Made by a program: the position numbers and the translations under genes
In this document: one piece after another, positions 1 to 35,853 of the stretch
Position numbering within the stretch: the stretch's first letter is position 1
How the letters are laid out: every line of letters starts with the position of its first letter
Notes under the pieces: model-generated
Told to the model about the DNA's origin: nothing
Database searches by the model: none
The model's input: the letters and a program-made list of their open reading frames with translations, nothing else
Virus record (IMG/VR): IMGVR_UViG_3300028558_000068
Span: 1-35,853 of that record
Source of the DNA: a virus
Length of the DNA stretch: 35,853 nucleotides
Strand: one strand, 5' to 3'

Positions 1-91
1 AAGAAAGGGGCTTTGGTTTTGAAGCCGTGGCCCTCATCTGGCACTTCCGTGCGCCTCTGTGTTGGGATGGTACCACACACGACGAGTCCAT
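1..91. other. left-end gene-free stretch
   Basis: Downstream of the last late gene. Two short inverted repeats are visible: GGCTT/AAGCC on the minus strand at about 9-26, followed only by CCTTTCTT, and GGCAC/GTGCGCC at about 40-55. Neither is a convincing terminator. If the molecule is circular, the late transcript would run from here into the strong hairpins at the right end of the window. Confidence 0.4.
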
Positions 92-328
92 TCAATGCAC
101 GACCTCCTTGTGCTCGGTGAGCGCGGTAAGACAGAAGTCAACGACTTCTTCGGCCAGATATTGCTCAACGTAGTGAGAAATCCATTTCTCGGCCTGTTGA
201 TTGTAGGCGATGTACCCTTTGGCAATCGCCGCCTTCGCAAACACTTCGGTTGGTTTACATTTCAGCACTCGTGCCGCATCTTCCACGATTGACGTTTCTC
301 CGGCATGATAACGACAAAACCGTTCCAC
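92..328 (-). CDS. hypothetical protein, 78 aa, last gene of late region
   Basis: I do not recognise this protein. It is a soluble, mixed-charge, probably helical protein with two cysteines and no membrane segment. The start is GTG, chosen because an almost perfect Shine-Dalgarno (AAGGAGGT) lies six bases upstream. This is one of the few strong ribosome binding sites in the window. An overlapping ATG one base away opens only a 22-codon frame. A TAAAAT box lies upstream without a clear -35. Being last in the late direction, it may be an accessory gene. Confidence 0.6.
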   Translation of the reverse strand: MERFCRYHAGETSIVEDAARVLKCKPTEVFAKAAIAKGYIAYNQQAEKWISHYVEQYLAEEVVDFCLTALTEHKEVVH

Positions 329-384
329 ATAGCACCTCCTTTGTAAGAACATCTCCCAGCTATTTTAGGCCGTTGGGAATAGGC

Positions 385-1143
385 TCACTTACTAATTGCA
401 CCTAGCTCTACAATTTGGGGAAGATACGAAGCATCAAACCAGCCAACACCTCCTTGCCCATAGTTTGACCCCCAATCGTTGACGAAATACTGAACATTGG
501 GATTAGGATTCATAATGCCATACACTTTCGCCATGTCCTGTGAAATGAGAACTATAAAATGGTCGTCTACATATGTTCCAAGTTTAAGAGGAAAAATATC
601 CTGCGGAAGCCATGAGGGATTATAGAAACCTGTGCCGAGGTGGATACGAGCACCTACCATGTGAAATGTATTTACGATGTGCTGTAGGTCAGTCCAAGAA
701 AAAGGTGCATTGGCAAAACCATAGAAGTTGATACGGCGTGGCATGGCGTTCTTCACTAGTGCTTGAGTGATGTTGCTGGCCGAGTCGTAGGTACTTAACG
801 GCTCTTGTACGTCTTGTTCCAAAAGCGTTTCATCGCATGAGCCACTGTTTTGCGCCGCTTGGAATAGGGTACGCATATCCGAGCCGCTAGAAAGAGGTAA
901 GCCGTCAAGCAGGCGATTCTGAATCCAACAGTATTCCATTGAGAGCACCGAGCCAGGATTAGCGAAATTGAGGAGCGTGGCCAGCATACCGGCACCGCAG
1001 GAGGGTTCAATACTGCCCTGATTGTAGATGTGAGGAACGAATGAGGCAGGAATGGCGGCCTGAGCAGGTACGTCGTTTATATCCCAATCCCGCAAGTCTA
1101 AGGCACGTTCTACGGCACCGATGAAGTTGTTTACTAGGTTCAT
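385..1143 (-). CDS. papain-like (C1 family) cysteine peptidase
   Basis: A 252-residue protein with the layout of a papain-fold peptidase. An oxyanion glutamine and nucleophile region occurs as YNQGSIEPSCGAG (Gln42, Cys49), like the NQGxCGSC of papain. A histidine follows in DDHFIVLI (His195), then an asparagine in VNDWGSNYGQGGVGWF (Asn222), matching the NSWGxxWGxxGY block. There is no propeptide or signal peptide, so it is either cytoplasmic, acting late on host or virion protein, or packaged. The gene overlaps the next one by four bases (ATGA). The family is common in eukaryotes and known in bacteria, but is an unusual phage cargo. The catalytic motifs make the fold likely; the substrate is unknown. 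Confidence 0.75.
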   Translation of the reverse strand: MNLVNNFIGAVERALDLRDWDINDVPAQAAIPASFVPHIYNQGSIEPSCGAGMLATLLNFANPGSVLSMEYCWIQNRLLDGLPLSSGSDMRTLFQAAQNSGSCDETLLEQDVQEPLSTYDSASNITQALVKNAMPRRINFYGFANAPFSWTDLQHIVNTFHMVGARIHLGTGFYNPSWLPQDIFPLKLGTYVDDHFIVLISQDMAKVYGIMNPNPNVQYFVNDWGSNYGQGGVGWFDASYLPQIVELGAISK

Positions 1144-1391
1144 TTTTGTAATTGGCTAATCTGTGTTTTTAATTCAGAGCGGGCGGTTTGAAAAGTATAA
1201 ATTACTAACCCTATAATAGCACCGCCAATAAGTATCACCATAGATGACCCTCCTAAAATACGATTACGCCAACCCTCCAATGAAGTGACACGGCCATTTG
1301 TTCGCATGGTCTGCGCTTCAATACGCTTCAAATACTCAATCACCTCTGTGTGTTGAGCATCAAGTTCACGATTGGAGTAAGGAGTTTCCAT
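1140..1391 (-). CDS. small membrane protein, holin/XhlA-like
   Basis: An 83-residue protein. The N-terminal half is a charged helix (RELDAQHTEVIEYLKRIEAQ), followed by a linker (TNGRVTSLEGWR), one strong membrane helix (GSSMVILIGGAIIGLVIYTF, residues about 49-68) and a short helical tail. This layout resembles the XhlA/hemolysin-type membrane proteins found in phage lysis modules. The start METPYSN is preferred over an upstream in-frame ATG because the upstream gene stops one base before it. A role in lysis or membrane anchoring is inference. Confidence 0.6.
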   Translation of the reverse strand: METPYSNRELDAQHTEVIEYLKRIEAQTMRTNGRVTSLEGWRNRILGGSSMVILIGGAIIGLVIYTFQTARSELKTQISQLQK

Positions 1392-1392
1392 G

Positions 1393-1530
1393 TCATTGGC
1401 ACGCAATACACACTTTAGCCTCGTCGTCTGCGGGGTCGGTGATTGCGCTTAAGTCCACGTTCTTTAACGAAGCGGCGATAGCTTCACGCTCCTTGATAAT
1501 CTCTGCTTTGCGTTGGTCGTCTATTATCAT
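1393..1530 (-). CDS. hypothetical 45-aa protein
   Basis: A short ORF starting MIIDDQRKAEIIKEREA and ending CIACQ. It fits exactly between its neighbours: one base separates its stop from the next start, and it follows closely on the coiled-coil gene. It is acidic and probably helical, with a C-terminal CxxC. The tight packing is the main reason to call it. No function recognised. Confidence 0.5.
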   Translation of the reverse strand: MIIDDQRKAEIIKEREAIAASLKNVDLSAITDPADDEAKVCIACQ

Positions 1531-1531
1531 G

Positions 1532-1888
1532 TTATTTAATGGTTTGCATTGGCCTTGCTACCTGCAACTGATTGGAAACTGGTGCGGTGAATGTGCGATT
1601 GCTAGAAACAGCCAATGCATTGAGTTTGTCCGTCACTTGCGGCAAAAGAGCATCTATGTCGTCTTTCTGTGCTTGGAGAGCGGCAATTTGAGTGGCAAGG
1701 TCATCTGATTGTGTTTGCAGGTCTGTCACTGTGGTGGTGGTCGTTTTGGTCACTACTAAATTATCGCCAGTAACAATAGAACCATCTTGCGTGGTTATGG
1801 GGTCGGTGGGAGAGCTGGTTTCCACAACCTGCACCTGAAGAGCCGAAACATCTTGTGCGCCACTGTCATCTTGAATGTTAATTTGCAT
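1532..1888 (-). CDS. coiled-coil structural-type protein, 118 aa
   Basis: Thr/Ser/Val-rich N-terminal half, with a run of six threonines, followed by a heptad-like helix (LQTQSDDLATQIAALQAQ, residues about 57-74) and a short tail. It sits directly after the signal-peptide lectin gene, two bases from its stop. The composition resembles small phage tail or baseplate accessory proteins, but I do not recognise a family. No signal peptide or membrane segment is visible. Confidence 0.6.
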   Translation of the reverse strand: MQINIQDDSGAQDVSALQVQVVETSSPTDPITTQDGSIVTGDNLVVTKTTTTTVTDLQTQSDDLATQIAALQAQKDDIDALLPQVTDKLNALAVSSNRTFTAPVSNQLQVARPMQTIK

Positions 1889-1890
1889 GG

Positions 1891-2634
1891 TTAAAATGCC
1901 GCATGGGCGTTAAACGACTGATAATAAAGCTGTGCTACATCGCTCGCCGACAATGCTCTTGAATAAAAGCGAACATCATCAAGCGTCCCTTTCAGAAATG
2001 GCGAACCGTAGTCGGTATTCGTTCCCCAGAAATCCCCAGCCGTCGTGTCACTTAACGTGCCGCCGATTGCTGAACCGACCACCGGAGCCGCCGTGTCAAC
2101 GTAGAGAATTATATTCGTATTGTAGTTCACCACCCCAACTATAAAATGCCATTTTCCGTCTACGGCATTAACCACGGAATTAACGGCACTATCTGAACCC
2201 ACTGAATTGCCTATGTCCCAACGAACACACGTTTGTGCGCATTGTACCGAAAGGCGAGTTTCGGCATTACTGAACGTATTGGAACGCCGTGAAAAAAGGA
2301 TGCCGTTGTTTGGTGAGCCGTTATCTTTGAACCACGCAGTGACGGTGTAGCTATTGTTCAGAGAGAGCGAAGCGCTTTGTGGAACTTTTATGTAATTCGT
2401 TGAACCGTCAAATACAAGAGCTTGTCCCATTTTTCCGCTTGCCAGCGTTTCTGTGCCGTGGAGCGTTCCGGTGTTTGCATTACCACTTCCGTCAGTGACA
2501 GTGGTGCCGCTTATGTTGTTTGAGTCCAGCGTGAACCAACTATCAAGGGAGGAAGAACCGTATATGTCGGCTTGGACGGGCATATACCATGCCAGGAGTG
2601 CGATGACTGAAAGTGAAGCGAGTAATTTTTTCAT
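1891..2634 (-). CDS. secreted LamG/concanavalin-A-like lectin domain protein
   Basis: A 247-residue protein. Residues 1-22 are a clear Sec signal peptide (MKKLLASLSVIALLAWYMPVQA). The rest is one LamG-type jelly roll: GNANTGTLHGTETLASGKMG, ALVFDGSTNYIKVPQ, SYTVTAWFK, DGKWHFIVGVV, YVDTAAPV, and the closing GTLDDVRFYSRALSASDVAQLY, which is highly characteristic of the fold. The start is the MKKLL methionine, with the upstream stop one base away (TAAAATG), rather than a further in-frame ATG 54 codons upstream. Such domains bind glycans or proteins. The signal peptide implies export across the host membrane, which is odd for a virion protein and suggests host-surface decoration. Confidence 0.8.
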   Translation of the reverse strand: MKKLLASLSVIALLAWYMPVQADIYGSSSLDSWFTLDSNNISGTTVTDGSGNANTGTLHGTETLASGKMGQALVFDGSTNYIKVPQSASLSLNNSYTVTAWFKDNGSPNNGILFSRRSNTFSNAETRLSVQCAQTCVRWDIGNSVGSDSAVNSVVNAVDGKWHFIVGVVNYNTNIILYVDTAAPVVGSAIGGTLSDTTAGDFWGTNTDYGSPFLKGTLDDVRFYSRALSASDVAQLYYQSFNAHAAF

Positions 2635-2635
2635 T

Positions 2636-5600
2636 TTATTGTAGTCCCGCAGTTTGGCCGATAAGCAGATATTTTGTCGTAGACGTGGCTTGGGAAACGA
2701 GCCAGCTCCAAACGTCGCAGGTATTGGCTTGGGTACTGTTCCCAGGTTGCACGCCACCGGAGAAAGAAACCGAACCAGCGAACGTGATTGCTCCACCCGT
2801 ACCAGTGGAAGCGTTGCAGGTCGTCAAGGTCAAGTGCTGGCCAACAGCACCACCAGCCAAAGTAATGGTCATGGCTGAAGTGGAGTAACGAATGAGCTGA
2901 TTGGTTGAGGCACGAAAATCAACCGTCATGCTGGTGGTGGTAGCGGGTTGGGTTTCGGTGTTGAGAATTGCGCCAGAGGCCACAGTAAAAGCTGTCCAGG
3001 GACTGGTGGTGCCTATACCAAGCGCCGTAACGATTGAAGAAGAAGCAGTGGTGCTTGTTGCGGTGAAGAATGGCATTTCAAGATTTATGCCGGTATTGAG
3101 ATAGGTGTTGTTGCCGGAATTGGTGAAATAGTTTGAGCCTGCCCCTGCCGCTGTCCATGAAAGATTACCGGAGCCGTCAGTTGAAAGCAGGTTAGTGTTT
3201 GAGCCGCCCGTAATGGAAATGTTTGAGGTGGAGAAAGTTTGTTTTGCAGACCATGTATTTGCGTGTGAAAGATTGAGCGACGCTACTACCGAACCCGTGG
3301 TCGGAGAAACAGTCAGGGTGCTATCGGAGTTGGAAACTGATGAAACAGCGCCGCCACCCCCGCCTCCTATACACACTCCAGCGATGGCATAACAACCATT
3401 TTTAATGTTGATGCCAGCTGTGAGGGTAGATGTGGCGTAGGCATCAAGGTTTATGTAATTAGCAGTCGTGGAACCGATTGAAAGAAATGTACCAGGTGTG
3501 GAAGAAGAAATACCAAAGCGATTCACAATCAACCCCTCTGAGAAGTTGGAGAAAATTCCTCCATCACCTTGAAAGACATTTCCCGAAGCTCCTGAACCGC
3601 TACAGTCGTTACCACAGAGCGTTCCGTCGTTTAAGTCTATGGTTCCCGTATTCATTGTCAGAGTGGAACCGAGCAGGTCTACTCCATTGGGGAATCTCAC
3701 GCCACTGCCAGAAGAATTGCTGTAGTCCATTTCTTCCACGTTACTCGTGTCATAGAGGCTACGGAGTGATGTGTCCATATTTCTCGGAATCAAAACGCCT
3801 CCGGCAAAAACGTTCAGCGCTGTCGTTGAAGTAGAAACAAAATAAGAAGCCATGGACGGATTCGTTGAGGTGCCAGGATAATTATTAGACGAAGTGATGA
3901 AGCCACTGTCATTGGTCAGTTGTGAGGTGGCCAGTTTCTGCCAAAAAGCATTAGTGCTGTTGGAAATAAGTACCGTGCTGGAAGCGCCGATAGTAGTCAA
4001 ACCTGTTCCTCCGTTGGCAATACCTACCGTACCGAGTGAAATTGCTCCGCCAGGGCCGACGTGATTGAAAGCAGTGCAGGAAAGTGGAGAGGTACAGCTT
4101 TCGCTTGAAGTGGCCACACTGGAAAGAAGTGCGGGCGTAGGTGTGGTCGTCGTCCAGTAAGCAAGTTGGCCTACAACAGGCACTGAAGAGGTTGAAACAT
4201 TTCCACCGCCGCCTCCCCCACCACCAGAAGCTGAAATAGTAATAGGCGAAGAACCAAAAATAGTGAATGGATTGCAGGTGGCGTTGCCGGCACAGGTGGC
4301 CGTGGTCGTTGGCGTGGTGGCTACGGAACCAAAGCCGGTAGCTATAAGCGGCTGGCCAACAGTGAGCGCAGAAAGTGTTTGCGACAACACATTTGCGGCA
4401 ATTGCACCCTGGCGTTCATAGGGTGTTATTGACTGATTCATTGCAGAAAGGAATGCTCTGGCAATGTTTAAGTGGCCAAGGTCGTTCGGGTGTACTCCAG
4501 TAATCTGGTTGGCTTCCGGTATATATTCTGAGGAGGCGTCCACATATACGATAGAAAGTCCGTCGCTGGCGAGCAGGTTAACGGTATTTAATCCTATTTG
4601 GTTGAACATTGCCACAGCCGCATCAGAACCAGCATTGTAGGGAGAACTACCTGAAATAGCATACGTTGAAGCTGTCATGCGGAGAACATTGCCGGCAAAT
4701 ACACGAGGCATTGTTATATCTCGGACACCACCATTTGAGGAAACGTAGTCCAGGTACACTTGACCGCCCGTGTCTTTTAGCACAACAGTATGCACGCTAT
4801 TTTGTAAGCCGCCGAAACGAGCCGCCGCAGGGTAGAAACTATACCCATCGTTAGAATGGCCGCCGGAAGTTCCTTGGTTTATGTTTCCATAATCAACGCC
4901 GTCAATGTTCACATCAAGCGTGGTGGCAACTCCTGGAAATGCGGTGTACCCGACATAGATGGCCGTACCGTATTGAGTGGTGGTTGCGGTGGAACCTATT
5001 GCTGTTGCTTGGAACGTACCGTGGTTTCCGTAAAGAGCACCGGCCAAGCCCCAGCCAGCATCGAAAGTAAAAGAACCATAAGGGCCGCCCGTGTCTGCCC
5101 ATGTTTTCATGCTGTCAGGAATAGCTAGGTATGCATAGGCGGCCATGACTTCCTGCGTCCAACCTGTAAGACCAACAGCAGAAGTACCCTCATATCGCAT
5201 ATCGTTATACCCAAAGAGTGTCGTGGCGATACTTGAAGTAGCAACAACATGCACATAAATTGTTTCCCTCAAAAGGTCAACGAGTGTGCGAGATGATTCT
5301 CCGTGGTTTACAAAAATTGAGTCAGTTGAAGACCCGATGCGGTTTACATAGGCATTGCTCTGAACGGAAGCACCAACGCCATTGGTGATGGAATCTCCAT
5401 ACGAGTCGGTAGGAAGTTGACTGTATGATGCAGTCATGTATGACGAAGTTGCGGCATTCAGTATGGCATATCCACCAGGCACATTCCCTTGTCCATTGCT
5501 TGTGCCTAAACAGATTCCTAAAACAGAAACACACCCACCATTTAATTTAATACCACCGGCAAAAGTAGAAGTGGCTGTTGAAGTAGCTGTGATATAACCA

Positions 5601-5800
5601 ACCGTTGGAGAGGTAGTGCCTGAAAGATGTAATTGCGAACCTCCAACAAGTAATGTACCAGCAGGAATTGCGGTAAACCCAGTGCCACCTTGTGGAACTG
5701 TAATTCCTCCCGATGTTTGAGCTTGCACAAAAGTTACAGTGCCAAATACTGCCAAAGTTGCGATACCAAGAACTGAAAGTGATTTTAGTATTTTTTTCAT
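2636..5800 (-). CDS. tail-fibre-like protein with signal peptide and SGNH hydrolase domain
   Basis: A 1054-residue protein. Residues 1-27 look like a Sec signal peptide (MKKILKSLSVLGIATLAVFG then TVTFVQA). A GGTG-type fibre motif follows, then an SGNH/GDSL hydrolase: block I GDSIT (135-139), block III GYND (197-200) and block V HPNDLGH (437-443), with a beta-rich insert between. The C-terminal 600 residues are Thr/Ser-rich beta repeats ('STFAGG', 'GIGTTSP') and poly-Gly hinges, as in fibre and Parcubacteria surface proteins. The two Cys pairs in GGCVSVLGIC and NGCYAIAGVC are duplicated modules. It probably deacetylates or cleaves an ester on surface glycan. The start one base after the upstream stop (TAACATG) is preferred to a methionine four codons earlier. 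Confidence 0.8.
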   Translation of the reverse strand: MKKILKSLSVLGIATLAVFGTVTFVQAQTSGGITVPQGGTGFTAIPAGTLLVGGSQLHLSGTTSPTVGYITATSTATSTFAGGIKLNGGCVSVLGICLGTSNGQGNVPGGYAILNAATSSYMTASYSQLPTDSYGDSITNGVGASVQSNAYVNRIGSSTDSIFVNHGESSRTLVDLLRETIYVHVVATSSIATTLFGYNDMRYEGTSAVGLTGWTQEVMAAYAYLAIPDSMKTWADTGGPYGSFTFDAGWGLAGALYGNHGTFQATAIGSTATTTQYGTAIYVGYTAFPGVATTLDVNIDGVDYGNINQGTSGGHSNDGYSFYPAAARFGGLQNSVHTVVLKDTGGQVYLDYVSSNGGVRDITMPRVFAGNVLRMTASTYAISGSSPYNAGSDAAVAMFNQIGLNTVNLLASDGLSIVYVDASSEYIPEANQITGVHPNDLGHLNIARAFLSAMNQSITPYERQGAIAANVLSQTLSALTVGQPLIATGFGSVATTPTTTATCAGNATCNPFTIFGSSPITISASGGGGGGGGNVSTSSVPVVGQLAYWTTTTPTPALLSSVATSSESCTSPLSCTAFNHVGPGGAISLGTVGIANGGTGLTTIGASSTVLISNSTNAFWQKLATSQLTNDSGFITSSNNYPGTSTNPSMASYFVSTSTTALNVFAGGVLIPRNMDTSLRSLYDTSNVEEMDYSNSSGSGVRFPNGVDLLGSTLTMNTGTIDLNDGTLCGNDCSGSGASGNVFQGDGGIFSNFSEGLIVNRFGISSSTPGTFLSIGSTTANYINLDAYATSTLTAGINIKNGCYAIAGVCIGGGGGGAVSSVSNSDSTLTVSPTTGSVVASLNLSHANTWSAKQTFSTSNISITGGSNTNLLSTDGSGNLSWTAAGAGSNYFTNSGNNTYLNTGINLEMPFFTATSTTASSSIVTALGIGTTSPWTAFTVASGAILNTETQPATTTSMTVDFRASTNQLIRYSTSAMTITLAGGAVGQHLTLTTCNASTGTGGAITFAGSVSFSGGVQPGNSTQANTCDVWSWLVSQATSTTKYLLIGQTAGLQ

Positions 5801-5801
5801 G

Positions 5802-6854
5802 TTATAAACCAAAAATTGAACCGTTAATTCCTACAGGGATTGAAAGTGTTACCGTAGTTGTTCCTGACCACGTTATCGCTCCACCAGTTTTCTGATACAT
5901 TGCTCCGTTGATAATTAAGAAAGTGGGAGCCGAGGTAAAAGTAAATGAAGTATTGCTGTCATCTATTATACCAGTTGCAGTAAGCACAGCCAAACCAGAA
6001 ACGCCTATTCCGAAGATGCTTCCGTTCACGCCGACAGGGATTGTTAGTGTTATATTCAGGCCCGACAAAGACCACACGGTATTTTGCTGATAGGTTATTC
6101 CGTTTATCACAAGAAATGTTGGTGCTGAAGCGGCAACAAATGAAACATTAGAATCATCAACAGTTCCGGTGATAGTAATTGCTGAGATACTTCCTCCACC
6201 ACCTCCTCCACCTACAACAGAAAGAGGCGAAGAAGGTGTACCATTCCCCGTAAGGGTTGAATCATGTGAAACAATCCCATTTGTAGTTGTTTTATTGAGT
6301 AAATATTCTGTGCGTTTATCAAGAATAGAAATAGCTCTATCAAGATTTGGTTGTTGAATAAAAATATCAGTTCCCCTTATGGCAGAGATATCTAAACGTT
6401 CATTGTCTTTGAGGGCTTCTAACTTATCTCTTAGGATTTCAGCATTTTCTGTGATAGCAACCTCTTTAATTTCGTTAGTAATTTTAGTTATTTCTGTGAT
6501 AGTAGGTTGCTCTTTTATCGTCTCAATCCTTTCAATGATTTTCTCAACAACCGGAACAGTAATCTGTGAGGCAATTTCTGCTTTGTCTTTTTCGGTTAAT
6601 ACATAATCATCACCATCAAAATAATCTAAACCCTTTTCTGGTGTATAACCATCGTCGCCATCAGTACCCTTGACCTGTTCAAGAATGTCGCTAAGAGAAG
6701 GTAAAGAACCATCAACCTTTTTAGAAATTTCGCCAATAGATTTCTCTAATCTTTCTTCAACAGAATCAATATGTTGTAAGAGAACAACCTGCGAGGGGTC
6801 ACGGAGAGCAGACACCACGGCTAGTTTCTTGAGTTTTTTAGGGTCTAGTTTCAT
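5802..6854 (-). CDS. tail fibre/spike protein with C-terminal repeat
   Basis: A 350-residue protein with an N-terminal charged coiled-coil region. It carries the phage fibre motif DGDDGYTPEKGLDYFDGDDY (about 65-84) and VLTEKDKAEIA, then a helical stretch rich in Ile/Glu/Thr, a poly-Gly hinge (eight Gly) and two copies of a beta repeat. Each copy contains DDSNxSF, SAPTFLxINGxxYQ and IPVGxNGSIFG. The GxDGYTPxKGxDYFDG pattern is known from many phage fibre or baseplate-linker proteins. It probably links the SGNH fibre, its downstream neighbour, to the tail. Its stop and the neighbour's start are one base apart. Confidence 0.75.
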   Translation of the reverse strand: MKLDPKKLKKLAVVSALRDPSQVVLLQHIDSVEERLEKSIGEISKKVDGSLPSLSDILEQVKGTDGDDGYTPEKGLDYFDGDDYVLTEKDKAEIASQITVPVVEKIIERIETIKEQPTITEITKITNEIKEVAITENAEILRDKLEALKDNERLDISAIRGTDIFIQQPNLDRAISILDKRTEYLLNKTTTNGIVSHDSTLTGNGTPSSPLSVVGGGGGGGSISAITITGTVDDSNVSFVAASAPTFLVINGITYQQNTVWSLSGLNITLTIPVGVNGSIFGIGVSGLAVLTATGIIDDSNTSFTFTSAPTFLIINGAMYQKTGGAITWSGTTTVTLSIPVGINGSIFGL

Positions 6855-6855
6855 A

Positions 6856-6883
6856 TTGACATTGTTAGTGGTTGTGGTATACT
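6856..6883 (+). promoter_or_regulatory. sigma70 promoter for counter-oriented small gene
   Basis: TTGACA, 16-base spacer, TATACT preceded by TG(G) (extended -10), reading against the late region. The ATG of the small membrane gene lies seven bases after the -10, so the message would begin at or next to the start codon (leaderless). Confidence 0.75.
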
Positions 6884-6889
6884 GGGGAT

Positions 6890-6997
6890 ATGACGTTTAT
6901 CCTCTGGCTAATACTTTGTGTCATCTGTCCACCGTTAGGGTTCCTAGTTGCTGTAGGATATGTTGTTTTGTTGATATTTAGAATCATAGTAGGTTAA
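6890..6997 (+). CDS. 35-aa membrane protein, counter-transcribed 'moron' gene
   Basis: The 35 residues (MTFILWLILCVICPPLGFL then VAVGYVVLLIFRIIVG) are almost wholly hydrophobic. The CPPLGFL turn resembles the PPLG of Pmp3/YqaE-type small membrane proteins, but the protein is shorter. It runs opposite to every neighbour and fills the gap exactly: its TAA directly abuts the TAA of the minus-strand gene. A consensus promoter ends seven bases before its ATG. This is the usual layout of a moron, a gene expressed independently of the lytic late programme, for example to alter host membrane or exclude other phages. The 40-codon minus ORF in the same gap lacks such support. Confidence 0.65.
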   Translation: MTFILWLILCVICPPLGFLVAVGYVVLLIFRIIVG

Positions 6998-8560
6998 TTA
7001 CTTTGCTTCTCTATATTGGGTTGGCTGTGTTAGTTTTTTTGCCCTATTCAACATAGCATCTGGTGAGTTAATCTTCTTACCAACAAAATCCCTAGCCCAT
7101 TGTAGAATTCCTTCTGGTGACATTTTGGGTAATTGTAATTGTTGAAGCATACTTGCTTGTCGTGAATCGCCCACAGTTTCCATAACATATCTTGCAATCG
7201 TTGACTCATTAACTAAGTCAATTCCAGTACTCTTTTTAACATCAGCGAATAACTGTTTGGTATTAGCATCTGACGGACTAAATACACGCTTCATCAAAGC
7301 GCCCCCCTTTTCACCTTCAGCTCCTAGTTTGGTGTTTAATTCATTTCTAGTTTGCACCAAGTCAGAATATTTAGAATTTAATGTGCTGTAACTATCAGGA
7401 AGTTTAGCTTTTAATGACGTATTTAATTCGCCCGTAAATTTCCTTAATGCCGCTGTGGTTGAGTCTGTCACTGGAACAGTCAAGTCTTTTCTGCCTGAAT
7501 AAATGCGGTCTTGGGCAAAATCAATAAACTTATCTACTTGTGAAGCCGTTGGATTTGCTCCTAATGCTTGAGCTTGGGATGAAATGTCATTGACCATTTT
7601 TGTATCTCCCTCAATAGCAGTCTTGCCAGAAAGATAACTATTGAGATTTTGTCTAAACTTCGTAACCATATTTCCTACTGGTTTGTCACCAACACCAGCA
7701 CTGTTAAGAACATCAGATTTTGTAGAACCAATGTTATCTAGTTTCCTCTGAATCGTATCTAATGCTTCCTGCGCTCGTGTCCCAGCATATTCAAGCGGTG
7801 TTTGATTTTTATAACTGGCAGTAGCATTCTTAGCAATTTGTGCATATTTATCAAAAGTAGGAGCAGAAGATTCACCAAGAGCGCTTTTTACTTGTTCGGG
7901 AATAGGATTTGCCATTAAATTTTCTATAGCCGTTTTAGGATTTGGAATACTTGGTATCTTATCAGTAACAGCAGTCGCCATATCTTTAGCACTAGTTACG
8001 GCAGTATCAACGCCACTTTTGATAGCATCTCCAACAACGGGCGTGGCCTTTTCACCAACACCCATTAAGGCAGTATTGAGAACATCACTTAACCCTTTCT
8101 GAATATCAGGAGTCATGCCTGGGATTTTACTGATACCAGAACCAATAGCATTAAATATATCTTTCCCTAGACTCTTTTCTGGAGGAGGAGGTAGAACACT
8201 TGTTAGAATACCTCCAGCAGTTCCGGCAACATCACCAGCAATATGTCCTGCAGCAGTCGCAACGGAAGCAACATCAGCAAGAGGACTTCCGCCAGCGTTT
8301 TGTGCATTTTGGGGAATATCAGTTACTGCTTTTGTGACATTTTGTGCGCCCTGGCTGAATGTATTTCCAAGATTTTTAACCACCATTTTGCCGTAGTCAA
8401 ACAGTCCATTAACAATGGGATTTCCATTTGATTTGTCTGGCTGAGCAAAGAAAGCGGCAGTTTGAGAAGGCGACATATGTGTACCAACTGGTTGCGGAGT
8501 AGGACTACTCCCTTGAGTAAAATCGGCTGTTTGTTGCGGGTCTAGGTGTGTAGGATTCAT
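6998..8560 (-). CDS. putative internal virion/ejection protein
   Basis: 520 residues. It starts MNPTHLDPQQTADFTQ, one base after the stop of its upstream neighbour (TAACATG). The N-terminal part is Pro/Gln-rich, then comes a long alanine/glycine-rich amphipathic region (about 80-200; DVASVATAAGHIAGDVAGTA), then charged helices to the end. Low-complexity Ala/Gly helices of this kind are typical of podovirus ejection proteins that form a trans-envelope conduit. No catalytic motif seen. Its place next to the muramidase-containing protein and nozzle supports the call. Confidence 0.6.
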   Translation of the reverse strand: MNPTHLDPQQTADFTQGSSPTPQPVGTHMSPSQTAAFFAQPDKSNGNPIVNGLFDYGKMVVKNLGNTFSQGAQNVTKAVTDIPQNAQNAGGSPLADVASVATAAGHIAGDVAGTAGGILTSVLPPPPEKSLGKDIFNAIGSGISKIPGMTPDIQKGLSDVLNTALMGVGEKATPVVGDAIKSGVDTAVTSAKDMATAVTDKIPSIPNPKTAIENLMANPIPEQVKSALGESSAPTFDKYAQIAKNATASYKNQTPLEYAGTRAQEALDTIQRKLDNIGSTKSDVLNSAGVGDKPVGNMVTKFRQNLNSYLSGKTAIEGDTKMVNDISSQAQALGANPTASQVDKFIDFAQDRIYSGRKDLTVPVTDSTTAALRKFTGELNTSLKAKLPDSYSTLNSKYSDLVQTRNELNTKLGAEGEKGGALMKRVFSPSDANTKQLFADVKKSTGIDLVNESTIARYVMETVGDSRQASMLQQLQLPKMSPEGILQWARDFVGKKINSPDAMLNRAKKLTQPTQYREAK

Positions 8561-8561
8561 G

Positions 8562-10988
8562 TTATTGAACAATATCCGAACTCCCATCGGCATTTATTTT
8601 AATTGTAACACCGTTTTTTGTTACAGTACTTCCCGCCTTTGGCACTGGTGTTTGAGGTGTTTGATTTGAAAGTGGCGCTCCGGTAAAGTGCGACGGGTCA
8701 ATTGACTGTAAAGAAGCATTAAGGGAGGCTTTTAGATTATCTATCTTGGCAAGTCCGTCTGTAAGAGTATCTCCGCTTACACCCAATAAACCGAGGGTTG
8801 GCACGAAAGAAGCGATATTCCACGGAGAGGGAATTGCGTTATTTACTGGCAATTGAGGCAGTGCATTTTCTCCTAAATCAACTGAAAAAGTACCAGGTCG
8901 TGCAGTACCAACAATACCTTTGAGAGTAGAGAGAGCCGCCAAAGTGTTTGAAGAATATTGTTTTAATTGGGTTCCGAAGTTTGCATCCCACAATCCTGCT
9001 GTTGGGTTAACCTCTGCCGCACCAATTTTATTGGCAAGTCCATCAGGAGCTACACCTTTCCAATCATTCTCTACGTTATTAAGAACTGCCATTGACTTAT
9101 CATATGCTTGAACATCCTGAACTTGTCCCGAGTCTAAAGTAGCTAGTCCTAGTTGTTTAGCGTAGGCGAGAGCTTGGTTATTTGCATATCCAGCAGGATA
9201 GCCAGGAAGGTCTTGAACTTTTGAAAGGTCAATATACCCATCACCAGTAGAGTTAACATAATTTACAGCACCGCTAATGTTTGACGGTAATGCAGTTTTT
9301 GTTGCCAGAACACTTTGAATCTTACTCTGAATAGTAGGGGTCTGTCCTGGGGTTATTGATGTGGGTGGAACTTTGCTATTGGCTAGGATTTGAGCTTGAT
9401 AGTTTAAGCCGTCTTGCATCGTCTTGAACTTGGCATAGTTTCCGCCCTCTGAAGCAGGGCGAGCGCCACCTTGTGTCATTCCTGCGGCAATTTGAGCAGC
9501 TGAACCAGTCCAAGTAATTCCACCACAGTTATTATTATTCGTCGCTACAGTGGAAACACCACACAATGATTCTTGTTTTATCTGAGCGAGAAGAAGTGTC
9601 GGGTCTACACCGGCACTAGTAGCGGCAGTCATAATCTGTTGACCTGTAATGGGAGAGTTGGGAGCGAGGATAGAAATAGCGGCCTGTGCTGATTTTGCGT
9701 CTGTAACATTTCCTACAGCATTTTGTACCTGCGCCATATTCTGATTTATTTTCAATCCGTAACTAGGGTCTGTGGCATAGGTAGAGAGATTATATTGCCC
9801 GGTTGATGTAGTTATTGTGCTTGCAGAACTGGGGTCTGTGGAGTTAATGATAGGAGAATTGCTTGGTACGGTTGCGCCGCTCTTAAATTGGCCTGTGTTA
9901 GCGTTAAACGGCTCAAGATTTCCTGTAGCCGGATTAAAGGCGATAGAGTAATTGCCATTAGCTCCATATTGACCAGCGGCGGCTGCAACATCTCCCGTTG
10001 AGGCACCAGAGGCGATAAGCTGACCGATTTTTGTAATCGTATCAGCAGGAGCGCCATTAGCCGTAGCAGCTTTCAGAACTGCCATAGAGGCATCACCATT
10101 TAATTGCGCCGCATAAGTAGATTGGGTAAACATCTGTTGCTGCACTTGGAGATTGGCTGTGGCGTTCTGACTCTCACTTTGGGAAAGTAAGTCTTTGTCA
10201 TTTGCCAAGAATTGTTGTTGATAGGAAATCTGATTTGCAAGACCACTGTACTTCAAGGTGATTTGGTGTTGAATAAGCGTTTCGGCATTGTTGTAATCAT
10301 TCTGGGCGATGGACTGTTGAATACCGACATTGGTTAGGTTATAGCCATGTTGCTGTTGGAGAGCGTCAATTTCTTGGGCTTTTTCCTCTGATGTCCCACC
10401 AACACGATTAAGAATATCGTTGTATTGCTGGTTATAAGTTGCCTGCATAGCGTTGTATTGCTGTGTAAGGGCATTGGATTGCGTTTGGAGGCCTGGAACG
10501 CCTGCGGCTTGCTCCTGGGCGGCTTGGTCTGCACCCATACCCGCATATTGATCGATGAGCGCACTAATATCTGCTCCTTTGGCATTGTATTGGTCTGTAT
10601 TAGCATTAACATTTCCTTGAGTGGTATTAAGCAAAGCATTCTGGGAAGGGGTTATGTTCTGACCATTATTTCCATTCAACGCTCCAACATTTGAGATGAC
10701 TGATTGGGCATTACCAACTGCGGCAGGAGGAGTGTAGGCCGGAACATTTGCAGCTTGGGTGTTTAACGAAGTAACAGGAATCTGCGGTTGCGAGATATTT
10801 GACGGTGAGTTTTGAGAAGGTTGCAGTGGGTTAGTAGAAGCCATTGTCCAACTAGAACCGCCATTATTAAATACATATCCACTACCTTGTGGGGCAGTAG
10901 CACCGCCATTCTGACCATTGATGGAATTGTACATACCCGTATTCGGTACGTTGGGGTTTGAATCTACTGTTGTTGAAGCTGATGCCAT
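8562..10988 (-). CDS. large virion protein with embedded muramidase/glucosaminidase-like domain
   Basis: 808 residues. The N-terminal 130 are disordered Asn/Gln/Pro-rich, and about 135-300 is a long Gln-rich coiled coil. Around 445-545 lies a lysozyme-superfamily segment: GVDPTLLLAQIKQESLCG with likely catalytic Glu473, NNNNCGGITW and FKTMQDGLNYQAQIL. This matches the pattern of FlgJ-type glucosaminidase or SLT domains (ES... NNN.GG.....). The C-terminal part is mixed. It is probably carried in the particle and opens a local hole in peptidoglycan during DNA entry. It is translationally linked to the ejection protein downstream. Confidence 0.7.
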   Translation of the reverse strand: MASASTTVDSNPNVPNTGMYNSINGQNGGATAPQGSGYVFNNGGSSWTMASTNPLQPSQNSPSNISQPQIPVTSLNTQAANVPAYTPPAAVGNAQSVISNVGALNGNNGQNITPSQNALLNTTQGNVNANTDQYNAKGADISALIDQYAGMGADQAAQEQAAGVPGLQTQSNALTQQYNAMQATYNQQYNDILNRVGGTSEEKAQEIDALQQQHGYNLTNVGIQQSIAQNDYNNAETLIQHQITLKYSGLANQISYQQQFLANDKDLLSQSESQNATANLQVQQQMFTQSTYAAQLNGDASMAVLKAATANGAPADTITKIGQLIASGASTGDVAAAAGQYGANGNYSIAFNPATGNLEPFNANTGQFKSGATVPSNSPIINSTDPSSASTITTSTGQYNLSTYATDPSYGLKINQNMAQVQNAVGNVTDAKSAQAAISILAPNSPITGQQIMTAATSAGVDPTLLLAQIKQESLCGVSTVATNNNNCGGITWTGSAAQIAAGMTQGGARPASEGGNYAKFKTMQDGLNYQAQILANSKVPPTSITPGQTPTIQSKIQSVLATKTALPSNISGAVNYVNSTGDGYIDLSKVQDLPGYPAGYANNQALAYAKQLGLATLDSGQVQDVQAYDKSMAVLNNVENDWKGVAPDGLANKIGAAEVNPTAGLWDANFGTQLKQYSSNTLAALSTLKGIVGTARPGTFSVDLGENALPQLPVNNAIPSPWNIASFVPTLGLLGVSGDTLTDGLAKIDNLKASLNASLQSIDPSHFTGAPLSNQTPQTPVPKAGSTVTKNGVTIKINADGSSDIVQ

Positions 10989-11012
10989 GTTAGTTTGATT
11001 ATAATGTATATC

Positions 11013-12893
11013 CTACTTCGCTGGTAGGTTATCGGCGCTAGTAATTAAAATCTTCTCTATCTCATGCTTATCGGTGAACAGCATCCAGACTTTGAACTGA
11101 ATCCACGTTGAGGAAGCACCGATGGTATCGGAGTTTTGCCCCTCGTTGTTGTTTGATGAGACGGTAATGGAAGAAATCTTAATCCAATTTTGGAAACGGG
11201 CGATAGCCGTCTGGTTTGAGGCTGTGGTATAGGTTTCATCTACGGTCACAGTCCAAGTTCCACTAAATAGCGCTAGTTTAGCTTTTATGATATGAGCACA
11301 ACGGCCAGCACCTACACCGTTAAGGATTTCCACTTCACCACCGACACCAGAAGTCCAGTAGTTTGAAATGTTTACCGAGGAATTAGGAACGGTGAATGTA
11401 GTAGGAGAAGTCCATGTTATCGTCGCTTCTACTGGCTCCTGTTCCTTAATTCTATATTTAGAGACAATCTTGCTTGCGTTATCTAAGAAAGATTTATAAA
11501 TAGTAATATAACTATTCCACATAGCCTTTACTGTAGGATTCCCCTGATAGTCTACAGCTGGGAGTTTTGTTGAGATAAATGAACCAGCTTTCTGTTGAGT
11601 GCGATATGAATCGTCATACCAAATGCCATAGATAGGGTTAGTAGCATTAGAATAAATCCCAGCACCAGCAAGAAAAGTTCCGTTTCTAACACTATTCGTT
11701 GAAGGAATGTTCATCTCTGAAAGCGCACCTGCGGCAGAGATTTTGGTCTGACCAAAATCCTCTCCTGCTATTCTATTTCCAGCCCTATCTAAATAGGATA
11801 GTGAGTATTTATGGATTAGACTTTGAGTAGAGTCGTCATATTCATACACACCAGCGGGCATTGTTTCTTCTGTATCAAAAAGGGTGTTGTAGTTTCTGGT
11901 ATCAATCAGAACGCAGATTTTCCCGTTGATAACACTCATCCCGTTTGAATGAATGAAACGCTGTCCACTAGCTTCTGATACGAGTGATTTAAAAAGCAAG
12001 AAGTTATCCTTACGATTTAATCCTGTTAGTTTTACGAATGTTCCACCGTTCCAGTAAAGGAAATTACCGTTAGTATCCATGATATACGGAACATCATCTT
12101 TAATAACACACGATAGAGTACCCGAAGATTCTAGACGATAAAAAGTTGTTGGAGAAACTGATGTGCCATCCCAAGTATACACAGTACCCTTTCCACCAAG
12201 CAAATTAATTGTTCCTATCCAAATTCTGTTAGAAGCTGCGCGAATCCACGTTATTAAATTTTGATTCGTATTTCCAAGTTGGAGAGTATATTGACTTCCA
12301 AGACTTGCTACGCCACTTCCATCGTTTGTATCCCACGAACCAATTTGAGAACCCAACGTAGACATATACATTCTGCCGTTATAGGAAGTAAGATGTTTTT
12401 CTCCCGTATCAGAGGTGTAAGGAGTGAATTGAGTTAAGATTGGTGTTGCGTTGCCAATACCAGCTATTTTTGTAACAGAATTGGTATTTCCAGTAACATA
12501 TAGATAACTATTGAATGCTTCCATATCAGAAGCGCCTGAAAGATTGGTTGGTAGACTGCCAGAACCAGGTATCAACGTTGTAAATGCGCCAGCTAATCCA
12601 AACGCACCATCGGAAATTAAAAGTTTAGAACCAGCTACGGCGTAAATATACGGCTCTCCATCAAGCGTCTTAAACGCCACAGGTAATCCCATTCCACTTA
12701 TATTAGAACTAATACCATATCCTGATGTGTCAGAAGTATTGAGCATCATTCTATCTCCTACACGCAATTTCCCCACGTTTGAAGTGACGTCTATATTCGT
12801 AGAAGCCCACAGCGAACCGTTGACATCAGAATTGTTCGGCTGATTCCACTGAGGTAGTGAGAATTGATTTGGTTGTTTTGGCAGGGTATACAT
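11013..12893 (-). CDS. tail nozzle/tubular protein B-like beta-propeller
   Basis: 626 residues, almost all beta-strand, opening MYTLPKQPNQFSLPQWNQPN. Repeated propeller-like strands include PVAFKTLDGEPYIYAVAGSK, FNSYLYVTGNTNSVTKI, LTSYNGRMYMSTLG, NRIWIGTINLL and DDVPYIMDTNGNFLYWNGG. The C-terminus is a beta sandwich. Podoviral nozzle proteins (T7 gp12-like) are beta-propellers of this size encoded near the adaptor gene, as here. Sequence identity to T7 is not apparent, so the name is by fold pattern and position. Confidence 0.55.
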   Translation of the reverse strand: MYTLPKQPNQFSLPQWNQPNNSDVNGSLWASTNIDVTSNVGKLRVGDRMMLNTSDTSGYGISSNISGMGLPVAFKTLDGEPYIYAVAGSKLLISDGAFGLAGAFTTLIPGSGSLPTNLSGASDMEAFNSYLYVTGNTNSVTKIAGIGNATPILTQFTPYTSDTGEKHLTSYNGRMYMSTLGSQIGSWDTNDGSGVASLGSQYTLQLGNTNQNLITWIRAASNRIWIGTINLLGGKGTVYTWDGTSVSPTTFYRLESSGTLSCVIKDDVPYIMDTNGNFLYWNGGTFVKLTGLNRKDNFLLFKSLVSEASGQRFIHSNGMSVINGKICVLIDTRNYNTLFDTEETMPAGVYEYDDSTQSLIHKYSLSYLDRAGNRIAGEDFGQTKISAAGALSEMNIPSTNSVRNGTFLAGAGIYSNATNPIYGIWYDDSYRTQQKAGSFISTKLPAVDYQGNPTVKAMWNSYITIYKSFLDNASKIVSKYRIKEQEPVEATITWTSPTTFTVPNSSVNISNYWTSGVGGEVEILNGVGAGRCAHIIKAKLALFSGTWTVTVDETYTTASNQTAIARFQNWIKISSITVSSNNNEGQNSDTIGASSTWIQFKVWMLFTDKHEIEKILITSADNLPAK

Positions 12894-12894
12894 T

Positions 12895-13140
12895 TTATGT
12901 GAAACTCGTTAGGCTTCCATTCGTAAAGGTAAGTGTTTTTGTAACGGGCGTAACAACCTTTGTTATTCCGTCTTGTGTAAGAGAAGCAACGTAAGTAATT
13001 ATGGCTGTAGAACCTATTTGAATACCAAGTCGCTCCCTAAAAGCAGTCTCAACATTTCTAGGAATAGTAGAAGATTGAGACAACTGACTAATTTTAGTCT
13101 CAAGTTCCTTAATTTTCTGTTGTAAGGCTTGTATGTCCAT
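12895..13140 (-). CDS. small coiled-coil tail-module protein, 81 aa
   Basis: Residues 1-28 are a heptad coiled coil (MDIQALQQKIKELETKISQL). A motif IPRNVETAFRERL and a short beta-rich domain ending in TFTNGSLTSFT follow. Its start overlaps the stop of the upstream gene by one base, and its stop is one base from the nozzle start. This is likely a trimeric adaptor or fibre foot. I do not recognise a named family. Confidence 0.6.
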   Translation of the reverse strand: MDIQALQQKIKELETKISQLSQSSTIPRNVETAFRERLGIQIGSTAIITYVASLTQDGITKVVTPVTKTLTFTNGSLTSFT

Positions 13141-13928
13141 TAGTCTTTTGTTTGATTAGTCCATGAACTATTATTCTTACTCTGATTAGTCCACGGATTA
13201 AGAATGTACTTAAACGTAGCCGTAAAACCAGTAAGGACAAATGTTCCAACAGCGACAACTAAATGTCTAACACGACTCAGTGTTGTTGCGTTTCCTGTTA
13301 GAGAGAATGAACCTTGTGCGGCTGTAAAAATTCTTGCAGAAGGTAAAAGAGTAACTCCCAATAGAGCACCGTCGGTATTGTTGTCAAAACTCGCTAAGTG
13401 TGCGGCAGGAGGGGTAATTGCCCCATTGGTATCAAATATGTTATATCCGTTAGCTCCAGAACGCTGGGTCATTCCTACATAGTTATTAGCAACTGAGGGT
13501 TCTGTATCTCCGTAGACAATCCAAGCATTATCAACTGTTGGAGTGAGCGTTAAACTCACTATGCTACTTCCGACAGTGCCAGGGCCGCCAACAACATCGT
13601 AACCAGATGCCGTAACTCCTGTATACGAAGAAGCAATAACTATTTCAATTTTCGCTGACGAGCAAGAGGCAACAACATTGTGCGCTCCTGATGGGGCACC
13701 GAGAAGAATATAGAGATATTGCCAACGAGAACCTCCAATACGGTTATTCGCTCTTGCCCGTGTCATAGACACGCCGTTATAAGTTACGCCGGTTAAATCA
13801 TCAGTGGAAGAAAACTGCTCAACGTAGACAACTAGGGCTAAGTTGCTTCCAGTACAGGTATGAGCAAGCGTTAGGCTGGTTGTTCCAGCACTTGTCCCGT
13901 TATTCGCATTATCAAAAGCAATGGCCAT
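13140..13928 (-). CDS. beta-sandwich virion surface protein
   Basis: 262 residues opening MAIAFDNANNGTSAGTTSLTL, then AHTCTGSNLALVVYV and GVTYNGVSMTRA. This pattern recurs in many environmental phage structural proteins as a jelly-roll or Ig-like decoration or fibre domain. The C-terminus carries an Asn/Trp/Thr repeat (ILNPWTNQSKNNSSWTNQTKD) that may be a tether. No transmembrane segment. It lies between two other beta-rich structural genes. The exact role in the particle is not determined. Confidence 0.6.
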   Translation of the reverse strand: MAIAFDNANNGTSAGTTSLTLAHTCTGSNLALVVYVEQFSSTDDLTGVTYNGVSMTRARANNRIGGSRWQYLYILLGAPSGAHNVVASCSSAKIEIVIASSYTGVTASGYDVVGGPGTVGSSIVSLTLTPTVDNAWIVYGDTEPSVANNYVGMTQRSGANGYNIFDTNGAITPPAAHLASFDNNTDGALLGVTLLPSARIFTAAQGSFSLTGNATTLSRVRHLVVAVGTFVLTGFTATFKYILNPWTNQSKNNSSWTNQTKD

Positions 13929-13929
13929 T

Positions 13930-14337
13930 TTACGTTACGCTTATCAAGCCATTCGTACCGTCAAAAGTAATTACGAAGGTGTCATTATTTACTAGCGTTA
14001 CAGATGAACCATAATCATACCAACCGATTAAATACCCAGTGCTTGAGTCATAGATAACGACATACTGAAATGCGGCAACCGCACCGGAGGCCGTAAGAGT
14101 AAGATTGTTTAATTTAAGATTATACGTTCCTCCTGTTTGAGTTGAGGAGGTCGTGGTGATATTCCTTGTTGAAAGGTTGGTATAGGAAATCTGTGTCAAG
14201 TCAGTTAGTTGACTATTAGTATTAACGGGAGTATTCGCTGTCGCACAAAGAGCTACAGTGAGCTGGTCAGAGCCGAGGTTAAATTGCCCATTAGCAAGGT
14301 TTGCTACGAACGGATTAAATTTGTTGAATGTTGCCAT
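13930..14337 (-). CDS. head/tail decoration-type structural protein, 135 aa
   Basis: Begins MATFNKFNPFVANLANGQFN, with LGSDQLTVALCATANTPVNT next. This opening ('NKFN.FV..LA....NLGSD.L...L..T.P') is familiar from small phage structural proteins of many siphoviruses and podoviruses. The remainder is regular beta strand with an AFQYVVIYDSSTGYLIGWYDYG core. It is one base downstream of the adaptor gene's stop. It probably sits on the capsid or tail surface. Confidence 0.6.
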   Translation of the reverse strand: MATFNKFNPFVANLANGQFNLGSDQLTVALCATANTPVNTNSQLTDLTQISYTNLSTRNITTTSSTQTGGTYNLKLNNLTLTASGAVAAFQYVVIYDSSTGYLIGWYDYGSSVTLVNNDTFVITFDGTNGLISVT

Positions 14338-14338
14338 A

Positions 14339-15070
14339 TTATCTTCGATATTTATACTTTGGATAAAACCTCTTTACGTTATCTTTTTCTCTATCTGAAT
14401 AAAACTCTGGGATTTCTACTTGCTCATATCTAATTACTTCATTTCCAAACTCTTTTCCAATATCCATACCGTGCGACATGGCGTATTTCCATGTGGCATA
14501 GTCGACCAAATAAGGGTGTAACGTCTCGGCAAAGCCAGGAACCTTTGTCGTATCTGTATAGAGGTAATACGCTGGGGGGCGTTGGTATTTGACCTTTAAT
14601 GCACCTGTGCGGGCAAAGTTTGGTGCTGGAAGTAGGAAGATAGAGTTCGCTGTCCGCATAAAAGCATACGGTTGCGAAGGAACGATAAAACGCTGTGTCA
14701 TAGACACGTTGTCATTGGCGTAATCCCTTTGAGATACTTCGTTGAGGGTATACCAAACTCCTCCTGTGTTCTGGACTTCAATAGAGATTATTTCTAGGAA
14801 GTTAACAGCGAATTGGTAGTCCTGTTGATTGGCGACGAGGTTAGTTATCGCAAAAGGATAATCACTATAGTTATTGTCATCAAACTGCCAACGACCGTCA
14901 CTCTTTACGACAATGTTACGGAAACGGGAATATCCCTCATTTATATAATTCGTAATGAGCTGGAGGCGTTGTGTGTTGTTTGATATTTGACCGAATCCGG
15001 TATCACCAAATAGATTGGTTTCAATATTCTGAATTAATCCCGTGTTGTTTACGACGTCGTTAAAAATCAT
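14339..15070 (-). CDS. head-to-tail adaptor, tail tubular protein A-like
   Basis: 243 residues: mostly helical N-terminus (LQLITNYINEGYSRFRNIVV), a central beta domain and a helical C-terminus (HPYLVDYATWKYAMSHGMDIG). Features such as DDNNYSDYPFAITNLVANQQ, SIEVQNTGGVWYTL and YQRPPAYYLYTDTT resemble podovirus adaptor proteins (T7 gp11 or P22 gp4 type). It is the first gene after a promoter with an operator-like palindrome, so it heads the tail operon. The ATG lies immediately beside a leader hairpin and has no Shine-Dalgarno. Confidence 0.6.
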   Translation of the reverse strand: MIFNDVVNNTGLIQNIETNLFGDTGFGQISNNTQRLQLITNYINEGYSRFRNIVVKSDGRWQFDDNNYSDYPFAITNLVANQQDYQFAVNFLEIISIEVQNTGGVWYTLNEVSQRDYANDNVSMTQRFIVPSQPYAFMRTANSIFLLPAPNFARTGALKVKYQRPPAYYLYTDTTKVPGFAETLHPYLVDYATWKYAMSHGMDIGKEFGNEVIRYEQVEIPEFYSDREKDNVKRFYPKYKYRR

Positions 15071-15071
15071 T

Positions 15072-15090
15072 GGGGTTTAATTAAAACCCC
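15072..15090 (-). promoter_or_regulatory. leader hairpin against the start codon of the adaptor gene
   Basis: A seven-base-pair stem (GGGGTTT/AAACCCC) with a five-base loop ends one base before the ATG. Predicted transcription starts about 20 bases further up, so the leader is essentially this hairpin. It could block, expose or stabilise the 5' end of the tail message. The portal gene has the same arrangement. Confidence 0.55.
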
Positions 15091-15117
15091 TGCAACGAGA
15101 GTTTGCTAATTACCTAT

Positions 15118-15145
15118 AGTATACCACTGTGGTATTTGCGTGCAA
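15118..15145 (-). promoter_or_regulatory. tail-operon promoter with embedded 15-bp palindrome
   Basis: On the minus strand: TTGCAC, 16 bases, TATACT with extended -10 (TGGTATACT). Start of transcription expected near 15111. A perfect palindrome ATACCAC-T-GTGGTAT covers 15121-15135, overlapping the -10 and spacer. That is the position expected for a repressor or activator site. The same GTGGTATA(A/C)T core recurs at three other promoters in this window. Confidence 0.65.
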
Positions 15146-15159
15146 TTACACACTATGTA

Positions 15160-15202
15160 CTGCCCTCTGGTTGCACTGGATGTTTAGTCCAGCAGAGAGC
15201 AG
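15160..15202 (-). terminator. two-part hairpin between glycan cassette and tail promoter
   Basis: Minus-strand RNA folds with a 10-bp outer stem (CTGCTCTCTG/CAGAGGGCAG, one U-G pair) and a 5-bp inner stem (CTGGA/TCCAG). On the plus strand the U-G pair becomes a C-A mismatch, so the structure belongs to minus-strand RNA. No U-run follows, so it would be a factor-dependent terminator, attenuator or RNA-processing site. Confidence 0.45.
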
Positions 15203-15224
15203 AACGTAATGAACAATGCGCTCT

Positions 15225-15782
15225 CTATTTCTTTAGATTTTCTGGTTTCCTCTGGGAGTTTTTATTCTGCTGGCGGAACTTGTTTTTCCAATCTTGTAGG
15301 TGGTTAAAGGTATCAACAACAATCTTTCCACCCTTAATGTTAGCCGTTTCAATGTCATCATACTCATCCTTTAATAAAGGTCTAACTTCCTTTTGAATGA
15401 TGGGAATGGCACGGTCTTTGATTTTCTGTACTTTAAGGGCAATCTTATTACGTTCAATCTCCTTACCCTCCTTAATCGTTTTTAAGTCCTCAAATGCTTT
15501 CTTTTTTTCAGGCGGAATGGCGGCAAGTTTAATCTGTTGAATCTCATTGCCAATCTTTTCTAATTCCTCAATTTCAGCATTGATTTTATTTTGTAGAGCA
15601 TCGCCTTTTTCCATTAACTCTTTAGGGTTACACTCGTTGGTATACTTTCGTTGCTCTGTTCGCATTTTCTCCAATTCAACTTCAATACCCTCCAACTCAA
15701 TTGAAATTTTCCGGCCTTTAGTAACAAGAATATCTTTTTCTTCCAAATATTCCCGCAGCTTTTTGTTACTGATTATTATCAT
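15225..15782 (-). CDS. coiled-coil protein at end of glycan cassette
   Basis: 185 residues, strongly charged and helical throughout. The heptad pattern runs from about residue 25 to 125 (ELEGIEVELEKMRTEQRKYT, EIEELEKIGNEIQQIKLA). The C-terminus is basic. It overlaps the upstream glycosyltransferase by 17 bases, so the two are translated together. No enzymatic motif is visible. It may be a phage structural spacer or an assembly factor. It could also be cytoplasmic, since no signal peptide is present. Confidence 0.6.
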   Translation of the reverse strand: MIIISNKKLREYLEEKDILVTKGRKISIELEGIEVELEKMRTEQRKYTNECNPKELMEKGDALQNKINAEIEELEKIGNEIQQIKLAAIPPEKKKAFEDLKTIKEGKEIERNKIALKVQKIKDRAIPIIQKEVRPLLKDEYDDIETANIKGGKIVVDTFNHLQDWKNKFRQQNKNSQRKPENLKK

Positions 15783-16416
15783 GTTTTTTATTTATATATT
15801 CTACTATTTCTTCGTGGTGAATAAGTGTGTTGTTAATCATAGAATCCCCGTGAATCCTGTAATTGAACAATCTAATCGGTACTGTGGTGACTGAAAAACC
15901 TGCTTTAGTTGCCCGAATCCAAAAATCCCAGTCCTCATATCCCAATTTCATTTGCTCGTCGTAACCTCCGACCTTTTCCCATATCTTTCGTCTGAATAGG
16001 GATGAGGCTACAATTTGATTATGTTTCCGAAAATCCGCATAGGTTGGGTGGTCTAGGAAACGATAATGTTCTTCTCTGCCGTCAAACTCCGTAACGAATA
16101 CGGCAACTATATCATCTACATCAACCGTGAACTCTAAAAAATGTTCTTCTATCGTGTCATCAGAGTCTAAACAGAGGATATAATCTCCTGTGGCGGCGGC
16201 TATACCCGTGTTCCTTGCCCCAGAAAGGCCTCTATTAGCTTGGTAAATGTACTTAACGGGGTATTTTGCCACTATCTCTTTGGTATTGTCTGCAGAACCA
16301 TCATCAACCACAATGATTTCAAGAGGCGGAACGGTCTGTTTAAGGCAACTCTCTATCGTTTCAGCGATATAGTGTCCGTAATTATATGCTGGAATGATAA
16401 TACTTACGGTAGACAT
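15766..16416 (-). CDS. family 2 glycosyltransferase
   Basis: 216 residues with a textbook GT-A domain: VSIIIPAYNYGHYIAETIES at the N-terminus, IIVVDDGSADNT (34-45), NRGLSGARNTGI (61-72) and the metal/nucleotide-binding DSDD at 84-87. A GYDEQMKLGYEDWDFWIRA segment near the end supplies the usual ED acceptor-side motif. It transfers a sugar from a nucleotide donor. At 216 residues it is short, with little beyond the catalytic domain and no membrane anchor. It shares a 13-base overlap with the GT17-like gene, placing it in the same operon. Confidence 0.88.
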   Translation of the reverse strand: MSTVSIIIPAYNYGHYIAETIESCLKQTVPPLEIIVVDDGSADNTKEIVAKYPVKYIYQANRGLSGARNTGIAAATGDYILCLDSDDTIEEHFLEFTVDVDDIVAVFVTEFDGREEHYRFLDHPTYADFRKHNQIVASSLFRRKIWEKVGGYDEQMKLGYEDWDFWIRATKAGFSVTTVPIRLFNYRIHGDSMINNTLIHHEEIVEYINKKHDNNQ

Positions 16417-17180
16417 AGGTGTTGGTATTTAGCTTTATTATCTTTTAACCATTGAGGCCAATCTGATTCATCTTTCGTGTAGATAAAGGGGCGACCAAGA
16501 AAGTCTTTGCGATTTTCTATATTGGCCTTTAGATTTTTCTCAACTTCTGGTGTCCAATAGCTTTCACGAGTATATGAGCTGATGAGTTTCTCTTTAACAG
16601 ATTCATATCCACCCATTGAGGTGAAATGAAAACCAAAGGTTTGGGTAGTTCCAATACCATTATTAGAACGTAAATGGTTAAGACAGGTATTTTTTATATA
16701 TTTATATGGCGACACAAGTGTTCCCCAAAATTCCTCGGAAGAACGGTTATCGAGATAGTAACAATAAACTTTTAATTTTAATTTAGTGGGTTCATCTATT
16801 ATTAACTTTGTAAGCCAAATCTCATCAACATCACCGATAAAGCAAATATCATCGTCTTGTAAATGAGTGAGGGCCTTCTTGATAGATTCTTTTTGGAGAA
16901 ATTCGTGTTTCCAGTGCGCCGCACCTTTGGTGTTAGGGGAAGATTCAGCTAGGTAGATTTCCTCTGGTGTGTAGGTTTCGTCAATAATAAAGTGCCTTAT
17001 CTTTGGCAAAAACTTTTTGAATCTCTCTTGCTCTAATGGGAAATAGACAAACCTATCCAACCCACTAAACGTCGTTGGTGCTTCTATGATTATAAACTGA
17101 TCAACATAATCATAGAGAATATTGAGTCGTATCTCTAAGATATCCGCTTCACCGTTATAGGAAAAAATATCGTATATCAT
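16404..17180 (-). CDS. family 17-type glycosyltransferase
   Basis: 258 residues. The start MIYDIFSYNGEADILEIRLN, followed by ILYDYVDQFIIIEAPTTFSG, is the hallmark of GT17 (beta-1,4-mannosyl-glycoprotein N-acetylglucosaminyltransferase-like) proteins: D-F.Y.NE-D-LE-RL...LYDYVD.FI..E. An acidic DDDICFIGDVDEIW (about 112-125) is the expected nucleotide-sugar/metal site. Bacterial and phage members occur in glycan clusters; the acceptor here is unknown. ATGA overlaps tie it to both neighbours. Confidence 0.82.
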   Translation of the reverse strand: MIYDIFSYNGEADILEIRLNILYDYVDQFIIIEAPTTFSGLDRFVYFPLEQERFKKFLPKIRHFIIDETYTPEEIYLAESSPNTKGAAHWKHEFLQKESIKKALTHLQDDDICFIGDVDEIWLTKLIIDEPTKLKLKVYCYYLDNRSSEEFWGTLVSPYKYIKNTCLNHLRSNNGIGTTQTFGFHFTSMGGYESVKEKLISSYTRESYWTPEVEKNLKANIENRKDFLGRPFIYTKDESDWPQWLKDNKAKYQHLCLP

Positions 17181-17971
17181 GGTTTTATATAAGTAAATTT
17201 ATCTGTCTGAATAGAACCTGTTGACCAATAGCCTCTGCGCCAGCCGGCCCAATACTTCGGTGCTATGATTTTAGGGTTGTTAGGGTTGAGATATGCCGCC
17301 CACCATGAGAAAGAAGAGTTTGGAATGATAAGCTGTTTGGCATTATACAGGTAAGAGAAATCTACGGAAATATCACCTCCCATGTGGTGTGGGGCTTTGT
17401 GAAAATCCGGCTCTGGTGAACTTATACTTGGAATACCTAGAATCTTAGAGGCAAAATCCGGTTCATCTGAAACCAATTCATATTTCTTGGCTTTCATTTC
17501 CTCCATAGCATCAAAGAAATAACTCTTGGGAAGTAGGACTTCTATATTCTGAAAATCTCCTAAACGGACATGCACAACGCAAGCATCGGTCTTATAGGGA
17601 GCTTGTACCTTAATCCACTTATGAACATTTGGGCTTAGATAGGCAGGTGATTGCATTACACCATCAATCTTCGTGAATGGTCGCACGTTTTGTATTTCAG
17701 GGTCAGTCGTAGATACGTCAATTCCATCTCGCAGAATATAACCTTCAGCAATATAGTTTTTAATACCTTTAGGTAAATGAGGATTGGGTACTTCACCTGT
17801 TCCTTCTAACTTCTCGCCAAAATCCAGTGTGATAAACTTCTTTCCATGAAACCGCTCTGGTGACATTATGGAAAATGGACAACCTAACTTTTCTGCCAAA
17901 GAACGGCACACGGCATACACCCATAGTTGATTACCTAATCCTTGACCTGTGTAGAATTCAGTAGCAATCAT
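17177..17971 (-). CDS. family 11 (alpha-1,2-fucosyltransferase-like) glycosyltransferase
   Basis: 264 residues. The N-terminal GQGLGNQLWVYAVCRSLAEK matches the GGLGNQ.F.YA motif of GT11. HVRLGDF (about 135-141) matches the HxRxGD donor-binding motif. NSSFSWWAAYLNP (about 218-230) matches the SNSSFSWWAA.L motif. GT11 enzymes transfer fucose from GDP-fucose with inversion. Some relatives use other deoxy sugars, so donor specificity is not certain. Operon position is by ATGA overlap on each side. Confidence 0.87.
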   Translation of the reverse strand: MIATEFYTGQGLGNQLWVYAVCRSLAEKLGCPFSIMSPERFHGKKFITLDFGEKLEGTGEVPNPHLPKGIKNYIAEGYILRDGIDVSTTDPEIQNVRPFTKIDGVMQSPAYLSPNVHKWIKVQAPYKTDACVVHVRLGDFQNIEVLLPKSYFFDAMEEMKAKKYELVSDEPDFASKILGIPSISSPEPDFHKAPHHMGGDISVDFSYLYNAKQLIIPNSSFSWWAAYLNPNNPKIIAPKYWAGWRRGYWSTGSIQTDKFTYIKP

Positions 17972-18555
17972 AGTTTTTTATTCCTAAGCAAAATATCAGT
18001 TTTATAATCTTTTACAATCTCAAAATTCGGTAGTAAACCAAGAATTCGCTCTAAGGTTGGCTGGTCTTGATATTGTTCATCATTGCCATATTCGGTATAA
18101 AAATATCTTGTCTTTTTAAGTGTTTCACTGCCGCCGAGAATTATCTGTTCTTCCGCTCCCTGTGCGTCGCACCAAATAAAGTCAATCAATGGCATATCCT
18201 TACAGAACGTATCAAGGCGAACACAGTTGACAACCAATTGTTCCTTGAAGAAAATCCAATCCCACCTTTTAAGGTGGTTTTTTGGTTTCATAATTGAGCC
18301 AGAGAGAGAAAGAGCGTTTGGATTATCTGTACTAGAACGGTTAAAGACTACTTGGCTATCGGAATTACCAACAGCGCCCTGAAACAAGTTAATACCTTTT
18401 ATTGTTTCAAGGATAGCGATATTCTTAGGCTCTGGCTCAAACCCATACACAGTACCAATTTTCATTAATTCTTTAGTGTCTGTTCCATCAGCACACCCTA
18501 TTTCTAGAATCAAGGGATTTTCTCCTACAAGTTGTTTTATTTCTTCTTTTGTCAT
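17968..18555 (-). CDS. FkbM-family SAM-dependent methyltransferase
   Basis: 195 residues with a Rossmann core: PLILEIGCADGTDTKELMKI (SAM-binding motif I), GFEPEPKNI (acidic ribose-binding turn), LFQGAVGNSDSQVVF, VNCVRLDTFC, and IDFIWCDAQGAEEQIILGG. The D.QG.E..IL.G signature is diagnostic of FkbM-type O-methyltransferases. In a glycosyltransferase operon it would cap or methylate a sugar hydroxyl, a common chain-terminating or masking modification. Confidence 0.85.
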   Translation of the reverse strand: MTKEEIKQLVGENPLILEIGCADGTDTKELMKIGTVYGFEPEPKNIAILETIKGINLFQGAVGNSDSQVVFNRSSTDNPNALSLSGSIMKPKNHLKRWDWIFFKEQLVVNCVRLDTFCKDMPLIDFIWCDAQGAEEQIILGGSETLKKTRYFYTEYGNDEQYQDQPTLERILGLLPNFEIVKDYKTDILLRNKKL

Positions 18556-19136
18556 ATTGAATGAAAGCAGAATGTTTTATCTATATCTTTGTTTTCTTCT
18601 ATTGTATGTTCTTTAGAGAAATGAACCGCAACATCTAAAGGGGCGAATGTACAACCATTCTCTTCAAAGACATGGCGCATATTGACTGAAATGAACCCGT
18701 CTTCGTTATAGAAGCCATGAAACGATTTCCACTCCATATGTATCTTTTTAGGTAGGTCTAGGAGGCGTTTTGAGCGCAGAGATACACTATTGCCTACTCT
18801 TTGAATTACCCCCTTAGTATCTCTGTAGGAAAACGAATCTGTAGGAAGTGGCCACGGCGCACCAATGAAATCATAGTTTAACCAATCAGGATTCCATACC
18901 TGGGGATTGATAACGTACCCATCAGCGTGAATGAGTAGGGCAAACTTAGTATTTATGTGGTCGGTTAGGTTAAATACAATATACTTTGACCAATCATCAA
19001 TGGAATCGAAGTGCTTTTCAATCAGTTTAATATCTCCAAACTCAATATCTTTCGAAGATTTATTCAACGCCTGCCAATGAGCAGTAATATCTCTACCAGT
19101 GACCGCAATCAAAGTTACGTCGGGTAGATATATCAT
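18552..19136 (-). CDS. DUF5672-type putative glycosyltransferase
   Basis: 194 residues. VTLIAVTGRDITAHWQALNK opens a GT-A-like fold. The central ALLIHADGYVINPQVWNPDW followed by LNYDFIGAPWP is the signature of DUF5672 proteins, which sit in sugar-modification loci and are thought to be glycosyltransferases. The later NEDGFISVNMRHVFEENGC provides the ED motif. The start is taken at MIYLPDV because its ATG overlaps the upstream stop (ATGA); an ATG three codons earlier is possible. Confidence 0.78.
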   Translation of the reverse strand: MIYLPDVTLIAVTGRDITAHWQALNKSSKDIEFGDIKLIEKHFDSIDDWSKYIVFNLTDHINTKFALLIHADGYVINPQVWNPDWLNYDFIGAPWPLPTDSFSYRDTKGVIQRVGNSVSLRSKRLLDLPKKIHMEWKSFHGFYNEDGFISVNMRHVFEENGCTFAPLDVAVHFSKEHTIEENKDIDKTFCFHSI

Positions 19137-19699
19137 TGTAACCACTTACCTCTAAGATAGATGAATTCTTTACGTTTAATTGATTCTGAAAGTTGGTTGG
19201 TTATTTGATGCTTACCAAGTCCTAATTCAACATTAGCTTTTGGACAAATAGTTGGTTCTCCGTACTTTTGAAATAGTTGCCAGTAGAAATCACAATCAAT
19301 CAGCCACTGCATAGTTTCATCAAACATAAGCCCATTATTCTCAAATAGAAGGGCGGACGGTGAACCGAGTTTGTTATTCCCCGTCAATATGTCTCGTGTC
19401 CAATGTGGATTAGAATTGTTCTGCGTTCCTGTCATAAGCCACCCACCTTTGAAATTATCAACCATATCCTTTAAGGCATCTGTATGGGAAAAGCAATCAT
19501 CTTGAAAGAGAATCTTAATTAGTTCTCCCTTAGCACGTTTCATTCCATCATTTGAATTCCCAGCCATACCATGTCCAGTTTTGCTTATGATTATTTCATA
19601 ATCCGTATATGATTGTTCTGCGATGGAGCAAATATTCCTCCATAAAAACTCCGCACCATTCTGCATGTCATATATCGGAACAATTAAAGATACTTTCAT
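19133..19699 (-). CDS. family 2-like glycosyltransferase
   Basis: 188 residues. It begins MKVSLIVPIYDMQNGAEFLW and has a GT2-type nucleotide-binding start. YEIIISKTGHGMAGNSNDGM replaces the usual VVDDGS...N.G...A.N.G series, and LFQDDCF (about 68-74) stands where DxD is expected. It ends in a helical region with WLIDCDFYWQLFQKYGEP. The divergent acidic motif (QDD) suggests unusual donor handling. A full-length GT2 would be longer, so this is a minimal version. Confidence 0.75.
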   Translation of the reverse strand: MKVSLIVPIYDMQNGAEFLWRNICSIAEQSYTDYEIIISKTGHGMAGNSNDGMKRAKGELIKILFQDDCFSHTDALKDMVDNFKGGWLMTGTQNNSNPHWTRDILTGNNKLGSPSALLFENNGLMFDETMQWLIDCDFYWQLFQKYGEPTICPKANVELGLGKHQITNQLSESIKRKEFIYLRGKWLQ

Positions 19700-20781
19700 A
19701 ATAGTGTTTTATAAGCATAAATCCATTTATAAGCGTTCTTCTCAATATCATATTTCTCTTTAACATATTCAAAAGCTTTTTTACCCAATGTCCGGCGGAT
19801 TTCCTTGTTGGCAATAAGCAATTCTAGGGCATTTATCCAACTCTTAGTATCGGTGGCGAGTATCAAATGTTCTGCGTCTTCTGGGTCTACTTCATAGGGC
19901 GAATCTTTAGAAGGAAATGATTGCGCAATGCAGGGAATTTCAAACATTGATACTTCAAGGAATTTTAGATTTGATTTGCAACGGTTGAAATAGGTATCTG
20001 CTCTTGGAATGACCGCAATATCCAATTTCAAATTATTTATCGTGTCAAAATACTCATCGTGGGGAACGAACGGCTGATGCTCTAGATTCATTACTGTCTT
20101 CATTTCATCCCAGAACTTATATTCTTCTGAATAGATACGACGCACTTCTACATCTTGCCGGTTTGCTGGCAAAGAAAATAAAACAAACTGTACTCGCCTA
20201 TCATCTTTGTAGTGAAGCATAATGGGTTTAAGAACATCAAAATCAGAAGTAATGCCAATGGAGCCGATAATACCAATCCTAATTATATCGGTTTCATTTC
20301 GTAATGGTTCATCAAAATAAAAGGGGTCTACGCAGTTAGGCAATACGACAACATTGGGATTTAATTTTAAATATTCCTGTCGTAGAAATTCTGTGGTGCA
20401 GGTTACGAGGTCTGCTTCTCGGATAAAAGCATCGGTTACCTCATTGAGGTGTTGGAGGCCACGACTAATCCTAGCTTTATCCATGAAATCGTTGAGCTTA
20501 AATTCGCCCACATCGCTTTTAAACGTGTCGTCATTATCAAATACTATCTTCTGGCCACGGTCTTTTAATATCCTAGCGAGTTCTAATTTCTTTGCTTGTT
20601 CTGGTCTATGAAAAACAACTATATCTGCGTTTTGTGCGGCACGGGATTTATCTTCTGGGGTCTTAGCACGTTCACGCTTAATGCTCGTGTAGTCGCCATC
20701 GCCGCCTAAAACTTGTAAAGGCAAAAGACAACGAACGAAGTAACAGCCAGATAACCCCGATTCTACAAAATATGTCTTCAT
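19696..20781 (-). CDS. GT-B (GT4-like) glycosyltransferase
   Basis: 361 residues in two Rossmann halves. The N-terminal half holds DIVVFHRPEQAKKLELA, IVFDNDDTF and ADLVTCTTEFLRQEYLKLNP. The linker VVVLPNCVDPFYFDEP leads to the C-terminal donor domain with IGIIGSIGITSDFDVLKPIM, DIAVIPRADTYFNRCKSN and LKFLEVSMFEIPCIAQ (E in the usual EX7E area), then SPYEV. DDTF and NRCKSNLKF..EV are recurrent in tetratricopeptide-linked and viral GT4 proteins. It is the first large gene of the cassette, translationally coupled to a 48-codon gene upstream. Confidence 0.85.
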   Translation of the reverse strand: MKTYFVESGLSGCYFVRCLLPLQVLGGDGDYTSIKRERAKTPEDKSRAAQNADIVVFHRPEQAKKLELARILKDRGQKIVFDNDDTFKSDVGEFKLNDFMDKARISRGLQHLNEVTDAFIREADLVTCTTEFLRQEYLKLNPNVVVLPNCVDPFYFDEPLRNETDIIRIGIIGSIGITSDFDVLKPIMLHYKDDRRVQFVLFSLPANRQDVEVRRIYSEEYKFWDEMKTVMNLEHQPFVPHDEYFDTINNLKLDIAVIPRADTYFNRCKSNLKFLEVSMFEIPCIAQSFPSKDSPYEVDPEDAEHLILATDTKSWINALELLIANKEIRRTLGKKAFEYVKEKYDIEKNAYKWIYAYKTLL

Positions 20782-20924
20782 TCTGATTTCGGCTTAATGA
20801 CCTTTTTTGTTTTAAGGTCTATCTGATTACCCTCTCTGTCAATAACCACTGAAACCTTTTTAAGATTAGCGGCTATGACCGTAGTGCCTGTAGCGATTTT
20901 TCCTCCACGAGATTGTATGTTCAC
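20778..20924 (-). CDS. 48-aa protein, first gene of glycan cassette
   Basis: GTG start; MNIQSRGGKIATGTTVIAAN and then basic residues (LKTKKVIKPKSE). The stop overlaps the start of the GT-B gene (ATGA), and a consensus promoter lies 27 bases upstream of the GTG. The position and coupling make it a real gene despite its size. No function recognised. It looks like a small soluble beta-hairpin with a basic tail. Confidence 0.6.
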   Translation of the reverse strand: MNIQSRGGKIATGTTVIAANLKKVSVVIDREGNQIDLKTKKVIKPKSE

Positions 20925-20957
20925 AGTAAGTTTGCAACAAACTAATAAATTACTCAA

Positions 20958-20986
20958 ATTATAACGCTTGGCTACAATTTCTGCAA
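20958..20986 (-). promoter_or_regulatory. sigma70 promoter for glycan cassette
   Basis: TTGCAG, exactly 17 bases, TATAAT on the minus strand; start of transcription near 20951, giving a short leader to the GTG at 20924. It is the best housekeeping-type promoter in the late region and would allow the glycan genes to be expressed separately from the capsid genes. Confidence 0.8.
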
Positions 20987-21071
20987 TAGAAGTGAGATTT
21001 TATGTGACATTCTTTACGGAGTATATGCCCTAACACGATTTTTTATAAATCTTATTTTAATCATAATTGCC

Positions 21072-21115
21072 TTCAATCCTTATCGGGCATAGCGGATTGA
21101 AATGCCTGCCCGATA
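21072..21115. ncRNA. double interlocked inverted repeat (pseudoknot or bistable terminator)
   Basis: Between the capsid gene and the glycan promoter. Stem 1 is TTCAATCC (21072-21079) with GGATTGAA (21094-21101), 8 perfect pairs. Stem 2 is TATCGGGCA (21081-21089) with TGCCCGATA (21107-21115), 9 perfect pairs. The first strand of stem 2 lies inside the loop of stem 1, so the two form an H-type pseudoknot or two exclusive hairpins. Either strand could fold it. In minus-strand RNA it sits after the capsid stop, so attenuation or mRNA 3'-end protection is plausible. No U-run follows. Confidence 0.6.
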
Positions 21116-21170
21116 GGGACAATTAAGTTAATAACTGTAGATTACACCATAACACACTTGTTGATAATCA

Positions 21171-22425
21171 TCAAGCGGGGGTAACAACATTGATGCCCGC
21201 ATTTGAACGATTCAAGATTACACCGTAGAGAATATCTGCGGTGGTAACGGTTGAAAGGTACTGCGGAACATAGTTGGACTGAACACGAATGCCGTTGGAA
21301 CCAACCATTGCACCCATTGAGCCGCCAGAACCCAAAGGAGCTGTGGCAAAATGGATAGAATCGCTGTGAGCAAGGGCATTGTAGCGGCCAGTTGTGCCGG
21401 AGACATACTGAATGGAATTGCTGATGTAAACAGGAATGCCATAGAGAGTCGCACGGGGCAACTTCGCTACTGGGTCTTGCACTGGAGAGTTGATGGCAAG
21501 GGAGAATTTATCAATTCCTTGCAATTGCTTCCAGAACACGTTCGGAGACAAGAAGAATGCACATTCCTCAATATCCACGTTGTTGGTCTCCAACTGTGCG
21601 ATAGCCGCACGAACATCGGAGTCGGCGAGGTTTACGGTTGAAGAACCAACAGATGTGGTGAATGTACCGAAAATGGTAGCAATCGCAACATCGAGGGTCT
21701 TAGCAATCTCGTAACCGCAGTTCTTTGCATAGCGCTCCATGAGGGAGTACGAAGCAAAAATCTGAGCCGCTTCTGCATCTTCAATCGCAAACGAACATTC
21801 ATACCAGTTTGAAATGGTAAGAGTGATTTTTGTGTCTGAAGGAGCGTTAAGAGTTACCGTAGTGGCATTGCTCTTAGCATTTGCTGTGAATTCCGTGAGT
21901 GTCGGAGTGTACAGAGAGCGTGCGCCATCGGCGACTTCATCTGAACGGTCTACGAAGAAGTCAGCGCAAACGATTTTCTGTTTATAGAAGTCGTTAAGGC
22001 GCTGGCCCCACTTCAACTTGTTGTTACTAACTCTTTCGAGTCGCCGAGGGCATTTCTGCTCGGTCAATGTTTTTATATATAGACACTGGTCGGACTATTG
22101 CATGAGCATTTATGCTCCCAAATCACTTAGTCTCTGCAAGTCCTCTCTTATTTAATACTCGTAACTTAGAATATATTTCAGCTTTTGCCTCATCGTATTT
22201 GTGGTCTTCAAATCCATCTATAAATCCTGCTATATATTCTTTAGATAACTTCACCCCATAAGTATAGGGTTAGAGTATTAAATTGTTAAGGTTCTTGAGC
22301 GTTGGCTATTTAGTTACTTCTTAGCTATTCGCCATTGATTAGATTCGGTTTTAAATCCCCCTGAATGGGAAAGGGATTTCACTGGCTAGAGACGCTTGGG
22401 TCTCTGAACCGGCAGGAAAAGCCAT
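21171..22425 (-). CDS. major capsid protein, gene split by a group I intron
   Basis: Coding exons are 22425-22372 and 22016-21171, giving 299 residues after splicing. Exon 1 encodes MAFPAGSETQASLASEIP; exon 2 continues LKWGQRLNDFYKQKIVCADF. The joined sequence restores the usual N-terminus of this P22/HK97-type capsid family (…SEIW…RLN.FYK..IV.ADFF.DRSDEVADG). Downstream blocks PTLTEFTANAKSNATTVTLN, ITLTISNWYECSFAIEDAEA and ERYAKNCGYEIAKTLD are typical. Read without splicing, exon 2 would need a TTG start at 22067 whose first 17 codons are intron sequence. Many copies of the product form the icosahedral shell. Confidence 0.85.
22017..22371 (-). mobile_element. group I intron in the capsid gene, 355 nt
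   Basis: Diagnostic elements on the minus strand are as follows. P1: exon AAATCCCT pairs with internal guide GGGGATTT and places a U-G pair at the 5' splice site. P10: the guide's upstream UUCAG pairs with UUGAA at the start of exon 2, fixing the 3' splice site after an omega G. P7: GCAGAGACTA with ATAGTCC (GACTA/TAGTC at 22128-22132 and 22093-22097). P8: GAGCAT/ATGCTC (22104-22117). P3: AATCA/TGATT. P9 region: CCGAG/CTCGG and an ACTC-GAAA-GAGT tetraloop hairpin. The reading frame is preserved by splicing. Confidence 0.88.
22123..22254 (-). pseudogene. remnant LAGLIDADG homing endonuclease ORF inside the intron
   Basis: A GTG-started 43-codon ORF, KLSKEYIAGFIDGFEDHKYD and onward. YIAGFIDG is the LAGLIDADG helix, which an intact enzyme follows with a roughly 100-residue domain. 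Here it jumps directly to EAEIYSKL-like C-terminal helix sequence (AKAEIYSKLRVLNKRG) and stops inside the intron's R element. The interior has therefore been deleted. It cannot be an active nuclease alone. The intron core remains intact, so splicing likely persists without mobility. Confidence 0.72.
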
Positions 22426-22468
22426 ATTAGTTTTAAAGTTTAAACTTAGTAAGGCTTCTCCAGAAAGA

Positions 22469-22960
22469 TTACTTATTCAGAAGTGCTTTGTGTTCTGCTC
22501 TCGTCAGTCCTGGCGTGTTAATGGTCTTTTCGGCCTGTGGCACACTTGAACCCCGTGAAGAACGAACACTGGCTTTCTTTGAAAGTTCATCTTTATCAAA
22601 TTGAGCTTTCTCTGCAACAAATAGAGCATCCTTTTGAGCGTCAATGAGATTTACTTTTCTAAAAGCGGCAATATCCTTCAGCTTCGTGAGAAGTTCATCA
22701 GGCATACCGTTTGCTTTTAAAATACGTTCATCCACATCAACTGCTGGAGAAGGTTGAGTTGGCGTTGGCTGGACTGTTGGCGCAGGTTGTACGGCCTTTG
22801 CTTTCAATTCAGCTTCTGCTTTCTCGGCTCGCTTTACTTGGTTCTCGTATGCTGTCTTAGACATCATCTCTGAACCGTCTTGTGAAGTCCCACTTTGTGC
22901 GGGTGTGGCACTACCTGTCCCGTTAGCCTGTGAAGTAGGCTGCTCTGTTTCGTTGGCCAT
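22469..22960 (-). CDS. putative scaffold protein
   Basis: 163 residues, just upstream of the capsid gene as scaffolds usually are. Disordered Gln/Ser/Thr-rich N-terminus, a charged helix (TAYENQVKRAEKAEAELKAK), a Pro/Gln/Val linker (APTVQPTPTQPSP), then helices (DERILKANGMPDELLTKLKD, AEKAQFDKDEL) and a basic helix-turn at the end (GLTRAEHKALLNK). Scaffolds hold capsid subunits during shell assembly and bind them through a basic C-terminal helix. Identification is by composition and position. Confidence 0.6.
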   Translation of the reverse strand: MANETEQPTSQANGTGSATPAQSGTSQDGSEMMSKTAYENQVKRAEKAEAELKAKAVQPAPTVQPTPTQPSPAVDVDERILKANGMPDELLTKLKDIAAFRKVNLIDAQKDALFVAEKAQFDKDELSKKASVRSSRGSSVPQAEKTINTPGLTRAEHKALLNK

Positions 22961-23053
22961 AGTTTAAGCAAGTTTTGAAGCTGATTGCTACAGCTCTATG
23001 GTTAGCGAGATAGTTTTTTAACGAGGTGACCGTTCTCTAAAGCCCTCCTACGA

Positions 23054-23233
23054 CTAGATACTCCAACTCTTTGAACTTCGCACACCACCTCGGATACCTT
23101 TCTTCATATCCATATTCTGCGGAACCTTAGCCTGTTGACCCTCTGATACATGAGAATCACCAAACTTCCCTGTAGATTCCGAAAGGTGTTGGCCTTTAGG
23201 TTGCCCTACGCCTAGTTCGTTTGGTAAAGCCAT
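23054..23233 (-). CDS. hypothetical 59-aa protein
   Basis: ORF with start MALPNELGVGQPKGQH. The ATG follows the upstream stop by one base (TAACATG), the same junction seen at several real gene pairs in this late region. It is hydrophilic with Gly/Ser/Gln and ends in a basic GGVRSSKSWSI. Function unknown; likely a small virion-associated or assembly factor. Confidence 0.55.
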   Translation of the reverse strand: MALPNELGVGQPKGQHLSESTGKFGDSHVSEGQQAKVPQNMDMKKGIRGGVRSSKSWSI

Positions 23234-23234
23234 G

Positions 23235-23447
23235 TTAGTTGTGTGAAGTGAAATTATGATTCAACCCACCATCGTGAGTCATACCGCTATCATGCGCTAC
23301 TGCCTTTACTGTCGGAACATTTGAGACAGTGTTGGAATCACTATCCTGATTGCTCGGATTAACATTACCTTCATTACCCCTGCTACCACCCTTGTCAGCA
23401 CCCTGAACACTTCTTACTGCCTTCAATGCGTCAAAATTCTTTTTCAT
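23235..23447 (-). CDS. hypothetical 70-aa disordered protein
   Basis: The start MKKNFDALKAVRSVQGADKG gives way to Ser/Asn/Gly-rich sequence (NVNPSNQDSDSNTVSNVPTV) and a His-rich tail (HDSGMTHDGGLNHNFTSHN). The ATG overlaps the previous stop. The low-complexity, histidine-containing tail could bind metal, but this is only a compositional remark. No family recognised. Confidence 0.55.
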   Translation of the reverse strand: MKKNFDALKAVRSVQGADKGGSRGNEGNVNPSNQDSDSNTVSNVPTVKAVAHDSGMTHDGGLNHNFTSHN

Positions 23448-23674
23448 CGTGCTTTATTCGTTAAACTGCTTTTAATAATTGGTTTGAACATTTCTTCTAG
23501 TTCGCTAAATGCCCTACCGACCACTTTGCTCGCTTGAGCACAGGCATCAGCTTCATCGGTTTTGCCCTCATAAAGTGATTCTAGGGCAATTTTATCAGTT
23601 GTCTGTTTTAGGAACAACTTAACCGCTTCAAACTCCGGCTTGTTAGAATAAAAGATTTGGAGTAGTTCGTTCAT
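23444..23674 (-). CDS. hypothetical 76-aa helical protein
   Basis: MNELLQIFYSNKPEFEAVKL and later ALESLYEGKTDEADACAQAS and FSELEEMFKPIIKSSL. All-helical and acidic, with length and position (between portal and scaffold) similar to small accessory proteins of many podoviruses. ATGA overlaps on both sides show translational coupling. No motif with known function. Confidence 0.6.
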   Translation of the reverse strand: MNELLQIFYSNKPEFEAVKLFLKQTTDKIALESLYEGKTDEADACAQASKVVGRAFSELEEMFKPIIKSSLTNKAR

Positions 23675-23901
23675 AGTAATGAGGTAGCTTCTTGAGTTAA
23701 GAGCGTTGTACTTGCTTGACCAACTTTTACGTTAAGGGCTTGCTGGGTTGATAGTCCTGTTTTATTCGCATAGACATTGGCCGCCTGTTGAAAGGTTAAT
23801 CCCGTTGTATTTGCTAACACATTCATCGCTTGCTGTTTAGACAAACCAGTCGTTCCAGCTTTTGCGTTCAAGTATTCTTGGGTTGTTTTTGTGGTTGCCA
23901 T
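23671..23901 (-). CDS. 76-aa protein of three 15-residue repeats
   Basis: After MATTKTTQEYLNAKAG the sequence is built from three tandem units: TTGLSKQQAMNVLAN, TTGLTFQQAANVYAN and KTGLSTQQALNVKVG. Each looks like a turn plus an amphipathic helix carrying QQA. Such regular short repeats may give a small helical solenoid or a bundle. It lies one base after the portal stop. I do not recognise the family; a role between portal and capsid assembly is inference from location. Confidence 0.6.
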   Translation of the reverse strand: MATTKTTQEYLNAKAGTTGLSKQQAMNVLANTTGLTFQQAANVYANKTGLSTQQALNVKVGQASTTLLTQEATSLL

Positions 23902-23902
23902 T

Positions 23903-25783
23903 TTATTGTTGAGCTACTTGAGCCTGTTGCTGTGGTTGCACCGGAGAAGGAGTCGGAGCTTGCGGCGTGGCCTGTGGTGCGGGAGCTGTTGCGCTAATAG
24001 GTTTTCCAATACCTAATGATACTGGACTAATTCCTGCGCCGGAGAGTTCTAAGATAGTTCCAAAGATACGAGACATAACGGGGTCTTCAAGAACAGAAAA
24101 CTTACCAGTCTGGGGATTAAAGGACTTCATGACATCACCCATAATCGTTGAGAGCGATTGCAGGATAGCTGATTTATTCTTCTGCTCACCCGTGGTCATG
24201 ACAGTAACTTTAGCTTCAATGTCATCAAAGTAACCATCGGGGATTTCAAGAAAACGCTTCTGGCCTTTCAACATTGTCTTAAAACCTTCTATTGCCGAGT
24301 TATATTGCTCTAGGGATACTATCTTATTGGCTAGAATTGCCTCTTTAAGGCGAGCATTTGCTTGGGAGATAGCAAACTGTGTATCAATGACTTCAAGCTC
24401 GTCTGCGGTGAAATCAGTAGCAAGGAGATGACCTTTCTTGAGTTTCTTAATGAGATGAGGAATGATTCTCTTTTCCCAAATTCGTGACCAAAAAATACCA
24501 GCCTCTTCACGGCGATAGTCAAAAGGTTTAGAAGCTACAGCATTGAGTAATGCAGTTTGAGAGTAAGGTGTATCGGCAGGCGGTTGCTTTCCTGTATTAG
24601 CGTCAAATGATGAGGTAGCTTGGTCAGCTTGGTTCTGCCAACGAGTAACAATCTCCTGCATCTTTCCAAGAGCCGAGGGCATAAGCTCAAGTTTCTCAAC
24701 CGTCTTTCCTTCTTCAAGTTCAAAGATATGGCCGTTGTCTAATTCTAAAATGTTATTACCAATCTGCTTTGAGTTCGTGGTAATCAAAACTTTAGCGGCT
24801 AAGTCCATAGCTGTCTTTTCAGTGATGACAGCGTCATTAGTCCATACTTGGGCTTCTTCAGAGTCTTCTACGATTCCCCTACCAAGCGCACGGCCAGGCA
24901 TTTCTTCCCACGGGAGATAATCAAATGGTGATTCTTTTAACTTCTCGCAAAAGAGTGGATACGCTTTTCCTGAAACTTCGGCATAGAAATAATGTTGGAG
25001 TGAGTAAGTGTACTCATCGTCAGACTCGTTATCCATTCCCTGAAAGTCATAGTAATAATCTTCCGAGAACATACCCGTAACCTCACGGATAATAATGCGG
25101 TCAGTGTTGTGGACTTCTTCTTTGTTGTCGTATTTCTGTGACTGGCCTTTGGTCTTCTTGGTGTTCTTGATGATTGTGTTTATGTTGGAAAGAGTCCATA
25201 CCTTTTCCTTGTCTTTGAGTTGAACGGGCGTAAAGTAATGTGTCTCAACAATCGCACCGGAGAGAATATCTACTTGGTCTGTTGCGACGTTGCGCCAATC
25301 AAGCGTGTCAATGAACAATTCATCCTCACCTTCGTCGTCTTTCTGAATGGTGGTCTTGAGTAATGCACCACCGTATTTCGCACGCACCTGTCCAGAGTTG
25401 TTAAGGGTATAAGAGAAATTAACTTTCTTCATCCATTCGTATGACTCCTTTTGGAGAAGCATTGACTGAATGTAGTGTTCAGGGTCGTCAGAGGTTATCT
25501 GAACGTCTTTGATGTCTAAATCAGTTGCGGTCTTCGCTAGGGTGACACGGAAATTACAAATGTTGTAAAACGGCTGTTCACGCTGGGCGTTGAGTGTCAG
25601 GTTATATTCCAGTCCTGTGTTGATTGTGCCATTGAGATACTTGGAGTTTGTGTAGAACTCCACCATCATTAGCTTCTTATGTTGGTTAAAAGGGAGTCCT
25701 TTAACTATTTGAACCGAGCGAGTTTCGTAATCAGCGATGAGCTTCTTTACTTCCTCGTTGAGTTTGATTTTATGTTCTTGCAT
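23903..25783 (-). CDS. portal protein
   Basis: 626 residues starting at MQEHKIKLNEEVKKLIADYE, right after a leader hairpin; an ATG ten codons upstream would lie within that hairpin. Segments typical of podoviral-type portals include an N-terminal helical arm, DWRNVATDQVD (about 150-160), PFDYLPWEEMPGRALGRGIV (wing/stem boundary), NDAVITEKTAMDLAAKVLIT and the long helix RREEAGIFWSRIWEKRIIP. The C-terminus is Gln/Pro-rich (about 600-626). Twelve copies would form the DNA channel. Located between terminase and capsid genes as expected. Confidence 0.82.
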   Translation of the reverse strand: MQEHKIKLNEEVKKLIADYETRSVQIVKGLPFNQHKKLMMVEFYTNSKYLNGTINTGLEYNLTLNAQREQPFYNICNFRVTLAKTATDLDIKDVQITSDDPEHYIQSMLLQKESYEWMKKVNFSYTLNNSGQVRAKYGGALLKTTIQKDDEGEDELFIDTLDWRNVATDQVDILSGAIVETHYFTPVQLKDKEKVWTLSNINTIIKNTKKTKGQSQKYDNKEEVHNTDRIIIREVTGMFSEDYYYDFQGMDNESDDEYTYSLQHYFYAEVSGKAYPLFCEKLKESPFDYLPWEEMPGRALGRGIVEDSEEAQVWTNDAVITEKTAMDLAAKVLITTNSKQIGNNILELDNGHIFELEEGKTVEKLELMPSALGKMQEIVTRWQNQADQATSSFDANTGKQPPADTPYSQTALLNAVASKPFDYRREEAGIFWSRIWEKRIIPHLIKKLKKGHLLATDFTADELEVIDTQFAISQANARLKEAILANKIVSLEQYNSAIEGFKTMLKGQKRFLEIPDGYFDDIEAKVTVMTTGEQKNKSAILQSLSTIMGDVMKSFNPQTGKFSVLEDPVMSRIFGTILELSGAGISPVSLGIGKPISATAPAPQATPQAPTPSPVQPQQQAQVAQQ

Positions 25784-25785
25784 TG

Positions 25786-25834
25786 AAATTGTTGGTGTTG
25801 TGCAACGCAACAATTTTTATATGGTGTAATTATA
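25786..25834 (-). promoter_or_regulatory. portal-gene promoter and leader hairpin
   Basis: The minus strand has TAGTGGTATAAT, an extended -10 box (TATAAT at 25829-25834); no good -35. Predicted start near 25822. The 39-base leader is mostly a hairpin: AAATTGTTG (25786-25794) pairs perfectly with CAACAATTT (25808-25816), ending two bases before the ATG, and there is no Shine-Dalgarno. Same design as the tail-operon leader. Confidence 0.6.
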
Positions 25835-25853
25835 CCACTAGTGTTTTAGAAAG

Positions 25854-27095
25854 CTAGCGTGCATGGTTTTGGAGGTTTCGTCTACGCTCATTCATTCGTC
25901 GTATCGCCTCTCCTGGGCTTATAACAGGGTCTTTTTGATGAGTCATTACCACATAGCGTAGTGAATCTATAGCATGGTCATTTTCCTTGATTGGATTCTC
26001 ATCTTCATTGTGGTTTTCTTTCTTATCGCTATATCGATAGTTTTCCATTTCCCAGATTAAATTCACGCACCGTTTGTGAATATGGAGTTTGCCCATCTTG
26101 AATAGCAAATGCATTTTATCTATGCCCGATTTTATTGAGCCTTTACCTTTTACCACTTCCATTACGGGAACATTTTTACCAACTAATAGAGATATAGCAC
26201 TTACGTTTTCTGGGTCAGGATAGACACGATTAAATTTACATAGAGCTACATAGTCAGCAATCTGTTCTTCACTTCTTTCTGTCCGATACCATTCGTCATT
26301 AACATAATAATGCTCATTTTTGAATTTAACATGAGTAACCGCCGCAGGATTCTTATATCCAAAGTCTACCCCACCAAGAAACTCTGTTTCACCCTCAACC
26401 TCTGAATCGTATACATGACGCTCACGATTAAACTCTTTAAAAACTAATCCTTCCAACTTGCGGAAGTCGGCCATATACTCTTGAACAAATCTATCTTCGG
26501 TGATTTCATTCTTAATGCGTTCAATTTCTTTTGGGTCGTTGGCTGGATTGTCGTATGACGTTGCATGAGAATAAAACCAATCAGGATTATTCTGCGCCCT
26601 CGTGGTTAAAGTATAAAAATCATTGAAGCCGTTAGGTGTGGAACCAAAAACAGCACGGCCTTTTGTTGTAAGAAGTGTTGGTGCTAATACCTTATCAAAA
26701 TACTCCATGAACGCACGGCAGAAAGCTACTTCGTCAGCAAGGATTAAATCATTCTCAGTCCCACGGCCTTTGCCTGTTTGATATACCGATTCCCAGCCTT
26801 TGAGCGAAACAAGTGATGTGCCTCCCTTTAGATTCTGTACCTTGATTTCAAGCAGAGTTTCATTCTTTGACACAACCGCTTCACCAAATACTTCTAAAAA
26901 GATATTCCATGCAATATCCCTTGCATCGCCAAAGGTTTGAGCGTAATACGAAACGTGAGCATTGTTAATGGTGAGAGCCGTTCCTAATGCTTCATAGGCA
27001 AAGAGTGTGGTCTTACCACTACGTCTGCCCCAATTCAAAACTTTGAATCTAGACTTGTTGAGGATTACTTCCTCCTGTTTCTGGGTTAGTTCCAT
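25854..27095 (-). CDS. terL: terminase large subunit
   Basis: 413 residues. The ATPase has Walker A GRRSGKTT (23-30), Walker B LILADE (117-122, catalytic Glu122) and coupling motif GSTPNGFNDF (151-160). The C-terminal RNase H-like nuclease starts FLGGVDFGYKNPAAV (Asp244) and ends with NDHAIDSLRYVV, supplying the other acidic residue. TerL pumps DNA into the procapsid through the portal and cuts concatemers. Its start lies inside the 3' end of the upstream TerS-like gene (47-base overlap). Confidence 0.93.
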   Translation of the reverse strand: MELTQKQEEVILNKSRFKVLNWGRRSGKTTLFAYEALGTALTINNAHVSYYAQTFGDARDIAWNIFLEVFGEAVVSKNETLLEIKVQNLKGGTSLVSLKGWESVYQTGKGRGTENDLILADEVAFCRAFMEYFDKVLAPTLLTTKGRAVFGSTPNGFNDFYTLTTRAQNNPDWFYSHATSYDNPANDPKEIERIKNEITEDRFVQEYMADFRKLEGLVFKEFNRERHVYDSEVEGETEFLGGVDFGYKNPAAVTHVKFKNEHYYVNDEWYRTERSEEQIADYVALCKFNRVYPDPENVSAISLLVGKNVPVMEVVKGKGSIKSGIDKMHLLFKMGKLHIHKRCVNLIWEMENYRYSDKKENHNEDENPIKENDHAIDSLRYVVMTHQKDPVISPGEAIRRMNERRRNLQNHAR

Positions 27096-27417
27096 TTATT
27101 TCAAATGCTTTAGCAACCGGAGCAGGAACAACAACATTTATCATCTTAACCTCTCCACCCAATTCAGTATCTTGTTTAGGATTTCCCTCTCCCATCTTCC
27201 AAACATCTAACTTATTCATTCCTTCAAAGTATTCATCACGTTCTTCATCTGAAAGTTTGGCTAAATACTCTTTTGCATATTCTTTCATTGACTTACCAGG
27301 GGTTCTACCTTTCAAGTTTCCACTCTGCCCTTTCTTAAATTGCCATGGCGCAATTTGTGCTATTCTTTTTTCCCTGATATTTTCCTGTTCAACAGGTATT
27401 TCCTGAGTATTTTCCAT
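27049..27417 (-). CDS. terminase small subunit-like (KGQSGNxxGR) protein
   Basis: 122 residues. APWQFKKGQSGNLKGRTPGK (24-43) is the KGQSGN.KGR.KG motif of DUF5681-type proteins frequently encoded just before TerL. The helical SMKEYAKEYLAKLSDEERDE follows, then a beta/Pro-rich tail. The position and overlap with TerL suggest a DNA-recognition role in packaging. No clear helix-turn-helix beyond the basic N-terminus, so the TerS function is probable rather than shown. Confidence 0.65.
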   Translation of the reverse strand: MENTQEIPVEQENIREKRIAQIAPWQFKKGQSGNLKGRTPGKSMKEYAKEYLAKLSDEERDEYFEGMNKLDVWKMGEGNPKQDTELGGEVKMINVVVPAPVAKAFEINGTNPETGGSNPQQV

Positions 27418-27426
27418 ATCCCAACA

Positions 27427-27693
27427 TTATACAACGCCCTTATTCTTTCTCCAAGTCGCTGTGTATTCTGCTTGTTTATCTAGTAATGCTGGTCTGCGGA
27501 TTTTATACTCGTGAACTTTGTATTCTACTTTCCTTTCTTTCCTATCAGGATAACCGGAACACTTTTGACATATTTCTGTGCAAATCTTTGTGATGCGGAA
27601 TTTCTGGGAACAGGAAGTGCAGATTTTAATTGTCTTAGGGTCTGTCTTATTCGGAATCTTAGAGAGTCTGTTTGAAGATATCCATACTTCCAT
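27427..27693 (-). CDS. zinc-finger protein, 88 aa
   Basis: Start MEVWISSNRLSKIPNKTDPK chosen because a TATAAT box ends seven bases upstream; a longer frame open to 27921 is a shadow of the neighbouring gene. Cysteines 25, 28, 38, 42 and 45 (CTSC..., CTEICQKC) form a likely zinc ribbon. The C-terminal half is basic (RKERKVEYKVHEYKIRRPAL). This suggests nucleic-acid binding. Found upstream of terminase, it may regulate late transcription or act in packaging; no direct evidence. Confidence 0.6.
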   Translation of the reverse strand: MEVWISSNRLSKIPNKTDPKTIKICTSCSQKFRITKICTEICQKCSGYPDRKERKVEYKVHEYKIRRPALLDKQAEYTATWRKNKGVV

Positions 27694-27700
27694 TTCACTT

Positions 27701-27706
27701 ATTATA
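27701..27706 (-). promoter_or_regulatory. extended -10 promoter, leaderless start
   Basis: Minus strand CGTGGTATAATAAGTGAAATG: TATAAT with upstream TGG, ATG eight bases downstream, so the message would start within a base or two of the codon. No clear -35 hexamer at 16-18 bases. Shares GTGGTATA(A/C)T with the promoters near 6878, 15118 and 25829. Confidence 0.6.
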
Positions 27707-27760
27707 CCACGGGAGGGTAAGGAGGATAAGATACGTAAGTGGATAACTAAGGGTGTTTTC

Positions 27761-27952
27761 TTATTGAAAACCAGACTGATAAAACTCTTTGTAATGTTGA
27801 AGATGTTTACACCTCCAGCAGTAATCCCATCTAGTGAAGTGACTATCCATAAAACCTTTCCAGTCTTTTGGGTGGGTTCTTCTTTCCATTGGCTCATGGC
27901 ACTTAGGACAATCGTAACCAATTCCTACTTTAGTGGCTTTATTCTTTCTCAT
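27761..27952 (-). CDS. small zinc-ribbon protein, 63 aa
   Basis: Two CxxC knuckles: Cys15/Cys18 (CPKC) and Cys45/Cys48 (CWRC), separated by a basic/aromatic linker (PMERRTHPKDWKGFMDSHFT). This is the layout of a zinc ribbon. It is the first gene of the minus-strand late block. A gene near 34.1 kb has a similar KKPM...YIWRC half. Possible transcription or translation factor; no specific family assigned. Confidence 0.62.
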   Translation of the reverse strand: MRKNKATKVGIGYDCPKCHEPMERRTHPKDWKGFMDSHFTRWDYCWRCKHLQHYKEFYQSGFQ

Positions 27953-27960
27953 GGTTTTGG

Positions 27961-28243
27961 GGGGTAAATAGACAAGTAAATGCCTGTCAAACAGTAAGTC
28001 AATTGATTAGCGTAATCCGTTGTCTCTCGGACTAATCTATTCTCCACTATCAGAGGAAGGACTCTAGTCCTATCTGTGAATTGTCTGCGCCAGAGAAACT
28101 ATTGCAACGCAGAGGTAATCTTGTTTGGGAGGGTTGAGCCGGATGCTGCCGGTCACATCTTGCAACAAGTCTTCAATCTTTAAATGGCATCCAACGGGGG
28201 CGATTGAAGTTCCGCCTTACCTTATCCGTCAGAAATTACACGC
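27961..28243. ncRNA. gene-free region with candidate structured RNA
   Basis: No ORF of note. Perfect pairings include TCTGCG (28084-28089)/CGCAGA (28108-28113) and CTTCAATC (28171-28178)/GATTGAAG (28202-28209). GGATGC (28141-28146)/GCATCC (28187-28192) has its second strand inside the loop of the previous stem, so the fold is pseudoknotted. GGACT/AGTCC (28029-28033, 28066-28070) may close an upstream hairpin. A minus-strand hairpin GACAGG/CTTGTC lies near 27971-27988. It may be an RNA gene or a regulatory leader; strand uncertain. Confidence 0.4.
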
Positions 28244-28264
28244 AAAAACCGCTCGTGAGAGCGG
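28244..28264 (-). terminator. intrinsic terminator of metallopeptidase-like gene
   Basis: Minus-strand stem CCGCTC-TCAC-GAGCGG (6 bp, tetraloop) followed directly by TTTTT. It ends the transcript arriving from the minus-strand gene whose stop is about 120 bases upstream. The stretch 28265-28385 between them holds no ORF. Confidence 0.8.
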
Positions 28265-28385
28265 CTAGTGCGATGTATAAAAGGCTTTAATAGCCATTGT
28301 TGAACCCGATAGCTCAGGTACAATAATAGCCAGACTAAAAAATCTTTTATCCATACAGACATGATAGCAAAGTGGTGTTTAGATG

Positions 28386-28697
28386 TCAATCTTTTGGTAC
28401 TAGATACTTGAAATTGTAAATCTCATTAAATATATACTGCATAAGGTAGCCAAAGTGTTCTAACTCTTTTTCCATTTTTATATTCCTATTCCGAGCGATG
28501 TATTGGAGAGCGTGCATGACTTCGTGGGCGACTGTTCCGGCTTCTGATTGTGTGGGTTTTTTCCTAAAGAAAATAGTTACATTGCTTCTATCCGTATCTT
28601 CACAGAACATAATAGATTTTTCTTGTGAACCATAGAACTCTTTAGGACTTATCTTAACAAGAACCCAATAACCTAAATGGGGGATAGGGATTTTCAT
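28386..28697 (-). CDS. HExxH metallopeptidase-like protein, 103 aa
   Basis: Contains GTVAHEVMHALQYIARNRNI: HEVMH at 58-62 is the zinc-binding/catalytic HExxH. The downstream helix MEKELEHFGYLMQYIF supplies a likely third ligand (Glu78 or Glu80), as in compact minigluzincin/ImmA-like proteases. It is very small for a protease. The start is the ATG seven bases after a TATAAA box, not the in-frame ATG six codons earlier, which lies before that box. It is divergent from the early genes, suggesting a regulatory role such as cleaving a repressor; that is inference. Confidence 0.68.
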   Translation of the reverse strand: MKIPIPHLGYWVLVKISPKEFYGSQEKSIMFCEDTDRSNVTIFFRKKPTQSEAGTVAHEVMHALQYIARNRNIKMEKELEHFGYLMQYIFNEIYNFKYLVPKD

Positions 28698-28703
28698 TTC
28701 TCT

Positions 28704-28709
28704 TTTATA
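28704..28709 (-). promoter_or_regulatory. -10 box for metallopeptidase gene, leaderless
   Basis: TATAAA on the minus strand, with the start codon six bases later (AGAGAA then ATG). No convincing -35. Lies back to back with the plus-strand promoter at 28736, forming a divergent control region of under 80 bases. Confidence 0.5.
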
Positions 28710-28735
28710 CCCCATTTCCTCATTAAAAGAAAGGG

Positions 28736-28764
28736 TTGCAAAGATAGCGGGTATGTGATATTAT
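28736..28764 (+). promoter_or_regulatory. early promoter, leaderless, with operator-like motif
   Basis: TTGCAA, 17 bases, TATTAT; the ATG of the next gene is six bases after the -10. The spacer holds TAGCGGGTATGTGATA, which resembles two TAGCSGSTAACTGKGTAT copies near the next early promoter, so a common regulator may bind both. Confidence 0.7.
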
Positions 28765-28770
28765 TCCGGC

Positions 28771-29082
28771 ATGAAAGTTGTTTCCACAAAGAAAGGAAAG
28801 TATGAACAGGTGGCGGAAATTTTAGACAAGCAGGGATATATTCTTGACGACCAAACATTTAAGATATTTGGCGAAACCGGCCTATGGAAAGTCCACGAGC
28901 ATATCCGCGTTTGGAATAAGTTACACTCCGATAGGGAATTTTTCAAAGATAAAAAGATTGTGGAAAAGAAAAAAGGGTATAGATGTCATTTAGTAAGAAT
29001 AGACAGTACGCCTTATGTAGCAGGAGGTGATAATCAGTTTTACAAAGTCGGCAAAGAATTTTTTAAAGAAATAGAAATATGA
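28771..29082 (+). CDS. early protein, 103 aa, unknown
   Basis: First plus-strand early gene, expressed from an apparent leaderless promoter. The sequence is basic with mixed alpha/beta character: MKVVSTKKGKYEQVAEILDK, GYILDDQTFKIFGETGLWKV, KKGYRCHLVRIDSTPYVAGG. No catalytic or DNA-binding motif is definite. It overlaps the next gene by four bases. Position suggests an immediate-early takeover or regulatory role, unproven. Confidence 0.65.
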   Translation: MKVVSTKKGKYEQVAEILDKQGYILDDQTFKIFGETGLWKVHEHIRVWNKLHSDREFFKDKKIVEKKKGYRCHLVRIDSTPYVAGGDNQFYKVGKEFFKEIEI

Positions 29083-29261
29083 AAACACCAAAACAAGTCA
29101 GTGAGTATATGTCTAAAATCGGCTCCCGTGGTGGAAAGAAGCGAGTTAAAAATAACTCCCATGAAAAGATAAAAGAGTGGGGCGGTATGCGACGTGGGGA
29201 AAAGTCACAAAATTCCGCCAATATAGCTTTATCTGAAGCCAAACTTGACATAGTGCAATAG
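29079..29261 (+). CDS. small basic early protein, 60 aa
   Basis: MKTPKQVSEYMSKIGSRGGK leads into KRVKNN and KIKEWGGMRRGEKSQNSAN. Strongly basic, Gly/Lys/Arg-rich; a nucleic-acid-binding role is plausible on composition only. ATGA overlap with the upstream gene. Its 3' end overlaps a TTGACA that may belong to the next promoter region. Confidence 0.6.
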   Translation: MKTPKQVSEYMSKIGSRGGKKRVKNNSHEKIKEWGGMRRGEKSQNSANIALSEAKLDIVQ

Positions 29262-29313
29262 ATAGCGGGTAACTGTGTATTTGATTGACATAGCCGCTAA
29301 CTGGGTATATGAT
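29245..29313 (+). promoter_or_regulatory. early promoter with duplicated operator-like repeats
   Basis: Consensus promoter TTGACA (29285-29290), 17 bases, TATGAT (29308-29313). TTGACATAG also occurs 40 bases upstream (29245). An 18-base motif TAGCSGSTAACTGKGTAT occurs twice, at 29263-29280 and 29291-29308, 28 bases apart (15 of 18 identical), the second inside the spacer. A related copy lies in the 28736 promoter. Good candidate for a phage regulator site. Confidence 0.7.
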
Positions 29314-29319
29314 AGAGAA

Positions 29320-29505
29320 AGATAAGAAACAACGACACTCTGGCCTCGGCTGTAGTGCTCGTCAGTAACCTATCTCGGAGTACATTCTTTTGAATCACTA
29401 CTCCACTAACCCTCACGGGTTGGCTAGGGTGTTGAAATCCTGTTTGTCGGAGAACTTTAACCGTCTCCGATTGCTCAAGGCTCAACATCCTATCCAGCTC
29501 ATGAG
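29320..29505 (+). ncRNA. structured RNA/leader downstream of early promoter
   Basis: No ORF. Stems in plus-strand RNA: GGAGTA/TACTCC (29377-29382, 29399-29404); CTAACCC-TCAC-GGGTTGG (29406-29423); TAGGGTGTTGA/TCAACATCCTA (29425-29435, 29482-29492, 11 bp with one G-U) enclosing TCGGAGA/TCTCCGA (29447-29453, 29464-29470). The region starts at the predicted transcription start and ends about 30 bases before the next ATG. Either a long regulated 5' leader or a stand-alone RNA. Confidence 0.55.
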
Positions 29506-29536
29506 TATTAAAAAATAATACAAAACCATCGTATCA

Positions 29537-29749
29537 ATGAACCAAAATATTGAATGGCAAGAACAGCAAATGGAAGCCCGTGCAGAATGGTTGAAGCATA
29601 ACCTCTGCGACGAAGACGATGTAAAGAGCGACAAGAATGGTGAGTATTACATTCACACCGAGAATGACGGCGAAACCCACAAAGAATATCTCCCTGTAGA
29701 GTTGAACTTGGAGATTATTAACAACCTAACCTACACACCGCAACTCTAA
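29537..29749 (+). CDS. acidic early protein, 70 aa
   Basis: MNQNIEWQEQQMEARAEWLK followed by HNLCDEDDVKSDKNGEYYIH and a Leu-rich end. Highly acidic and helical; no recognised domain. First ORF after the long structured leader, without a Shine-Dalgarno. Overlaps the start of the next gene by one base (TAATG). Confidence 0.6.
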   Translation: MNQNIEWQEQQMEARAEWLKHNLCDEDDVKSDKNGEYYIHTENDGETHKEYLPVELNLEIINNLTYTPQL

Positions 29750-29841
29750 TGCAAACAATTTACGATTGGAAGGAAATTGCTGGAATAGGATTAGTAATTC
29801 TTTTGTGTGGAGTTTGTGTAATTGGCTTACTACTCATATGA
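29749..29841 (+). CDS. 30-aa single-pass membrane peptide
   Basis: MQTIYDWKEIAGIGLVILLC then GVCVIGLLLI. A short polar head and one hydrophobic helix. Start overlaps the previous stop and stop overlaps the next start (TAATG, ATGA), so it is embedded in a translationally coupled string, which supports a real gene. Could modify the host membrane; unknown. Confidence 0.5.
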   Translation: MQTIYDWKEIAGIGLVILLCGVCVIGLLLI

Positions 29842-30098
29842 AAATATATCGCCAAGATAAAATCCTAGACTTCTGCGACCACGTCTGTTCAGGAAATTGC
29901 CGTAGGGTAGGTTGCAATTGTGAGTGTGGAGAATGGCATGATGAAAAACCACACGCTAACTTTGAGGAACAGTGGGCGGCGGAAGAAACCATCGGAGAAG
30001 GATTGTTAAAGTATCGTGAAGTCGTATGGTCGGATACGAAGATGGGAGCGATTACTAAAATGTTAATTAAAATTCATGGCAACAACCTCACTTACTAA
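29838..30098 (+). CDS. cysteine-cluster early protein, 86 aa
   Basis: Start MKIYRQDKILDFCDHVCSGN. Six cysteines within 18 residues (positions 13, 17, 21, 26, 28, 30; CDHVCSGNCRRVGCNCECGEW) suggest a compact metal site. The rest is acidic and helical. The methionine here is used because it overlaps the previous stop (ATGA); the upstream in-frame ATG would overlap the membrane peptide. Its 3' end overlaps the next gene by 23 bases. Confidence 0.6.
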   Translation: MKIYRQDKILDFCDHVCSGNCRRVGCNCECGEWHDEKPHANFEEQWAAEETIGEGLLKYREVVWSDTKMGAITKMLIKIHGNNLTY

Positions 30099-30480
30099 AA
30101 TCACTTCAAAAGCCGAACGGTTATACGAAATCCGTAAACTCATTTCCGATAAGGAAGACACTCTGAAATTAGAACTAGAGGCATTGAAAACGGAACGTGA
30201 CGTAGTACAACTTGAACTGATTGCCGACTTGAATAAAACAGGGTTGGCATCAATAAAGGTCGCAAGTGGTGAAACGTACACCAAAGCTATACGAAAAGGT
30301 ATCAGTATCACGAATGAGGTATTTGCCCTAAAATGGGCATTAGAAGCGAAAGCAGTTAAAATTGACACATTGGTAGCTAGCCAGCTCTTACGCAACGCTA
30401 CGGAGCTACCAGAGGGCATAGAGGCGGTGTCTACAGAGTACATCAGTGTCAGAAAGCCAAAGTCGGAAGTAGCAGAGTAA
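30076..30480 (+). CDS. coiled-coil early protein next to SSB
   Basis: 134 residues. A long helix (KAERLYEIRKLISDKEDTLK and LELEALKTERDVVQLELIAD) is followed by GLASIKVASGETYTKAIRKG and a C-terminal ELPEGIEAVSTEYISVRKPK. This coiled-coil plus 'G.ASI....G.TY....R..I.I' pattern recurs in phage proteins encoded beside single-strand binding proteins. I cannot name its function; a replication or recombination helper is plausible from context. Confidence 0.6.
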   Translation: MATTSLTKITSKAERLYEIRKLISDKEDTLKLELEALKTERDVVQLELIADLNKTGLASIKVASGETYTKAIRKGISITNEVFALKWALEAKAVKIDTLVASQLLRNATELPEGIEAVSTEYISVRKPKSEVAE

Positions 30481-30505
30481 TTTAACAAAATAACTATTTA
30501 ATTTT

Positions 30506-31012
30506 ATGGACGATTTCTTCAAAGATGAAAATTACGAAATTCCGGTAACCTCAAACTACATGAAGCTCGGTGAGGGCGATAATACGTTTCGGGTGCTATC
30601 GAGTGCAATTACTGGTTACGAATACTTTACTGATAAAAATAAACCCGTAAGGAGTAAGGAGCCGTTTGATACCATGCCGGAGGATATTAAGAAAGACGGC
30701 ACTATCAAGCATTTTTGGGCGTTTGTTGTGTATAACTACGGCGCAAAACGTATTCAGGTACTTGAACTTACCCAGAAAGGCATTATGAAAGCAATGCAAG
30801 CGTATATTAAAAACAAGGCCTGGGGAAATCCTAAGTTATATGACATTAACGTTAACCGCACCGGCGCAGGAATGGACACGGAATACACTATTACAACCAA
30901 CCCTCCCACACCGATTGACGTAAATATCGCTCATAAATACGAAAATATGTACGTTAACCTTGAGTCGCTGTACGAAAATCAAGACCCTTTTGTGAAAGAA
31001 AAAACAAAATAA
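30506..31012 (+). CDS. single-stranded DNA-binding-type protein
   Basis: 168 residues. YMKLGEGDNTFRVLSSAITG, then NKPVRSKEPFDTMPEDIKKD, KHFWAFVVYNYGAKRIQVLE, LTQKGIMKAMQAYIKNKAWG and MDTEYTITTNPPTPIDV. This block order is common in phage OB-fold ssDNA-binding proteins ('Y.K...GDN.FRIL....GWEYW...KPVR', 'HFWAF.VWNY....Q.LEITQ'). The C-terminus is not strikingly acidic. It would protect single strands during replication or recombination. This is the clearest DNA-metabolism gene besides NinG. Confidence 0.65.
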   Translation: MDDFFKDENYEIPVTSNYMKLGEGDNTFRVLSSAITGYEYFTDKNKPVRSKEPFDTMPEDIKKDGTIKHFWAFVVYNYGAKRIQVLELTQKGIMKAMQAYIKNKAWGNPKLYDINVNRTGAGMDTEYTITTNPPTPIDVNIAHKYENMYVNLESLYENQDPFVKEKTK

Positions 31013-31014
31013 TT

Positions 31015-31335
31015 ATGGATAACTGGGACTCAATAGCAGACGAAAAGAGTGTTAAGGGCGGCATACGTCAAAATCCCGCAACGCTATTTCAAGCTGTTCA
31101 TAAAAGACTGGATATTCTTGAAAAGAAACTAGACGCTATTATTAAACACCTTTCAGGGGAAGAAGAAATTGGTTCTACTTCTGACGGAAAAGGCCAACCA
31201 AATTTCGGCAAAATAACCGAAGGAAAGTTTGAGCCACCGTTTTATGAAGCGGGTGGCGATATGGCCACTGATGCCTATGAAAGAGAATTTGACCAAGAGG
31301 GGTTTAACCAGAGTATAGCTAATGAAAATTCTTAA
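31015..31335 (+). CDS. early protein with central coiled coil, 106 aa
   Basis: MDNWDSIADEKSVKGGIRQN, then a helix AVHKRLDILEKKLDAIIKHL and an acidic disordered end (FEPPFYEAGGDMATDAYERE). Follows the SSB-like gene by two bases. Unrecognised; may be its partner given the spacing. Confidence 0.55.
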   Translation: MDNWDSIADEKSVKGGIRQNPATLFQAVHKRLDILEKKLDAIIKHLSGEEEIGSTSDGKGQPNFGKITEGKFEPPFYEAGGDMATDAYEREFDQEGFNQSIANENS

Positions 31336-31441
31336 CATGCCAACAAACATTCTTAGATTTTCCGGCAGTATTGAACTAAAACCAGAGGAAGTAGCCAGAC
31401 TTGTTATGGGCAAAGATATCCAGGTTAGTGTTGTGGGCTAA
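31322..31441 (+). CDS. 39-aa early protein
   Basis: MKILNMPTNILRFSGSIELK then PEEVARLVMGKDIQVSVVG: beta-turn-helix-beta pattern. Overlaps the upstream coding end by 14 bases; a second Met at residue 6 would remove most of the overlap. Small and unrecognised. Confidence 0.45.
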   Translation: MKILNMPTNILRFSGSIELKPEEVARLVMGKDIQVSVVG

Positions 31442-31526
31442 ATTCGCTCAATCACCAATGTAGCAACTGATGGAGAGGACAAGAAAACTGTGTATAAGTT
31501 GCGTGTGTCGCAGGCAGACGTGGTGG

Positions 31527-31532
31527 TACAAT
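31527..31532 (+). promoter_or_regulatory. extended -10 before NinG-like gene, leaderless
   Basis: TGGTACAAT with AGGGGA between the -10 and the ATG, placing transcription start at the codon. The AGGGGA is too close to the ATG to act as a normal Shine-Dalgarno. No clear -35. Confidence 0.5.
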
Positions 31533-31538
31533 AGGGGA

Positions 31539-31922
31539 ATGAAATCGGTAACTAGAAAGATACAAGATAAGCTCTGGGAACATTGTAAACGAATAACCCG
31601 TGAAAAATACAAAAACCAAGATGGAAGTTTTAACTGTTTCACCTGTGGGCGTAGGATTGATTCACCATCAAGTGCCCAAACTGGACACTTTATCCCCTCT
31701 TCAATCTGTGGTGCTTACCTACGGTATGACCTCCGTAATCTTAGAATTCAATGCTACCACTGCAACATTAATCTTGGAGGAAGCGGGGCAACATATTATA
31801 AAAACCTCGTGGCGGAAGTCGGCCAAGTAGCAGTTGACCAACTCTTCAAAGACAAACAGAAAATCGTCAAAGCCCTTGAACATTATCAAAAACTCCTCAA
31901 AGAATACGAAGCCTTCTTATGA
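31539..31922 (+). CDS. ninG: NinG/Rap-like recombination endonuclease
   Basis: 127 residues from MKSVTRKIQDKLWEHCKRIT. Cys33/Cys36 (CFTCGRR), TGHFIPSS (His50), LRYDLRNLRIQCYHCN (Cys72/Cys75) and GGSGATYYKNLVAEVGQVAV reproduce the lambda NinG order CxxC...GH...R...NI..QC..CN...SGN...Y...G...VD. Lambda NinG (Rap) is a structure-specific nuclease acting on recombination intermediates. The protein is shorter than lambda's, lacking its N-terminal zinc segment. An in-frame ATG 23 codons upstream exists, but the promoter-adjacent ATG is preferred. Confidence 0.82.
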   Translation: MKSVTRKIQDKLWEHCKRITREKYKNQDGSFNCFTCGRRIDSPSSAQTGHFIPSSICGAYLRYDLRNLRIQCYHCNINLGGSGATYYKNLVAEVGQVAVDQLFKDKQKIVKALEHYQKLLKEYEAFL

Positions 31923-32002
31923 GTCAGAAGGATATAGAAACTAACCATGCTAACAACACTAACGATATATTTGTGGCAGAAGATATTAGAAAATATAGAT
32001 GA
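31919..32002 (+). CDS. 27-aa ORF after NinG
   Basis: MSQKDIETNHANNTNDIFVA then EDIRKYR. Its ATG overlaps the NinG stop (ATGA), the same coupling seen between many genes here, but it also overlaps a longer membrane-protein ORF in another frame. Only one of the two may matter. Confidence 0.3.
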   Translation: MSQKDIETNHANNTNDIFVAEDIRKYR

Positions 32003-32120
32003 GGATAAGGTATCACTTTTCACCGTGTTTTTCACCGTGTTTGGGTGCTTAGGTTTCATGCTTCTCTCCCTCCTCACCGACATCGCCCTTATAGGTTTAT
32101 TATTTAGTCATTGGAAGTAG
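31947..32120 (+). CDS. 57-aa membrane protein
   Basis: MLTTLTIYLWQKILENIDED, then two hydrophobic stretches (VSLFTVFFTVFGCLGFMLLS and ALIGLLF) and a basic end. A tandem TTTTCACCGTGTT repeat in the DNA encodes FTVF-FTVF. Likely a small membrane protein of the early region; function unknown. Confidence 0.5.
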   Translation: MLTTLTIYLWQKILENIDEDKVSLFTVFFTVFGCLGFMLLSLLTDIALIGLLFSHWK

Positions 32121-32157
32121 CCCCACCCACTAGCTTATTACATAACTAATAAAGAAG

Positions 32158-32316
32158 ATGAAATACATAACCGTAACACTTATAGCCATAACCACCATGA
32201 TGGTGATTGGGGCAATTCTCAATAGCCATGATTTAGCAACAAAACCCTGTTCTTTTTTCGCTAATTATACTACTGCTGAAATACCACTTCGCTGTTTAAC
32301 CACCCCTACTAAGTAA
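32158..32316 (+). CDS. small secreted or membrane-tethered protein, 52 aa
   Basis: MKYITVTLIAITTMMVIGAI is a signal-peptide-like or anchor helix. The remainder (LNSHDLATKPCSFFANYTTA, EIPLRCLTTPTK) has just two cysteines that could form a disulfide outside the cytoplasm. A weak Shine-Dalgarno (AAAGAAG) overlaps the start. Its stop lies within a 13-bp direct repeat that flanks the following structured element. Could be exported to modify the envelope; unproven. Confidence 0.55.
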   Translation: MKYITVTLIAITTMMVIGAILNSHDLATKPCSFFANYTTAEIPLRCLTTPTK

Positions 32317-32599
32317 CTATGTCGTGTTTGCGGACGTTAAACGCAAAAGAGAAAGTTCTTTCTGTGGTGGTGTGGCGGAAAAGGTAGACGCATTGAGTCA
32401 ATCGACAGTCAGGTGCGGGAAACGACAACATCAAACTTGGGTCACCCCCAAGAGTTACCGCAAATAGAGAGTCTGTCCACAAGGTTGATTACCATGCAAG
32501 GTGACTATACGAGTAATGCTTATCAGTAGGCATAAGACACTGCCTCTCGTCAAATCCTTGCCACCACCACAGAGAGAGCTTTCTATTACTAAGTAACTA
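32307..32599 (+). repeat. structured element bounded by 13-bp direct repeats
   Basis: TACTAAGTAACTA occurs perfectly at 32307-32319 and 32587-32599. Between them lie a 6-bp hairpin (TTTGCG/CGCAAA, 32327-32347) and the long-stem RNA element. Direct repeats outside an inverted-repeat-ended block resemble a small insertion with a target duplication, although the left repeat is 30 bases from the inverted repeat. Recombination between the repeats would remove the block cleanly. Confidence 0.5.
32350..32584 (+). ncRNA. 235-nt structured RNA closed by a 23-bp stem
   Basis: Positions 32350-32372 pair with 32562-32584 over 23 uninterrupted base pairs including two U-G pairs. Those U-G pairs would be A-C mismatches in the other strand, so the RNA is read from the plus strand. 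Inside are TGCGG/CCGCA (32414-32418, 32458-32462) enclosing CTTGGG-TCACC-CCCAAG (32436-32452), and AGGCA/TGCCT (32528-32532, 32541-32545). The 5' part (TGGCGGAAAAGGTAGACGC) looks like a tRNA-Leu D-arm and GTCAAATCC like a T-loop, but no anticodon arm or T-stem forms. No known RNA family recognised. Confidence 0.65.
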
Positions 32600-32606
32600 C
32601 TAGAGT

Positions 32607-33104
32607 ATGAAAACCCTTAAAACCGAAGACATTTTCAAAAAAGGCGACTTGTTCGATTACATTGACCCCAACATCTCGCTCCTACCGAATACGTTTAAAG
32701 AAAAAAAAGGAACGTATACAAGCGTGGAATTAGGAAAACCCATGACTTTTGCGGAAATGGAATCACAAAAACCTGAAATTCTTACATTGGGCGATGTCTA
32801 CCACGCTATTACAAGTGGCCAGTGCTTAGAAGACGGTTGGTCAAATTTCTTCTTTGTAAGAAACAATGAGGGCAATGTTTCCGTCGTCTGCGTGGCCCGC
32901 CACGATGGGCAGTGGTTCGTGCACGTGTACCGGCTTGACTACGCTCACCGTTGGAACGCTGCGAGCCGCGTGTTCCTTCGCAACTATTCTGTCGGACACT
33001 CTGAATCGGGTTCGGTAGACATTTTGAACCTTCGGGCGCTTAAAAAGCAAGTAGCAAAACTAGAGAGTATCCTAGAAACAGGGCTTAATAAGAACTTGCT
33101 ATGA
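32607..33104 (+). CDS. hypothetical protein with CPR-type sequence, 165 aa
   Basis: MKTLKTEDIFKKGDLFDYID opens the protein; the core is GDVYHAITSGQCLEDGWSNF, FFVRNNEGNVSVVCVARHDG, WFVHVYRLDYAHRWNAASRV and FLRNYS. The 'V.V....W.V..Y.L....W.AGSRVF.RN' pattern is familiar from many uncharacterised Parcubacteria proteins. The DNA encoding it (about 32880-32995) is clearly more GC-rich than its surroundings, suggesting acquisition from a host genome. It is a probable alpha/beta protein; function unknown. Confidence 0.65.
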   Translation: MKTLKTEDIFKKGDLFDYIDPNISLLPNTFKEKKGTYTSVELGKPMTFAEMESQKPEILTLGDVYHAITSGQCLEDGWSNFFFVRNNEGNVSVVCVARHDGQWFVHVYRLDYAHRWNAASRVFLRNYSVGHSESGSVDILNLRALKKQVAKLESILETGLNKNLL

Positions 33105-33283
33105 ACCCAGAACCCCTCATCAGTGTCCCCAAAGCGTGGTTAGAACGGCTGGCAGAGTTGAACAGAAATTGTAAAAATAGCCGTATCGAAGTAATCGGCA
33201 GACAATATTTAATGTTACTCCACGGCTACATTGAAAGCGCCGAGTATTTATTAGCAAGTAAGGCAGAGGATTTACTCAAATGA
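33101..33283 (+). CDS. helical 60-aa protein
   Basis: MNPEPLISVPKAWLERLAEL then RNCKNSRIEVIGRQYLMLLH and GYIESAEYLLASKAEDLLK. All-helical. ATGA overlap with the preceding gene shows coupling. Its stop touches the first stem of the next structured region. Not recognised. Confidence 0.55.
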   Translation: MNPEPLISVPKAWLERLAELNRNCKNSRIEVIGRQYLMLLHGYIESAEYLLASKAEDLLK

Positions 33284-33485
33284 CACCCCTGCCGTACTAT
33301 GACCGGCGTTAAATAAATCGTAGGGGTGGGTTGGAGAAGGCACTTTGGGGGCGTAGAAATACACACAGAGTGTCGTCCCTAGCCCATCAAGGAAGTTGGT
33401 TGAAACCTCTGTTCAAGTAGCAATATGGTTTGTTTATGAAAAAACTTTCCTTACGGCTCCAACACCTTGAACAGAGTTTCCAGCC
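33284..33485 (+). ncRNA. pseudoknotted structured RNA region
   Basis: No ORF. Stems: CACCCCT/AGGGGTG (33284-33290, 33322-33328) with inner GCCG/CGGC; GTTGGAG/CTCCAAC (33330-33336, 33457-33463); GGCACT/AGTGTC (33339-33344, 33369-33374); AAGGAAGTT/AACTTTCCTT (33389-33397, 33443-33452); and a 19-bp stem pairing 33398-33417 with 33466-33485 with one bulge on each strand. The GTTGGAG and AAGGAAGTT partners lie inside the loop of the 19-bp stem, so a full fold needs a pseudoknot; otherwise two folds compete. Ends about 30 bases before the next ATG. Confidence 0.6.
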
Positions 33486-33514
33486 CGCTTCCATTATTCG
33501 CTAATGAAATAAAG

Positions 33515-33658
33515 ATGAAAACAACTAAAAAATGTCCTGTAATAGTAAGGGTTTCGTATCCAGGTGGAACGGTAGTTGAGTCGAGGGTACCGCTTTGGAA
33601 AGCGTATGCAATTGCTTCAGAACTTGAAAAGGAAAAGTTTAAGAATGAAGAACTATGA
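33515..33658 (+). CDS. small protein, 47 aa
   Basis: MKTTKKCPVIVRVSYPGGTV then VESRVPLWKAYAIASELEKE: beta hairpin followed by a helix. The start here is preferred over an ATG 16 codons upstream, which is inside the structured RNA region. Coupled to the next gene by ATGA. No known family. Confidence 0.55.
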   Translation: MKTTKKCPVIVRVSYPGGTVVESRVPLWKAYAIASELEKEKFKNEEL

Positions 33659-33918
33659 ACCCTACACCAGAGAATACTTGGGAAATAGAATTTGATAAAA
33701 CTTTCGTCTGCCAGTGCATGCTCTGTAGTGAGCACAATCACGAATTTTCCACCACGGCGGAATATATGAAATCTTTCATTCGCCAAACCCCCCTCACCCA
33801 AGTTTCAGCCTGTCGCCACGCCATACTGGATAAACTGGCGAAAGGTATTGAGGGAATGAAATTTACTGATGAGGCCGACAGAGACTGGTTACAAGAATGG
33901 ATACAAGAAAATCTATAA
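33655..33918 (+). CDS. hypothetical protein, 87 aa
   Basis: MNPTPENTWEIEFDKTFVCQ, CMLCSEHNHEFSTTAEYMKS, then helices (ACRHAILDKLAKGIEGMKFT) and a WLQEWIQENL end. Cys19/Cys21/Cys24 and nearby His could bind metal. Unrecognised. Followed one base later by the next start. Confidence 0.55.
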   Translation: MNPTPENTWEIEFDKTFVCQCMLCSEHNHEFSTTAEYMKSFIRQTPLTQVSACRHAILDKLAKGIEGMKFTDEADRDWLQEWIQENL

Positions 33919-33919
33919 T

Positions 33920-34138
33920 ATGAAAAATACCAAAACCATCATCGGTGAATATTTGGAGAGAAATGACGTTAACGGCTTGGCGGCATTTTTCCGAGCATAC
34001 TTGGAAGATGAGATGGAGGAGCGAGAGAAGCTACGGATGAAGATAGAGGGGATACCAGACACCTTGCCTCAATTACAAAGTGACGAATACGATAAGGGAC
34101 TGGCGGATATGAAAAAAAAGATATTGAAACTGATATGA
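33920..34138 (+). CDS. acidic helical protein, 72 aa
   Basis: MKNTKTIIGEYLERNDVNGL then AAFFRAYLEDEMEEREKLRM and LADMKKKILKLI. All-helical, amphipathic. The ATG nearest the upstream stop is used; an overlapping ATG 17 codons earlier is less likely. ATGA overlap with the zinc-ribbon gene. Confidence 0.55.
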   Translation: MKNTKTIIGEYLERNDVNGLAAFFRAYLEDEMEEREKLRMKIEGIPDTLPQLQSDEYDKGLADMKKKILKLI

Positions 34139-34365
34139 TTAGAAAAGAAACTGTTTGTCCTGATTGCTTATGCCACTACACCTTAGGCAATCTTCACGTT
34201 TGTCCGCCACTGATTAAAGCACTTATGACTATGAGTAAAATACCCAAATGTCCCCGTTGTAAAAAGCCCATGAAGCCCCAGTACGACCCTATTGCTAAAA
34301 AGATTACGGGGTATATCTGGCGGTGTAAATACGACCATAGCAATTTGGTGCTTTCAATCGGCTAA
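34135..34365 (+). CDS. double zinc-binding protein, last early gene
   Basis: 76 residues with two metal-site halves: CPDCLCH...C (Cys8, 11, 13, His14, Cys23), and CPRCKKPM...YIWRCKYDH (Cys39, 42, 64, His68). The second half resembles the zinc ribbon of the gene at 27.8 kb (CPKCHEPM...YCWRCKH). It is followed immediately by a bidirectional terminator. Presumably nucleic-acid or protein binding; not assigned. Confidence 0.62.
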   Translation: MIRKETVCPDCLCHYTLGNLHVCPPLIKALMTMSKIPKCPRCKKPMKPQYDPIAKKITGYIWRCKYDHSNLVLSIG

Positions 34366-34395
34366 CAAAAAACCCGCTTATAAGGCGGGCGTTTT
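34365..34395. terminator. bidirectional terminator between converging operons
   Basis: CCCGC-TTATAAG-GCGGG stem (34373-34389), with AAAAAA on the left and GTTTTG on the right. Ends the plus-strand early transcript and, on the other strand, the minus-strand lysis-like group. Confidence 0.75.
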
Positions 34396-34434
34396 GTTGG
34401 TGCTGTTATTGCTTACGCCACAGAGCCACCACCA

Positions 34435-34668
34435 CTAAAATACCAGACTGGTGTTTGCCACGGTGGAGTTGTTGGTGAATACGGCGGACAAGAATGGTGG
34501 AGTTGTTGGTGAATACGGCGGACACGGTGGAGTTGTTGGTGAATACGGCGGATATGATGGTTGGTAATTAGGAATTACTTGGGGAACGTAGACAATTCTG
34601 TTTATCCTTTCCAATTCCATACGAAGTTTTGCTACCTCCTCTTTTAATTCTTTTAGTTCCTTTTCCAT
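34435..34668 (-). CDS. coiled-coil protein with frame-shifted PPYSPTTPP repeats, 77 aa
   Basis: The N-terminal helix MEKELKELKEEVAKLRMELE is followed by Pro/Tyr sequence with two copies of PPYSPTTPP. The third DNA copy of the repeat is read in another frame as SAVFTNNST. Spacing between units is 3 then 7 bases, so the third unit is shifted. The protein is probably a small oligomeric anchor with a flexible tail. The ATG is 1 base from the previous stop. Confidence 0.55.
   Translation of the reverse strand: MEKELKELKEEVAKLRMELERINRIVYVPQVIPNYQPSYPPYSPTTPPCPPYSPTTPPFLSAVFTNNSTVANTSLVF
34462..34552. repeat. three copies of a 27-bp tandem repeat
   Basis: Identical 27-base units at 34462-34488, 34496-34522 and 34526-34552 with 7- and 3-base spacers. 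They lie inside the coding sequence of a minus-strand gene; the uneven spacers change the reading frame after the second unit. A slippage or recombination hot spot. Confidence 0.85.
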
Positions 34669-34669
34669 A

Positions 34670-34876
34670 TTATTTCACACTCATACCTGCAACCGCACGG
34701 GCACCAATAGAGGCCGTGTTGCTTTGATATAAGTGGAACGCTGAGAATACGCCTAAGATAGCAATAACTAAGGCCGCCCAAGGTTGAGGAATCATCGGAG
34801 TAATACTCTGAATGAATCCTAAAACGACTGTTAGTACTCCACCCACCCACGCCCACTTTTCATTTTGAGTCAACAT
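34670..34876 (-). CDS. holin-like two-helix membrane protein, 68 aa
   Basis: MLTQNEKWAWVGGVLTVVLG with FIQSITPMIPQPWAALVIAI and LGVFSAFHLYQ: two membrane helices with a short Pro-containing turn and a polar C-terminus. Size and topology fit small class II holins. It lies in the same operon as an SLT-type lysozyme, which strengthens a lysis role. Confirmation would need function. Confidence 0.6.
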   Translation of the reverse strand: MLTQNEKWAWVGGVLTVVLGFIQSITPMIPQPWAALVIAILGVFSAFHLYQSNTASIGARAVAGMSVK

Positions 34877-34902
34877 TTGAATTAGTTAGTTATTCTAATA
34901 AT

Positions 34903-35034
34903 CTATATTCCTGCGATGATACAAATACCAGCAACAATCGCTAAAACTCCGGTAATAATAACAGGCCACGGTGCGAATACTAATCCCAAACCAACACTAA
35001 CGAGAAGCGCACCCCAAAAAATTCGGCTATACAT
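34903..35034 (-). CDS. 43-aa membrane protein
   Basis: MYSRIFWGALLVSVGLGLVF then APWPVIITGVLAIVAGICII: two hydrophobic helices separated by APWP. Lies between the lysozyme-like gene and the holin-like gene. No Shine-Dalgarno. It could be a second holin, antiholin or pinholin. Confidence 0.5.
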   Translation of the reverse strand: MYSRIFWGALLVSVGLGLVFAPWPVIITGVLAIVAGICIIAGI

Positions 35035-35067
35035 ATTTATAATAAGTTACGAATAATACTCAGTATA

Positions 35068-35511
35068 CTACTGCCAGCAGTTTTGGCTACTTTTCCAAGG
35101 AGATAATCCTTGCTCTTGAATGAGGTGAATACCAAATGCCACGTTGTCTTGCCAGTCGTCTATGTCTAGCCCCATCGCTTCTGCTTCGGGAATATGGGTA
35201 CTGTTTATTTGGAAAATTGAACGGTCTGTGGTGGTGGCGTGGAAGCGACCTTTTCTATCCGTGTAGGCAGGATTGACGTTAATGGCGTCGGGGTCAAACC
35301 CGCTTTCGCACTGGATTACCTTGGGCAGTAATTTAAGCGTCGTGGTAGAGATTTGGGCTTTCTGGGCGGCTTCTATGACGTAGGAGAGTACGTCTGTCGT
35401 TGTAGAGGCAATCTGTGGGCTTGTGGTGGCTTGTAGAGGCGTGGAACTGGCCTGATATGAACCGCTAGTGGAACAAAAAAGTAATAGACACGAGAATAAG
35501 GGTATGATGAT
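35068..35511 (-). CDS. lipoprotein-like SLT/lysozyme-fold protein without a standard start codon
   Basis: An open frame of about 147 codons. A hydrophobic stretch ending in cysteine (IPLFSCLLLFC) looks like a lipoprotein signal peptide. After a Thr/Ser linker, the domain reads VLSYVIEAAQKAQ, KVIQCESGFDPDAIN (catalytic Glu in CESGF), DRSIFQINSTHIPEA, DIDDWQDNVAFGIHLIQEQG and SPWKSS. This is the ES...GLFQIN...W.DNV..A..I...G..PW pattern of transglycosylases. No ATG, GTG or TTG occurs in frame upstream of the domain; candidates are ATC (35511, 35508) or ATA (35505), right after a TAA. Start is therefore provisional. Confidence 0.6.
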   Translation of the reverse strand: MIIPLFSCLLLFCSTSGSYQASSTPLQATTSPQIASTTTDVLSYVIEAAQKAQISTTTLKLLPKVIQCESGFDPDAINVNPAYTDRKGRFHATTTDRSIFQINSTHIPEAEAMGLDIDDWQDNVAFGIHLIQEQGLSPWKSSQNCWQ

Positions 35512-35514
35512 AGT

Positions 35515-35713
35515 TTATTAAAGGGGAGTGCGGTCGTATCCTGTCTTTGCCCTACACGACGAGGGTAGAGGCCAGACTTTTCTCGTTTCAGTAATACTCT
35601 TCAACCCCGTTCGGCTAGGTAATGCCTTATGAGGGCAACATTATTAGCAACGGGATAACTAATGCTATGGCACAGAACGCTTATGAGGCGTTTTCGGCCA
35701 TACACCAATTATA
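35515..35713 (-). promoter_or_regulatory. promoter and structured leader of lysis-like group
   Basis: Minus-strand TGCTATAAT (extended -10, TATAAT at 35708-35713), weak -35. Predicted start coincides with an ATG opening MAENAS-stop (35701-35681), possibly a six-codon leader peptide. It runs through the hairpin AACGC-CTCATAA-GCGTT. Then follow TGCC-CTCATAAG-GGCA, ATTAG/CTAAT and CCCGTT/AACGGG. About 190 bases precede the lysozyme-like frame. Attenuation-type control is possible. Confidence 0.5.
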
Positions 35714-35770
35714 GCACTATGAACCGAAAATACTATCGGTATCTCTGGATATACTTCCAGACACAATTAT

Positions 35771-35806
35771 AAAAAAGCCGCCCACCGTGCAAATAGGTAA
35801 GCGGCT
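35771..35806 (-). terminator. minus-strand intrinsic terminator
   Basis: AGCCGC (35801-35806, read on minus) pairs with GCGGCT (35776-35781) around a 19-base loop with an inner ACC/GGT, followed by TTTTT. Placed to stop transcripts entering from the right end, just before the promoter at 35708. Confidence 0.8.
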
Positions 35807-35821
35807 GGCCTAAGGTAATCA

Positions 35822-35853
35822 AAATAAAAAGGGTAGTCGTGTGGGGCGACTAC
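35822..35853 (-). terminator. terminal hairpin at right end, minus-strand terminator
   Basis: GTAGTCG/CGACTAC (35833-35839, 35847-35853), perfect 7 bp, 7-base loop, then CCC and TTTTTATTTT on the minus strand. It lies at the very end of the window, so its upstream gene is either outside or, if the genome is circular, the late operon ending at position 92. Confidence 0.75.

Follow-up and report, generated by a model that had tools for sequence, protein, structure and literature searches.

A predicted self-splicing group I intron with a decayed endonuclease gene in a phage major capsid gene

What interrupts the major capsid protein (MCP) gene of this virus, and can the message still yield capsid protein? 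In the window, by which we mean the entire 35,853-nucleotide stretch analysed, reading from the MCP start codon on the minus strand meets a stop after 24 codons unless the RNA is spliced. A mechanical ORF caller instead begins at a TTG at 22067 and reports a protein of 298 aa, which loses the 18 residues of exon 1 and gains 17 false residues encoded by the 3' end of the intron. This is the annotation error that a preliminary description, made from the sequence, had foreseen when it placed a group I intron in this gene. Conceptual removal of 22371–22017 yields an in-frame ORF of 299 aa, with the insertion point right after codon 18, between IP and LKWG. The spliced protein reads MAFPAGSETQASLASEIP+LKWGQRLNDFYK... 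in frame across the junction, the predicted exon–exon DNA being GAAATCCCT joined to TTGAAGTGGGG, and it matches the PHROG 267 (major head protein) profile with an E value of 6.4e-18 over residues 14–297. Coordinates of the features are collected in Table 1, where related loci are given by number.

Table 1. Features of the interrupted MCP gene in the window, and further intron sites in MCP genes of related loci
Feature	Position	Strand	Details
MCP exon 1	22372..22425	minus	18 codons, ATG at 22425; in-frame spliced ORF, uninterrupted N-terminus in L001-L009
Predicted group I intron	22017..22371	minus	355 nt, phase 0, terminal G22017; helices and covariation, covariance model, empty-site homologues
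MCP exon 2	21171..22016	minus	spliced protein matches phrog_267
Mis-called ORF, TTG start within intron	21171..22067	minus	ORF finder output
P1	22353..22379	minus	exon AAATCCCT 22379-22372 with guide GGGGATTT 22360-22353; 8/8 pairs
P10, intron half UUCAG	22361..22365	minus	partner exon 2 UUGAA 22016-22012; from sequence
P3	22342..22348 (5' strand); 22124-22118 (3' strand)	minus	CCGAAUC with GAUUUGG; 7/7 paired
P4 enclosing P5	22298..22333	minus	P4 GGCG 22333-22330 with CGCU 22301-22298; P5 GCUA 22325-22322 with UAGC 22308-22305
P6	22294..22297 (5' strand); 22140-22137 (3' strand)	minus	CAAG with CUUG; L6 holds endonuclease remnant
P7, P3 3' strand and P8	22093..22132	minus	P7 GACUA 22132-22128 with UAGUC 22097-22093; P8 GAGCA 22117-22113 with UGCUC 22108-22104
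P9, P9.1, P9.2 (three 3' hairpins)	22030..22088	minus	all pairs formed
Remnant LAGLIDADG endonuclease ORF	22123..22254	minus	GTG start, 43 codons; aligned to intact relatives
Promoter-like TTAACA-17-TATACT	22261..22289	minus	ahead of remnant ORF; 10/12 matches, shuffle p 0.02
Intron site after codon 4 (MAFP/T)			HNH-like ORF; L215, L269, L275, L277, L263, L266
Intron site near codons 74-76			L050, L198, L259, L262, L269, L274
Intron site 178/179			L094/L148
Intron site 211/212			L099

The site and the frame are fixed by uninterrupted homologues. When exon 2 alone served as the query, the viral contigs first found (nine of nine) carried the MCP gene in one piece (MAFPTGTETQTTLASEIPLKWGQRL...). 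Because these nine relatives have the same gene uninterrupted, they establish the empty site. The closest three (L001–L003) are 83–89% identical to the window over the protein; their unbroken N-terminus reads MAFPT..ET.TTLA.EIPLxWGQ..., and an example of the empty-site DNA is GAAATCCCT-CTTAAGTGGGG. Joining codon 18 to LKWGQRL thus gives the standard capsid N-terminus, as had been proposed, and the spliced protein matches intronless homologues at that end when aligned to them.

The core fold is also evident from comparison. P1 and P3–P9.2 all form in the window, with core P3–P8 in the right order; no P7.1 or P7.2 was seen between P7 and P3 of the window intron. U22372.G22360 supplies the U.G wobble of P1 at the 5' splice site, and G22017 is the last base of the intron. 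The earlier splice sites and coordinates, including the UUGAA/UUCAG pairing, are exact on the minus strand. P10 covaries with its exon partner: the window has UUGAA/UUCAG, L065 has UAUUAUG/CAUAAUA. Across 10 introns P3 shows double changes at 7/7 positions, and P9, P9.1 and P9.2 each have 4–5 double-changed positions. For the window and nine relatives together, 494/505 cells are paired, with double changes in every helix, although the helix strands for this count were picked by hand, which favours pairing. An independent check comes from a covariance model, R1, built from the 3' half of the intron in nine relatives with the window left out. R1 matches the window at 22146–22017 with 101.5 bits (E 2.6e-21), and the last base of the match is the predicted terminal G. 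This is its sole match in the 35,853 bases on both strands, and it has none in the searched loci with intronless capsid genes. Together with the P1/P10 pairings and the core helices, the R1 score upholds the assignment of 22017–22371 to a group I intron.

A search with the Rfam model Intron_gpI (RF00028), which the preliminary description had suggested as a check, gave no match in the window at the gathering threshold or at E≤10. We do not take this as a refutation, because the model is insensitive here: it scores above threshold in just 2 of 20 loci picked by a P7 motif and matches none of the codon-18-site introns in ten loci, making the test uninformative at this site. In two of those ten loci, L094 and L050, RF00028 does pick up introns at other places in the capsid gene.

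L6 contains a short ORF that the preliminary description did not pick up. Its sequence, VKLSKEYIAGFIDGFEDHKYDEAKAEIYSKLRVLNKRGLAETK, consists of an N-terminal LAGLIDADG motif, LSKEYIAGFIDG, fused to a C-terminus, YSKLRVLNKRGLAETK; of a full-length ORF it keeps the initial 14 residues and roughly the final 22. Intact endonuclease ORFs of 153–170 aa are found within the codon-18-site introns of L065, L111 and L094; they are similar to LAGLIDADG enzymes of solved structure, I-MsoI among them, score against Pfam LAGLIDADG_1 (PF00961) with E values of 1e-10 to 3e-7, and can be aligned with the remnant at its two ends. By itself the remnant receives no meaningful Pfam score. The window reads IAGFIDGF where relatives have IAGFIDGEG, so that the acidic catalytic residue after IDG is lost, and the full domain is missing (43 codons compared to about 150–170 aa in relatives). 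These alignments establish, at the level of sequence, that the endonuclease gene has decayed. L050, whose 227-nt intron at the codon-18 site has no endonuclease gene, shows the end point of such loss. The C-terminal codons of the remnant overlap P6, P7 and P3, and because the same DNA forms these helices, the 3' end of the remnant is under ribozyme constraint.

Could the remnant instead encode a small protein with a function of its own, such as help in RNA folding? Its frame is preserved across the deletion, and a start codon and promoter-like sequence precede it. We consider this very unlikely, however, as the catalytic residue and the entire DNA-contacting middle are missing, the retained C-terminus is forced by P6/P7/P3, and L050 lacks the gene altogether. 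The promoter-like signal is suggestive only, and in L6 it is significant in some introns only. TTGACA/TACACT-type promoter-like pairs at similar spacing lie ahead of the endonuclease ORFs in L6 of relatives, the window version being TTAACA-17-TATACT. A codon-18-site intron in L097 (6687–6829 and upstream) carries an unrelated-looking ORF (MPRQKASKICIKCNTNNSKYGNYCGVC...); because of this dissimilarity, its endonuclease has probably been exchanged.

We therefore read the insert, very probably correctly, as a self-splicing group I intron in the MCP gene whose endonuclease has decayed, and which splices without homing by itself. In the late pre-mRNA, the guide would pair with the end of exon 1 to form P1, with the U.G at the splice site. 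A guanosine held in P7 would attack after U22372; exon 1, released in this way and held by P10, would then attack after G22017 to give an uninterrupted 299-codon MCP message. L6 of the ancestral intron would have contained a gene for a single-motif LAGLIDADG homing endonuclease, and the intron would once have been able to home. An internal deletion, by which some 110 codons and with them the catalytic acidic residue were lost, would have abolished self-homing and kept splicing, with the ribozyme-critical end of the gene, overlapping P6, P7 and P3, being retained. We infer that the intron is immobile at present. To judge from its sequence, then, a gutted LAGLIDADG gene in L6 is the new feature of this intron, which should splice but not home on its own. 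Because hundreds of copies of the capsid protein are required, splicing in an MCP gene must be efficient.

A former intron that had lost splicing would leave the capsid gene broken and the virus dead or defective. Decay of the endonuclease and the remodelling of P5 relative to relatives point in that direction, but a homing endonuclease is not required for group I intron splicing, and L050 has an intron of 227 nt at the codon-18 site without one. All core helices, P10, the U.G pair and the terminal G are intact, and no stop interrupts the 299 codons of the two exons; we regard loss of splicing as highly improbable. There is next to no chance that the insert is not spliced at all, with the ribosome bypassing it or translation beginning at TTG 22067: the TTG start reported by the ORF caller and the absence of an Rfam intron match would fit, but the 17 added residues come from the 3' end of the intron and are missing in uninterrupted homologues, residues 1–18 common to those homologues would be dropped, and the exon joint coincides exactly with the end of a covarying ribozyme core.

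Homologous introns occupy the same capsid site in relatives and include ones with intact endonucleases, an observation new here. We delimited 13 introns at the codon-18 site (the window and 12 loci), and splicing restores IP[LEKQ]xWG or its equivalent in every case with both exons readable. The host MCPs include ones just 23–40% identical to that of the window. In L065, L138 and L094 the insertion point is shifted downstream by one nucleotide (phase 1) relative to the others and the window (phase 0), with the frame restored in each. Comparing the window with L065, the 3' half of the intron is 85% identical and exon 2 DNA 68%, and the nearest capsid relatives of the window have no intron. On sequence grounds, this contrast and the intronless nearest relatives fit sporadic horizontal acquisition; ribozyme constraint could also contribute to the 85% identity.

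The codon-18 site is one of five group I intron sites in the same MCP family of related uncultivated viruses, and this repeated targeting of one capsid gene family, at four sites beyond codon 18, is likewise new. A scan based on the MCP alone found at least one intron by R1 in 14 of 80 loci (the 80 best of 125), with the query taken from intron-bearing relatives and two of the 14 being identical sequences from two samples. In the scan closest to the window's subgroup, 1 of 19 (L198) had an intron. Given the origin of the query, the identical pair and the 1 of 19, we limit the claim of a hotspot to the wider group. Within this phage group, with five sites and 14 of 80 best loci, the preliminary view of capsid genes as rare intron hosts does not hold. 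Since this one gene has been invaded repeatedly, what introns cost and how they spread can be tested within a single gene family. Because ORF callers and Rfam Intron_gpI miss these introns, automatic annotation probably gives the capsid genes of these phages wrong starts or splits them. Two group I introns occur in a single capsid gene in L094/L148, L262, L269 and L050. Group I introns with LAGLIDADG-like ORFs were also seen in L053 (around 6112) and L020 (around 2211), apparently in other structural genes of phages.

Capsid introns were already known, and the window intron adds another. Mycobacteriophage LittleE (Cluster J) has one whose splicing was shown by RT-PCR and N-terminal sequencing (PMC3706429); it agrees with the window's in belonging to the group I type, in interrupting the major capsid gene of a phage, in its association with a LAGLIDADG-like endonuclease and in its U/...G ends. 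The LittleE insert differs in its length of 819 bp, in having its endonuclease encoded on the opposite strand, in the capsid and host concerned, and in the single capsid intron site reported, compared to five in the MCP family of the window. A capsid-gene intron in Tuc2009 is cited in the same paper. Judging by a title listed in PMC8541194 (Foley et al. 2000), Streptococcus thermophilus phages have a group I intron with three deletion derivatives, a parallel to the window, although the gene is that for lysin rather than capsid. Genes of the huge Jug phages of the gut (360–402 kb) are often fragmented by group I introns (PMC12363816), those reported being terL, nrdD and DNA polymerase, whereas in the window it is the MCP gene. 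Our incomplete coverage of the literature turned up no paper on this phage group or on several intron sites in one capsid gene.

Among named phages there was no relative of the capsid protein and none of the whole intron, apart from one weak 34-base match; named-phage terminase matches are only about 29% identical. GTDB genome contigs held no relative of capsid or terminase. Weak Shine-Dalgarno sequences and enrichment of A upstream of start codons are typical of Bacteroidota hosts. Among 36 window genes checked, none has a strong (AGGAG-type) Shine-Dalgarno, two carry a 4-base core of any kind, against 1.9 expected, and A is enriched at –3, –6 to –8 and –14. This Bacteroidota-like start-site pattern is a clue to the host, and does not settle the earlier suggestion of a CPR host.

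In gene order, the MCP gene lies downstream of the terminase gene (25854–27095). A large ORF at 23903–25813, for which no family match was found, takes the usual portal position upstream of the MCP gene. A GAAGCC motif upstream of the capsid start proved not to be general. At 31470–31922 the window encodes a NinG/Rap-like HNH protein (Pfam NinG, E 8.7e-13). On its downstream side the capsid gene is followed directly, at 15766–20781, by a series of ORFs that look by eye like sugar transferases and methyltransferases, and such genes occupy this place in L275 too.
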